The translations under genes were made by a program, and so were the position numbers. The notes beneath the pieces were generated by a model. That model was not told the DNA's origin. It saw only the letters and a program-made list of their open reading frames with translations, and did no database searches. This document shows positions 1 through 42,973 of a stretch of 42,973 nt of DNA, in pieces. The stretch is taken from the NCBI GenBank assembly GCA_026417735.1, contig JAOACR010000001.1, forward strand, positions 1-42,973. Direction: 5' to 3'. How positions within the stretch are numbered: position 1 is the first letter of the stretch; every line of letters starts with the position of its first letter. The stretch is from Kiritimatiellia bacterium. Lineage in GTDB: Bacteria > Verrucomicrobiota > Kiritimatiellia > PWTM01.

Positions 1-1100
1 GCGACAGCGCGAACCACTGCGCTCGCTTGCTCGTCGGTCAGTTCCGGGTAGACCGGCAATGCCAGCGTCTCTTTTGCTGCGCGCTCCGCTTCTGGAAAGT
101 CTCCGGGGCCGTAGCCGAGGCCCCGAAAACACTCCTGTAGATGGAGCGGAATCGGATAGTAAATCTCGCAGCCGATGCCGCACCCCCGCAAATGCTCCAC
201 CAGCGCGTCGCGGCGCTCCGCTCGAATCACATACTGGTTGAACACGTGCCGATCCGTCACCGTCACCGGCGTGCGAACCAGTCCCCGCACCGTCAGACCG
301 GCCTCCGCAAACATGCGATCGTACCGCGCCGCATTCCGCCGGCGCGCCTGGGTCCAGTTGTCGAGATGTCGCAGCTTCGCAAGCAACACCGCCGCCTGCA
401 GCGTGTCGAGCCGGAAGTTCCCGCCAACTTTGCGGTGCACATACTTCGGATGCATTCCATGCATCCGCAAAAGCCGCACGCACTCGGCCTTCGCCGGATC
501 GCGAGCGGTGACCATCCCGCCATCGCCAAAACCACCAAGGTTTTTGGATGGGAAAAACGAAAAGCAGCCATAGTCCCCGATCCCGCCCGCCCTCCGCCCG
601 CGGTGCTCCGCCCCGATCGCCTGGCAAGCGTCCTCGATCACCACCAGGTGGTGGCGACTCGCGACTTCGAGGATCGGCCCCATCTCTGCGAGCTGGCCGA
701 ACAAATGCACCGGCAAGATGGCGCGGGTTCGCGCCGTCACCGCGCCGGCGACAAGGTCCGACCGCAAATTGAAGGTCACCGGGTCAATGTCCACGAACAC
801 CGGTTTCGCACCCAGCCGCACGATCGAACCGGCCGTCGCAAAAAAGCTGTAGGGCGTTGTGACGACTTCATCGCCGGCGCCGATCTCCTCGGCCATCATC
901 GCGACGAGCAGCGCATCGGTGCCAGACGACACGCCCACCGCGTGCGGCACGCCGCAGTACGCCGCCACCGCCGCCTCCAGCGCGCCAACCTGCGGGCCGT
1001 TGATGAAGACCTGCGACTCCACCACCTCGCGCATCGCGGCTTCCACCTCGCTGCGGATCGCTGCGTACTGCGCCTTCAGGTCCAACAGAGGAACATTCAT
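1..1100 (-). CDS. DegT/DnrJ/EryC1/StrS-family PLP aminotransferase, incomplete at the C-terminus (window edge)
   Basis: Predicted pyridoxal-phosphate sugar aminotransferase that converts a nucleotide-linked keto-sugar to an amino-sugar, as in surface polysaccharide or O-antigen synthesis. I translated it from the minus strand: it begins [16 protein letters not shown], the family's typical N-terminus. It continues with VSSGTDAL (about residues 57-64, cofactor phosphate binding), HLFGQ (138-142), [10 protein letters not shown] (161-170, with the Asp that contacts the pyridine nitrogen) and FFPSKNLGG (about 182-190) carrying the Schiff-base lysine, K186. The frame is open to base 1, so only the last residues are missing (366 codons visible; family length about 370-400). 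The ATG at 1098-1100 is preceded by a GAGGG stretch that can act as ribosome binding site. It lies 135 bases downstream of the GbsR-type regulator and may be cotranscribed with it. The exact sugar substrate cannot be read from the sequence. Confidence 0.93.
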
Positions 1101-1181
1101 CACGCCCTCGCGTTCGGCTTCCGCTCTCTCCCCTCGCCCCGTCAGCTCTTCGCCGAATCAGCACAGGCTACCGCCCGTGGT

Positions 1182-1204
1182 CGTTGGAGCGGTGTCGTCC
1201 AACG
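1182..1204. repeat. Inverted repeat between regulator and aminotransferase genes
   Basis: CGTTGGA (1182-1188) and TCCAACG (1198-1204) are perfect 7-base inverted arms around a 9-base centre. The repeat lies between the stop of the GbsR-type gene and the start of the aminotransferase gene. It could be a weak terminator hairpin, although no T-run follows, or a binding site for a dimeric regulator. Function not established. Confidence 0.4.
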
Positions 1205-1235
1205 GCCCCGCCGCTCGACTCGCGGCCATCCCACG

Positions 1236-1748
1236 TCACGTTTGCAGCATGCGCAGCAGCAGCGGGATCATCTGCTCCGCCCGCCGGTGCCATCGGCTGA
1301 GCTGCGCGACCCGCTCCTGCAGCACCTTCCGCGCACCACCGTTGGTCTCGGTCAGAAGCGCGCGGATTTCCTTCAGTCCTTCATCCCCGCTTCGGAGGTG
1401 GGGCACCACTTTCTCCTGCAAGTACCCCGACACGAGCTTCCGTAGTTCCCGTTCAGCGGTGAAGTGGTCCCGCCGGTCGCCCGGCACATACACAGTGCGC
1501 ACCGCGCCAAACGATCGCAGCAACCGAAGCCCCTGGCTCACCGCGCCCTTGCTCAGATTCAGGCGCGACATCAGGCCGTCCATCGGCAGCGGGTCAGCAC
1601 AGATAAAAAGACACCCGTAAATTTCGCCGACCGAGCGCGGCAGCCCCGCGACCTCCGCCAGCCGCACGAAGAGATCCACCACTTCGCGCTCTACTCGCTC
1701 GAGCTGCGCGACGGGCGAGACAGCAGACGCAGGGTCGGTCGACGCCAT
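1236..1748 (-). CDS. GbsR/MarR-type winged-helix transcriptional regulator
   Basis: A 170-residue DNA-binding protein of the GbsR branch of the MarR superfamily (COG1510 type). The segment RSVGEIYGCLFICADPLPMD (about residues 38-57) is typical of GbsR-like proteins. It is followed by a winged helix-turn-helix MSRLNLSKGAVSQGLRLLRS (about 60-79) and the wing VRTVYVPGDRRDHFTAE. The C-terminal half is helical and probably dimerises. In other bacteria such regulators repress compatible-solute or envelope genes; the ligand here is unknown. The aminotransferase gene follows in the same direction and the histone-deacetylase-like gene diverges on the other side, so both are possible targets. A palindrome-rich AT-rich patch lies immediately upstream of the start codon and suggests autoregulation. 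Confidence 0.88.
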   Translation of the reverse strand: MASTDPASAVSPVAQLERVEREVVDLFVRLAEVAGLPRSVGEIYGCLFICADPLPMDGLMSRLNLSKGAVSQGLRLLRSFGAVRTVYVPGDRRDHFTAERELRKLVSGYLQEKVVPHLRSGDEGLKEIRALLTETNGGARKVLQERVAQLSRWHRRAEQMIPLLLRMLQT

Positions 1749-1751
1749 TCC

Positions 1752-1782
1752 GTTCGTTCACTCTAGAATGAACAAAATGAAC
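1752..1782. promoter_or_regulatory. Candidate operator of the GbsR-type regulator
   Basis: GTTCA (1756-1760) and TGAAC (1769-1773) form an 18-base palindrome centred on CTCTAGAA. Further half-sites lie on both sides: GTTC at 1752-1755 and TGAAC at 1778-1782. The patch starts four bases upstream of the regulator's ATG and covers TAGAGT (1765 to 1760, minus strand), the best -10-like hexamer for that gene. It is AT-rich in very GC-rich surroundings. MarR-superfamily dimers typically bind such palindromes and repress their own gene; that this protein binds here is inference. Confidence 0.6.
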
Positions 1783-1920
1783 GTCGCCGTCAAGACCAGC
1801 CGCGCTGCCCCGCCAAACCGCCGGCGCCGCGCCCTTCATCCGCCGGGGCAGACCGGCCCGCGGCCGCTCGGACGGCAGAGCTGGCGGTGCGCAGCCCGCG
1901 CGCGCAGGTCCACAGCGGGC

Positions 1921-1949
1921 TTGTGAGCGCGGCGGACAGACGCTATGTT
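1921..1949 (+). promoter_or_regulatory. Sigma70-type promoter for the HDAC-family gene
   Basis: TTGTGA (1921-1926) and TATGTT (1944-1949) are separated by 17 bases, the ideal spacing. The -10 box ends nine bases before the ATG at 1959, so transcription would start about 2-4 bases before the start codon, giving a nearly leaderless mRNA. No Shine-Dalgarno sequence is visible, which agrees. Confidence 0.55.
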
Positions 1950-1958
1950 GCGCATCCG

Positions 1959-3131
1959 ATGCCAGCTGATCCGGATGGTTCCCGCGCGGTGAAGGGTGCG
2001 TCCATTTTCGTGCACGGACCCGAGCTGGACGAGGACGGCTACCCGCCCTCCTGCCCGTTCAACACTCACCGGGCCCAGCAGACGCGCGATGTCGTCGCCC
2101 GCATGGGGCTACTCGGCACCGACGATCGCATCGAACTGCCGCCCCGCCCCGCACGACGCGAGGAGCTGGAATGGTTTCACACGCCGGAATACCTCGACCT
2201 GCTCCAGCGCGGCGAACGCGAGGAGCTGGGCTGGGAAGGACTGGAGGCCGGAATCGGCACACTGGACTGCCCACGATTTGAGCACATGTACCGGTTCCCG
2301 GCGCTTGCCACCGGCGCGACACTCACCGCGGCAGAAGCGATCCTCGACGGTCGGGCGCGGGTGGCGTTCAATCCCTCCGGCGGCTTTCACCATGCGTTCC
2401 CGGACCGCGCCGCCGGGTTTTGCTATCTGAATGATGTGGTGCTCGGCGCGATGCGGCTGGCCTCCGGTGGCCGGCGAGTTTTGGTGCTGGATATCGATGC
2501 GCACCACTCCGATGGGGTGCAGCACGCGTTTTACCGGCGCGCAGACGTCATGGTGATCTCGGTGCACGAAAGCGGCCGGACGCTCTTCCCGGGCACCGGC
2601 TTCGAGGACGAAATCGGTGAGGACGAGGGCGAAGGATACACCGTCAATGTGCCGCTACCCGTCGGGACGCCCGACGCCGTCTACGAGCGGGTGCTCGCGG
2701 AAATCGTCTGGCCGTTGGCCGACGCGTTTGCTCCCGACGCGATCCTCGTGGAGCTGGGCATGGACACCCTGGCCGGCGACCCGCTGGCCCACCTGCGGCT
2801 CTCCAACAATGTGCCCGCCGGCGTTGTCTCCCGGTTGGTGCGAATGAACCGCCCCATTCTGGCGGTCGGTGGTGGCGGGTACCAGTTCGAGCCCACCGTT
2901 CGCGGGTGGGCTCTGTGCTGGAGCATTCTGTGCGGCGCGAACACCGAGACGGATGATTTTGGAGCCGGGTTCGGCGGCGTGATGCTCCAAAACACGGACT
3001 GGATCGGAGGACTCCGCGACCGCATTCTGATCTCCGACGCCGCGAACATGGCGGAGATCGATGCGGAAGTGTCCGCAACGATCGACCGGCTACGCCGCCG
3101 ACTGTTTCCGCTGCACGGTCTACCGCTGTAG
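1959..3131 (+). CDS. Histone deacetylase family protein (zinc-dependent deacetylase)
   Basis: A bacterial member of the arginase/deacetylase fold that includes class I/II histone deacetylases, AcuC and acetylpolyamine amidohydrolases; it hydrolyses acetyl-amide bonds with one zinc ion. Signature residues are present: the catalytic His pair in SGGFHHAFPDR (His144-His145), the zinc site DIDAHHSDG (Asp180 and His182), a later Asp in ELGMDTLAGDPL, and the GGGGY motif with the transition-state Tyr. The length is about 390 residues, normal for the family. I chose ATG 1959 because a TTGTGA/TATGTT promoter ends nine bases before it; the frame stays open upstream to a GTG at 1887. It is transcribed away from the GbsR-type regulator. 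The substrate is unknown: protein acetyl-lysine, acetylpolyamine or another acetylated amine are all possible. Confidence 0.9.
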   Translation: MPADPDGSRAVKGASIFVHGPELDEDGYPPSCPFNTHRAQQTRDVVARMGLLGTDDRIELPPRPARREELEWFHTPEYLDLLQRGEREELGWEGLEAGIGTLDCPRFEHMYRFPALATGATLTAAEAILDGRARVAFNPSGGFHHAFPDRAAGFCYLNDVVLGAMRLASGGRRVLVLDIDAHHSDGVQHAFYRRADVMVISVHESGRTLFPGTGFEDEIGEDEGEGYTVNVPLPVGTPDAVYERVLAEIVWPLADAFAPDAILVELGMDTLAGDPLAHLRLSNNVPAGVVSRLVRMNRPILAVGGGGYQFEPTVRGWALCWSILCGANTETDDFGAGFGGVMLQNTDWIGGLRDRILISDAANMAEIDAEVSATIDRLRRRLFPLHGLPL

Positions 3132-3383
3132 GCGAACGCGCGGTGTCCGACTGATCGAGGGGGGTGTTCCGCGCGCCATCGTGCGCCGGGGTTGCCTCCG
3201 CACCCAACGGTGACGGTCATGCGTGAGCCGCAACATCGGTCCGCCGTTCACGCGATCTCATCCACCGTTCCGGACAGAGTTGCACAAAGCCCCGCGACGC
3301 ACCTGGACAGACCCGACGGCCCGGCTCGACGGCCAACGCGATGCTACCCCTGGCCCGCGCAAGCCAGTAGGTCGATGGTCGAC
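3132..3383. other. Intergenic gap between convergent genes
   Basis: 252 bases between the stop codons of the HDAC-family gene and the alternative-oxidase-like gene. I see no convincing ORF, hairpin terminator or RNA gene here; open frames crossing it are antisense shadows of the neighbour. Confidence 0.5.
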
Positions 3384-4079
3384 TCAGCGGTCGATCGAGA
3401 CGTAACGGACCACGCGCTCGGGCATCCCACAGAAGCGGAAGCTGTTGTTCATGTGGTCCCGCTCATCGAGTGCGATCCGACGAAACACGTCGCCCCAGGT
3501 TTGGAACGGTCCGAACTGCTGGGCCACGTCGCACTCGACCTTTTCCTGATCAAGCTCCGGGTGGTCCTTCACAAACTGCATGTAAGCGTGCTCCGCATGA
3601 TCCTCAAACTCCGCGTTCAGGTAGAACGCGCGGCGGATGTTCACGCGCGCCAGCAGCCGGCTGAACCACGCGTACTTGAACGTGGCGAGCCGCGGCAGCC
3701 AGATCCGTCGAAACGCGCCTTCCTGCATGCCCAGCTGGCGCATTCGATCGTCGATCACCAGGAGATGCCAGAACTCGTTGTCCTGCGCCTCGCGGCCCCA
3801 GTCCACAATTTTCGTGGCCCGCTCCACCGTCGGTCGGTCGTGATGGTGGGTCGACAGCAGGCTGTACTGACGCGTCTCCCAGGCCTGGTACGGGATGCGC
3901 GCAAGGGTTTCGAGCAACCGCACTTTTGGCAGGGAGGTGTCCTTGCCGTAGAGGAGGTCCATCGCCGCAAACAGCATCCTTGCCATCGGCGTGTACTGCA
4001 GACGCGGACGGGCCAGCGAGGCCTCCTGCTCACGCCGGAGATCCACCGGCTCCTTCCGCAAATCGAGCACTGGACTCAT
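3384..4079 (-). CDS. Alternative oxidase / plastid-terminal-oxidase-like di-iron protein
   Basis: A 231-residue protein with the complete di-iron ligand set of the membrane-bound alternative oxidase family, which oxidises quinol and reduces oxygen to water. The expected order is present: LLETLARIPY (Glu57), DNEFWHLL (Glu102 and His105, an ExxH pair), AEFEDHAEHAY (Glu159) and LDERDHM (Glu206 and His209, the second ExxH). LETLARIPYQAWETRQYS resembles plastid terminal oxidases more than mitochondrial enzymes. IWLPRLATFKYAWFSRLL (about 126-143) could be the membrane-interface helix. The ATG at 4079 is preceded by AGAGGAGA at good spacing. It is the last gene of the leftward cofactor run, 32 bases after coaX. 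It is shorter than typical alternative oxidases (about 280 residues or more), so activity is inferred from the ligands, not proven. Confidence 0.8.
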   Translation of the reverse strand: MSPVLDLRKEPVDLRREQEASLARPRLQYTPMARMLFAAMDLLYGKDTSLPKVRLLETLARIPYQAWETRQYSLLSTHHHDRPTVERATKIVDWGREAQDNEFWHLLVIDDRMRQLGMQEGAFRRIWLPRLATFKYAWFSRLLARVNIRRAFYLNAEFEDHAEHAYMQFVKDHPELDQEKVECDVAQQFGPFQTWGDVFRRIALDERDHMNNSFRFCGMPERVVRYVSIDR

Positions 4080-4111
4080 ACCACATCTCCTCTCGCCACG
4101 AGGCGAACCTC

Positions 4112-4951
4112 TCAGCAGACTACACGGGAACCGCGTGAATGCAAGAGCAGGCCGCGCCGGCTGCAGCATTCCGGAGCGCACCGCCGTTCGGCCAGGGCGG
4201 CCAAGCCCCGGAGGGTGAGGTCCGGATCGTGTCGCGCGGACGGAACCGCACGCACCACTAACTTCGCCGCCCCGCCCGTTGCGACGACCCTCGCCCGCCG
4301 CAACCCGCCGTTGCCGCGCATGCGGCAAAGAATCGCCCTGACCATTCCCGCAAACCCCGCTTCGGCTCCGATTCGGATCGCCGACACGGTCCCATCACCC
4401 ACCGAACCGGTCGCCGCCGGCCCCGCCCGAAGGTGCGGAAGTCGCGCGGTCCGCTCGGCGAGGTAGTCGTAGAACATCGCCGGGCCCGGTGCGATCACCC
4501 CGCCAATGTACCGATCGCCGATCACCGCATCGAAGGTGGTGGCAGTGCCGGCATCCACCACGATCACCGCCCCCCCTCCTCGGCGGGCGATCGCGGCGAT
4601 ATTTGCGAGACGGTCCGCTCCCAACGTGGACGGCCGCGGATAGTCGAACCGAACATGACGGGCCAGTGCCGGGCTCGCCGTCAGTGCGACCAGACGACCG
4701 TCCAGCCGAATCGCGCGGCGCCAATCGCGGGTCGCAGCCGGTACGACCGATCCGACCACGATCGACTTCGCCCCCCTGACCGCCAGCCAGCCGACCGCCC
4801 GGGCGAGCACCGCGGGCTCGCGGCGAGCCGTCCGCTGACGCCACCGCCGAAGGACCCGTCCTCCCACGACCAGCGCGAGGGTTGTGTGCGTGTTGCCGAT
4901 GTTCAGAACCGCAACCGGCTCCCCGACCGACCGCTGGCGTGCCACCTTCAT
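4112..4951 (-). CDS. coaX: Type III pantothenate kinase
   Basis: Phosphorylates pantothenate, the first step of coenzyme A synthesis; cytoplasmic, ASKHA fold. Recognisable motifs in order: VLNIGNTHTT (about residues 15-24, the ATP-phosphate loop), STLGADRLANIAA (GxDR motif, pantothenate pocket), VVDAGTATTFDAV (second phosphate loop) and GGVIAPG. The first loop normally reads D-x-GNT; here the Asp is Asn17, a notable change at a conserved acidic position. Length is 279 residues, slightly over the usual 250-260 because of a Cys/Arg-rich tail. The start ATG (4949-4951) overlaps the TGA of the biotin ligase gene as ATGA, which fixes the start and implies translational coupling. The pairing birA-coaX is common in bacteria and supports the identification. 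Confidence 0.9.
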   Translation of the reverse strand: MKVARQRSVGEPVAVLNIGNTHTTLALVVGGRVLRRWRQRTARREPAVLARAVGWLAVRGAKSIVVGSVVPAATRDWRRAIRLDGRLVALTASPALARHVRFDYPRPSTLGADRLANIAAIARRGGGAVIVVDAGTATTFDAVIGDRYIGGVIAPGPAMFYDYLAERTARLPHLRAGPAATGSVGDGTVSAIRIGAEAGFAGMVRAILCRMRGNGGLRRARVVATGGAAKLVVRAVPSARHDPDLTLRGLAALAERRCAPECCSRRGLLLHSRGSRVVC

Positions 4952-5649
4952 TCCCACGCCGGAACGCGAGCCGGCCCGCCGGCGGCGCGCCAGGCCTCCC
5001 GCAACACCCGCCGCTGTGCACCCGACAACGGCCGGGGACGATACAGCCCATCGAAGCGGGCCAGCCATCGGGCGGCGACTTCCTCAAGGGGCACCACAAG
5101 GCCCTCCATCCGGCACGACGTCGCGTGGCCGCGCAGTCCGACTGCGCTGAAATGTTCCTCGCTCTGGCCCACGTTGATGCCCACACCGAGCACCACAAAG
5201 TCAATCTGGGAACCGTTCAGTCGAGGTTCCGTGAGGATGCCCGCAATCTTGCCGCGCGGTGTGACGACATCGTTCGGCGGCTTCACCCGAACGTGTCGGA
5301 TGCCCAAATCACCGAGCGCCCGAAGCGTCGCGACCACCGCCAGCAAGGGCAACCAGCCGGCGTCCGCGGCGGCCCACGCGCAGCGCAGGAGCACCGACAG
5401 ATAGACACCCTGATCGCGCGGCGACTGCCAGCGGCGCCCATGACGCCCACGCCCGGCGGTTTGCTCTCGTGCGAGTACCGCCGTTCGATCCGGTGCACCG
5501 CGCTCCGCGAGTCGCCGTACCGTGTCCTGCGTGGACACCACGCGATCGAGCACTCGCACCTGCCATCTCGGCGCGGCGGCGAGCAGCCGCTCCTGGATGC
5601 GCGCGCGCATCGCGGCCGGGGTGGACTCTGGCACGGCGGCCGGACTCAC
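4948..5649 (-). CDS. birA: Biotin--[acetyl-CoA-carboxylase] ligase (BirA, no DNA-binding domain)
   Basis: Activates biotin with ATP to biotinyl-AMP and transfers it to the lysine of the biotin carboxyl carrier protein, presumably AccB encoded at 35541-36011. Motifs: VVSTQDTVRRL near the start, GRGRHGRRW (about residues 66-74, the biotinyl-AMP loop), KPPNDVV (123-129, usually KWPND), K-IAGILTE (134-141) and VVLGVGINVG. There is no N-terminal helix-turn-helix, so it is the short, non-regulatory class of ligase. The start is uncertain: a GTG at 5647-5649 overlaps the nadC stop as GTGA, matching the four-base overlaps seen throughout this window; ATG 5608-5610 would remove 13 residues. Neither has a strong ribosome binding site. 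It overlaps coaX downstream by four bases. Confidence 0.9.
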   Translation of the reverse strand: MSPAAVPESTPAAMRARIQERLLAAAPRWQVRVLDRVVSTQDTVRRLAERGAPDRTAVLAREQTAGRGRHGRRWQSPRDQGVYLSVLLRCAWAAADAGWLPLLAVVATLRALGDLGIRHVRVKPPNDVVTPRGKIAGILTEPRLNGSQIDFVVLGVGINVGQSEEHFSAVGLRGHATSCRMEGLVVPLEEVAARWLARFDGLYRPRPLSGAQRRVLREAWRAAGGPARVPAWE

Positions 5650-6530
5650 AGGAAATCCATACCGAAATCCGCGGCCGGCGCAGAGTGGGTCAGCGCGCCC
5701 ACCGAGATCGCATCCACCCCTGTCGCCGCAATGGCGCGAACGTTGTGCAGGCTCACCCCCCCGGATGCCTCCAGCCGGGCCCGGCCCCGCACAAGCCGGA
5801 CACACCGGCGCAGGCGCGCCAGAGACATGTTATCGAGGAGGATCCAGTCCGGCCGGCCCTCCAACGCGTCGAGCAGTTCGCGCTCCGTGTCCACCTCGAT
5901 CTCGATCAGCCGTCCGCCGCAACGCCGGCGGGCGGCGCGGATCGCGTCGGCGAGCGGGCGCGCGGACGTTCCCGCCCAGAGTTTGCGATGATTGTCCTTG
6001 ATGAGCACCCGGTCGTAGAGCCCCATCCGGTGGTTCTCTCCGCCACCGCATCGTACCGCGTACTTTTCCAGGCGGCGCCAGCCCGGCGTCGTTTTACGCG
6101 TGTCGAGGATCGTGACGCCGGTGGAGCCAACGCGGCGGACAAATTCACGGGTGAGCGTCGCGATGCCGGACAACCGTTGGAGGAAGTTCAGCGCGATTCG
6201 CTCGCCGGCCAGCAGCGCGCGCGCGGGCCCCTCGACGTGCAACGCGGCCGCCCCTGCGCGCAGCGTCTCGCCGTCGCGATGGTCGCTTTCACACCGAATC
6301 CGTCGGTCGAGCCGGCGAAATACCTCGGCGGCGAGCGGCAGCCCCGCCAGCACGCACGGCCGCCGCGCCACGATCACCGCGCGAGCGACCGCTCCCGCCG
6401 GCACCAGCGCGCGCGAGGTGACGTCGCCCCTGCCCACATCCTCCCGGATCGCAGCGCGCAACAAGGTGGCGGCCTCGCGGCGTGTCGCCCGATCCAGCGC
6501 AGTCCACTGCAGCGCAGAGCCTGTTCGCAT
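5646..6530 (-). CDS. nadC: Nicotinate-nucleotide pyrophosphorylase (quinolinate phosphoribosyltransferase)
   Basis: Converts quinolinate and phosphoribosyl pyrophosphate to nicotinate mononucleotide in de novo NAD synthesis; cytoplasmic. The 294-residue protein shows the family's sequence throughout: REDVGRGDVTSRALVP (about 29-44), ERIALNFLQRLSGIAT, DTRKTTPGWRRLEKYAVRCG with the substrate-binding Arg/Lys cluster, GGGENHRMGLYDRVLIKDNH, then the barrel strands IEIEVDTE, ILLDNMS, EASGGVSL and ISVGALTHSAPAADFGMDF. The length is standard. ATG 6530 lies six bases after a TAAGAT -10 box, so the mRNA appears leaderless. It follows uvrB by 30 bases and overlaps the biotin ligase gene by GTGA. Confidence 0.96.
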   Translation of the reverse strand: MRTGSALQWTALDRATRREAATLLRAAIREDVGRGDVTSRALVPAGAVARAVIVARRPCVLAGLPLAAEVFRRLDRRIRCESDHRDGETLRAGAAALHVEGPARALLAGERIALNFLQRLSGIATLTREFVRRVGSTGVTILDTRKTTPGWRRLEKYAVRCGGGENHRMGLYDRVLIKDNHRKLWAGTSARPLADAIRAARRRCGGRLIEIEVDTERELLDALEGRPDWILLDNMSLARLRRCVRLVRGRARLEASGGVSLHNVRAIAATGVDAISVGALTHSAPAADFGMDFL

Positions 6531-6536
6531 GCGAGC

Positions 6537-6560
6537 ATCTTACGCGGCGGGGGGGCGGGG

Positions 6561-6564
<4 letters not shown>
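6537..6564 (-). promoter_or_regulatory. Sigma70-type promoter in front of nadC (leaderless)
   Basis: On the minus strand TTGACC (6564 to 6559) and TAAGAT (6542 to 6537) are spaced by 16 bases, much of it a C-run. The -35 box overlaps the uvrB stop codon. Only six bases separate the -10 box from the nadC ATG, so transcription should begin at or next to the A of the start codon. Confidence 0.55.
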
Positions 6565-8585
<2,021 letters not shown>

Positions 8586-8595
8586 CGTGCGTTCG

Positions 8596-8624
8596 ACTAT
8601 AGGCCCGGGGCGCCGGTCCGACAA
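8596..8624 (-). promoter_or_regulatory. Sigma70-type promoter of uvrB
   Basis: On the minus strand TTGTCG (8624 to 8619) and TATAGT (8601 to 8596) are separated by exactly 17 bases. The -10 box is ten bases before the uvrB ATG, so the 5' leader would be about 2-5 bases. No Shine-Dalgarno sequence is present. Confidence 0.6.
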
Positions 8625-8639
8625 CGGCCGGGCCAGCGA

Positions 8640-9869
8640 TCATCCGCCGGTTGCCATCGCGGCGTCGCGCGCACCTCCGCCCGCCGCTTCCAGCACCGCC
8701 GCCGCAACGCCGTCGACCACCGCCGCCAGCGCCGTGTAGTTCAGCTTCTCGGGCAGGTCGTCTGGCTGATGGTATGCGTCATAGCGGAACGGCGCGGTGT
8801 CCGTGACCATCAGCGCGGGCACCCCGCGGCGCGCAAACGGCCAGTGATCAGACCACGCAACGCCCGCTACCCACATCGGTAGCGCGGCCCAGCACACGGG
8901 CACGTCCGTCGCGCATCGCATCGCGGCGGCGAAGCGGCGGAGCGCGCCGGCACTGCGCACACCGCCGACGAGCGCGATGAAGTTGCCACGGTCCGGATAC
9001 AGCAGGTAGAACAACGGTGAGGGATAGGCCTGACTGCCGGGCACGTCGCGAAAACATCCCATCGTTTCCAGCGCAACCATCAGTGCGATCCGTTCACCCC
9101 GACGCACCGCGGCCGCCGCGTGCACCTCGCTGCCCATGTGCGGCGTCATGAAGAACGGCGGCTCCTCGTTCACAAACGCGACCAGTCGCAGCGTGCGGTC
9201 CGGCTCCAGGCTTCGCCACCGCGTCGCCAGTTCAAGCAACGCCGCGACCCCCGACGCGTTGTCGTTGGCGCCGGGCGTGCCGGGCACGGTATCGTAGTGC
9301 GCACCGACCAGCACCAGCTCATCGGGACGCACGCGGCCACGACGCTCCGCCACCAGATTCACTACCGTCACCACACCCTGCCCACTCGGAGCCTCAAAAG
9401 GTTCCTGCCGCACCGGCCAGCCCGCGGTCTGCAATTCGGTCGCGATCCAGCCGGCCGCTTGCCGCAGCGCGTCCAGCCGGCCGTTCGCATGCCGTTCACC
9501 GATTTCGCCGGCCAGCTGTCGCACCCGGCTCTCCAGCCTTGCGGCGGTCGCCTCGCGCGCCGCGGTGAGCGTGGGCGCGTCGGCGGTGCGGCCACCGCAG
9601 CGTGCGACAACCAGACCCATCGCCGCAGCCCAAGGCAGCAACCCGCCCGCCGCACCCGCCGCTCGTTGCAGCCGCGAGCGGCCCTCCGACCGAACGAAAG
9701 TGCGCCAGAACTGGACGGAACCGGCCACCAGCCACAGCGCGAACAATACTGCCGCCACTACCGTTGCGATCCCCCGGACCCCCGCAAGCGGTCCGACACG
9801 GCGATACGGAATCGCCCCCACCACCAGCAGCGCGACCGAGGTCCAGATCGCCAACCGCCAGGTGTTCAC
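8640..9869 (-). CDS. Membrane-anchored M28-family zinc metallopeptidase
   Basis: A 409-residue protein with up to three hydrophobic segments at the N-terminus (about residues 8-22, 33-52 and 74-89), then an aminopeptidase-type M28 domain that probably faces the periplasm. Metal-site motifs in order: LVGAHYDTVPGTPGANDNASG (His and bridging Asp), FVNEEPPFF (catalytic Glu and ligand Glu), WSDHWPFARRGVPAL and YDAYHQPDDLPEKLN (final His ligand). M28 enzymes remove N-terminal residues from peptides, though some act as glutaminyl cyclases or amidohydrolases, so the exact substrate is open. It overlaps the upstream TPR/pseudo-caspase gene by ATGA, showing coupled translation and probable joint function. 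Two CG-rich helices of low complexity precede the catalytic domain. Confidence 0.87.
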   Translation of the reverse strand: MNTWRLAIWTSVALLVVGAIPYRRVGPLAGVRGIATVVAAVLFALWLVAGSVQFWRTFVRSEGRSRLQRAAGAAGGLLPWAAAMGLVVARCGGRTADAPTLTAAREATAARLESRVRQLAGEIGERHANGRLDALRQAAGWIATELQTAGWPVRQEPFEAPSGQGVVTVVNLVAERRGRVRPDELVLVGAHYDTVPGTPGANDNASGVAALLELATRWRSLEPDRTLRLVAFVNEEPPFFMTPHMGSEVHAAAAVRRGERIALMVALETMGCFRDVPGSQAYPSPLFYLLYPDRGNFIALVGGVRSAGALRRFAAAMRCATDVPVCWAALPMWVAGVAWSDHWPFARRGVPALMVTDTAPFRYDAYHQPDDLPEKLNYTALAAVVDGVAAAVLEAAGGGARDAAMATGG

Positions 9870-12499
9870 GGCTGCCGTTCGACGGGTGCCGGACCACGCG
9901 CCCGCCGGGTGCGGTAGTCCATTTCCAATATTTGGATCGCCGCGATATCGGCCGGTATCGTGATCGGGCCGTGTGGCTTCATCGCCTCGTCAAGCACCGC
10001 CCGGACCCGCCGCACCGTGGCGACCAGGTCGCGAGCCAGCTCTGGCGGCAGATCACCGGCCACCGACAATGCCGCCCGCGCGTCGAACAGACGACCGCGA
10101 GCCACAAGCAGCGCCGCCCGCCGCACCGCGATCTCCGCACGCAGCAGTGGATCCGCCTCCGCGCCCCCTGCCGATTCTATCGCGGACCACGCACGGCCAT
10201 ACGCCTCGTCCGCTTCGTCCGCACGACCGGCCATCGCGAGGGCACGGGCCCGCTGAAGCCAGATCCGGGCGAGCGCTCGCGCGGAAAGAGCCCCGCCGAA
10301 CGACTCCCCATACGCCGCAAGGGAGTCTGACGACCGCACCGCCTCCTCCAACGCCCCCGCCTCGATCCAGGCGAGAACCTCCTGCGTCCGCGCGCGCACC
10401 CACTCCGAGCGCGACTCCGGCCCGAGTTCCACCAGGACCGCCGCCGCGTTCGACCACGCGACCGCGGCCTCCGCGTAGCGGTGCAGCCGCATGCGCGCAT
10501 CCGCCAGCAACACCCACACGGCGGACAGCGATGGGCGATTCGTCACTGCGGACCGCGCCCACTCCGCCAGCGCGCGCTCCGCGAATTCCGCGGCGCGCGC
10601 CGCATCACCACTGTTCAGGTGCAGCGCAGCAAGATCCGCATGCAGTGTCGCAAGATCCTGAGCGGCAATCTCCGGGCGTGCCGCGGCCATCCGCCAGGCC
10701 TCCTGCGCGTGCTGCAGCGCACGAATGCGGTCGCCACGCTGGTTCCACGCCCAGGAAAGCAGAATCTGCAGGCGTACCCGCTCCACCTCCTCGACCGATG
10801 TCGCAGCCGCCCCCTCGGCCGCCGCCTGCAGACGACGGATCGCCTCATCGGTCTCGCCTCTCTCGAGCAGCGCACTCCCCAGCGACACCACCACCGACAA
10901 CGGCGGTGCTCCACCGCGCCACACTGACCACTCGTCGCAGGCTGTCCGCCACGCATCAATCGCAGCGTCCAGCTGACCTACTGCAAAGCGGGCGTCGCCC
11001 ATCTCCGCGCAGAGAAGCGGCACTTCCGGGCCAGCCTCGACGGCGGCACGGGCTGCCGCGAGTGCCTCTTCCGCCTGCGCGGCCGCGGCGCCGGGATCGC
11101 CGGCCAGCCGCAACGCGCGCACCAGACGACGTCGCGTCCCCGTAACCAGCGCCGTATCCGCCACCCTGCCGGCCGCGGCGGCATCGGCGGCGATTCGATA
11201 CTGCCGCACCGCCTCCACGAAATCCTGTCTGGCCTCCGCCGACATGCCCAGCACGCGCGCCGCGTGAAACCGCGCCACCGCAGCGGAGGCGCCAGACGCG
11301 TCGGTCTCGCGGAGAACCTCCGTCGCCATACGAACGGCGTCGGTGGGATCCTCCTGTTCCCACCGCACCTCCGCCAGCAGTGCCCGCGCCACCAGTGAGC
11401 GGGGCTCCGCACGAAGAATCGCGCGCAGCTTCTGCTCCGCCTCCTCCCGACGTCCTTGCCGCCAGACGGCCGAGGCCGCCACAACGCGGTCCTCTACCTG
11501 CTCCGCGGTCAGGCCCTCCGGCCGGAGAGCCACCGCAAGCTCCGCGAGCCAGTCCGCCACCCGCGACGCACCCTCCTCCCGAGCCACCCGCCAGGCCGTC
11601 GCCCAAACTTCGGCCGAACCTCTGTCTCCCGGAGCATGCCCCACGACCTCGGCGAGCTGCTCCAGAGCCGATCCGAGCTGGCCGAGCGGCGTCAGCTGCA
11701 GCACGTCGCCCTGCGGCCACGTGACCCCCGCAAGCGCATTAGACGGAGAGAGGCTGCACACCGTTCGGCCGGCGCTTTCCAGCTCGCACCGACGGATCGC
11801 GGCGCGCAACCACTCTCCTACACTGCCGCCCGCCGGGCGGGTCCGAATACGTTCCAGTTCCCGTGCCAGCGCGTCGGCCGCGCGTGAGCGCCCGAACCAT
11901 GTCTCGGCGGGACGCTCCGCCGCACCCGCCGACCACAACACCAGCGGCTCCGGAAACGAAAACGCAGACGCCGCCGGTGCCCCCGCCGCGCGGCCGACGC
12001 CAGCCGCGATCTGGATCACGACCACCGAAGCGGCACACGACCCGAGCAGAGAGCTCACGGCGGCAGGCACCGCCTCCGCCTCGTTTTTCCCCTCCAGTCC
12101 CGCCCAAGCTGCCCCACTTTCACCGTCCGTTGCCGGTGCAAGCGGCCCGCTGTAACCCACCACCGCCAGATCGCCCGTCTGAAGGCGCGCGCGCAGACGA
12201 ATCAGGGCTGCCAGCACCAACTCGGCGCGAACGGTTGCGCCGGTGAGCACCGCCAGGTTCGCGCCGCCGGCGCGCGACCATACGGCCGCCAGATGCGCCG
12301 CGTCGGCTGGGCCGTTCGCGTCGCCGGCGCCAATCCAGACCGCCATCGGCACCGGCGTCCGCGCGAAGGTTTCGGACGCTCCGAGCGCCACCGCGAGCAC
12401 CATCACGGCGACCGCGCGCCCGGCCGTCCAAACGATGGACGGCCATCCCGGCGTCCGGTCCCAACCTTGGACACCTCGAATCCGACGCGGCCGCCTCAT
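9866..12499 (-). CDS. Exported TPR-repeat protein with a degenerate caspase-like (C14-type) N-terminal domain
   Basis: 877 residues. An N-terminal hydrophobic stretch AVAVMVLAVALGASETFA (about 30-47) looks like a signal peptide. Residues about 50-290 follow the layout of caspase/metacaspase-type domains: a first strand PMAVWIGAGDAN, helix DAAHLAAVWSRAGGA, LAVLTGATVRAELVLAALIRL, then GDLAVVGYSGPL, ASVVVIQIAAGVGRA, EPLVLWSAGAAERPAE and a GRSRAADALARELE helix. In active enzymes the YSG segment continues HG (catalytic His) and the later strand carries DxC; here these are Pro119 and Ala165/Ala166, so the domain should be inactive. From about residue 320 to 860 are many Ala-rich helical pairs typical of TPRs. 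Four-base overlaps link it to the dihaem propeller gene upstream and the M28 peptidase downstream. The caspase-fold assignment is my inference from pattern; the TPRs are clear. Confidence 0.72.
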   Translation of the reverse strand: MRRPRRIRGVQGWDRTPGWPSIVWTAGRAVAVMVLAVALGASETFARTPVPMAVWIGAGDANGPADAAHLAAVWSRAGGANLAVLTGATVRAELVLAALIRLRARLQTGDLAVVGYSGPLAPATDGESGAAWAGLEGKNEAEAVPAAVSSLLGSCAASVVVIQIAAGVGRAAGAPAASAFSFPEPLVLWSAGAAERPAETWFGRSRAADALARELERIRTRPAGGSVGEWLRAAIRRCELESAGRTVCSLSPSNALAGVTWPQGDVLQLTPLGQLGSALEQLAEVVGHAPGDRGSAEVWATAWRVAREEGASRVADWLAELAVALRPEGLTAEQVEDRVVAASAVWRQGRREEAEQKLRAILRAEPRSLVARALLAEVRWEQEDPTDAVRMATEVLRETDASGASAAVARFHAARVLGMSAEARQDFVEAVRQYRIAADAAAAGRVADTALVTGTRRRLVRALRLAGDPGAAAAQAEEALAAARAAVEAGPEVPLLCAEMGDARFAVGQLDAAIDAWRTACDEWSVWRGGAPPLSVVVSLGSALLERGETDEAIRRLQAAAEGAAATSVEEVERVRLQILLSWAWNQRGDRIRALQHAQEAWRMAAARPEIAAQDLATLHADLAALHLNSGDAARAAEFAERALAEWARSAVTNRPSLSAVWVLLADARMRLHRYAEAAVAWSNAAAVLVELGPESRSEWVRARTQEVLAWIEAGALEEAVRSSDSLAAYGESFGGALSARALARIWLQRARALAMAGRADEADEAYGRAWSAIESAGGAEADPLLRAEIAVRRAALLVARGRLFDARAALSVAGDLPPELARDLVATVRRVRAVLDEAMKPHGPITIPADIAAIQILEMDYRTRRARGPAPVERQP

Positions 12500-15054
12500 C
12501 GCGCGTATTCCGGCCGCCAGCCGAGCCGCGGCGGCACCAGCTCCCCCTGCCGCTGAGCTTCGGGGTCGTGGTAGGCGCCGTAGAACAGGCTGTTACAGTC
12601 CAACCACGTCACGATCCGCTCCCAGTCCTCCGGCGACAGTCGTACGTCGTGGTGTCCGTTGCTGAGCATCCGCGCGAGGTGGGCGGCATCGGCGCCGACT
12701 CGCCCGGGCGTCGAGTACTGTTCCTGTTCGAAGATGATTCCGTTGCCGCCGGCCCGCGACCAGCCAAACGGCGAGAGCGCAGCGTACGCACGGGACCACC
12801 CATGGTGCGCGTGTCGGACGCCGGCGAGCCACTCGGGCGCAGAGACTCGCGCGCCGGGGCCGGTGGCCGGCTCGAACGGTTCTGCGCGCAGATCGGGGCG
12901 GCCGCGCGCACCGGCATGGCATCGAACACAGTGGCGATCGAGCACCGGTTGGACCAGCCGCGGAAACGTCAACGGATAGGAACCCGACGGTCCGGGCCGC
13001 AGCGAGGAAGGGGGCCGGCGCGCAGCCAGAGGTGAGAACTGAACCGGCGGTGCGGCGTGACGCGGCTCGTGGCAACCGGCACAGCTCAGTGTCGCGCCGT
13101 CGTGCGCCCAGGTGCCGGAGCGCATAGTTTGAATCGCACGGCCGCGGCCGTCCAACGCCTGAAAGTAGACCTCTACGCCGGCGGGCATCACAAAGTGCGC
13201 ACTGCCGTCTTCCTCGACCGGGACGGTGCCGAGCACGCCGCGCGCAATACTTTCGGCAGCGGCCCCGATGCGGGGCACATCGAGCCAGGCGGTGTCCTTT
13301 CCGAAGATCTGCACGATCCGCAGCGCGGCGACGCGCCGGCCGGCGGGAAACGGACGGCGGCTCGCATAGACGTTGGCGACCACCACGGTCGCCAGGCCGG
13401 TCGGGCGCGAGGGTGAGTAACCGACCATCGGAGGTGCGCGGCGCGGAATCACCGGCGGGCGTTCCCTCGGTCGCACCGGTATCGGGTCCAGGCACGGGAA
13501 CTCCGGATCGCGATAGAGCACCTCCCGGTTGCCAAAGCTGTCGGCGAGCGTGAGCGCGTAGTGGCGTTGTTCGGGATCCCATACGCAGAGGAAAAAATCC
13601 TCGTCCAACGGCCACGGCTGGCCAAACACCTCCCCTTTCGGTTCGTGTCGCCCGCGGTCATGCGGCACGCCGGGCGCGGACTCGGCCTCCGGAAACAGCA
13701 CCTCCGGCGTCAGCCGGCGCACCTGAGACATGCGGCCGTCGTCGGGCATCGCCGGATCCACCAACACCACCGAACCGTACTGCTCCCCGTGATGGGGTGC
13801 CGCAACCGCAATGAAGGTGCGCCGGCCGGGTACCGCGCGCAGCCCCAGCAGCATCCACGGCCGCATCTCGCGCCGGTCGGTGTAGTTGCCATGCGGTGCG
13901 CGCGGGTCGCTACCGTCGGGATTGCACACCCACATGTGATGCGCCGCGTCGTTGTCCCGGTCTACGTAGTCCCACCGCGTATAGACGATTCGCCCATCGT
14001 GCGCGACGGACGGCTGCCACTCGTTCGTTTCGTGAAAGCTGAGCGGCTCGAGCGCAGAACCGTCGGGCTGCATCGCATACAGCACCGCGGAGGGACACCA
14101 GCGCGCGCCGCAGCGCACATTCGAGCCCACCCGCTCCGAAATGAACGCGATGCGGCCGTCCGGCAGCACGCACGGGTCGTACTCGTTCCACCGCCCGTCG
14201 GTGAGCTGCATGACCGGCCCACCCTCGAGCGACGCGCGGAAGATATGATAGGTGCTCTCCGGCCGCCAGTGGTAGTGGTGATAGCCGGCGGGCCGCAGAC
14301 GACACTCCTCCCACGACCACGGCTGGCCCGCCCACTCCTCCGGCGAGGGCACGCGCGCGTCCGCTTCGGTCCACGCGAAGTAGACGGTGCGCCCGTCGTA
14401 GTCGAGCTCCAGCGAGATGAACGAACCGCCCGCGAGCGGCCGACCGGTAAGCCGGCCGTTTGCGATCGTCGCCCCCTCGAGCGGGCGGCGCACGCGCGGC
14501 GCCGCTCCGAACGGATCCTCGATCACGACCAGCCCCCCGCCACGCGCTGCGTTGAAGCCGAAAAACTGGTCAATCATATGGATTTCGCCGCGTGCTTGCT
14601 TGGAATGCAGCAGTAGCGCGATGCGATCAAAGTTGAGCAGAGGATTGCGGAAGGCGATCCGGCGACGGAGCGCGCGCGCGGCGAGGAAACGCTCGTCGGC
14701 GCCGTCGGCAGGGAGCGGGCCGTTCGCCGCCCGCGCCTCCAGCGCCGCCAGCTCCGCCGCCTCCGCGGAGAGGTCGGGCGCCCCGGGCTGTGCCCGCAGA
14801 TGTGTCAGCAGCGCGCGCGTCCGACGCAGCACCACGTCGAGCGGAGAGCGGTCGGTTGGCTGGATCAACGCGTCGGTGCGGCGCGATTCACGCTCGAGCC
14901 GCTGGCGCACCTCCGTGTCGAATTTCGTTCCGGCGATCTCGCGCGCCAGCCGTTCGAACTCTTTCCGAGCGTCCTCCCCGTGCACGACCCCCGTCGCGCC
15001 AATCGCGGCAGCGACGCATGCGGCGCGCAACAACAGACGGCCGACGCGCTTCAT
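12496..15054 (-). CDS. Hydrazine-synthase-alpha-like exported protein with beta-propeller region and two c-type haem motifs
   Basis: 852 residues with signal peptide (LLLRAACVAAAIGATGVVHG, cleavage about residue 26). A helical region with predicted polar segments (27-160) is followed by a propeller-like part containing WD40/TolB-type strands such as MQLTDGRWNEYDPCVLPDGR, IAFISERVGSN and NEWQPSVAHDGRIVYTRWDY. The C-terminal part has two haem c attachment motifs, CAGCH (658-662) and CVRCH (709-713). This arrangement matches proteins annotated in many PVC genomes as hydrazine synthase alpha-subunit-like, named after the anammox enzyme; true hydrazine synthase activity is not implied, because the other subunits are absent nearby. 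Function is probably periplasmic redox or substrate sensing. It starts the run of overlapping genes, has a promoter just upstream and overlaps the TPR gene by four bases. Confidence 0.82.
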   Translation of the reverse strand: MKRVGRLLLRAACVAAAIGATGVVHGEDARKEFERLAREIAGTKFDTEVRQRLERESRRTDALIQPTDRSPLDVVLRRTRALLTHLRAQPGAPDLSAEAAELAALEARAANGPLPADGADERFLAARALRRRIAFRNPLLNFDRIALLLHSKQARGEIHMIDQFFGFNAARGGGLVVIEDPFGAAPRVRRPLEGATIANGRLTGRPLAGGSFISLELDYDGRTVYFAWTEADARVPSPEEWAGQPWSWEECRLRPAGYHHYHWRPESTYHIFRASLEGGPVMQLTDGRWNEYDPCVLPDGRIAFISERVGSNVRCGARWCPSAVLYAMQPDGSALEPLSFHETNEWQPSVAHDGRIVYTRWDYVDRDNDAAHHMWVCNPDGSDPRAPHGNYTDRREMRPWMLLGLRAVPGRRTFIAVAAPHHGEQYGSVVLVDPAMPDDGRMSQVRRLTPEVLFPEAESAPGVPHDRGRHEPKGEVFGQPWPLDEDFFLCVWDPEQRHYALTLADSFGNREVLYRDPEFPCLDPIPVRPRERPPVIPRRAPPMVGYSPSRPTGLATVVVANVYASRRPFPAGRRVAALRIVQIFGKDTAWLDVPRIGAAAESIARGVLGTVPVEEDGSAHFVMPAGVEVYFQALDGRGRAIQTMRSGTWAHDGATLSCAGCHEPRHAAPPVQFSPLAARRPPSSLRPGPSGSYPLTFPRLVQPVLDRHCVRCHAGARGRPDLRAEPFEPATGPGARVSAPEWLAGVRHAHHGWSRAYAALSPFGWSRAGGNGIIFEQEQYSTPGRVGADAAHLARMLSNGHHDVRLSPEDWERIVTWLDCNSLFYGAYHDPEAQRQGELVPPRLGWRPEYAR

Positions 15055-15062
15055 CGCGCCGG

Positions 15063-15091
15063 ATTATGCCCCAGTGACACTACGCCGTCGA
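15063..15091 (-). promoter_or_regulatory. Sigma70-type promoter of the dihaem propeller gene
   Basis: On the minus strand TCGACG (15091 to 15086) and CATAAT (15068 to 15063) are 17 bases apart. The -10 box ends eight bases before the ATG at 15054, giving an almost leaderless transcript. Confidence 0.5.
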
Positions 15092-15105
15092 TGACCAACG
15101 GACAA

Positions 15106-15132
15106 CGGGGGCCGCGCGCCGCGCGGCCCCCG
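15106..15132 (-). terminator. Strong hairpin, probable terminator of the sigma/anti-sigma operon
   Basis: A perfect palindrome: 13-base arms (C + GGGGGCCGCGCG, 15106-15118) around a single C. It is extremely GC-rich and lies 54 bases downstream of the stop at 15187 and upstream of the promoter for the dihaem gene. The minus strand continues with TTGTCC, so a real T-run is lacking. Position argues for transcription separation; the mechanism is inferred. Confidence 0.6.
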
Positions 15133-15186
15133 CCACCCGAATCTCCCTGACTCCCTGGACTACGTCCCCGTCCACCCCCGCGCCCC

Positions 15187-15768
15187 TCAGGGGGTCGCGG
15201 CACTGCCCTCCAAAATCTCGCGGACCTTGCGCTCGATCATCTCGTCCCGCGCGGCCCGCCGTTGCTCCAGCTCGCGTTTGAGTTTCTGCAGCTCTTTTTC
15301 GATGCGGGCCAGCCGATCCCGCCGCTCCGCTTCACGAAGGTCAAACGCGATGGTGACCAGTCGCCGAATCTCGTTCCGAATCGCGGGCCGCTGCTCAGCC
15401 GCGGCCTCCCGATAGACCCGCGCCAGGCTTTCAATGCGGGCGGCGTACTGCTCTGCGGCGCCGCCGGACGCTCCCGTCATCCGATCGGGAAGACCGCGCG
15501 GCCAGTCCGAAAATCGCCGCCGCACTTCCGCCTCGAATGTCGCCGGGGCCTCCGCGCGCAGACGCACCAGCCGCTCGTACTCGGCGGGACGGCGCTCCCG
15601 AACCCACCCGAGCCAGCGTTCGACCCACTGCGCGTCGGGGGTTGCCGCGCAGCTAGATTCGGCCGCCGGCGCCGCGGCGGCGGGCATCGGGTCCGCGGCC
15701 ACCGGAACGCTGAATCCCCCGGCGACGGCGACGACCAGCACCACCGCGAATGATCCGGCGCGACTCAT
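15187..15768 (-). CDS. Exported alpha-helical/coiled-coil protein in the sigma/anti-sigma operon
   Basis: 193 residues, no family recognised with certainty. A signal peptide FAVVLVVAVAGGFSVPVAADP (about 7-27) predicts export. The rest is charged and helical; the C-terminal 60 residues (AERRDRLARIEKELQKLKRE and onwards) form a clear coiled coil with Arg/Glu-rich heptads. Its start overlaps the anti-sigma gene stop by ATGA. Small helical periplasmic proteins of the Spy/CpxP or heavy-metal-sensor (CnrX-like) kind often sit beside ECF sigma/anti-sigma pairs and tune them, so a sensor or chaperone role is possible, but the sequence alone does not prove it. A strong hairpin follows. Confidence 0.75.
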   Translation of the reverse strand: MSRAGSFAVVLVVAVAGGFSVPVAADPMPAAAAPAAESSCAATPDAQWVERWLGWVRERRPAEYERLVRLRAEAPATFEAEVRRRFSDWPRGLPDRMTGASGGAAEQYAARIESLARVYREAAAEQRPAIRNEIRRLVTIAFDLREAERRDRLARIEKELQKLKRELEQRRAARDEMIERKVREILEGSAATP

Positions 15769-16322
15769 GCGTCAGCGGGCGACTCGTTGAAATCTGTTTC
15801 GTCCTCCCTGGCCTGTGCGGGCTCCGGCGGACGCTCCACCGGACGCTGCAGCTCCCGAGCCAGCGCAGCAGCTTCGTCGCTCAGCAGGTCGAGTTGTAAA
15901 TCCATCCACTCATCCAGCGTCCAGACGCTGGTCGGGGGCGCTGCGGTCGACATCGCGGTCGAACCATTCGGCCGAAAGCTGGCGCGGAGCACCGCGGCAG
16001 TGAATCCAACGAGAAACGCGACGACCATCGCCGCCGCGACCGACCACGCCGGATGTGCCAGCCACCGCGCGCGGGTCGCGTGCGCGCTGACCATGCTGCG
16101 GCGGGTGATCTCGGTGAGAATCGTGTCCGCGGTCACCGCCGACACCACCTCCTCCGCGCGCGCCTCGCTGCGGGCGACGGTCTCGACCCGCGACAGCGTG
16201 TCACGATACGCGCGGCAGGAGGCGCACCGCTCCAGATGCGCAGTCAGCGAAGGCCGCCGCACCGGTTCCAGCTCGCCGCTGGAGTCCAGCAGGATGTCGC
16301 GAATCGCCTCGTCGCACTTCAT
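15765..16322 (-). CDS. Zinc-finger anti-sigma factor, single-pass membrane protein
   Basis: 185 residues. The N-terminal part has the zinc-binding anti-sigma (ZAS) signature HLERCASC, His29-xxx-Cys33-xx-Cys36, followed by a helix. A hydrophobic stretch AWSVAAAMVVAFLVGFTAAVL (about residues 92-112) anchors it in the inner membrane, leaving a C-terminal periplasmic part of about 70 residues rich in Glu and Arg. Such proteins hold their cognate ECF sigma factor inactive until an envelope signal arrives. It overlaps the sigma gene by four bases upstream (16319-16322) and the exported helical protein downstream, forming a compact signalling operon. Confidence 0.9.
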   Translation of the reverse strand: MKCDEAIRDILLDSSGELEPVRRPSLTAHLERCASCRAYRDTLSRVETVARSEARAEEVVSAVTADTILTEITRRSMVSAHATRARWLAHPAWSVAAAMVVAFLVGFTAAVLRASFRPNGSTAMSTAAPPTSVWTLDEWMDLQLDLLSDEAAALARELQRPVERPPEPAQAREDETDFNESPADA

Positions 16323-16909
16323 GTCATTCTCCCCCCGAAGGCCTCGTATTCATCTTTCAGCGCCTCGCGCAGCTTCAACACCGCGTAGTGCATCCGCGCC
16401 AGCGCAGTATTCAGTGTGACGCCCTGAATGCGGGCGATCTCCTTGAACGGAACCTCGCCCTCCGTCCGCAGCAGAAACACCTCGCGCTGCTCGGGCGGCA
16501 GTTTCAGGATCGCTGCCCGGATGCGCTCCCCCAGGTCCGCACCCGCCACCCGTGTTGCGGGCCCGATCCCGCTCTCCGGCACGCGCTGCAGCCAGCTGCT
16601 GCGCGCCTGCGTGCTGCTGGCCGCGCTTTCCGCATCCACGAACAGCTTCCGGCGCCGCGCCAGGTCAATGATCAGGTTGTGCGCGATCCGGAAGAGCCAC
16701 CCCAGAAGGTTTTCCTCCCGAAAGGTGTCCAGTTTCCGGATCGCACGGATCCAGACCTCCTGAAAAATCTCGTCCGGATCCACCCGGCCCTCGGTCATCT
16801 TGAGAATGAACGAATAGAGCGGCCGGCGGTAATGCTCGACCAGCTTCCCCAGGGCTTCACGGTCACCCCGGCGATACTCGTCGAGCCACGCGCGTTCCTG
16901 AGCGTCCAT
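16319..16909 (-). CDS. ECF-type RNA polymerase sigma factor
   Basis: 196 residues. Sigma region 2: LDEYRRGDREALGKLVEHYR, FILKMTEGRVDPDEIFQEVW and WLFRIAHNLIIDLARRRK (the -10-recognising part, about residues 20-90). Region 4: RIRAAILKLPPEQREVFLLR and IARIQGVTLNTALARMHYAV with its helix-turn-helix (about 130-180), where VTLNTALARMHYAVLKLRE recognises the -35. ECF factors direct transcription of envelope-stress or metal-response genes. I chose ATG 16909 (MDAQERAWLDEY), which matches the usual N-terminal length; the frame is open to 17305 but those residues look like non-coding translation and cross the divergent gene. It is paired with the anti-sigma gene by a four-base overlap. Confidence 0.93.
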   Translation of the reverse strand: MDAQERAWLDEYRRGDREALGKLVEHYRRPLYSFILKMTEGRVDPDEIFQEVWIRAIRKLDTFREENLLGWLFRIAHNLIIDLARRRKLFVDAESAASSTQARSSWLQRVPESGIGPATRVAGADLGERIRAAILKLPPEQREVFLLRTEGEVPFKEIARIQGVTLNTALARMHYAVLKLREALKDEYEAFGGRMT

Positions 16910-16940
16910 CCGGTCCGTCCAGGGACCGCTCCGAACTACG

Positions 16941-16946
16941 CTTATA
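16941..16946 (-). promoter_or_regulatory. Possible -10 box for the ECF sigma operon
   Basis: TATAAG on the minus strand, 31 bases before the sigma ATG. No good -35 partner is seen; ATATTC lies 17 bases upstream. Weak evidence. Confidence 0.25.
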
Positions 16947-17084
16947 GAACGGAGGATCCCGCTGAATATTGCGCCGCTGCCGGCACAAAAGACTGCCACA
17001 TGCCGCCCCGCCGGCCAACTCGCCGCCCCGCGCCGAGCCCCGACTCCGCCGGCGGGTGGCTGGACCACTGCCTCGGCGGACTGA

Positions 17085-17090
17085 TATAGT
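17085..17090 (+). promoter_or_regulatory. -10 box of the MarR-TolC/RND operon
   Basis: TATAGT lies seven bases before the ATG at 17098, so the transcript would be leaderless. A poor -35 candidate TGGACC (17061-17066) is 18 bases upstream. The box adjoins and slightly overlaps the palindrome at 17089-17109, as expected for a repressor-controlled promoter. Confidence 0.45.
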
Positions 17091-17109
17091 TCACAAAATG
17101 AAACATTTT
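17089..17109. promoter_or_regulatory. Candidate MarR operator overlapping the start codon
   Basis: Two overlapping inverted repeats: GTTCA (17089-17093) with TGAAAC (17099-17104), and AAAATG-AAA-CATTTT (17095-17109, perfect 6-base arms). They cover the start codon of the MarR-TolC gene. The 10-mer ACAAAATGAA (17093-17102) also occurs in the GbsR-type operator at 1772-1781. Autorepression by the MarR domain encoded here is inferred. Confidence 0.5.
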
Positions 17110-18912
17110 TCTCCGCAATCCCCGTCGCGCTCGATCGCGAAGTTCTGCGACGCGCTGGGGCATGTGCTGACGCTGCTCGCCCGCCTCGCGGTGAGCCGCG
17201 AGCGCCATGCGCTCGCGCGCGGCCGGCTGACGATGCCGCAAATGTGCCTGCTGGACCACTGCGCCAGCGTGGGCCCTTGCACGATGGGCGAGATCGCCGC
17301 GGCATTTCGACTTCGGCGTTCCACGCTCACTCAGATCGTGGACCGCCTCGCCGAACGCGGCCTGGTGACGCGGCGCCGCGCAAGCTGCGACCGCCGGCGG
17401 GTGCTGGTCCAAATGACGCCCGCCGGCCGCCGCCTGGTCCGAAGTTTCCGGCTCGAACGACGACGAACCCTGCGTGCGCTGTTCGCGGAGGTGCCGCACG
17501 CGCAGCGGCGTGTCTTCCTCCGGATTCTTGAGCATGCGGCCGACGCGTTCAGCGCCGGTACGCCCCCCCGCGCTGTCGCCAAAGCCCGTCGCGCCACGAC
17601 AGTCGTGTTCGCGCTCGCCGCGGTCACCCGCGCCGGCGAGGTCGCCGCCCTCCGCCGACTCACGCTCGACGACTGTCTGCGCAGCGGACTCGAACGCAGC
17701 GTCGCGGTCGCCAACGCGGAGCGCGACCGCCTCGCCGCCAGCGCGATGATCGCCGAAATGCGGGCACCCCTGCTGCCCGAGCTGCACACGCGCGCGGACT
17801 ACACCCGCCGGAATGAGCTCGACACGCTCGAACTGGATGGCCCGCCGGTGACATTTGGCCGGCTGGATAACTACACCGCCGCCGTCGAGCTGCGGCAGCT
17901 CCTCTACGACGGTGGCAGCGTCGCAGCGGGGCTGAAGGCGGCGCGCGTGTACCGCGACCGCGTAGACCTGGCGTCGGAACGCGTCCGCGAGACGCTCGCA
18001 CGCGACATTCACCTCGCTTTCCACGCCCTCTGGTACCTCGAGGAGGCGGTCCGCGTGCAGACGGCGACGATCGTGCAGCTCGACGAGTTCGCCAATGAAA
18101 TCGAGCACAAGCACCGGGAGGGGGTCGCCTCCGAGTTTGACGCGATGGCGGCCCGCGTGCGCGCCGCGAACGAGCGGCCCACGTTGGCCGCACTCGAGCG
18201 CGAACGGTGCGTCGCCCGTGCTGCGTTCCGCAACCTCGCCCGGCTCGAGACCGATCAGTTCGAACTCGCCGGAGAGGGCGTCATCTCCGAGCGAACCGCG
18301 GACCTCACCGAGCTGGAAACCGCGGTGCGGATCGCCCTGCAGCAACGCCACGAACTGCATGAGCAGCAAAAACTCGTGGAGCTGCGCGCGACGGATCTGC
18401 GTGTTGAACGTGGCGCGTACTCACCCGTGCTGCGGGCCCGCGGCAGCTACGAGGGACGCAACCCCGAGACGTTCATCTCGTCCGAGGACCGCTGGGAGTG
18501 GGACTGGCAGGTGGGTCTGACGGTGGAGTGGAGCCTCTACGACGGCGGTCGGCGCGCCGCGCGTATCCAGCAGAAGGAGCTGGCGCTCGCGTCCGCCCAG
18601 GCCGAACTGGAGGAGCTCCAGCGGCGGATCCGGCTGGAAGTTGAGGAGGCGTGGATGCGGCGCCGTGAGGCGGCGCAGGCGAACGAGGCGGCGGAGCAGA
18701 CGGTGCGGCTGGCGGACCGCAGCGTCGAGATCGCGCATACGCGCGTCCAGACGGGGCTTGCGACCCGCCTCGAGTTCACCGACGCAATGCTCGCGCAGCG
18801 CCGCGCCCGGCTCCAGCTGCTGGGAGCCCGCCGCGATCTGCGCAGCGCGGACGTGCGGCTCGCCTACGCGATCGGCCGGTCGCTGCTGCCCCGTGGGGAG
18901 ACCACTCGATGA
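17098..18912 (+). CDS. In-frame fusion of a MarR regulator domain with a TolC-family outer-membrane efflux protein
   Basis: One uninterrupted frame of 604 residues. Residues 1 to about 155 are a complete MarR domain: helices, then TMGEIAAAFRLRRSTLTQIV (helix-turn-helix), DRLAERGLVTRRR and the wing DRRRVLVQMTPAGRRLV. At about 160-185 comes KARRATTVVFALAAVTRAGE, which resembles a signal peptide, and then LTLDDCLRSGLERS, the classical mature start of TolC-type proteins, followed by two long coiled-coil helical repeats (VGLTVEWSLYDGGRR marks the second half). TolC-type proteins form the outer-membrane exit duct of RND pumps; MarR proteins repress such operons. A cytoplasmic DNA-binding domain ahead of an export signal is topologically odd. 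No ATG lies between the parts; weak GTG codons (17491, 17605) could be internal starts. A seven-C run near 17567 makes a sequencing error or recent gene fusion worth excluding. Confidence 0.8.
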   Translation: MKHFSPQSPSRSIAKFCDALGHVLTLLARLAVSRERHALARGRLTMPQMCLLDHCASVGPCTMGEIAAAFRLRRSTLTQIVDRLAERGLVTRRRASCDRRRVLVQMTPAGRRLVRSFRLERRRTLRALFAEVPHAQRRVFLRILEHAADAFSAGTPPRAVAKARRATTVVFALAAVTRAGEVAALRRLTLDDCLRSGLERSVAVANAERDRLAASAMIAEMRAPLLPELHTRADYTRRNELDTLELDGPPVTFGRLDNYTAAVELRQLLYDGGSVAAGLKAARVYRDRVDLASERVRETLARDIHLAFHALWYLEEAVRVQTATIVQLDEFANEIEHKHREGVASEFDAMAARVRAANERPTLAALERERCVARAAFRNLARLETDQFELAGEGVISERTADLTELETAVRIALQQRHELHEQQKLVELRATDLRVERGAYSPVLRARGSYEGRNPETFISSEDRWEWDWQVGLTVEWSLYDGGRRAARIQQKELALASAQAELEELQRRIRLEVEEAWMRRREAAQANEAAEQTVRLADRSVEIAHTRVQTGLATRLEFTDAMLAQRRARLQLLGARRDLRSADVRLAYAIGRSLLPRGETTR

Positions 18913-20027
18913 AGGAACGTCGGACCGACGAAACCGACGCGGCGGCGCCGGCCGCACGCCGCCATCATCGGCCCTCGGCCTGGTGGATTGCGCTGCTGCT
19001 GGCGGCCATGATCGGCGCGGTCGCGCTGCTGCTGCCGCGGCAGACGGAACCCCGACCCGCAACGCCACCGCGCACCGTGCCGGTCCGCGTCGTGACAGCG
19101 ACCAGCGACGGTGTGCGGGACGTGCTCGATCTGCCTGGCCGGGTCGAGGCGATCTACGCCGCAACGCTCGCCGCGGAGCGCGCTGGGCGCGTCGTCCAGG
19201 TCGCCGTCGAGCGGGGCGATCGCGTCCGCGCCGGTGCTCCGGTGGCGCGCGTTGCCGCCACGCTCTGGGAGGCCCGCCGGGACCAGGCCGCGGTGGAGCT
19301 GCGTGAGGCGGAACGGGATTTGCGACGTCGCGAAGCCCTCGCGGAGAGCGGCGCAATCGCGCCGCACGAGCTCGACGCCGCTCGCGCCCGCGCCGACCGT
19401 GCCCGCGCCGCGTTCGCGGAGGCAGAGGAGTACGTTCGCCAGTGCACGGTCACCGCGCCCAGCGACGGCGAAATCACCGAACGGTTGGTGGAACCCGGCG
19501 AGCACGTCGCCGAGGGACAGGCCGTCGCGCGGCTGGTGGACGTCTCGAATGTGCGGATCGTCGTGGAGGTGCCGGAACAGCGGGTGGACGAGGTGACGCC
19601 GGGCACGCCGGTGAGGGTGGTGGTCGGCGATCCCCCCCTGCTCGTCCGCACCGGCCAGATCGCGGCGGTCGCTGCGGAGGCGGACCCGCGCAGCCGAACG
19701 TTCCGGGCGGAGATACGACTCGACAACCGCGAGCGCCGGCTGCGCGCGGGCCAGATCGTCCGCGTGGAAGTGGACCGCCCCATGCCGGCCGGCTGGGTCG
19801 CCGTCCCGCTGCCGGCGGTGATTCCGCGCCGCGGCGAGCACGTGGTGTTCGTCGCCACAGGGGGCCACGCGGAACGCCGCCGCGTGGAGCTGGAGCGAAT
19901 TGCGGGCGGTTTCGCGCTCTTGTCCGCGGGTGTTGTGGCAGGGGAAAGCGTGGTCATTGAGGGGCAGCGCGACCTCGCGGACGGCACCGCGGTCGAGATT
20001 GTGGCGGAGGGAACGCCGCCGCCATGA
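18909..20027 (+). CDS. RND efflux periplasmic adaptor (membrane fusion protein, HlyD/AcrA family)
   Basis: 372 residues. An N-terminal membrane anchor (WWIALLLAAMIGAVALLLP, about 25-43) is followed by a beta-barrel/lipoyl arrangement: PVRVVTATSDGVRDVLDLPG, lipoyl half AERAGRVVQVAVERGDRVRAG, a short helical hairpin (about 122-178), second lipoyl half TVTAPSDGEITERLVEPGEHVAEGQ, barrel VEVPEQRVDEVTPGTPVRVV and the membrane-proximal domain. It links the inner-membrane pump to the outer-membrane duct. The start ATG overlaps the stop of the MarR-TolC gene (18909-18912) and its end overlaps the pump gene (20024-20027), each by ATGA. The whole set is a complete tripartite efflux operon. Confidence 0.95.
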   Translation: MKERRTDETDAAAPAARRHHRPSAWWIALLLAAMIGAVALLLPRQTEPRPATPPRTVPVRVVTATSDGVRDVLDLPGRVEAIYAATLAAERAGRVVQVAVERGDRVRAGAPVARVAATLWEARRDQAAVELREAERDLRRREALAESGAIAPHELDAARARADRARAAFAEAEEYVRQCTVTAPSDGEITERLVEPGEHVAEGQAVARLVDVSNVRIVVEVPEQRVDEVTPGTPVRVVVGDPPLLVRTGQIAAVAAEADPRSRTFRAEIRLDNRERRLRAGQIVRVEVDRPMPAGWVAVPLPAVIPRRGEHVVFVATGGHAERRRVELERIAGGFALLSAGVVAGESVVIEGQRDLADGTAVEIVAEGTPPP

Positions 20028-23000
20028 TCCTGACCGATCTTGCGATCCGCTTCCGGGTAGCAGTCGTCGCGCTCGCAGTGGTGGCGGCGGGCGCCGGTGT
20101 GGTCGCCTACCTCGAGCTGCCCCGGGAGGGCCCCCCGGACATCACAATTCCGCACGTGTTCATCACCGCGACGTACGACGGCACCTCGCCCGAGGACATC
20201 GAACGGCTGATCGCGGTCCCGCTTGAAAAACGGCTGAACGGCGTGGACGGCGTTCGCACGATCCGTTCCACCTGCAGCGAGAACGTTTGTCTGTTCGACG
20301 TCGAGTTCCGCGCCGGCGACGACATCGAGACCGCGCGCCGCCGCGTGAAGGATAAGGTCGATCTTGCCCGGCCGGACCTCCCGCCCGATCTGGACGAGCC
20401 GATCATCGAGGCGCTGAACTTCAGCACCGACACGCCGGTGCTGACGCTCGCATTGTCGTCGCCGGCTGGCGCGGAGCGATTGCGCCACACCGCCGAGCTG
20501 CTGGAGGACCACCTCGAGCGGGTGCCGGGCGTGCGCGACGCGGCGGTCGCCGGCCTGCCCCGGCGCGAGCTCCGCGTGATCCCGGACCCTGCGCGGCTGG
20601 CCGCCTACGGCGTGCCGCTCGCGGTGCTGCTGCGACGACTGCAGGAGGAAAACGCGACCGTCACCGCGGGTCACCTCGACCTCGGCCGCGCAAAGTTTCA
20701 GGTCCGCGTGCCCGGCGAGTTCGACCGGGCCGCGGAACTGCGGCGCGTGGTGCTCGACGCACCGAACGGCCGGCCCATTTATCTCGGGGACGTTGCGGAC
20801 GTCGAGGACACCACGAAGGACGCCGACTCCATCTCGCGGCTCGATGGTTCGCCGTGCGTGGCGATCTCGGTGACGAAACGGGCCGGCGAAAACACCGTCG
20901 CGCTGATCCGCCGGCTGCGGGACGCGCTGCAGCGCTTCCCCCTGCCCGCGGACATTCGGCTCACGATCGTGATGGACCAGTCGCGCGATATCGCGCGCAT
21001 GCTCAGCGAGCTCGAAAACAACATCGCCACCGGATTCCTGCTGGTGGTCGCGGTGCTGCTCGCCGCGATGGGCTTGCGCAACGCGGTACTGGTCGGCCTG
21101 GCGATTCCGATGTCCATGCTGCTGACCTTTGTCGCACTGCGCGCGGCGGGGCTGACGCTGAACATGATGGTGCTGTTCAGCCTGGTGCTGGTGGTCGGCA
21201 TGCTGGTGGACAATGCCATTGTGATCGTCGAGAACATCTACCGGCTTCGCACACAGGGGCTGACCCGGCACGAGTCCGCGCGGCGCGGCGCTTCGGAAGT
21301 GGCCTGGCCGGTGATCACCTCGACCCTGACCACGGTGCTCGCGTTCGTGCCGTTGCTGTTCTGGCCCGACGTGATGGGCCAGTTCATGGGGTTTCTGCCG
21401 CGCACGGTGATGCTGGCGCTGGGTTGCTCGCTCTTCGTCGGACTGATTGTGAACCCCGCGATCGCCTCGTTCGTGATACACGTCCGCCCGCGCCACCGCC
21501 GCGCGCAGCCGCATCCGTTCCTGCGTGGGTACGAGGCGATGCTGCGCGCGCTGCTACGCCGCCCCGGCGCCTCGGTGGTGTGCGGACTGCTGTTCCTGCT
21601 GCTGTCGCTGGTGACGTACATGCGGCTCGATCGCGGCGTCGAGCTGTTCCCCCTGGTTGAGCCGCGCAACGCGCAGGTGTACATCCGGTTCCCGCAGGGA
21701 ACCGCGATCGGACGCACCGACGAAGCGGCGCGCCAAATCGAGGCGCTCACCCCGGACGACGACGTCCGCTTCGTGCTAACCACCGTCGGCCAGGCGGCGG
21801 GCGCGGACGCGCTCTTCGGCCTCGGCACCGGCGGCCCGCACCTCGCCCGCCTCCACATTGAGTTTCGCGACATGGAGGAGCGCCGCGGCAGCACGAGCGC
21901 CTACATTCGCCGTCTCCGCGAGGCGCTGCCGCGCCTGCCGGGCGCCGACATCGTCATCCAGCGCGAGCAAATGGGCCCGCCGACCGGTGCGCCGGTCGAG
22001 ATCGAGATCGCCGGCGACGATTTCGACACCCTCCGGAGGGCAGCCGAGCAGGTACGCGGCGCGATCGCAGACGTCCCTGGCCTGGTAGACCTCCGCGATG
22101 ACCTCGAAGACGCGCTGCCGGAGATCCGCTTTCGAGTGGATCGGGACCGCGCGGCGCTGCTGGGCGCCGACACGCGCGGGATCGGCCAGTTCCTGCGGAT
22201 GTCGCTGTTTGGGGTCGAGGCCGGCCGCTTTCGCGGCGAGCGCGAGGAATACGACATCACTGTGCGCTGGCCGGCGGCGGGCCGCAACTCGTTTGAGTGG
22301 CTCGACCGGTTGCGTCTGCCCGCCGGTGCGGGCGTCAGCGTGCCGGTCAGCTCGCTCGGCCGTTTTGAATACGGAGCGGGGTTTGGCGTGATCCATCGGA
22401 AAGACCAGCGCCGCACCGTCACGATCAGCGGCAATGACGCGGGACGGGGCGTTGATCGCCTGCTGGCGGACGTCCGCTCCCGCGTTGGCGCGCTCGCGCT
22501 GCCGGCCGGCGTCGCGGTGAGCTTTACCGGCGAAAACAAGGAGATGCGGGAGTCGGGCCGGTTTCTCGCACGCGCGTTCGTGCTGGCGAGCGCCGCGATC
22601 TTCGTCGTGCTCGTGGTTCAGTTCAACTCGCTGTTGCTGCCGGCGGTGATTCTCTCAAGCGTAGTGCTCTCGCTGGTCGGTGTGATGTGGGGGCTGATTC
22701 TCACCCGGATGCGCTTTGGGATCATCATGACCGGCCTCGGTGTGATCACGCTGGCCGGTGTGGTCGTGAACAACGCGATCGTGTTGGTGGACTGCATCCA
22801 GCAGCTGCGCGCAGCGGGAATGCCATGCCTGGAGGCGATTCTCACCGCGGGCACGCGGCGGTTTCGACCGGTGCTGTTGACCGCGGTGACGACGATCCTC
22901 GGTTTGATCCCGATGGCGATGGGCTGGAGTCTCGAGATCCATCAGTGGCCATGGCGAATTGTTGCCGGTGCCGAATCGAGCGCCTGGTGGGCCCCGATGG

Positions 23001-23125
23001 CAGTCGCGGTGATCTTCGGGCTTGCGGTTGCAACAATCCTCACGCTCGGATTGGTACCCGCAATGTATCTGCTGGTCGCCAGCGCGGTGGACTGGGCAAA
23101 GCGGCGCTGGTCGCCGGAGCCCTGA
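20024..23125 (+). CDS. RND efflux pump, inner-membrane permease (AcrB/SwrC-like)
   Basis: 1033 residues, standard size for the hydrophobe/amphiphile efflux RND group: twelve predicted membrane helices in two repeats separated by large periplasmic loops. N-terminus LAIRFRVAVVALAVVAAGAG, then ELPREGPPDITIPHVFITATYDGTSPEDIE (porter domain start). In helix 4 the motif VVGMLVDNAIVIVENIYR places Asp396-Asn397 where AcrB has Asp-Asp; in helix 10 GVVVNNAIVLVD has Asn916 where AcrB has Lys. This D-N/N-N pattern is typical of the SwrC-like subgroup and suggests a different proton-relay arrangement. Substrate unknown (drugs, lipids or metabolites). It starts by overlapping the adaptor gene. Confidence 0.96.
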   Translation: MILTDLAIRFRVAVVALAVVAAGAGVVAYLELPREGPPDITIPHVFITATYDGTSPEDIERLIAVPLEKRLNGVDGVRTIRSTCSENVCLFDVEFRAGDDIETARRRVKDKVDLARPDLPPDLDEPIIEALNFSTDTPVLTLALSSPAGAERLRHTAELLEDHLERVPGVRDAAVAGLPRRELRVIPDPARLAAYGVPLAVLLRRLQEENATVTAGHLDLGRAKFQVRVPGEFDRAAELRRVVLDAPNGRPIYLGDVADVEDTTKDADSISRLDGSPCVAISVTKRAGENTVALIRRLRDALQRFPLPADIRLTIVMDQSRDIARMLSELENNIATGFLLVVAVLLAAMGLRNAVLVGLAIPMSMLLTFVALRAAGLTLNMMVLFSLVLVVGMLVDNAIVIVENIYRLRTQGLTRHESARRGASEVAWPVITSTLTTVLAFVPLLFWPDVMGQFMGFLPRTVMLALGCSLFVGLIVNPAIASFVIHVRPRHRRAQPHPFLRGYEAMLRALLRRPGASVVCGLLFLLLSLVTYMRLDRGVELFPLVEPRNAQVYIRFPQGTAIGRTDEAARQIEALTPDDDVRFVLTTVGQAAGADALFGLGTGGPHLARLHIEFRDMEERRGSTSAYIRRLREALPRLPGADIVIQREQMGPPTGAPVEIEIAGDDFDTLRRAAEQVRGAIADVPGLVDLRDDLEDALPEIRFRVDRDRAALLGADTRGIGQFLRMSLFGVEAGRFRGEREEYDITVRWPAAGRNSFEWLDRLRLPAGAGVSVPVSSLGRFEYGAGFGVIHRKDQRRTVTISGNDAGRGVDRLLADVRSRVGALALPAGVAVSFTGENKEMRESGRFLARAFVLASAAIFVVLVVQFNSLLLPAVILSSVVLSLVGVMWGLILTRMRFGIIMTGLGVITLAGVVVNNAIVLVDCIQQLRAAGMPCLEAILTAGTRRFRPVLLTAVTTILGLIPMAMGWSLEIHQWPWRIVAGAESSAWWAPMAVAVIFGLAVATILTLGLVPAMYLLVASAVDWAKRRWSPEP

Positions 23126-23241
23126 GGCGGGCCGGTGTGGGGTCGCTCCGCGAATCGAGCGCCACCAGCGCCACTCGCCGGCCCTCCGGCATGGTCGCCA
23201 CCCCGTGTGCACAATATCTCCCCCGCCCCGACCATGTGGCC

Positions 23242-25140
23242 ATGATGCGTCGAACACGGCTTGTGGCGGTGCTCGGGCTGGCGGCGATCGCCGCGGGGAT
23301 CGCGGCACTCATGCTGGCACCTCGGCCGGCCCGCGAGCTGATGCGCTGCCTCTGGCGCATCACCGCAGTGCTCGATCCTCCGTTAACCGCCGCGCGCGTC
23401 GCCCTTTCAGGCCGGATCACCGTCACCGAGGCGGTCGGCACGTTCCGCTCTCTGGGAGGTGGCCAACTGGAGTTTTCGGTACAACCGCCCGCGTCGGTCC
23501 GCGCTGTTGTCCGGCACCCCACAGTTCATCTGATCACGGGGCGTCAGGGCGACGAAATCTGGGTGCACTCCCCTGACGCGCGGTTCGCCGTGGTGGGGCG
23601 GCCGGGTCTGCCGAAGTTTCCCGGTCTGTCCCCGGAGCCGGACACGACCCGTCTGGGGCCGATTCGAGCGCCATGGTCCCGCGCCACGATCGTCGGGTTG
23701 GCGTGTGCGCTGCGTGTGACCGAGCGGTCGCCGGAAACGGTCGCCGGTTCGCCGTGCCGGGTGCTCGAGGCGCGCCCCCGAAAGCTCTTCGCGCAGGTGC
23801 TCAGTCTGCCACCCCTTCACGCCCGGCTCTGGATTCGAACCGCGGATCACCTTCCCGCGCGGTTGGAACTGGCCAGCGCAACGGACCGGCTCACGGTGGA
23901 GTGCACCGACTGGCGAATCACCGGCGAACCCCGAGAGCCGACCACCCAAACGCTTGCGGTGCCGGCCGGACACCGTGTGGAAACCGTGCCGCTTGGCCAT
24001 CTGCGCCGCGCGATTCTGGCGATGAGGTCCGCCGCCCGTGGCAACGCGTCCCCGCCGGGATCGCCCGGGGGCCAGCGGCGGCTGATCGCCACGTCCGGCG
24101 ACGGCCGGCTGGAGCTGCATGACGGTACGCGGGTGCTCTTTCTCCGGGGATCCCCCGAAGCGATGGGCCGCCAGCACGGCGAACTGCTGCGGCGATCTGT
24201 CCGCGAAGTGGCGAGCCGCCTGCTCTACGGCGTCGGCGTGGGCGCCTCCTTCTCAAAGGGCCGCTGGTTCTTTGACGAAATCGCCGAAGCATGGACCGCG
24301 CTCCAGCCTCACCTGAACCCGCGGCATGTGCGCGAGATGGACGCGTTGGCGGACGGGGCGGGGCTGGATCGCTGGGAAGTGCGGCTGGCCAACGTGTTTC
24401 CTGAGCTGTTCCACTGCAGCGGCTTTGCGCTGATGGGCCGCGCGACAGAGGGCGGCCGCATCTACCACGGACGAGTGCTGGACTACCTGCGCGGAGTGGG
24501 GCTGGAAGCGAACGCGGTGGTGATTGTCCATCGCCCGGACCAGGGCCACGCCTGGGTCAACGTTGGCTACGCCGGGTTCATCGGCTCTGTCACCGCCATG
24601 AACGAGCAGCACATCTCGATCGGGGAGATGGGTGGCCGCGGCGAGGGCCGTTGGTATGGGCGGCCAATGGCGCAGCTAGTTCGCGATGTGATGGAAACCG
24701 CTTCGTCATTGGAGGAGGCGGTCGCAGTGCTGCGGCAGGCGCGTCGGACCTGCGAATACTACTACGTGATCGCGGACGGGCGTCGCCGCACGGCGGTCGC
24801 GATCTGGGCGACGCCGGACCGCTTCGAGACGGTGGGGCCTGGCGAACCGCACCCGAAGCTGCCCCGACCGGTTCCGGATGCGGTGCTGCTCTCCGCCGGC
24901 GAGCGATACGACGCGCTGGTTGAGCGGGTGCTCGTGGCGTTCGGCCACTTCGACGCCGAGCGGGCACGAGAGCTGATGCGACGCCCAGTCGCAATGAACT
25001 CGAACATCCAGTCCGTGCTGTTCGCGCCCGACACGCTGGACTTCTGGGTGGCGAACGCGGATGGGGCGCGGATCGCCAGCGACACCCGCTACACCCGCTA
25101 TAACCTTCGGGAGTTGCTCCAAACGATGCCGGCGCGTTGA
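23242..25140 (+). CDS. LolA-like domain fused to a C45 (acyl-CoA:6-APA acyltransferase-type) Ntn hydrolase domain
   Basis: 632 residues with a hydrophobic N-terminal anchor or signal (LVAVLGLAAIAAGIAALML, about 7-25). Residues about 50-270 form beta-rich sequence reminiscent of LolA/outer-membrane lipoprotein carrier-like domains (LSGRITVTEAVGTFRSLGGG, LARLWI-type strands with ARLELASATDRLTVECTDWR). From about 290 onward comes a C45-type acyltransferase: FLRGSPEAMGRQHGELLRR, then NVFPELFHCSGFALMG with Cys392, the expected autocatalytic nucleophile, then YHGRVLDYL, VGYAGFIGSVTAMNEQHISI and NSNIQSVLFAPDTLDFWVAN. Family members hydrolyse or transfer acyl groups of amides such as beta-lactams or N-acyl compounds. 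The start is ATG 23242 (next ATG at 23245); upstream codons overlap the RND gene in another frame and were excluded. Confidence 0.82.
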   Translation: MMRRTRLVAVLGLAAIAAGIAALMLAPRPARELMRCLWRITAVLDPPLTAARVALSGRITVTEAVGTFRSLGGGQLEFSVQPPASVRAVVRHPTVHLITGRQGDEIWVHSPDARFAVVGRPGLPKFPGLSPEPDTTRLGPIRAPWSRATIVGLACALRVTERSPETVAGSPCRVLEARPRKLFAQVLSLPPLHARLWIRTADHLPARLELASATDRLTVECTDWRITGEPREPTTQTLAVPAGHRVETVPLGHLRRAILAMRSAARGNASPPGSPGGQRRLIATSGDGRLELHDGTRVLFLRGSPEAMGRQHGELLRRSVREVASRLLYGVGVGASFSKGRWFFDEIAEAWTALQPHLNPRHVREMDALADGAGLDRWEVRLANVFPELFHCSGFALMGRATEGGRIYHGRVLDYLRGVGLEANAVVIVHRPDQGHAWVNVGYAGFIGSVTAMNEQHISIGEMGGRGEGRWYGRPMAQLVRDVMETASSLEEAVAVLRQARRTCEYYYVIADGRRRTAVAIWATPDRFETVGPGEPHPKLPRPVPDAVLLSAGERYDALVERVLVAFGHFDAERARELMRRPVAMNSNIQSVLFAPDTLDFWVANADGARIASDTRYTRYNLRELLQTMPAR

Positions 25141-25155
25141 TGTTCACGGTCACCG

Positions 25156-25172
25156 AGGCGGCAGTGCCGCCT
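25156..25172 (+). terminator. Short hairpin after the C45-type gene
   Basis: AGGCGGC-AGT-GCCGCCT, a seven-pair stem with a three-base loop, 15 bases after the stop at 25140 and just before the promoter of the permease gene. It lacks a strong T-run, so it may be a weak terminator. Confidence 0.4.
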
Positions 25173-25199
25173 TGCGATTGCGCAGCACGGCCCCATATT
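25172..25199 (+). promoter_or_regulatory. Sigma70-type promoter for the permease gene
   Basis: TTGCGA (25172-25177) and CATATT (25194-25199) with a 16-base spacer. The -10 box ends seven bases before the GTG at 25207, giving a leaderless transcript. This supports GTG 25207 rather than TTG 25198 as start. Confidence 0.45.
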
Positions 25200-25206
25200 G
25201 AATCTT

Positions 25207-26211
25207 GTGATCTCGCTGCTCCACCTCCTGCAGCGGTGGGTCGTTGCGACGTGGGATGTCACTGCGCAAATGGCCCCGTATCTGCTGTTCGGTTTTGGTG
25301 TGGCTGGGCTGCTGCACGTGTTGCTGCCGACGTCGTGGGTTGCCCGCCATCTGGGCGGTGACGGATGGCGGGCGGTTGCAAAAGCGTCGTTGATCGGCGT
25401 TCCGCTGCCGCTGTGCTCGTGCGGGGTGGTGCCGGTGGCGCTCTCGCTACGGCGGCAGGGCGCATCGCGAGGTGCCGTTGCGGCGTTCCTGATGTCCACG
25501 CCGCAGACCGGCGCCGACAGCATCCTGGTCACATGGGGGCTGCTGGGTCCGGTGATCGCGGTGGTGCGGCCGATCGCCGCGTTTCTGTCCGGGCTGCTCG
25601 TTGGCTTTGCAGTGGGTTGCGGGCCGGCGGGGAACGGGGTCGCGGCGGAGGCGGCCGAGGCCGGCGGAGTGGCCGCGGTGCCGCGGCCCCGGTGGCAGCG
25701 TGCGCTGCGGCACGGTTTCGTCACGCTGCCCGCGGATATCGGCCGCGAGCTGTTGGCGGGACTGGCGATCGCCGGCCTGCTGGGCGCGATCGTTCCATCC
25801 AACCTGTTCGCCGATCGCATCCCGGCCGGCTGGCCCGCTATGCTGCTGATGCTGGCCGTCGGCATCCCGATCTATGTCTGCTCCACGGCATCGGTCCCGA
25901 TCGCGCTGGGACTGATCCGCGCAGGCATTTCACCGGGCGCAGCGATGGTGTTCCTGATCACCGGGCCCGCGACGAACGCCGCGACGCTCACCGCGCTCGG
26001 CCGGATTCTTGGGGGCCGGTCCACCGCGGTGTACCTGGGATGCCTCGCGCTCACCGCGCTGCTGACCGGTGCGGTGTTGGACGTTTGGGTGCTGCCCGCT
26101 TTTCCGGAGGCCGCGCCGCTCTGCCATACCCCCGAGATCTCGGCTGCACAGCACGGTGCGGCCGCGGTGCTGCTGGGACTGCTCACCGCGAATTGGCGCC
26201 GCCGCAAATAG
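25207..26211 (+). CDS. ArsP/YraQ-family (UPF0718) permease, SO_0444-type metal or metalloid efflux transporter
   Basis: 334 residues with about eight to ten membrane helices in two halves. Each half has the repeated hallmark of the family: GVPLPLCSCGVVPVALSLRR with Cys70 and Cys72, and later AVGIPIYVCSTASVPIALGL with a single Cys. The following loops SRGAVAAFLMSTPQTGADSI and SPGAAMVFLITGPATNAATL are the paired substrate-site motifs. Family members export organoarsenicals or are annotated as Cu/Zn efflux permeases; the ion cannot be told here. The GTG start at 25207 is preferred because it sits seven bases after a -10 box; TTG 25198 would add three residues. It converges on ftsZ with only 13 bases between the stop codons. 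Confidence 0.87.
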   Translation: MISLLHLLQRWVVATWDVTAQMAPYLLFGFGVAGLLHVLLPTSWVARHLGGDGWRAVAKASLIGVPLPLCSCGVVPVALSLRRQGASRGAVAAFLMSTPQTGADSILVTWGLLGPVIAVVRPIAAFLSGLLVGFAVGCGPAGNGVAAEAAEAGGVAAVPRPRWQRALRHGFVTLPADIGRELLAGLAIAGLLGAIVPSNLFADRIPAGWPAMLLMLAVGIPIYVCSTASVPIALGLIRAGISPGAAMVFLITGPATNAATLTALGRILGGRSTAVYLGCLALTALLTGAVLDVWVLPAFPEAAPLCHTPEISAAQHGAAAVLLGLLTANWRRRK

Positions 26212-26224
26212 AGCGGCCGGGACG

Positions 26225-27373
26225 TCAACCGCGGACCGACGTCGAGAGCCGGATGTTCCGCCGTAGGAAGGTCGGCACGTCCACGTTCACGCCGTCGCGA
26301 ACGGTGGGCGAAACGCCGTCAAACCGGTTGGGCATCTCTGCGGCCAGTTGCAACTCCGGCTGCCGCAGTCGGTCAATGGCGGCGGGAGTCTCGGTGCGGC
26401 CGCGCGAGCCGGTTGGCAAGGCGGGGCTTTCCGCCGGCTCGGCCGCCAGCAGCGTGACGGTGATCCGCCCTTCCCGCTCGCGGTCCGCCACCGTCGCGCC
26501 AAGCGTGAGCGTTGCATCGGAGCGGATGTTCGCACGCAAGCCCTCGGCGAGCCGTTGGAGTTCCCTGAGCGTCAGCTCCGCGCCCCCTGCGACACCCACC
26601 AGCACCGCGGGCGAGGCGGCGAGCAACGCACCATGATCCAGCAACGGCGAGCGAAGCAGCTCCTCCACCGCCGACTCCACTCGCCGCTCACCCGAGGTCT
26701 CCACCGAGGCCATCGCGAGCAATGAAGTGTGGTCCGCCGCCAGCCGGGCCAGGTCCGAGAGGTCCACGGGCAGAATTGCCGGCGAGACAAGAAGCCGCCA
26801 GAGCGTGTCGAGCGAGGCACCGACGACGTGGTCCGCAAACTGGAACGTCTGCTGCAGCGGGGTGCCATCTGGCACCCACTCCGCGAGCCGCTGGTTCGGA
26901 AACGCAATCACCACATCGGCCGCCGCCTGTAGCGCAGCGAGGCTCTGCCGGGCGACCTGGTTACGCCGGGGCCCCTCAAACATGAAAGGCAATGTCGCGA
27001 GCGCCAGCACGAACGCCCCGGCCTCGCGCGCGGCGCGCGCAACGACCGGCACCGCGCCCGAGCCGGTGCCCCCGCCAAGCCCCACGAGCAGCACCACCAC
27101 CGCGAACCCGTGCATCATCTCGCGCAACTCGCCGAGCACCTCCGTCGCGGCGCGCTCGCCGACCGCGGGATCCCCGCCGGTGCCGCCGGCCGGCCCCGCC
27201 GGTAACACGACCGCGCGCGCGATGCCCGTCTGCGCGAGCACATCGGCACGGGTGTGCACGACCGCCAGCTCCGGCGTCTCGGCCAGGAACCCCCGCATCG
27301 AGGTGAGCATCCGACAGCCCGCGTGACCCACCCCCACCCACAACGTCGGCAGTGGCGGAACGCTGGCCATCAT
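26225..27373 (-). CDS. ftsZ: Cell division GTPase FtsZ, strongly diverged
   Basis: 382 residues. The identity rests on the tubulin signature GLGGGTGSGAVPVVARAARE (98-117), the segment GGTGGDPAVGERAATE before it, the second-half sequence LLAMASVETSGERRVESAVE and SPLLDHGALLAASPAVLVGV, and a C-terminal peptide VDVPTFLRRN that matches the FtsA-binding tail DIPAFLRRQ. Divergences are marked: the N-terminal loop reads GVGHAGCRML instead of GVGGGGNNAV, and the catalytic T7 loop PVDLSDL replaces NVDFADV, with the first Asn changed to Pro while both Asp remain. The order ftsQ-ftsA-ftsZ on the same strand supports the assignment. The start ATG overlaps the ftsA stop as ATGA. FtsZ polymerises at midcell and hydrolyses GTP across subunits; activity here needs testing. 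Confidence 0.85.
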   Translation of the reverse strand: MMASVPPLPTLWVGVGHAGCRMLTSMRGFLAETPELAVVHTRADVLAQTGIARAVVLPAGPAGGTGGDPAVGERAATEVLGELREMMHGFAVVVLLVGLGGGTGSGAVPVVARAAREAGAFVLALATLPFMFEGPRRNQVARQSLAALQAAADVVIAFPNQRLAEWVPDGTPLQQTFQFADHVVGASLDTLWRLLVSPAILPVDLSDLARLAADHTSLLAMASVETSGERRVESAVEELLRSPLLDHGALLAASPAVLVGVAGGAELTLRELQRLAEGLRANIRSDATLTLGATVADREREGRITVTLLAAEPAESPALPTGSRGRTETPAAIDRLRQPELQLAAEMPNRFDGVSPTVRDGVNVDVPTFLRRNIRLSTSVRG

Positions 27374-28587
27374 GTCGGTGGTCGTCCGGTCAGCAGCCGC
27401 GAGAGCACCTCCGTCAGTCGCCCCCCCCGGCGCTGTTGGCTGCGCATCATCACGCCATATCGCAACATGCCGATCACCGCCGCATAGCCGGGCATCGCGC
27501 GCAGCTGCGAAAGGCCCGAGACCCTGCACGGCTGGCCGATCACACAAGGCATGTTGAAAATCTGCTGGGCCAGTTCCACGATCTGGTTCGTCATCGCACT
27601 GCCGCCGGTCAACACGATGCCCGCGCCCAGCTGGTGGAGAATGCCGAGCGCATCCAGGTCCGCCCGAATCCACCGCAGCAGCTCATCCAGCCGCGCATGC
27701 ATGATCGCGTGCAGGTCCGAGAGGCGCACCGTCCGCTCCGGGAATGCACCGTCCGCATGAACCGAGACTACGCGGTGGCGATGTGCCGGCTGCAGCACCG
27801 CGCTGCCGTACTGAATCTTCAGCTGTTCGGCCTGCGACAGCGGTAGCCGCAGTCCACTGACAATGTCGTTGGTGACATGATCGCCGCCCACCCCGATCGA
27901 ACCGGCGTACGCAAGCACCTGGTTCGCATACGCCACACATCCGGTGGTGCCCGCGCCGAGGTCTATCACCGCGACGCCGGCGGCCTTCTGCTCGCGCGAC
28001 AACACCGCGAGTGCCGCGCAGAGCCCAGAAAACGCGGCATCATACACGTCCACCTGCGCGCGCGCGACGGCCTCCAGAAGATTCCGGATCGGCGTCGCGC
28101 TGCCGTGGATGATCAGCATGTTCTGCGACAGCACCTCCCCCCGCATGCCCGCCGGATTGATCACGTTCGGCTGCGAGTCCACCGCGTAACCTTGATTCAC
28201 GCTGTGCAGCAGCTGACGGTCCTCGGGCAGCGAAAGGTTCCGCGCGATGTCGCCAACCGCCTCGATGTCCTCCTCGGTGATCTCGCGCGACGGCCGTGAA
28301 ATGTGCAAACGCCCGGAGTTCACCGTACCGCGCACGTCCGGATTCGAGACCACCAGATGCACCTCGCGGATGGGCCGCTGCGCGTCATGCTCCGCCATCT
28401 GGATCACGTCGCGGCAAAGCTCCACCACCGCCGGAAAGTCCACAATCTGGCTTTTCCGGATGCCGGCGGAGGGCAGTTCCGCGCCGCCGAGAATCATCAG
28501 CGTTCCGTCGGTCCGGTCCTCGCCGACCAGCAGCCGGATGCTGTGGGTTCCGAGCTCCAGCGCGGCGATGGGCGACGAGCGCCGCAT
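27370..28587 (-). CDS. ftsA: Cell division protein FtsA
   Basis: An actin-fold ATPase that tethers FtsZ to the membrane. Motifs: IAALELGTHSIRLLVGE (about 7-23, phosphate-1 loop; usual LDIGT is LELGT here), IREVHLVVSNPDVRG and ITEEDIEAVGDIAR (the 1C subdomain), AVIDLGAGTTGCVAYANQ (phosphate-2, normally GGGTTD), LTGGSAMTNQ (adenosine) and a C-terminal MMRSQQRRGGRLTEVLSRLL amphipathic helix that can bind membrane. Length is about 405 residues, normal. I selected ATG 28587, four bases after the ftsQ stop, because MRRSSPIAALELG fits the family start; an upstream ATG at 28623 would overlap ftsQ by 32 bases. The stop overlaps the ftsZ ATG. Confidence 0.9.
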   Translation of the reverse strand: MRRSSPIAALELGTHSIRLLVGEDRTDGTLMILGGAELPSAGIRKSQIVDFPAVVELCRDVIQMAEHDAQRPIREVHLVVSNPDVRGTVNSGRLHISRPSREITEEDIEAVGDIARNLSLPEDRQLLHSVNQGYAVDSQPNVINPAGMRGEVLSQNMLIIHGSATPIRNLLEAVARAQVDVYDAAFSGLCAALAVLSREQKAAGVAVIDLGAGTTGCVAYANQVLAYAGSIGVGGDHVTNDIVSGLRLPLSQAEQLKIQYGSAVLQPAHRHRVVSVHADGAFPERTVRLSDLHAIMHARLDELLRWIRADLDALGILHQLGAGIVLTGGSAMTNQIVELAQQIFNMPCVIGQPCRVSGLSQLRAMPGYAAVIGMLRYGVMMRSQQRRGGRLTEVLSRLLTGRPPT

Positions 28588-28591
28588 CGCT

Positions 28592-29467
28592 TCAGCCCGC
28601 GCCGATCGGCGCGACGCTTGCATTCACCTCGCCGGTCAGGTCGATCTGATGGGGGCCCGGCGATGCGCCGCGGCGGGCGCGAAGATGCCGCAGCAGATCC
28701 GGCAGGTCATCCAACCGCTCCAGCAGCCGCCGCCGCGGCAGCAAGACCTCGTCGCCGGTGTCGAGCACCAGCACCAGCGTTTCGGCATCGAGACGGCGCA
28801 CCTCGCGAGGCGTAAGCCCCAGAAACGCCCGGCGGCGGGCACAGTGGTCGAGCAGCAGGAGCGCGTCACGCACCTCGGGCGACGAAAGCTGCAGCCCCGG
28901 CCGCAGTCCCGGCGTCGGAAACCCCTTCAGCAGCGGCAGCGCGGCGCTCGCGCCGTCCCCGACGAGCACCCACCCCTCCACGTCCACCGCCAGCGGCAGA
29001 TCCGTGCCCGGCATCCGCAGCCGTGCCAGCGGCGTGCGCTCGGTGACCCGCACCTCCAGACCGTTCGGCAGGCGCCGGCGCACCCGTACCTCGCGAACGA
29101 GTGGAACGCTCAATAAATCCTCCCGGACCCGCCGCAGATCCACCGCAAAGAGGTTGTCGCCGGCACGCACTCCAGCGTACTGCCGCAGCAGCTCGGGCGT
29201 GAGGCGCCCGTCAGAGGAAACATCGAGCGTCTGCAGCGTGAACAGCGGATTCTCATAGACCAGCGCGGCGGCGAGACGCCGGGCACCGGCCAGCGTCCCC
29301 CATCCGACCAGCGCCAGCAGCGCGACGCCGGCCGCAAACACCGCTGCGACCCGCGTGGGCACCGGGCGAACCGCCGCACTCGGCACGCGTGCCGTCAGTA
29401 CGCGGATTTCACCCCGCCGCACACCGGCCGGCCCCGCCGACCACCGTCGGAAAGGGTTCCACTGCAT
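28592..29467 (-). CDS. ftsQ: Cell division protein FtsQ (POTRA domain)
   Basis: About 291 residues. A cytoplasmic Arg-rich N-terminus is followed by one membrane helix (VAAVFAAGVALLALVGWGTL, about 40-60) and a periplasmic POTRA domain (ALVYENPLFTLQTLDVSSDG, RLTPELLRQYAGVRAGDNLF, AVDLRRVREDLLSVPLVREV, RVRRRLPNGLEVRVTERTPL), which contacts FtsB/FtsL. The C-terminal half contains the beta domain (LDTGDEVLLPRRRLLERLDD). I chose ATG 29467; a TTG at 29503 would add 12 residues and the ribosome binding site does not decide. It is 54 bases downstream of ddl and four bases upstream of ftsA, the standard order of the division and cell wall cluster. Confidence 0.92.
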   Translation of the reverse strand: MQWNPFRRWSAGPAGVRRGEIRVLTARVPSAAVRPVPTRVAAVFAAGVALLALVGWGTLAGARRLAAALVYENPLFTLQTLDVSSDGRLTPELLRQYAGVRAGDNLFAVDLRRVREDLLSVPLVREVRVRRRLPNGLEVRVTERTPLARLRMPGTDLPLAVDVEGWVLVGDGASAALPLLKGFPTPGLRPGLQLSSPEVRDALLLLDHCARRRAFLGLTPREVRRLDAETLVLVLDTGDEVLLPRRRLLERLDDLPDLLRHLRARRGASPGPHQIDLTGEVNASVAPIGAG

Positions 29468-29521
29468 CAGGTGCTGATCACTTCGCCAGTCGGTCGGACG
29501 CAACTCCGACGCTCGCGCACG

Positions 29522-30421
29522 CTAGCACGGGCCGCGGGCGAGATTCAAGACGTGATCGCACAGCTCCGGAAACGGAATTCCGACCGCCGCCGCGGCCCGC
29601 GGAAAGAGGCTCGTCGCGGTGAATCCCGGAATGCTGTTCAGCTCCAGCACGTGCGGCCGGCCGTCCTCGGAACAGCGCAGATCAACCCGTCCCAACCCTT
29701 CCGCGCCGAGCACCCGGAACGTCCGCCATGCCAGGCGTCGAAGCTCCAGCTCAAACTCCGCTGCGATCGGTGCCGGGCAACACAACCGTGCCGCGCCCGC
29801 GGTGTACTTCACGTCGTAGGTGAACATGCCGGCCGGCGGCACGATCTCCACCGGCGGCAGCACCCGACCCCCCAGCACACCCACGGTCAGCTCTCGACCC
29901 GCCAAATATGTCTGCACGATCGCTTCACCGTTGTGCGCAAGCGCGGCGCGGACGGCGGGCCCCCACTCCGCCGCCGTGCGGACCAGGTGACAGCCCACGC
30001 TCGATCCCTGCCGCGTCGGTTTCACCACCACCGGCAGCGGCAGCGGACTGCTCGCCGTCGCACGGCTGACCACCACACTGGCGGGCGTCGGCACACCGGC
30101 CTGCGCGAGCGCCCGCCACGCAAGCCCCTTGTCGAAGATCCGCCGGCACGCCTCCGCGCCCGAGCCGGTGTACGGTACGCCGAGGCGATCCAGCATCGCC
30201 TGTACCTCCCCGTCCTCCCCAAACTGCCCGTGCAGCGCAATGAACACCGCGTCTGTCCGGGCCGGCAGCTGCAGATGGGTTCCGCAAACCTCCACCAGCT
30301 CCACCACATATCCCCGCGAACTCAGCGCCGCTGCCACCGCCCGCCCGGAACGTAGCGACACCTCACGCTCGGATGAGGGTCCGCCCGCCAACACCGCGAC
30401 ACGACGAAATCGCCGCCTCAT
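29522..30421 (-). CDS. ddl: D-alanine--D-alanine ligase
   Basis: Forms the D-Ala-D-Ala dipeptide for peptidoglycan precursors; ATP-grasp enzyme in the cytoplasm. Motifs: VAVLAGGPSSEREVSLRSGR (about 8-27, substrate loop), VFIALHGQFGEDGEVQAMLD, PYTGSGAEACRRIFDKGLAW, VVKPTRQGSSVGCHLV (ATP-grasp lid), YDVKYTAGAARLCCPAP, RVDLRCSEDGRPHVLELNSI and PGFTATSLFPRAAAAVGIPF. Length is 299 residues, normal. ATG 30421 is preceded by GGGGTGACG, a ribosome binding site; a GTG two codons earlier is less likely. A TATACT box lies 41 bases upstream. The gene leads the ftsQAZ cluster, as in many bacteria. Confidence 0.96.
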   Translation of the reverse strand: MRRRFRRVAVLAGGPSSEREVSLRSGRAVAAALSSRGYVVELVEVCGTHLQLPARTDAVFIALHGQFGEDGEVQAMLDRLGVPYTGSGAEACRRIFDKGLAWRALAQAGVPTPASVVVSRATASSPLPLPVVVKPTRQGSSVGCHLVRTAAEWGPAVRAALAHNGEAIVQTYLAGRELTVGVLGGRVLPPVEIVPPAGMFTYDVKYTAGAARLCCPAPIAAEFELELRRLAWRTFRVLGAEGLGRVDLRCSEDGRPHVLELNSIPGFTATSLFPRAAAAVGIPFPELCDHVLNLARGPC

Positions 30422-30462
30422 CGTCACCCCGCGTCTGTTTCCCGGCCGTAACCGGATCTGTC

Positions 30463-30468
30463 AGTATA
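30463..30468 (-). promoter_or_regulatory. Possible -10 box of the ddl-ftsQAZ operon
   Basis: TATACT on the minus strand, 41 bases before the ddl ATG, in the 132-base gap after adh. No convincing -35 partner. Unlike other promoters here it leaves room for a leader with a Shine-Dalgarno sequence. Confidence 0.35.
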
Positions 30469-30553
30469 GCTGCGTGCCACGGTCCGCGCAGCGCAGAATC
30501 CCTGAGGGTGGTTCGCTACGGCGTGACGACGCGCGTCTCTACCGCGGACGCGG

Positions 30554-31585
30554 TCAGCGATCCATCACCAGAACTTTCGCGCCGCGGATCTTGCGATGGT
30601 ACAAATCGCGCAGCGCCTCGTTCGCCGCCCCGAAAGGATAGATCTGTACCTCCGGCCGTAGCTCGATCTCGGCCGCAAGCTCGAGAAATTCGCGGACATC
30701 CGCTCGCGTGACGTTCGCAACGGAGATGATCTCGCGCTCCATCCACAAGTCCCGCGCGTAGTCAAGCTCCGCCATCACCGCGCGGTCGGCGGGCTCTTTT
30801 CGGATCGCGTTGATCACCAGCCGCCCTCCCGGCGCCAACCGACGCAGCGCCGCGGCCACCGGTGTCCACGCGGGTGTGGTGTCGATCATCCGATCCACCG
30901 GCGCGGGCGGTTGGTCCCACGTGTCGCCCGCCCACGCCGCGCCGAGCTCGCGCGCAAACTCGCGCTCCGCCTCAGAGCGTGCAAACACGAAGATCGGCGA
31001 GGCGGGCCACCGGCAGCGCACCACCCTGGCGACCAAGTGGCCGGAGGCACCAAAGCCGGTCAGGCCGAGCGTCTCACCATTCCGCAGGCCGCTCAGTTTG
31101 AGCGCACGCCAGCCGACCGCGCCGGCACACAACAGCGGCGCCGCGGCGACGGAGTCCAGCCGCTCCGGGATGGGATACACGTAATCCGCGCGCGCCAGCG
31201 CGAACTGCGCGTAGCCGCCATCCACGTCGCGGCCGGTCGCCTGAAACTCCGCGCAGAGGTTCTCGCGGCCTTCGCGGCATCGCGCGCAGCGGCCACATGC
31301 GGCCGCGATCCACGCGACGCCCACCCGATGGCCGATCATCGTCGCGGCCACGCCCGCACCCACCCGGTCCACGCGGCCGACAATTTGGTGACCCGGCACC
31401 ACCGGCAACACCGGCGGGGGCGCGCGCCCCTCAATCTCGTCCAGTTCCGTGTGGCAAACGCCGCAGGCCTCGACCTTCAGCCGCACCTGGCCCGGCTCGG
31501 GCTCCGGCACCGGTCGTTCAACCCGTCGCAGCGGCGCCGGCTCATCCCGCAGCGAGACCGCCCGATGCAGCTCCCACACCCACAC
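30554..31585 (-). CDS. Zinc-dependent alcohol dehydrogenase (MDR superfamily, AdhA/AdhP type)
   Basis: 343 residues. Catalytic zinc ligands appear as GVCHTELDEIEG (Cys and the following His-Thr) and VVPGHQIVGRVDRVG; the structural zinc lobe is ACGRCARCREGRENLCAEF with four Cys. The cofactor loop LTGFGASGHLVARVVR is a Rossmann GxGxxG for NAD(P). It oxidises or reduces alcohols and aldehydes; substrate unknown. The start is GTG 31585, preceded by AGGAGG seven bases away, a very good ribosome binding site, and it follows the pfkB-type gene stop by 26 bases. It is the last gene of the aroQ-acc operon. The physiological link to fatty-acid synthesis genes is not obvious. Confidence 0.92.
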   Translation of the reverse strand: MWVWELHRAVSLRDEPAPLRRVERPVPEPEPGQVRLKVEACGVCHTELDEIEGRAPPPVLPVVPGHQIVGRVDRVGAGVAATMIGHRVGVAWIAAACGRCARCREGRENLCAEFQATGRDVDGGYAQFALARADYVYPIPERLDSVAAAPLLCAGAVGWRALKLSGLRNGETLGLTGFGASGHLVARVVRCRWPASPIFVFARSEAEREFARELGAAWAGDTWDQPPAPVDRMIDTTPAWTPVAAALRRLAPGGRLVINAIRKEPADRAVMAELDYARDLWMEREIISVANVTRADVREFLELAAEIELRPEVQIYPFGAANEALRDLYHRKIRGAKVLVMDR

Positions 31586-31611
31586 GGCGCTGCCTCCTGC
31601 GAACCGCGCGC

Positions 31612-32535
31612 TCAGCCGGGCCGGCACATGCGGCGCAACTCGCGCACGCGCCGCTCGACGGCGGCGCGCGTTGCGCGGGCGACCCAGTCCAACCCGAACG
31701 CCTCCACCGCAAAGGACGCCATCACGGTGCCATACACCATCGCGCGGCACAGCGTGCGCTCAGACACCTCACGCTCAAGGGCGAGCCGGCCGATCAGGCC
31801 GCCGGCGAACGTATCACCCGCGCCGGTTGGATCGCGGGCATCCACAACCGGATAGGCCGGCAGCACGCGCAGTCCGCGCCGGTGCATGAACACGCTGCCG
31901 TATTCGCCGCGTTTCACGATCACCCACCGCGGCCCCAGCTTCAGCAGCGCCGCACCCGTCGCCCGCAGCCCGCGACACCCCGAGAGGTGCTCGGCCTCGG
32001 ACTCGTTCACCATCAGCAGGTCGACCTGCCGCAGCAGCCGCCGCAGGTCATCCGGCGCGGTACGGATCCAGAGATCCATCGTGTCCGCGACGACCAGCCG
32101 CGGCCGACGTTCCATCTGGCCCAGCACATGAAGCTGCAGCGACGGCGCGATGTTCGCAAGGAACAGAAAGGGCGCGACACGGCACTCCGCGGGCAGTTCG
32201 GGCCGGAAATTCTCGAACACATTGAGCTGGGTGCAGATCGTGCGCCGCTCGTTCATGTTCTGCGCGTACTCGCCGCTCCAGCGGAACGTCCGGCCAGGTG
32301 CCGTCTGCAGGCCGGCCAGCCCGATGCGCAGCCGTTCAAAGCGCCGGCGCTCCGCGGCGGGGAAATCCTCGCCAACCACACCAATCATCGCGGTGCGCAC
32401 ACCAAGCCGTGCGGCAGCCGCGCACGCGTAGGAGGCCGATCCGCCGATCACTTCCTCCCGCCGCTCTCGGGGTGTCGTGATCGTGTCGAGGCCAACCGAC
32501 CCCACCACCACCACTTCGGGTGCCCAGGCGCTCAT
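31612..32535 (-). CDS. PfkB-family carbohydrate kinase
   Basis: 307 residues of the ribokinase superfamily. N-terminal VVVVGSVGLDTITTPRERRE and EVIGGSASYACAAAARLGVR (the Gly-rich substrate-side motif), TAMIGVVGEDFP, and the C-terminal ATP signature ARDPTGAGDTFAGGLIGRLA with its catalytic Asp. Sugar, nucleoside or vitamin can be the substrate in this superfamily. The closest-looking group is the bacterial ribokinase-like kinases found beside phosphoheptose isomerase, and the next gene upstream is exactly such a SIS-domain isomerase; a role in a heptose or ketose-phosphate pathway is therefore plausible but inferred. ATG 32535 overlaps the isomerase stop as ATGA. Confidence 0.88.
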   Translation of the reverse strand: MSAWAPEVVVVGSVGLDTITTPRERREEVIGGSASYACAAAARLGVRTAMIGVVGEDFPAAERRRFERLRIGLAGLQTAPGRTFRWSGEYAQNMNERRTICTQLNVFENFRPELPAECRVAPFLFLANIAPSLQLHVLGQMERRPRLVVADTMDLWIRTAPDDLRRLLRQVDLLMVNESEAEHLSGCRGLRATGAALLKLGPRWVIVKRGEYGSVFMHRRGLRVLPAYPVVDARDPTGAGDTFAGGLIGRLALEREVSERTLCRAMVYGTVMASFAVEAFGLDWVARATRAAVERRVRELRRMCRPG

Positions 32536-33122
32536 CGGCCGTTCACCTCCCCGCCGGCGAGCAGCTCTTCGATCCGCTCGCACAGCAGATGCAGGATCAA
32601 CTGGTGGCCCTCCTGGATGCGCGGCGTGTGCGCACTGACCGAGACGCACAGGCTGGCGTCCGCCGCGCCGGCGAGCGCACCGCCGTCGCCGCCGGTGATC
32701 GCCAGCGTCCAGAGCCCCTGCCGGCGGGCAACCTCCACCGCGCGCAGCACATTAGGCGAGCGGCCGCTGGTACTGAACGCGACGAGCGCGTCGCCGGGCC
32801 GGCCCAGCGCTTCCACCTGTCGGGCAAACACCGCATCGAAGCCGCAGTCGTTGCCAATCGCGGTCAGCGCGGAGGTGTCGGTGCTCAGCGCGATCGCGGG
32901 CCACGCCGGCCGGTCGAGCAGGAACCGGTTCACGAGCTCCGCCGCCATGTGTTGCGCATCCGCGGCGCTGCCCCCGTTACCACACAGCAGCACCTTCCCG
33001 CCCGACCGCAGGCAGCTGGCCAACCGTTCCGCGGCCGCCTCGATTGGCGCGCGCAGCCGCGTCAGCGTTTCATGCAGCACCGCGAGTGCGTCCGCGGCGA
33101 TGGCGTCCCAATCCATCCTCAT
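32532..33122 (-). CDS. gmhA: Phosphoheptose isomerase-like SIS-domain protein (GmhA family)
   Basis: 196 residues. The SIS-domain signature of sedoheptulose-7-phosphate isomerases is clear: GGKVLLCGNGGSAADAQHMA (about 41-60), AELVNRFLLDRPAWPAIALS, TDTSALTAIGNDCGFDAVFA, VAFSTSGRSPNVLRAVEVAR and the C-terminal IQEGHQLILHLLCERIEEL. Such enzymes convert sedoheptulose 7-phosphate to D-glycero-D-manno-heptose 7-phosphate, the first step of ADP-heptose and LPS-core synthesis. DiaA-type DNA-binding homologues share the fold, so the enzyme role is likely but not certain. The ATG at 33122 overlaps the stop of the AmaP-like gene by four bases, which favours this start over longer upstream frames. Confidence 0.9.
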   Translation of the reverse strand: MRMDWDAIAADALAVLHETLTRLRAPIEAAAERLASCLRSGGKVLLCGNGGSAADAQHMAAELVNRFLLDRPAWPAIALSTDTSALTAIGNDCGFDAVFARQVEALGRPGDALVAFSTSGRSPNVLRAVEVARRQGLWTLAITGGDGGALAGAADASLCVSVSAHTPRIQEGHQLILHLLCERIEELLAGGEVNGR

Positions 33123-33685
33123 CCCGGACGCGGCGGCTCGCCGTTCGCGTATGCGATGTCCCCCCCGGCGCTCCCGCCGCCGGTGACGAACTCGGTCACG
33201 CGCACGCAAATGTCGCCCGTCTCGCTGAGGCCGACGTCGTCCGCAAGCCGCGAGCGGATCAGTGCCTGCAGCCGTCGGCCGAACTCCACCGCGGAGCGGC
33301 CGACCGGCAGACGGCAGTGCAGCTCGATGCGGACGCGGTCGCCCTCGCGGGTCGCGGCGCAACGCACGGTCTGCACGCCCGGCAGCTCGCCGGCCAGCTG
33401 CACCACGTAGTCGCGCACCGCGCCCAGCCGGATCCGCACCTCGCCGCCGTCGGTCGGGTAGCGCAGCTCCTCCGCACCGGCCGGCCGGGTGCGCAGACTC
33501 ATCGCGGCGAGCACTGCCAGCCCGGCCACCAGAATGCCGACGGGCGCCGCGGCCTCCGGCCGCCGCGCAATCCATCCATCCAGCCGCCGGTGCATGGGCC
33601 ACGCCGCCGCGACCAGTAGATAGAGCCCTGCCGCGAGCGCGACCAGCCAGCAGAGCCCACCCAGCGTCCAACGCAGCGTTTTCAC
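33119..33685 (-). CDS. amaP: AmaP-like membrane protein (alkaline shock response membrane anchor type)
   Basis: 188 residues with two hydrophobic helices near the N-terminus (WTLGGLCWLVALAAGLYLLVAAAW, about 6-29, and APVGILVAGLAVLAAMSL, about 47-64), then a soluble domain of Asp23/Gls24 type (GGEVRIRLGAVRDYVVQLAG, ELPGVQTVRCAATREGDRVR and RSAVEFGRRLQALIRSRL). In Firmicutes AmaP is a two-helix protein that anchors Asp23 at the membrane; here the gene lies directly after an Asp23-type gene with a four-base overlap (33682-33685), supporting a partner role. The symbol reflects similarity of layout, not proven orthology. The exact cellular function is unknown. Confidence 0.72.
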   Translation of the reverse strand: MKTLRWTLGGLCWLVALAAGLYLLVAAAWPMHRRLDGWIARRPEAAAPVGILVAGLAVLAAMSLRTRPAGAEELRYPTDGGEVRIRLGAVRDYVVQLAGELPGVQTVRCAATREGDRVRIELHCRLPVGRSAVEFGRRLQALIRSRLADDVGLSETGDICVRVTEFVTGGGSAGGDIAYANGEPPRPG

Positions 33686-34143
33686 GGCGCAGTGTCGGGC
33701 GATGACGTCGCGGGCGCCGGGGTCTCCGGCAGCCGCACGCTCTGGACGATCACGTTCACGCTGCGCACCGGTTTGCCGGTCATCCGCTCCACATCCTCAC
33801 GAATGCGGCTCTGGACCTCGAAGGCGACCTTCGGGATGCTCGCGCCGTACTCCACAACCAGCGCGACCTCGATGATCAGAGTGTTGTCCGCCACTTCCAC
33901 CCGCACGCCGCGGTCGAGCGGTTTGCGACCGACCATGCCCGCGATGTCGTCCACCAACGAGCCGACGAGGTCCGCGACGCCCGCCACCTTCAGCGCCGCC
34001 TCGCGCGCGATCACCGCGATCACGCTGTTGTGGATCTGGATTTGGCCGAGGTCGTGCGTCTCCTCTGCGCGCTCCTCCGGGGGCGGATACATCGGGGGGC
34101 CGGCCGCGGGCGCCTCGCCGCTGTGGATTCGATCGCTTCTCAT
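33682..34143 (-). CDS. Asp23/Gls24 family envelope stress protein (YqhY-like)
   Basis: 153 residues. The Asp23/Gls24 domain (DUF322 type) occupies about residues 31-140: [78 protein letters not shown] and [20 protein letters not shown]. The N-terminal 30 residues and the Pro/Ser-rich C-terminus are disordered. In Bacillus the homologue YqhY is encoded directly behind accB-accC and affects acetyl-CoA carboxylase, the same gene order as here. The ATG is preceded by GGAGGTGAGCC, a strong ribosome binding site, and overlaps the accC stop (34140-34143) as ATGA. Confidence 0.9.
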
Positions 34144-35525
34144 GGCTCACCTCCGCTTCCGGACTGACGGATCAGGAAGCTTTCCTGCATGAACGATTCC
34201 AAAAATGCGGTGTTGTAGTCGCCGCGCGCAAAGCGCGAGTCGCCGAGCACCGCCTGCCCGAGCGGGGCGGTGGTCGGCAGCCCCTCCAGCGTAAACTCCG
34301 CGAGCGCGCGGGAGAGCGTCGCAATCGCCTCCGCGCGCGTCGCGCCGACCGCGATGATCTTTGCGAGCAAGCTGTCGTAGTGCGGCGGCACGGTGTAGCC
34401 GCTGTAGATGTGGCTGTCGACCCGAACGCCGCGGCCGCCAGGGAAGTGCACAAACTCGACCACGCCCGGCGCCGGTGCGAAGTTCCGGTAGGGGTCCTCC
34501 GCGTTCACGCGGAACTCGATCGCGTGGCCGGAGGGTTCGATCTCGCGCCGGCCCAGCGAGAGCTTCTCGTCCGCCGCAATCAGGATCTGCTGCTTGATCA
34601 GGTCCACCCCGGTGATCTCCTCGGTGATCGGGTGTTCGACCTGGATCCGCGGGTTCATCTCCATGAAGTAGAACTCGTTTGTCTCCGCGTCGAACAGGAA
34701 CTCGATGGTGCCCGCGCCGCGGTACTTCACAAACTCCGCCGCACGCACCGCCGCGCGGTGGATCCGCTTGCGCACGTCCGGGGAGAGCGCGGGGCTGGGC
34801 GCCTCCTCGATCACCTTCTGGTGCCGCCGCTGGATGCTGCAGTCGCGCTCGCCCAGGTGCATCACGTTGCCGTGGTGGTCGGCGAGGATCTGCACCTCGA
34901 TGTGGCGCGCGTTTTCGACGTACCGCTCCAGATACACCGCCGCGTTCCCGAACGCGCGCTCCGCCTCCGCGCTCGCGGTCATAAACGACTGCGCGAGGCT
35001 CACGTCGTTGCGCGCGACGCGCATCCCCTTCCCGCCGCCGCCCGCCGCCGCCTTGATCACCACCGGGTAGCCGATCTTCCGCGCCACCTGCAGCGCCTCA
35101 TCCTGACTGGTGACGACCCCCTCGCTGCCCGGCGTCACTGGCACGCCCGCCTTCTTCATCGTGCGCCGCGCCGCGGCCTTGTCGCCCATCGCGCGGATGT
35201 TTTCGGGGCTCGGACCGATGAACGCAATGTTGCAGCTGCGGCAGATCTCCGCGAAGTGCGCGTTCTCGGAAAGAAATCCGTAGCCGGGATGGATCGCGTC
35301 CACGTCCGCGACCTCCGCGGCGCTGATGATGTTGGCGATCTTCAGATAGCTCTCCGACGCGGGCGGCGGGCCGATGCAGATGGCGGTGTCCGCCATTTGC
35401 ACGTGCAGCGCGTGCTCGTCCGCTTGCGAGTACACCGCGACCGTGCGGATGCCCATCTCGCGGCAGGCGCGGATCACCCGCACTGCGATCTCGCCGCGGT
35501 TCGCGATCAGAACGCGTTCAAACAT
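34140..35525 (-). CDS. accC: Acetyl-CoA carboxylase, biotin carboxylase subunit
   Basis: 461 residues. Carboxylates biotin on AccB using ATP and bicarbonate, the first half-reaction of fatty-acid synthesis. N-terminal [40 protein letters not shown], the glycine-rich ATP lid [15 protein letters not shown] (about 159-173), [40 protein letters not shown] and the catalytic [20 protein letters not shown] are all present. Length is close to the usual 445-455 residues. The ATG lies 15 bases after the accB stop, with a G-rich ribosome binding site. Biotin on AccB would be attached by the ligase at 4948-5649. Confidence 0.97.
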
Positions 35526-35540
35526 GCAGCACCCCGCCCC

Positions 35541-36011
35541 TCACAGCGGCTCGATCTTGAACAGTGCCTGTCCGTACTGCACCGCGGTCGCGTTCTCGAC
35601 CAGCACCTTCCGCACGATGCCGCGGCATTCCGCCTTGATCTCGTTCATCACCTTCATCGCTTCGATGATGCAGACGACCGTGTTCTCGTCCACCTCCTGG
35701 CCCACCGTCACGAACGGCTCCGCGTCCGGCGCCGGCGAACGGTAGAACGTGCCGACGATGGGCGCGGTGATCGTGTGCCACCGTTCCTCCTCCGCCTCCG
35801 GCGCCGGCGCCGCCACGGCCGCCGGTGGAACCGCCGCCGCTGCAGGCGTGGCCGCCGTGGCCGAGGCGGACGCCGGCGTCAGCGCGACGGCCGGCTCCGC
35901 ACCGATGCGGCGGCGCACCTTCAACCGGAACCCCTGGTCCTCCACCTCGAACTCTGCGAGGTCGTTGTCGCGGATCATGTCCAGTATCTTGCGGATCTCC
36001 CGGATGTCCAT
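35541..36011 (-). CDS. accB: Acetyl-CoA carboxylase, biotin carboxyl carrier protein
   Basis: 156 residues. Helical N-terminus MDIREIRKILDMIRDNDLAE and beta strand FEVEDQGFRLKVRRR, an Ala/Pro-rich linker (about 44-75), and a C-terminal biotinyl domain with ITAPIVGTFYRSPAPDAEPF, GQEVDENTVVCIIEAMKVMN (biotinylated Lys in EAMKVM) and VEDATAVQYGQALF-type strands. It carries the carboxy-biotin arm between AccC and the carboxyltransferase. A GGAGG ribosome binding site precedes the ATG. It is 13 bases downstream of aroQ and 15 bases upstream of accC in the same operon. Confidence 0.96.
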   Translation of the reverse strand: MDIREIRKILDMIRDNDLAEFEVEDQGFRLKVRRRIGAEPAVALTPASASATAATPAAAAVPPAAVAAPAPEAEEERWHTITAPIVGTFYRSPAPDAEPFVTVGQEVDENTVVCIIEAMKVMNEIKAECRGIVRKVLVENATAVQYGQALFKIEPL

Positions 36012-36024
36012 CGTTCGCCTCCGT

Positions 36025-36483
36025 TCAGGCGGGCCCGGTCGCCCGCCGCGCCGTCAGCCAGGCCACCAGTCCGTCCAGCGCTAGCCGATAGCTCTCTCCA
36101 CCGAAGCCCGCGACCACCCCGATGCAGGCGGGTGCGGTGAGACTGCGGCGCCGAAACCGCTCCGCCCGCGCCGCGGGGTGGCTCAGATGCACTTCCACGC
36201 ACGGCAGCGCCGCCGCGCGCAGCGCATCGTAAAGTGCCACGCTCGTATGCGTGTAGGCGGCCGGATTGAAGAGGATGCCGTCAAACCGCCCCGGCGCCTC
36301 CCCGATCGCGGTCACCAGTTCCCCTTCGCAGTTGCTCTGCCGGAACTCAATCTCCACCTCAAGCTCCCTCGCGCGCGCTTCCAGCCGGCGCTGAATGTCG
36401 GCGAGCGTCTCCCGCCCGTACAGCTCCGGCTCGCGCCGGCCCAACAGGTTCAGATTGGGCCCGTTCAGCACCAGGATCTTCAT
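36025..36483 (-). CDS. aroQ: 3-Dehydroquinate dehydratase, type II
   Basis: 152 residues, standard for the dodecameric type II enzyme that dehydrates 3-dehydroquinate in the shikimate pathway. [20 protein letters not shown] and [20 protein letters not shown] contain the flexible catalytic lid with Arg and Tyr; [40 protein letters not shown] and [20 protein letters not shown] contain the active-site Asn, His and substrate-binding residues. The ATG at 36483 follows a TTGGAC/TATGCT promoter and GGGGCGA upstream, so it leads the aroQ-acc-asp23-amaP-gmhA-pfkB-adh operon. AroQ next to accB-accC is a common arrangement. Confidence 0.97.
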
Positions 36484-36508
36484 TCGTATCGCCCCGCGGT
36501 CGGCGCTC

Positions 36509-36537
36509 AGCATAGCCGAGCGGGCGCGGCTGTCCAA
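36509..36537 (-). promoter_or_regulatory. Sigma70-type promoter of the aroQ-acc operon
   Basis: On the minus strand TTGGAC (36537 to 36532) and TATGCT (36514 to 36509) are exactly 17 bases apart. It leaves about 18-20 bases of leader, containing GGGGCGA, before the aroQ ATG. The clearest leader-bearing promoter in the window. Confidence 0.65.
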
Positions 36538-36549
36538 TCCGGAAAGCGA

Positions 36550-36589
36550 AGACCCGCCGGACCGCGCTTGCCCTCGCGCCGGCGGGTCT
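36550..36589 (-). terminator. Rho-independent-type terminator of the giant PEP-CTERM gene
   Basis: AGACCCGCCGG (36550-36560) and CCGGCGGGTCT (36579-36589) form an 11-base perfect stem around an 18-base loop. It begins 13 bases downstream of the stop at 36603 and the minus strand continues TCGCTTTCC, a partial T-rich tail. It isolates the giant gene from the aroQ promoter. Confidence 0.7.
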
Positions 36590-36602
36590 CCCCCTCAGGC
36601 CC

Positions 36603-39600
36603 TCAGCGCAGCCGACGTCGCAGCAGCAGCGCCGCAGCGACCATCCCGAGCAGCCCGAGCGTGGCCGGCTCCGGCACCACCGTCAGCGTCACGTCATCCG
36701 CGTAGCCCGGCAGCGTGCCGTAGTTGATCTGGAACTGGTTCGCGCCGGCGGTGAACGTCGTGCCGTCGGGCAGCCCGTTGAAGACGCTCGAATCGATCGT
36801 GCCCCAGTTCTCGATGATCGGGAACACAAAGCCGAGCGTGAGCGGGTTGGGCGCCAGCACCGACAACGTCGCGTTGTTCAGCGTCAGCTCGTACACGCCC
36901 GTCATCAGGATCTTGTCCCACTGGCCCGCGAGCGTGCCGAGCAGCTCCACCTCGAACGTCGAGCCGCTCTGGAAGGTGACGTCCCCGGTCATCGTCAGCG
37001 TGCCCGGGCTGGTGCCGGGCTTCACGATCGAGCCGCTTTCCGCGATCAGACCGCCCTGCAGCGTGCCGTTCCCCTGCAACGTCTGCCCGCTGGCCAGCCA
37101 CAGCGTGCCGTCCGTGCGCGGCGTCACGTTCAGCGTCGCGCCCGCGTCAATCTGAATCGTATGCGCGTTGCGGATCGAGCCGGTGCCAGAGAGCGCCAGC
37201 ACGCCGGTCATCACCCGCGCCAGCCCGCTGAACGAATTGCTCGCCAGTAGCGTCATCGTCGCCGGCCCGTCCTTCAGAATGCTCAGCGGCGCGGCCGGCT
37301 GGTCCTTCTCATACGGCGACCAGTACGTGCCGTCCCGGATCGTCGCGGAGATCGTCGCGTTCGTGTGCTGCACGATCCGGAAGCTACCCGGCTGCGTGCC
37401 CGCGTTCTCAATGAACGAGTTCGTCGTCAGGTCACTGCCGAAGTAGTCGGTGGTCAGGTTGTCGGCCTTGCCGTCGGTGAAGAGCGTACCGATCGTCACC
37501 TGGCTCCCAAACGCCTGCAGGTTCGCATCATGGCGCATCACCACCACCACGTTCGAGGAAATCGCGAGCGTGGGATTGCCGTCGTTGCGCCCGAACCGCA
37601 CATAGGCCTGCTTGTCCGAGTCCTGCCCCGCCCACGCCACGTCCGTGCCCTGCCGATTGCCGAGCTCCAGCGTGCCGGTCCAGCCGGTGTTCGTCCCGCT
37701 CAGCGTCCAGACCATGCGGACCTTCAGGTTCGTCGGATTGTTCTGCGTGTTGGGCAGACCGCCCGGGGAATAGCTCTGCTCGATCGACACCCGGATCCGC
37801 TTGTTGATCCCGGTGATCGGTCCCTCCAACCACGCGTAGTTGCGCTCCTCAAAAGTATCGCCCCCGTCGCTCGCCCGTCCCCCGGAGATGTTTTCCTCCA
37901 GGCGATGCAGGCGCAGCTCCCGGAGATTGCCGAAATTGTCGAAGCCGGTCAGGTCCAGCCGCCCCGTGAAGCGCACCACGTCGTTGTAGTCCGGCCGGAA
38001 AACCCCCAACCGCGTATCATCGCTCTCCCCCACCACCCGAATGTTCTGCTTCACCACGGCCTCCCCGGCGAAGCCATCTGCATCTGTCCGGACATAGAAG
38101 GCCACCGTGCCGCGGTTGGTATTGGCGGGGAACCCGAGCACGTACTCGGACGCGTTCGGCAGCAGGTCGACATGCCGGGTCGCAAACTCGAATGTCCCGT
38201 CCTGAATCCGTACAGCGCCGGTGAAATCGGGGCTGAACCCGCGCACGGTGAGCCGCGCATTCCCCTCCTTCACCAGCGCACCTGTGCCTTCGAGATATCC
38301 GGCATCGGTGTTGAGGTTGAACTCGTCGCGGTCTACGAAGAACACCGCGTCGCCGAGGAAGTTGATCGGCGCGTTCCACCGCCACCCCTGGTAGGTTGTC
38401 GTGTCGCGATCCCACACCTCGATGCGCGCGCCCTGCTCGAGCGTCAACCAGTCGCGGAAATCGGTCGTCGAGGTGTACGGCCCGAGCGCGTTGCTGATGA
38501 CCAGCGAACCACCGCTGCGAATGACGATGCCGTCATAGTACGAGTGGCTCGACCCAAACACCTGCTCGTTCGAGATGGCCACACGATCCACCACGATGGA
38601 TCCGTTGCGAATGTCCACAAGCCCCTCGATCATGTTGACCACCGTGGTGATGGTGGGGCCGCTGCCGATGATCAGCGCGCCGGGGCCGGTCTTGATCAGA
38701 TCACCATGACCGTTGTTTTGCAGGACCGCGGTGGTCCCGAAGATGTTCGTCTCCGACCGGATGCTGCCCTCGAAACGCGCCGCCTGACCGGCCCCGACCC
38801 AGATCGTGCCGCCGTCCCCGCCGAGCTCGACCGCGTTGGTCAGGAAGTTGATCGAGGACAGCACCTGCAGAACACCGCCGCGCAGCCCGAGCACGTTCGT
38901 GCCAATCACCGTCGACGCGCCCAACTGTGAAAGCGCGCTGACCGCCAGCACGCCACCGTTGAGGAAGACGCGGCCCGAGAACGTATTCGCGCTGGAGAGC
39001 CAGGTCGTCGATATTCCGGAGTGCGTGAGGTGCACCGGACCTGTGATCGCCGCGGAAATGTTGAACCCGTACGGCGCATAGTTGTGAATGATCAGCTCGT
39101 TCACCTCGCCGGAGCTGCTGGTAAGGAAGCCGTTGCCAATACCCTGCGGTCCGCCGAAGCCGTCGCTCGAGCCTCGCGTCACGAGAATGCCGCGGTCCGC
39201 GATGCGCAGCGAGCTCCCGCCCAGATCCAGCGTGGTGAACAGGTTCGTGTCAAACCGCAGCGACCCGACCACGTCCGACGGCAGCAGCCCGGGGCTTCCG
39301 TTGCGCACATCGGTGTGGTAGCTCGGCGACCCGTACGCGTCCACCGAATAGCCGGTGTAGGGCACCAGATTCGTGCCGCCCGGCGCGGTAGCCGCCCACG
39401 AGAGCATCTGGAAGTCGTTCGAACTGAACACCGCCCACGACGACACACGCGTGTTCGCGTTGGTCCCGAAGAAGATGACGCCGCCACCGCCGCTGGTGAA
39501 GTCATAGTTGAAGTGCACCGTACCGCCCCAATCCCGCACCAGCGAGGCGCCGAGGAAGTTTGCCACCTGCAGCACGTTGGACTGACCGGGACCGGCCGGC

Positions 39601-42600
39601 CGCACGCGGATCACCGAATCGCCGGACATCACCCAGAGGTTGCTGTTCAGGATCTCGCTCGACAGGCTATTGGAGACGCTCCCGAAGAGCGTCACATCGC
39701 CGCCCCCAAGCACCAGCTGCGCACCGCTGTCGCGCGTTCGGCGATGAGTGGTCGCCGCGCCGGCCTCCGGCCGCCGGTCGAGCACCAGCTCGCCACCCAG
39801 CAGCACAAATCCAAAAATGTCGTTCGCCTCGCTATAGGCACTGTCGTTCGGCCCCTGCAACCAGACCTGGCCGTTGCCGACCTTCACCAGGCGCGACGCC
39901 GCACTCCCGCGCAACGTCTGCACGATGTTCACCCGGCCGACGCTCGCGGTGCCGGCCGCGGAATCCCATCCGTTGTGCGAGAAGACGTTGAACGTACGGT
40001 CGAAGGTGATCCGGTTGTCCTGGGTGGAGGGGCTACCATCGTTCCAGAAGTTGCCGATTGTCACCGTCTTGTTCTGCGGGCCGAAGTGCTCCAGCCCGAT
40101 CATCAAGGTGTTGTTGGTCACGTCGGTCGCCACCGTCCACCGCTCAGCGTTGAAGATCTGGCCGTCCCGCGTCAGCAATAGCGTTGCACTGCCGCCAGCG
40201 TCAGTGCCCGGCCCGCCGAGCTGGAAGCCGCTCATCCCATTCGCAAAGTCCGACCGTTCCAAAGCGGTCTGATCCCAGAAGACCCCTTCGCCCAAAGTCG
40301 GATCGCCGAGGAACCGGAGCGCACCCTGCTCGTGATACACACGGCCGGTGACGCGGAACGGACGGTAAACATTGATCGCAAACTCGTCACCGAAACTCGA
40401 AAGCGCAGGACCATCAAAGCGGACTCGGAGCGCAACATTTTCGTGCGAGATCCGGTTCGTAATATCGCCAGGGCCCAGCCGGTCAAAGGTCGCACCCGTC
40501 GTATCTTGCGGCTGGGGAACTCCGCCCACGAAGCGGTCGCCGATGTAGCCTTTCAGGTTGAGAATGCCGCTCGAGCCGCTGAAGGTCAGTCGAATCGGAT
40601 CGAAGAGCCAAATGTCGGGATTCGCGTTCGTCGCGACCGCGGCAATGTCGCCGGCGATCGTCAGCGCGGCGTTCTGGGAAGCGTTGCCCGCGAGGATCTG
40701 AGGGTCTTGGATAATCGTGCCCACCTCATCAACGTTCGCAATCACAATCCGGCCATTCCACTGGTTGTGCTGGGTCTCGCCGACCAGCGCGGGATGCCCA
40801 TATGGCATCGGGGGGATCCGCAGCTCCGCGGCGTTGAACGATCCGCCAAAGTTCAGGTACAACTGTCCGCCGGCGCTCACGACGACCTGCGTCGCGCCGC
40901 CCAACGCCGCCGGATGCCGAGCGTACAGCAAGCCTCGCGCGATGTTCACCGTGCCGCTGATCGCGTTGGCCTTGTACAACACCAGCGGGTTCTCGCCACC
41001 TTTCGTCAGTCCGTTCCGCGCCTCAATCACACTCGCGATGTAAAGCCCGTGACCACTGGCGACCTGGACGATCGCTTCCCGGTTGTTGTTCGTGCCGTCG
41101 AGATCAATCGTGCCACGCCAGAACCAGCTGTCCGTTCCCGCGGCATCATCGCCGCTCGCGCTGCGGGTGTCCCGGCCAGCCAGCAACATGCCCGACTCGA
41201 GCGTCAGCTTCGCACCATGATCCAGCAGCACGGAATTGCCCGCCCAGACCGTCCCGCCCTCGTTCGTCGCAATGCCAAGGCGCAGCGAGTTCCACGTGAC
41301 GTCGCCCACAATCCGATTCTTAATCATGTTCAGCGAACCGAGGACCCCGTTGGTGGAGGTGTCCAACAGCACCCGGGTCGCCCGCCAGGCAAGGTTCACG
41401 TTCGCGTCGGTCGGCGCGTCGGCCTGCGAGATGACCAGGAAATTCGTCGCACGTCCGCCGAGGTGGACCATCTCATCGTGCCGTAGCGTCCGCAGACGGT
41501 TGCCGTCCATCGTCGTGAACTGGTCGGCGCGCGTCGGCGTAAGCGCCACCGGATCGTTCGCCGGATTGTCATGAAATGCAATGTCGCTCGCATCGCCCCC
41601 AAACACGCCCACCACGAGCGACCGGTTCACCGCCCCGACACCGCCGCCCGAGCCCACCTGCAAGAGCGAGGCGCCGGCATCCGCAAGATTCACGCTCACC
41701 ACCCCCGGCCCCGCATTGGTCGCCAGCGCCCCCTCCCGCACATCCTTCACGTGCAATTGCACGATCGAGCCGGGCTGACGAACGAGGTTCGCCGCGTTCA
41801 GCGTCATGGGCTGATTTGCGGAGTCGTTCAAATCGAACACAAGAAACAATGTGCCGAGAAAATTCGTGACACCACCAATCGTTTCGCTACTGGGCGCGCT
41901 CGCGTTGCCGCGCATCTCCAGGCGCCCCCATCCGCGGTTGAGGACATAGAAGTCGTCCGGCAGGCGGTTGCCGAGATTGACGTCCTGGTTGTCCAGATAC
42001 AGGCTGCCAATCCGCAGAAAACGGACACCCTCGGCGTCGGTCAACTGGCCGTTCAGACGGAGCGCCACCGCACCGTAGCGACCGCGGCCAAGATCGAACT
42101 CGCGGACGATGTTGATCGGTCCCTGGAAATCGTTCGTCGCCAGGAGGAGCATCTCCCCCGAACCAAGCTTCGTGAAGCCACCCGGCCCCGTCAGCGGTCC
42201 AGCCCAGACCTGTTGGCGCACGTTGTTGGTGAGTAAGGTACCCTGCGTTTCGTTCCAAATCCACACTTCACTCGCGTCGCCATTGAGCGTCCAAGTGCCG
42301 GTGAACACGGCGAGATGGTTGGTCCAATTTGCGCGGAACGCGAGGGTGTCCAGCGGCCGCGAAAACGTTCGGAATGAGCCTTTATTCAGCGTAACGTTGT
42401 ACCCGTGGAGGAACAACGCGGCTTCGTTGGTACGGTTGTCGCCGGAGATCTGCCAGTAGGGGACCGCGGTTCGGTCGAGACTGCCTCCCTCGCCCACATT
42501 CGTCTGAGTCTGGATCGGGTGCCATTCGCCGCGGTCGAGTACGCCCGGCGCAACGCCCACCACGATGTTGGTGATCGTCGGGCGCATGAGCCACAGCCCT

Positions 42601-42973
42601 TCCAGCTCGTTGATCACGCGGCCGCTGCGGACATAGAAGTTGTTCACGTTGGTGACGATTCGCTGAATGTACAGCGCACCGGCCTCCGCCTTCACCACGT
42701 CATTGCCCATGCCGTCGAGCGCGCGGGAGTTCGTCGTGCCCCCATGCAGGCGCATGTCCTGCCACATGTCAATGTACAGGCCCTGCGGATCGGCAACGCG
42801 AATCCCGGTATTGATGAAGTCGGCGCTGTTGCCGATGTTGTAGTGCCAGCCGGGGACGCTCGGCATGTGAAGGTCGCCCGAGCCGTGCGAAAGCAACGCC
42901 CGGCGACCGTCACCCGTATCGAAGGTCAACCACGCGCTCGTTGAATCGTTGAGACCACGCAGTTGCACTCCGC
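36603..42973 (-). CDS. Giant surface protein with autotransporter-associated beta-strand repeats and PEP-CTERM signal (N-terminus beyond window)
   Basis: At least 2,120 residues; the frame continues past the window edge, so the GTG near 42968 is not the true start and the signal peptide is not visible. Most of the protein is Gly/Asn/Thr-rich beta-helical sequence. Autotransporter-associated repeat units recur: GGFTKLGSGEMLLLATNDFQG, RLVKVGNGQVWLQGPND, DLIKTGPGALIIGSGPT, ALVKEGNARLTVRGFSPDFT and SILKDGPATMTLLASNSFSG, each followed by a strand like GVLALSGTGS. No outer-membrane autotransporter barrel is present. It ends VVPEPATLGLLGMVAAALLL plus RRRLR: a PEP-CTERM signal of VPEP motif, membrane helix and basic tail, which exosortase cleaves to sort the protein to the surface or extracellular matrix. 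Function is likely adhesion or matrix structure. A hairpin terminator follows. Confidence 0.9.
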   Translation of the reverse strand, partial: GVQLRGLNDSTSAWLTFDTGDGRRALLSHGSGDLHMPSVPGWHYNIGNSADFINTGIRVADPQGLYIDMWQDMRLHGGTTNSRALDGMGNDVVKAEAGALYIQRIVTNVNNFYVRSGRVINELEGLWLMRPTITNIVVGVAPGVLDRGEWHPIQTQTNVGEGGSLDRTAVPYWQISGDNRTNEAALFLHGYNVTLNKGSFRTFSRPLDTLAFRANWTNHLAVFTGTWTLNGDASEVWIWNETQGTLLTNNVRQQVWAGPLTGPGGFTKLGSGEMLLLATNDFQGPINIVREFDLGRGRYGAVALRLNGQLTDAEGVRFLRIGSLYLDNQDVNLGNRLPDDFYVLNRGWGRLEMRGNASAPSSETIGGVTNFLGTLFLVFDLNDSANQPMTLNAANLVRQPGSIVQLHVKDVREGALATNAGPGVVSVNLADAGASLLQVGSGGGVGAVNRSLVVGVFGGDASDIAFHDNPANDPVALTPTRADQFTTMDGNRLRTLRHDEMVHLGGRATNFLVISQADAPTDANVNLAWRATRVLLDTSTNGVLGSLNMIKNRIVGDVTWNSLRLGIATNEGGTVWAGNSVLLDHGAKLTLESGMLLAGRDTRSASGDDAAGTDSWFWRGTIDLDGTNNNREAIVQVASGHGLYIASVIEARNGLTKGGENPLVLYKANAISGTVNIARGLLYARHPAALGGATQVVVSAGGQLYLNFGGSFNAAELRIPPMPYGHPALVGETQHNQWNGRIVIANVDEVGTIIQDPQILAGNASQNAALTIAGDIAAVATNANPDIWLFDPIRLTFSGSSGILNLKGYIGDRFVGGVPQPQDTTGATFDRLGPGDITNRISHENVALRVRFDGPALSSFGDEFAINVYRPFRVTGRVYHEQGALRFLGDPTLGEGVFWDQTALERSDFANGMSGFQLGGPGTDAGGSATLLLTRDGQIFNAERWTVATDVTNNTLMIGLEHFGPQNKTVTIGNFWNDGSPSTQDNRITFDRTFNVFSHNGWDSAAGTASVGRVNIVQTLRGSAASRLVKVGNGQVWLQGPNDSAYSEANDIFGFVLLGGELVLDRRPEAGAATTHRRTRDSGAQLVLGGGDVTLFGSVSNSLSSEILNSNLWVMSGDSVIRVRPAGPGQSNVLQVANFLGASLVRDWGGTVHFNYDFTSGGGGVIFFGTNANTRVSSWAVFSSNDFQMLSWAATAPGGTNLVPYTGYSVDAYGSPSYHTDVRNGSPGLLPSDVVGSLRFDTNLFTTLDLGGSSLRIADRGILVTRGSSDGFGGPQGIGNGFLTSSSGEVNELIIHNYAPYGFNISAAITGPVHLTHSGISTTWLSSANTFSGRVFLNGGVLAVSALSQLGASTVIGTNVLGLRGGVLQVLSSINFLTNAVELGGDGGTIWVGAGQAARFEGSIRSETNIFGTTAVLQNNGHGDLIKTGPGALIIGSGPTITTVVNMIEGLVDIRNGSIVVDRVAISNEQVFGSSHSYYDGIVIRSGGSLVISNALGPYTSTTDFRDWLTLEQGARIEVWDRDTTTYQGWRWNAPINFLGDAVFFVDRDEFNLNTDAGYLEGTGALVKEGNARLTVRGFSPDFTGAVRIQDGTFEFATRHVDLLPNASEYVLGFPANTNRGTVAFYVRTDADGFAGEAVVKQNIRVVGESDDTRLGVFRPDYNDVVRFTGRLDLTGFDNFGNLRELRLHRLEENISGGRASDGGDTFEERNYAWLEGPITGINKRIRVSIEQSYSPGGLPNTQNNPTNLKVRMVWTLSGTNTGWTGTLELGNRQGTDVAWAGQDSDKQAYVRFGRNDGNPTLAISSNVVVVMRHDANLQAFGSQVTIGTLFTDGKADNLTTDYFGSDLTTNSFIENAGTQPGSFRIVQHTNATISATIRDGTYWSPYEKDQPAAPLSILKDGPATMTLLASNSFSGLARVMTGVLALSGTGSIRNAHTIQIDAGATLNVTPRTDGTLWLASGQTLQGNGTLQGGLIAESGSIVKPGTSPGTLTMTGDVTFQSGSTFEVELLGTLAGQWDKILMTGVYELTLNNATLSVLAPNPLTLGFVFPIIENWGTIDSSVFNGLPDGTTFTAGANQFQINYGTLPGYADDVTLTVVPEPATLGLLGMVAAALLLRRRLR

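Follow-up and report, generated by a model that had tools for sequence, protein, structure and literature searches.

The locus and its gene products

The window, by which is meant the whole stretch of 42,973 nucleotides analysed here (contig JAOACR010000001.1 of a Kiritimatiellia bacterium), carries on its minus strand a gene at positions 9866..12499 that reads through 877 codons without interruption. Its start lies within the stop codon of the gene before it (an ATGA overlap at 12496..12499, minus strand), which occupies 12496..15054 on the same strand and encodes an 852-residue dihaem propeller protein with a signal-like start, the HZS_alpha middle domain of Pfam (PF18582, 2.4e-19) and two CxxCH motifs, at residues 658 and 709. 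This protein is referred to below as HZS-alpha-like or HzsA-like, and the likeness has a limit: against the curated NCBIfam equivalog for true HZS alpha it scores 30.7 bits, where the cut-off is 800. At its other end the 877-codon gene overlaps, by GTGA, the gene for an M28 peptidase (8640..9869, minus strand; PF04389, 3e-28), and upstream of the propeller gene, at 15187..17305 on the minus strand, lie genes for an ECF sigma factor, a zf-HC2-like anti-sigma candidate and a small signal-peptide-like protein, in an order that is the same in G001, a genome of the same genus.

The 877-residue protein can be divided into five parts. Residues 1–46 (12362..12499, minus strand) are signal-peptide-like by hydropathy, with a hydrophobic stretch near residues 29–43, and from this N-terminus the protein is probably exported to the periplasm. 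There follow a caspase-like domain at residues about 50–251 (11747..12352, minus strand), to which we return below; a linker at residues 252–331 (11507..11746, minus strand), which shows the lowest conservation in the protein when measured over residues 252–330; a TPR superhelix at residues 332–840 (9980..11506, minus strand); and a C-terminal tail (9869..9979, minus strand) with a PHGP motif at 842–845 that is invariant in four orthologues. The notable matches to the protein in Pfam, NCBIfam and PADLOC were of the TPR type only, with none from PADLOC, and the Pfam matches (TPR_12 at 3.6e-8, TPR_2 at 8.4e-7) agree with a full-length structure model in which helical hairpins, 12 or 13 in number, run from about residue 332 to 840 as a block with pLDDT mostly 80–97. 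The TPR array proposed when the sequence was read by eye is upheld by both.

The caspase-like domain and its active site

A reading from sequence only had assigned the caspase-type (C14) order of strands and helices to residues 1–290. The caspase-like part is real and the span is shorter, ending at about residue 251 and giving way to the poorly conserved linker. A model of residues 45–301, built from three sequences (mean pLDDT 70, pTM 0.78), has the order E-H-E-H-E-H-E-E-H-H-E, which is the strand/helix order of caspases, with the final strand modelled at residues 247–251. Each of the best six Foldseek matches to this model, with E between 2.7e-4 and 6.5e-4, was a caspase or the paracaspase MALT1, and VIA-align superposed it on procaspase-7 with a Z of 16.2 and an rmsd of 3.0 over 186 residues, where a Z of 7–8 is the tool's typical value for models without a clear match. 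In the hydropathy profile, a stretch as hydrophobic as residues 29–43, the basis for predicting export, is also present in one of the domain's own strands.

At the level of sequence the relationship is far from obvious. The caspase model PF00656 matched none of the four orthologue domains and nothing else in the window's own genome, and at 1e-5 it matched none of the 9 genomes in the family to which the window belongs. A blind search, in which a profile of the four domains was run against 288 genomes of the class, gave 22 matches, 18 of them outside the family, and eight of these 18 are C14 caspases with both His and Cys (L019–L023, L025, L029 and L030); PF00656 matched all six of these that were scanned, and L019 shares 86% identity with each of the remaining two, L023 and L025. 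The remaining ten of the 18 are chance matches and not caspases, and L017 and L018, which had the best two E-values outside the family, are chance frames. The E-values of this search are therefore not trustworthy, and what counts is that, among the matches reaching across the first half of the domain to the SGP turn, 8/8 are C14 domains.

Profile–profile alignment points the same way. With hhalign the domain aligned to C14 sets from the class at 96.0% and 96.9% over about 200 residues, values that are partly circular because those sets derive from the blind search itself; a set of 24 C14 domains selected through PF00656, from which six overlapping or resembling the first set had been excluded, gave 96.3% with a score of 66. 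The reversed control scored 11.7, and the best of 100 column-shuffled controls, with gappy columns removed, reached 18.0, to be set against 82.5 for the real alignment. A first round of shuffling had produced one score of 132 in 100, an artefact of a four-column alignment that was gone after the gappy columns were removed. In the opposite direction, a profile of the eight C14 domains matched the orthologues of G006 (1.4e-10) and G001 (8.3e-6) and left that of G002 unmatched. When the domain profile was searched against PDB sequences, the top match was GSU0716 (3bij), presumably a Geobacter caspase homologue; its E-value of 0.4 is not significant alone, and the alignment falls at the strand turn that reads SGP here and SGH, with the His kept, in GSU0716. 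Because the blind profile search, the profile–profile alignment, Foldseek and the structural alignment agree, residues about 50–251 are predicted to form a caspase (C14) fold, as first proposed.

The catalytic residues were located in six MAFFT runs (three modes with each of two C14 sets). In 6/6 runs the column of the catalytic His held Pro, in all four full-length orthologues (the "SGP" motif), confirming that the His position is Pro119 (codon at 12143..12145, minus strand). The D-x-C site of C14 caspases falls at the end of strand 4, residues 159–167 (VVVIQIAAG; 11999..12025, minus strand), where no Cys was found in any of the four: across the six runs the Cys column held Ala, Gly, Leu, His, Pro or a gap, and never Cys. 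The earlier assignment of Ala to this position thus stands as to the absence of Cys and not as to Ala specifically, the register being alignment-dependent. The acidic residue that precedes the Cys in C14 domains is also gone. By comparison, PF00656 matched in 47 of 288 genomes of the class, and the 30 C14 loci read among these all keep D-x-C, together with [AS]GH[GA] by pattern in 27 and SSHG in 3. Relatives bearing both His and Cys therefore do exist within the class, with both residues in 30/30 class C14 loci and neither in 4/4 orthologues. From alignment, the domain is predicted to be proteolytically dead, its His-Cys dyad lost.

Conservation, genetic partners and possible roles

The protein was matched in 5 of 58 genomes, these being the window's own (G000) and its relatives, at identities of 52% in G001, 37% in G002, 33% in G006 and 31% in G003, the last over the C-terminal half only. 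G001, G002 and G003 belong to the window's genus and G006 to its family, and since profile searches of 288 class and 387 phylum genomes gave no further domain of this type, the pseudo-caspase–TPR protein was found in one bacterial family only. A single-protein scan of the genome contigs found no relatives, and an alignment-based scan found two. The window's own genome has one full copy, a paralogue search giving only a weak match of 71 residues. In G003, a genome that is 68% complete, there is only a fragment of the TPR half, preceded not by an HzsA-like gene but by a PNPase frame whose end seems missing, which may reflect misassembly or a true loss.

Identity between the window and G001 is 60% in the domain, 51% in the TPR array and 32% in the linker; the corresponding fractions for domain, TPR array and linker are 0.39, 0.36 and 0.26 for G002 and 0.38, 0.29 and 0.18 for G006, and in the fourth pair compared the domain stands at 0.39 and the TPR array at 0.33, so that the domain exceeds the array in 4/4 pairs. 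Within the domain, codon positions 1 and 2 have also changed less often than position 3 (in the closest pair, 0.23 at position 2 versus 0.58 at position 3). Both patterns argue that it is kept and not decaying, and by this sequence evidence the caspase-fold domain is under purifying selection and is the protein's most constrained part. That it is a decaying relic, carried along solely through its fusion to TPRs that are useful, is a reading that the lost catalytic residues and the single full copy might suggest and that can scarcely be credited, being already disfavoured by a domain that is intact in four genomes and exceeds the TPR array in conservation.

Translational coupling had been claimed for both neighbours of the gene, and in the window both overlaps are as described. 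The overlap with the propeller gene recurs: the start of the pseudo-caspase gene lies within the propeller stop codon in 4/4 full-length orthologues (RTGA, which reads ATGA in three of them and GTGA in the other). This recurrence in four genomes, between copies with differences at roughly half of their residues or more, suggests that the two proteins are produced together at a fixed ratio. The propeller protein itself has close relatives in G001 (84% identical) and G006 (70%), and HzsA-like propeller genes are matched in 40 of 146 class genomes, with as many as 10 matches per genome; the window's genome has 7. In 0 of 11 stretches surrounding such genes beyond the family was a relative of the pseudo-caspase found; the pseudo-caspase accordingly seems to have been added to one cytochrome in this lineage, and since HzsA-like genes without it are common, it cannot be generally required for HzsA-like proteins.

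Taken together, these observations can be accommodated by a model in which the dead caspase-fold/TPR protein is a co-translated, non-catalytic and probably periplasmic partner of the dihaem propeller protein, a model to which we give about an even chance. We infer export, contact with the cytochrome (this from gene order) and an assembly or regulatory role, set against the computed fold, dyad loss, TPRs, conservation and RTGA overlap. The pseudo-caspase would be made directly after the HZS-alpha-like protein and coupled to it. TPR superhelices bind proteins, and the array may hold one here; a dead caspase fold retains its peptide groove, which could serve as a second surface for binding or folding. 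The outcome would be that assembly, stability or regulation of the cytochrome is aided. Weighing against the model are the G003 fragment, the commonness of HzsA-like genes that lack such a neighbour, a domain structure built from three sequences at a mean pLDDT of 70, and the missing PF00656 match. A bolder form of this model, which we put forward tentatively and consider improbable as it stands, has the caspase fold recruited as a periplasmic factor devoted to maturing or regulating a c-type HZS-alpha-like cytochrome, with the SGP-capped groove binding a segment of the partner and the TPRs the rest.

Several other roles can be envisioned. The signalling role entertained when the sequence was first read found no support here. 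The protein might be a pseudo-caspase acting in stress or cell fate, with damage sensed by the TPRs in the manner suggested for Synechocystis SyOC, its HzsA-like neighbour reflecting shared expression only; a bacterial pseudo-orthocaspase has been tied to oxidative stress (PMC7889975), and the ECF sigma/anti-sigma pair lies upstream in both G000 and G001. We regard this as unlikely, because the overlap with the cytochrome gene holds in 4/4 whereas the sigma pair and small protein were matched, among the relatives searched, in G001 only (the G002 contig starts inside the propeller gene and is uninformative on the pair), and because the protein looks exported. A role in proteolysis, with the dead domain binding substrates and handing them to the M28 peptidase, draws on the GTGA overlap in the window and on the adjacency of M28 in 2 of 4 cases, G000 and G001; the stretches of G002 and G006 that hold the orthologues yielded no relative of M28. 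The overlap with M28 in the window is real, a fixed partnership is not supported, and we consider such a module improbable.

It is also conceivable that the domain still works as an enzyme, its groove now serving another mechanism or another substrate, since no other part of the protein is as well conserved and since SGP, GD, ELER (in the L211–R217 region) and RR are invariant among the orthologues. The old Cys site, however, has no Cys, Ser or His that is conserved and could act as nucleophile, the preceding acidic residue is lost, and we regard this as very improbable. Much the same judgement applies to convergence, or to descent from the CHAT branch and not from C14, for which one could cite the lack of a PF00656 match in any of the four domains and an identity to caspases of about 10–17%. 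Convergence sits poorly with a full-length profile alignment to C14 from which the reversed and shuffled controls are so far removed. As for CHAT, PF12770 was unmatched by the pseudo-caspase domains and was absent from the genomes of the family that were searched, the search returning only two proteins in 77 genomes.

Relation to known systems

Dead caspase homologues are established in bacteria. Bacterial metacaspases are reported to keep the dyad in 84% of cases and to have TPRs among their commonest added domains (PMC3501461). Pseudo-orthocaspases are described mainly from Alphaproteobacteria and Cyanobacteria, with YS, YA, FS, QC and HA as common dyads, and in Rhizobiales the class with a Phe-Ser pair consistently has TPRs on the C-terminal side of the domain (PMC6426788, Klemencic et al. 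2019). In searches for pseudocaspases with TPRs and for Verrucomicrobial orthocaspases we found no report of this protein, most subscription journals lying outside the coverage. The protein resembles the published pseudo-orthocaspases in its p20-like domain with a replaced His-Cys dyad and, for the Phe-Ser class, in its C-terminal TPRs (PMC6426788); it departs from them in having Pro for His, in the missing PF00656 match, in its apparent export and in the gene overlap with a dihaem propeller. SyOC is likewise a dead bacterial caspase homologue with a role in vivo, its deletion giving higher tolerance of oxidative stress; it differs in that this role is in oxidative stress and in a cyanobacterium, and the abstract mentions neither a TPR array nor a cytochrome partner (PMC7889975). 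The C14 orthocaspases of the class, namely the eight from the blind search and the 30 PF00656 loci, share the domain order and, by profile, the fold, and are unlike it in keeping the catalytic motifs throughout. GSU0716, though the best PDB sequence match, is separated from it by the same retained His.

For the partner, distant homologues of hydrazine synthase subunits without the key residues are reported from other bacteria, and the complex is thought to be derived from haem-binding periplasmic proteins (PMC12758564). The propeller protein is like hydrazine synthase alpha in its middle domain and two CxxCH motifs, and unlike it by the equivalog score. A functional link would offer an initial clue to what one branch of HZS-alpha-like proteins does, and the fixed gene overlap, which links a dead caspase with a single, specific haem protein, supplies a testable partner. 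As the domain is invisible to PF00656, dead bacterial caspases, which are counted by sequence models, may be undercounted. Overall, we judge the kind to be already known, as pseudo-orthocaspases, and the protein described here to be a divergent variant of it, whose dyad is new and whose genetic partner is defined.

Relatives of the pseudo-caspase-TPR protein

In one relative of the same genus (G003), the TPR half of the orthologue, which in full-length copies follows the caspase-fold domain, is retained alone (L010 10422-11672, minus strand) and overlaps a PNPase-like frame on the same strand (L010 11549-13507) that apparently ends early; this remnant could reflect either a misassembly or a real deletion. 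In the relative from the same family (G006), the N-terminal hydrophobic stretch of the orthologue is mostly encoded by a minisatellite (L009 9043-9194) with a 21-base unit present in 7.2 copies at 90% matches.

Propeller genes and frames without a Pfam match

HZS-alpha-like propeller proteins are multi-copy in the class, with matches in 40 of the 146 genomes and a maximum of 10 in a single genome; in the window's own genome, such genes lie at window 12496-15054 and on contigs C3, C7 and C24. Between the window's propeller gene and an anti-sigma candidate lies a small protein (15187-15768, minus strand), with a signal-like start and a charged helical tail, for which a Pfam scan returned no family above cut-off. 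A 314-aa frame (3384-4328, minus strand), whose second half contains many His and acidic residues, was likewise without a Pfam match at 1e-5, and its end, compared by eye, is resembled by that of a frame in the congeneric G001 (L007 1678-2652).

The MarR-OEP frame

An open frame on the plus strand (window 16969-18912) encodes both a MarR repressor domain (residues 87-145) and a TolC-like outer-membrane efflux protein (OEP), and G001 carries the same fusion (L007 15487-17451, plus strand). This may represent two genes sharing one frame or a true fusion, and the joining of a DNA-binding domain to an outer-membrane channel is an odd pairing.

Follow-up and report, generated by a model that had tools for sequence, protein, structure and literature searches.

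A MarR-type repressor joined in frame to a TolC-family outer-membrane factor at the head of RND efflux operons in Kiritimatiellia

MarR-type autorepressors of the MexR type, known from the mexAB-oprM system, combine a MarR fold with a palindromic site in their own promoter and with adjacent RND pump genes. Known regulators of this kind are soluble proteins in their own right, and MexR itself is encoded by a divergent separate gene (PMC8277102). The outer-membrane factors of RND pumps, such as TolC and OprM, are built from OEP repeats with a TolC fold, share an operon with the periplasmic adaptor (MFP) and the RND permease, and begin with a signal peptide, a trait which is usual for this group but not strictly defining. 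DNA-binding proteins associated with the inner membrane are represented by ToxR, CadC and TcpP, and also by HigX of Caulobacter, a membrane-bound regulator (PMC13384398); ToxR-type proteins continue after the DNA-binding part with a hydrophobic segment and a periplasmic domain. Overlapping gene pairs coupled by termination-reinitiation are known as well (PMC6728339, PMC10666635), and homologs of overlapping pairs are sometimes found fused in other genomes (PMC3711429).

The window studied here, a stretch of 42,973 nucleotides from a Kiritimatiellia bacterium (G000), carries on its plus strand a single unbroken frame at 17098-18912 (ATG 17098 to TGA 18910-18912), which is a genuine single gene. 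The original prediction, an in-frame fusion of MarR and TolC as the first gene of an RND operon with a signal-peptide-like segment at the junction, is borne out in these three points: the one frame of 604 codons contains both Pfam domains, it runs from a full MarR domain through a segment resembling a signal peptide into a complete TolC-family protein, and the genes for an RND periplasmic adaptor and then an RND permease lie 3' of it. The MarR domain (residues 1-150, 17098-17547, + strand) includes a winged helix (residues 44-101, 17227-17400) recognized by the profiles MarR_2 (residues 44-101, E 2.7e-14) and MarR (residues 44-102, E 9.6e-13). It is followed by a variable linker (residues 151-160, 17548-17577), which holds a run of seven C at 17563-17569, by the internal signal-peptide-like segment (residues 161-180, 17578-17637) and by the mature TolC-family outer-membrane factor (17638-18912 including the stop codon), where Pfam finds two OEP copies (E 1.2e-48, the best at residues 406-593). 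The start of the MFP gene (18909-20027, +; NCBIfam TIGR01730, E 5.4e-63; Pfam HlyD_D23) overlaps the stop of the fused gene by 4 nt, and the permease gene occupies 20024-23125 (+; Pfam ACR_tran, E 1.3e-196).

The AlphaFold model of the fused protein (mean pLDDT 79) comprises a complete MarR fold and a TolC fold. The MarR part consists of helices at residues 9-34, 46-58, 63-70, 74-86, 108-128 and 134-152 with wing strands at 90-106, so that both the Pfam matches, which are above cut-off, and the predicted structure place a winged helix-turn-helix of the MarR type between dimerisation helices. Among the structural matches in the PDB are MarR-family chains (E about 1e-4) such as BpsR (E 1.1e-4) and Rv0880. 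For the second half, two OEP repeats with a TolC fold and the neighbouring genes for MFP and RND permease agree with a TolC-type outer-membrane factor, and Foldseek matches E. coli TolC with E values of 1.1e-18 (9a2x) and 1.4e-17 (1ek9). The junction is modelled with a confidence below 50, including a low-confidence helix at 158-176.

The fused protein shares the MarR fold, the pump genes next to it and a candidate palindromic operator with the MexR type, and the OEP repeats, fold and operon context with TolC and OprM; it differs from the latter in that about 160 presumably cytoplasmic residues come before the signal-like segment, which is therefore not at the extreme N terminus. With the membrane-bound regulators it would have in common an association of a DNA-binding protein with the inner membrane, and with the ToxR type the order of the parts, but here the periplasmic part is the duct of a pump and the hydrophobic segment looks cleavable.

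Residues 161-180 of the window protein read AKARR, then ATTVVFALAAV, then TRAG. The hydrophobic part is the most hydrophobic 11-mer of the whole protein and is preceded by a net charge of +4, and the segment can be aligned with the signal peptide of TolC from G006, where tolC is a separate gene. In all eleven fused proteins identified the most hydrophobic stretch of 11 residues separates MarR from TolC and usually follows basic residues, and most members of one family, f32, have an AxA-type site after the hydrophobic core, ending in AQ, AE or GQ (e.g. SAPAQ, IAHAQ, CARAQ).

Among the 346 genomes searched in the window's class, 11 have a full-length in-frame fusion, the window genome included, and the genes for MFP and RND permease lie 3' of the fused gene in 11/11 loci. 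A scan of genome contigs gave a congener of the window genome (G001, contig CALLFZ010000010.1, a metagenome-assembled genome) as the only match. It has an equally unbroken fusion with 72% identity, and in two other genomes of this genus (G002, G003) no close match was found. Nine more fused genomes, all without a stop, belong to two other families and show about 28-41% identity to the window protein (41% in G076; about 29-32% in G106, G108, G114, G115, G122, G130, G132 and G133). When 388 genomes sampled from the phylum were searched, the matches listed included no fusion outside the class. That no MarR-TolC fusion had been described agrees with our searches, which covered open-access papers and few subscription ones and yielded no earlier case of a repressor joined to an outer-membrane duct.

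Could the fusion be a frame error of sequencing or assembly which joins two ordinary genes? The window comes from a draft assembly of 24 contigs and the seven-C run lies at the junction, where a frame error had been suspected to matter. This explanation did not hold up: the run is irrelevant because the congener, which has no such run at its junction, is fused just as completely. The fusion also recurs in eleven separate genome assemblies from three families, and the frames remain aligned across the junction. The accompanying statement that no stop occurs soon after the run in an alternative frame needs correcting, as the next stops come after 60 codons (17747) and 82 codons (17814). From the density of out-of-frame stops, the chance of an open frame of TolC length is 7e-9 to 2e-4 in the less GC-rich f32 and G076; for the two GC-rich congeners it is 9e-4 and 1.5e-2, a weaker argument if taken alone. 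Related genomes had also been named as the place to look for a stop codon or frameshift at the junction. The congener shows neither and is fused as well, whereas in the nearest outside relative marR and tolC are two overlapping genes; on these grounds we regard the fusion as real and derived. As a general explanation frame error is refuted, and even for a single locus we consider it extremely improbable.

Trees were calculated for TolC (49 rows) and MarR (23 rows), and in both the fused genes form three clades. Each of these has an unfused neighbour with separate, overlapping marR and tolC genes, namely G006 for the window genus, G079 for G076 and G137 for family f32. Stop and start codons of separate pairs overlap as ATGA in G006, G078 and G102, as GTGA in G079 and by 11 nt in G137, which would be a natural starting point for a fusion; in contrast to coupled overlapping pairs, the two products fused here belong to different cell compartments. 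Constraining all fused TolCs to one clade was rejected by the AU test (p-AU 0.00046), and a single ancient fusion is thus rejected by both trees and by this test. Since three clades each stand beside an unfused pair and the constraint is rejected, sequence comparison indicates that fusion of overlapping marR-tolC neighbours probably happened on three occasions. Trees alone cannot separate fusion from splitting, but the simplest reading would be that small indels at the overlap joined the two genes each time. A later loss within f32 is seen in G118, a relic of a fused gene in which the MarR region is partly deleted and the operator decayed while TolC, MFP and RND are intact. This relic (L086, 2330-2760) retains TolC from an internal ATG and represents a natural experiment on an internal start.

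Both halves are under purifying selection, judging from pN/pS values over five pairs of 0.27-0.46 for MarR and 0.29-0.41 for TolC, and the MarR part appears to be still functional. The junction, with values of 0.46-0.99, is freer than both halves; between G000 and G001 pN/pS is about 1 here.

At the start of the fused gene lies the candidate palindromic operator TTCACAAAATGAA (17090-17102, +), which overlaps the start codon and belongs to a TTCR-N5-YGAA pattern conserved at marR starts. The pattern is present at 13 of 18 fused or separate marR starts, against 0.21 expected from resampled sequence, figures which serve as a guide and not as a probability because the pattern was defined after inspecting these related sequences. 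It is found at the identical position -8, overlapping the start codon, in G000, G001, G006, G043 and G102; most f32 members and the unfused sister G137 have it at -22. G114 shows paired changes in both arms (GGTTCGT/ACGAACC), G076, G079 and G029 are without the pattern, and the 43-kb window contains it three times. In f32 (L070-L077) a long palindrome, e.g. AATAGTTCGTGATACGAACTATT, ends some 5 nt short of the start codon of the fused gene and is common to the unfused G137. A -10-like hexamer, TATAGT, is read at 17085-17090 (+), 7 nt before the ATG; the congener has TATATT in this place and G006 again TATAGT. The position of the hexamer suggests an mRNA that is leaderless or nearly so.

Upstream of the fusion a gene for an ECF-type sigma factor (16322-17305, - strand; Sigma70_r2/r4) is encoded divergently. 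Two further minus-strand ORFs come after it (15765-16322 and 15187-15768), neither of which has a Pfam match at 1e-5; the first looks like an anti-sigma factor by eye. The window also encodes a protein of 852 aa (12496-15054, -) with a match to the middle domain of hydrazine synthase alpha (PF18582, E 2.4e-19) and CxxCH cytochrome-like motifs, and an ArsP_1-type permease (25198-26211, +; PF03773, E 5.8e-36).

As a whole, the explanation we favour, with somewhat better than even confidence, is an overlap-derived fusion with an autorepressing MarR part and an internal signal peptide that is cut by signal peptidase I. An overlapping marR-tolC pair heading an RND efflux operon would have lost the marR stop, probably when a few nucleotides were inserted or deleted where stop and start overlap. 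Transcription would begin at the marR ATG, giving an mRNA with little or no leader and from it a single chain, whose MarR part would fold in the cytoplasm, dimerise and bind the TTCR-N5-YGAA site to repress its own promoter. The former TolC signal peptide, now internal, would direct the rest of the chain to Sec, and after the cut by signal peptidase I TolC would proceed to the outer membrane and a MarR stub would remain at the inner membrane, on its cytoplasmic side. Such a cut would probably explain how a DNA-binding domain can stand in front of an export signal, which at first sight is paradoxical. A separation of the two parts is also favoured by their oligomeric states, since functional TolC is a trimer at the outer membrane whereas MarR acts on DNA as a dimer. 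A folded MarR dimer ahead of the signal peptide may, on the other hand, slow or block export, which would count against the cleavage model.

Ribosomes might instead make two products, by starting also within the C-terminal helix of MarR to give an ordinary secreted TolC, with the full chain acting as the repressor and delivering perhaps little or no TolC. Taken over all fused genes this is possible though doubtful, yet in family f32 it is a strong rival. All fused f32 genes carry an ATG as codon 136 or 137. The predicted cleavage site lies 27-29 codons further on, so that a start at this ATG would give a signal peptide of 27-29 residues; only 3 of 15 other MarR sequences examined have a methionine at one or the other of these positions, G076 has an ATG at codon 146, and in the relic G118, which lost MarR and operator but keeps TolC, the f32 ATG is the only start in its open stretch. 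As it is present in every member and kept in the relic, internal initiation may contribute in f32, even though most of these ATGs also lack a Shine-Dalgarno sequence and a methionine is found there in the separate MarRs of G079 and G137 too. The two congeners have no such ATG. The internal starts originally proposed, GTG 17491 (codon 132) and GTG 17605 (codon 170), find no support in the window genus, as neither has a Shine-Dalgarno sequence at a usable distance and the resulting signal peptides would be poor or missing: GTG 17605 would fall inside the hydrophobic core with no positive charges, and ATG 167 of G001 likewise begins inside the core. Since the ancestral tolC start codon is gone in G000 and G001 and no good internal start replaces it, translation of TolC in this genus very probably depends on the marR start.

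If the hydrophobic segment stayed uncut, the protein could be a membrane-bound regulator whose periplasmic TolC domain reports pump assembly, and ToxR and CadC indeed have the same succession of parts, in which a single hydrophobic segment connects the DNA-binding to the periplasmic domain. We consider this unlikely, as in most members a short hydrophobic core is followed by AxA-type sites like in a cleavable signal peptide, and a TolC trimer and a MarR dimer are ill-suited to one uncut chain. MarR could also be a dead leader in a decaying fusion, retained only as the carrier of the TolC start codon. The decayed MarR and operator next to an intact TolC in G118 and the nearly free evolution of the junction point in this direction, but the MarR pN/pS values among diverged fused species and a palindrome that is kept, including by the paired changes in G114, make it very unlikely.

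Under the favoured cleavage model a further step, which we put forward tentatively and hold to be rather doubtful, would be that each exported duct yields one MarR repressor tethered to the inner membrane. The operon would then count or sense its own export, and this would have evolved three times; if true, Sec export would be linked to transcription by a stoichiometric feedback. Exported proteins normally have the signal first, and an outer-membrane protein that starts with a transcription factor departs from this rule. The probable three origins from the same overlapping pair, with both halves selected, suggest that the arrangement is workable and perhaps useful, and these bacteria offer a natural system in which to study how a signal peptide is used when a folded domain precedes it, as well as possible feedback from export to transcription.
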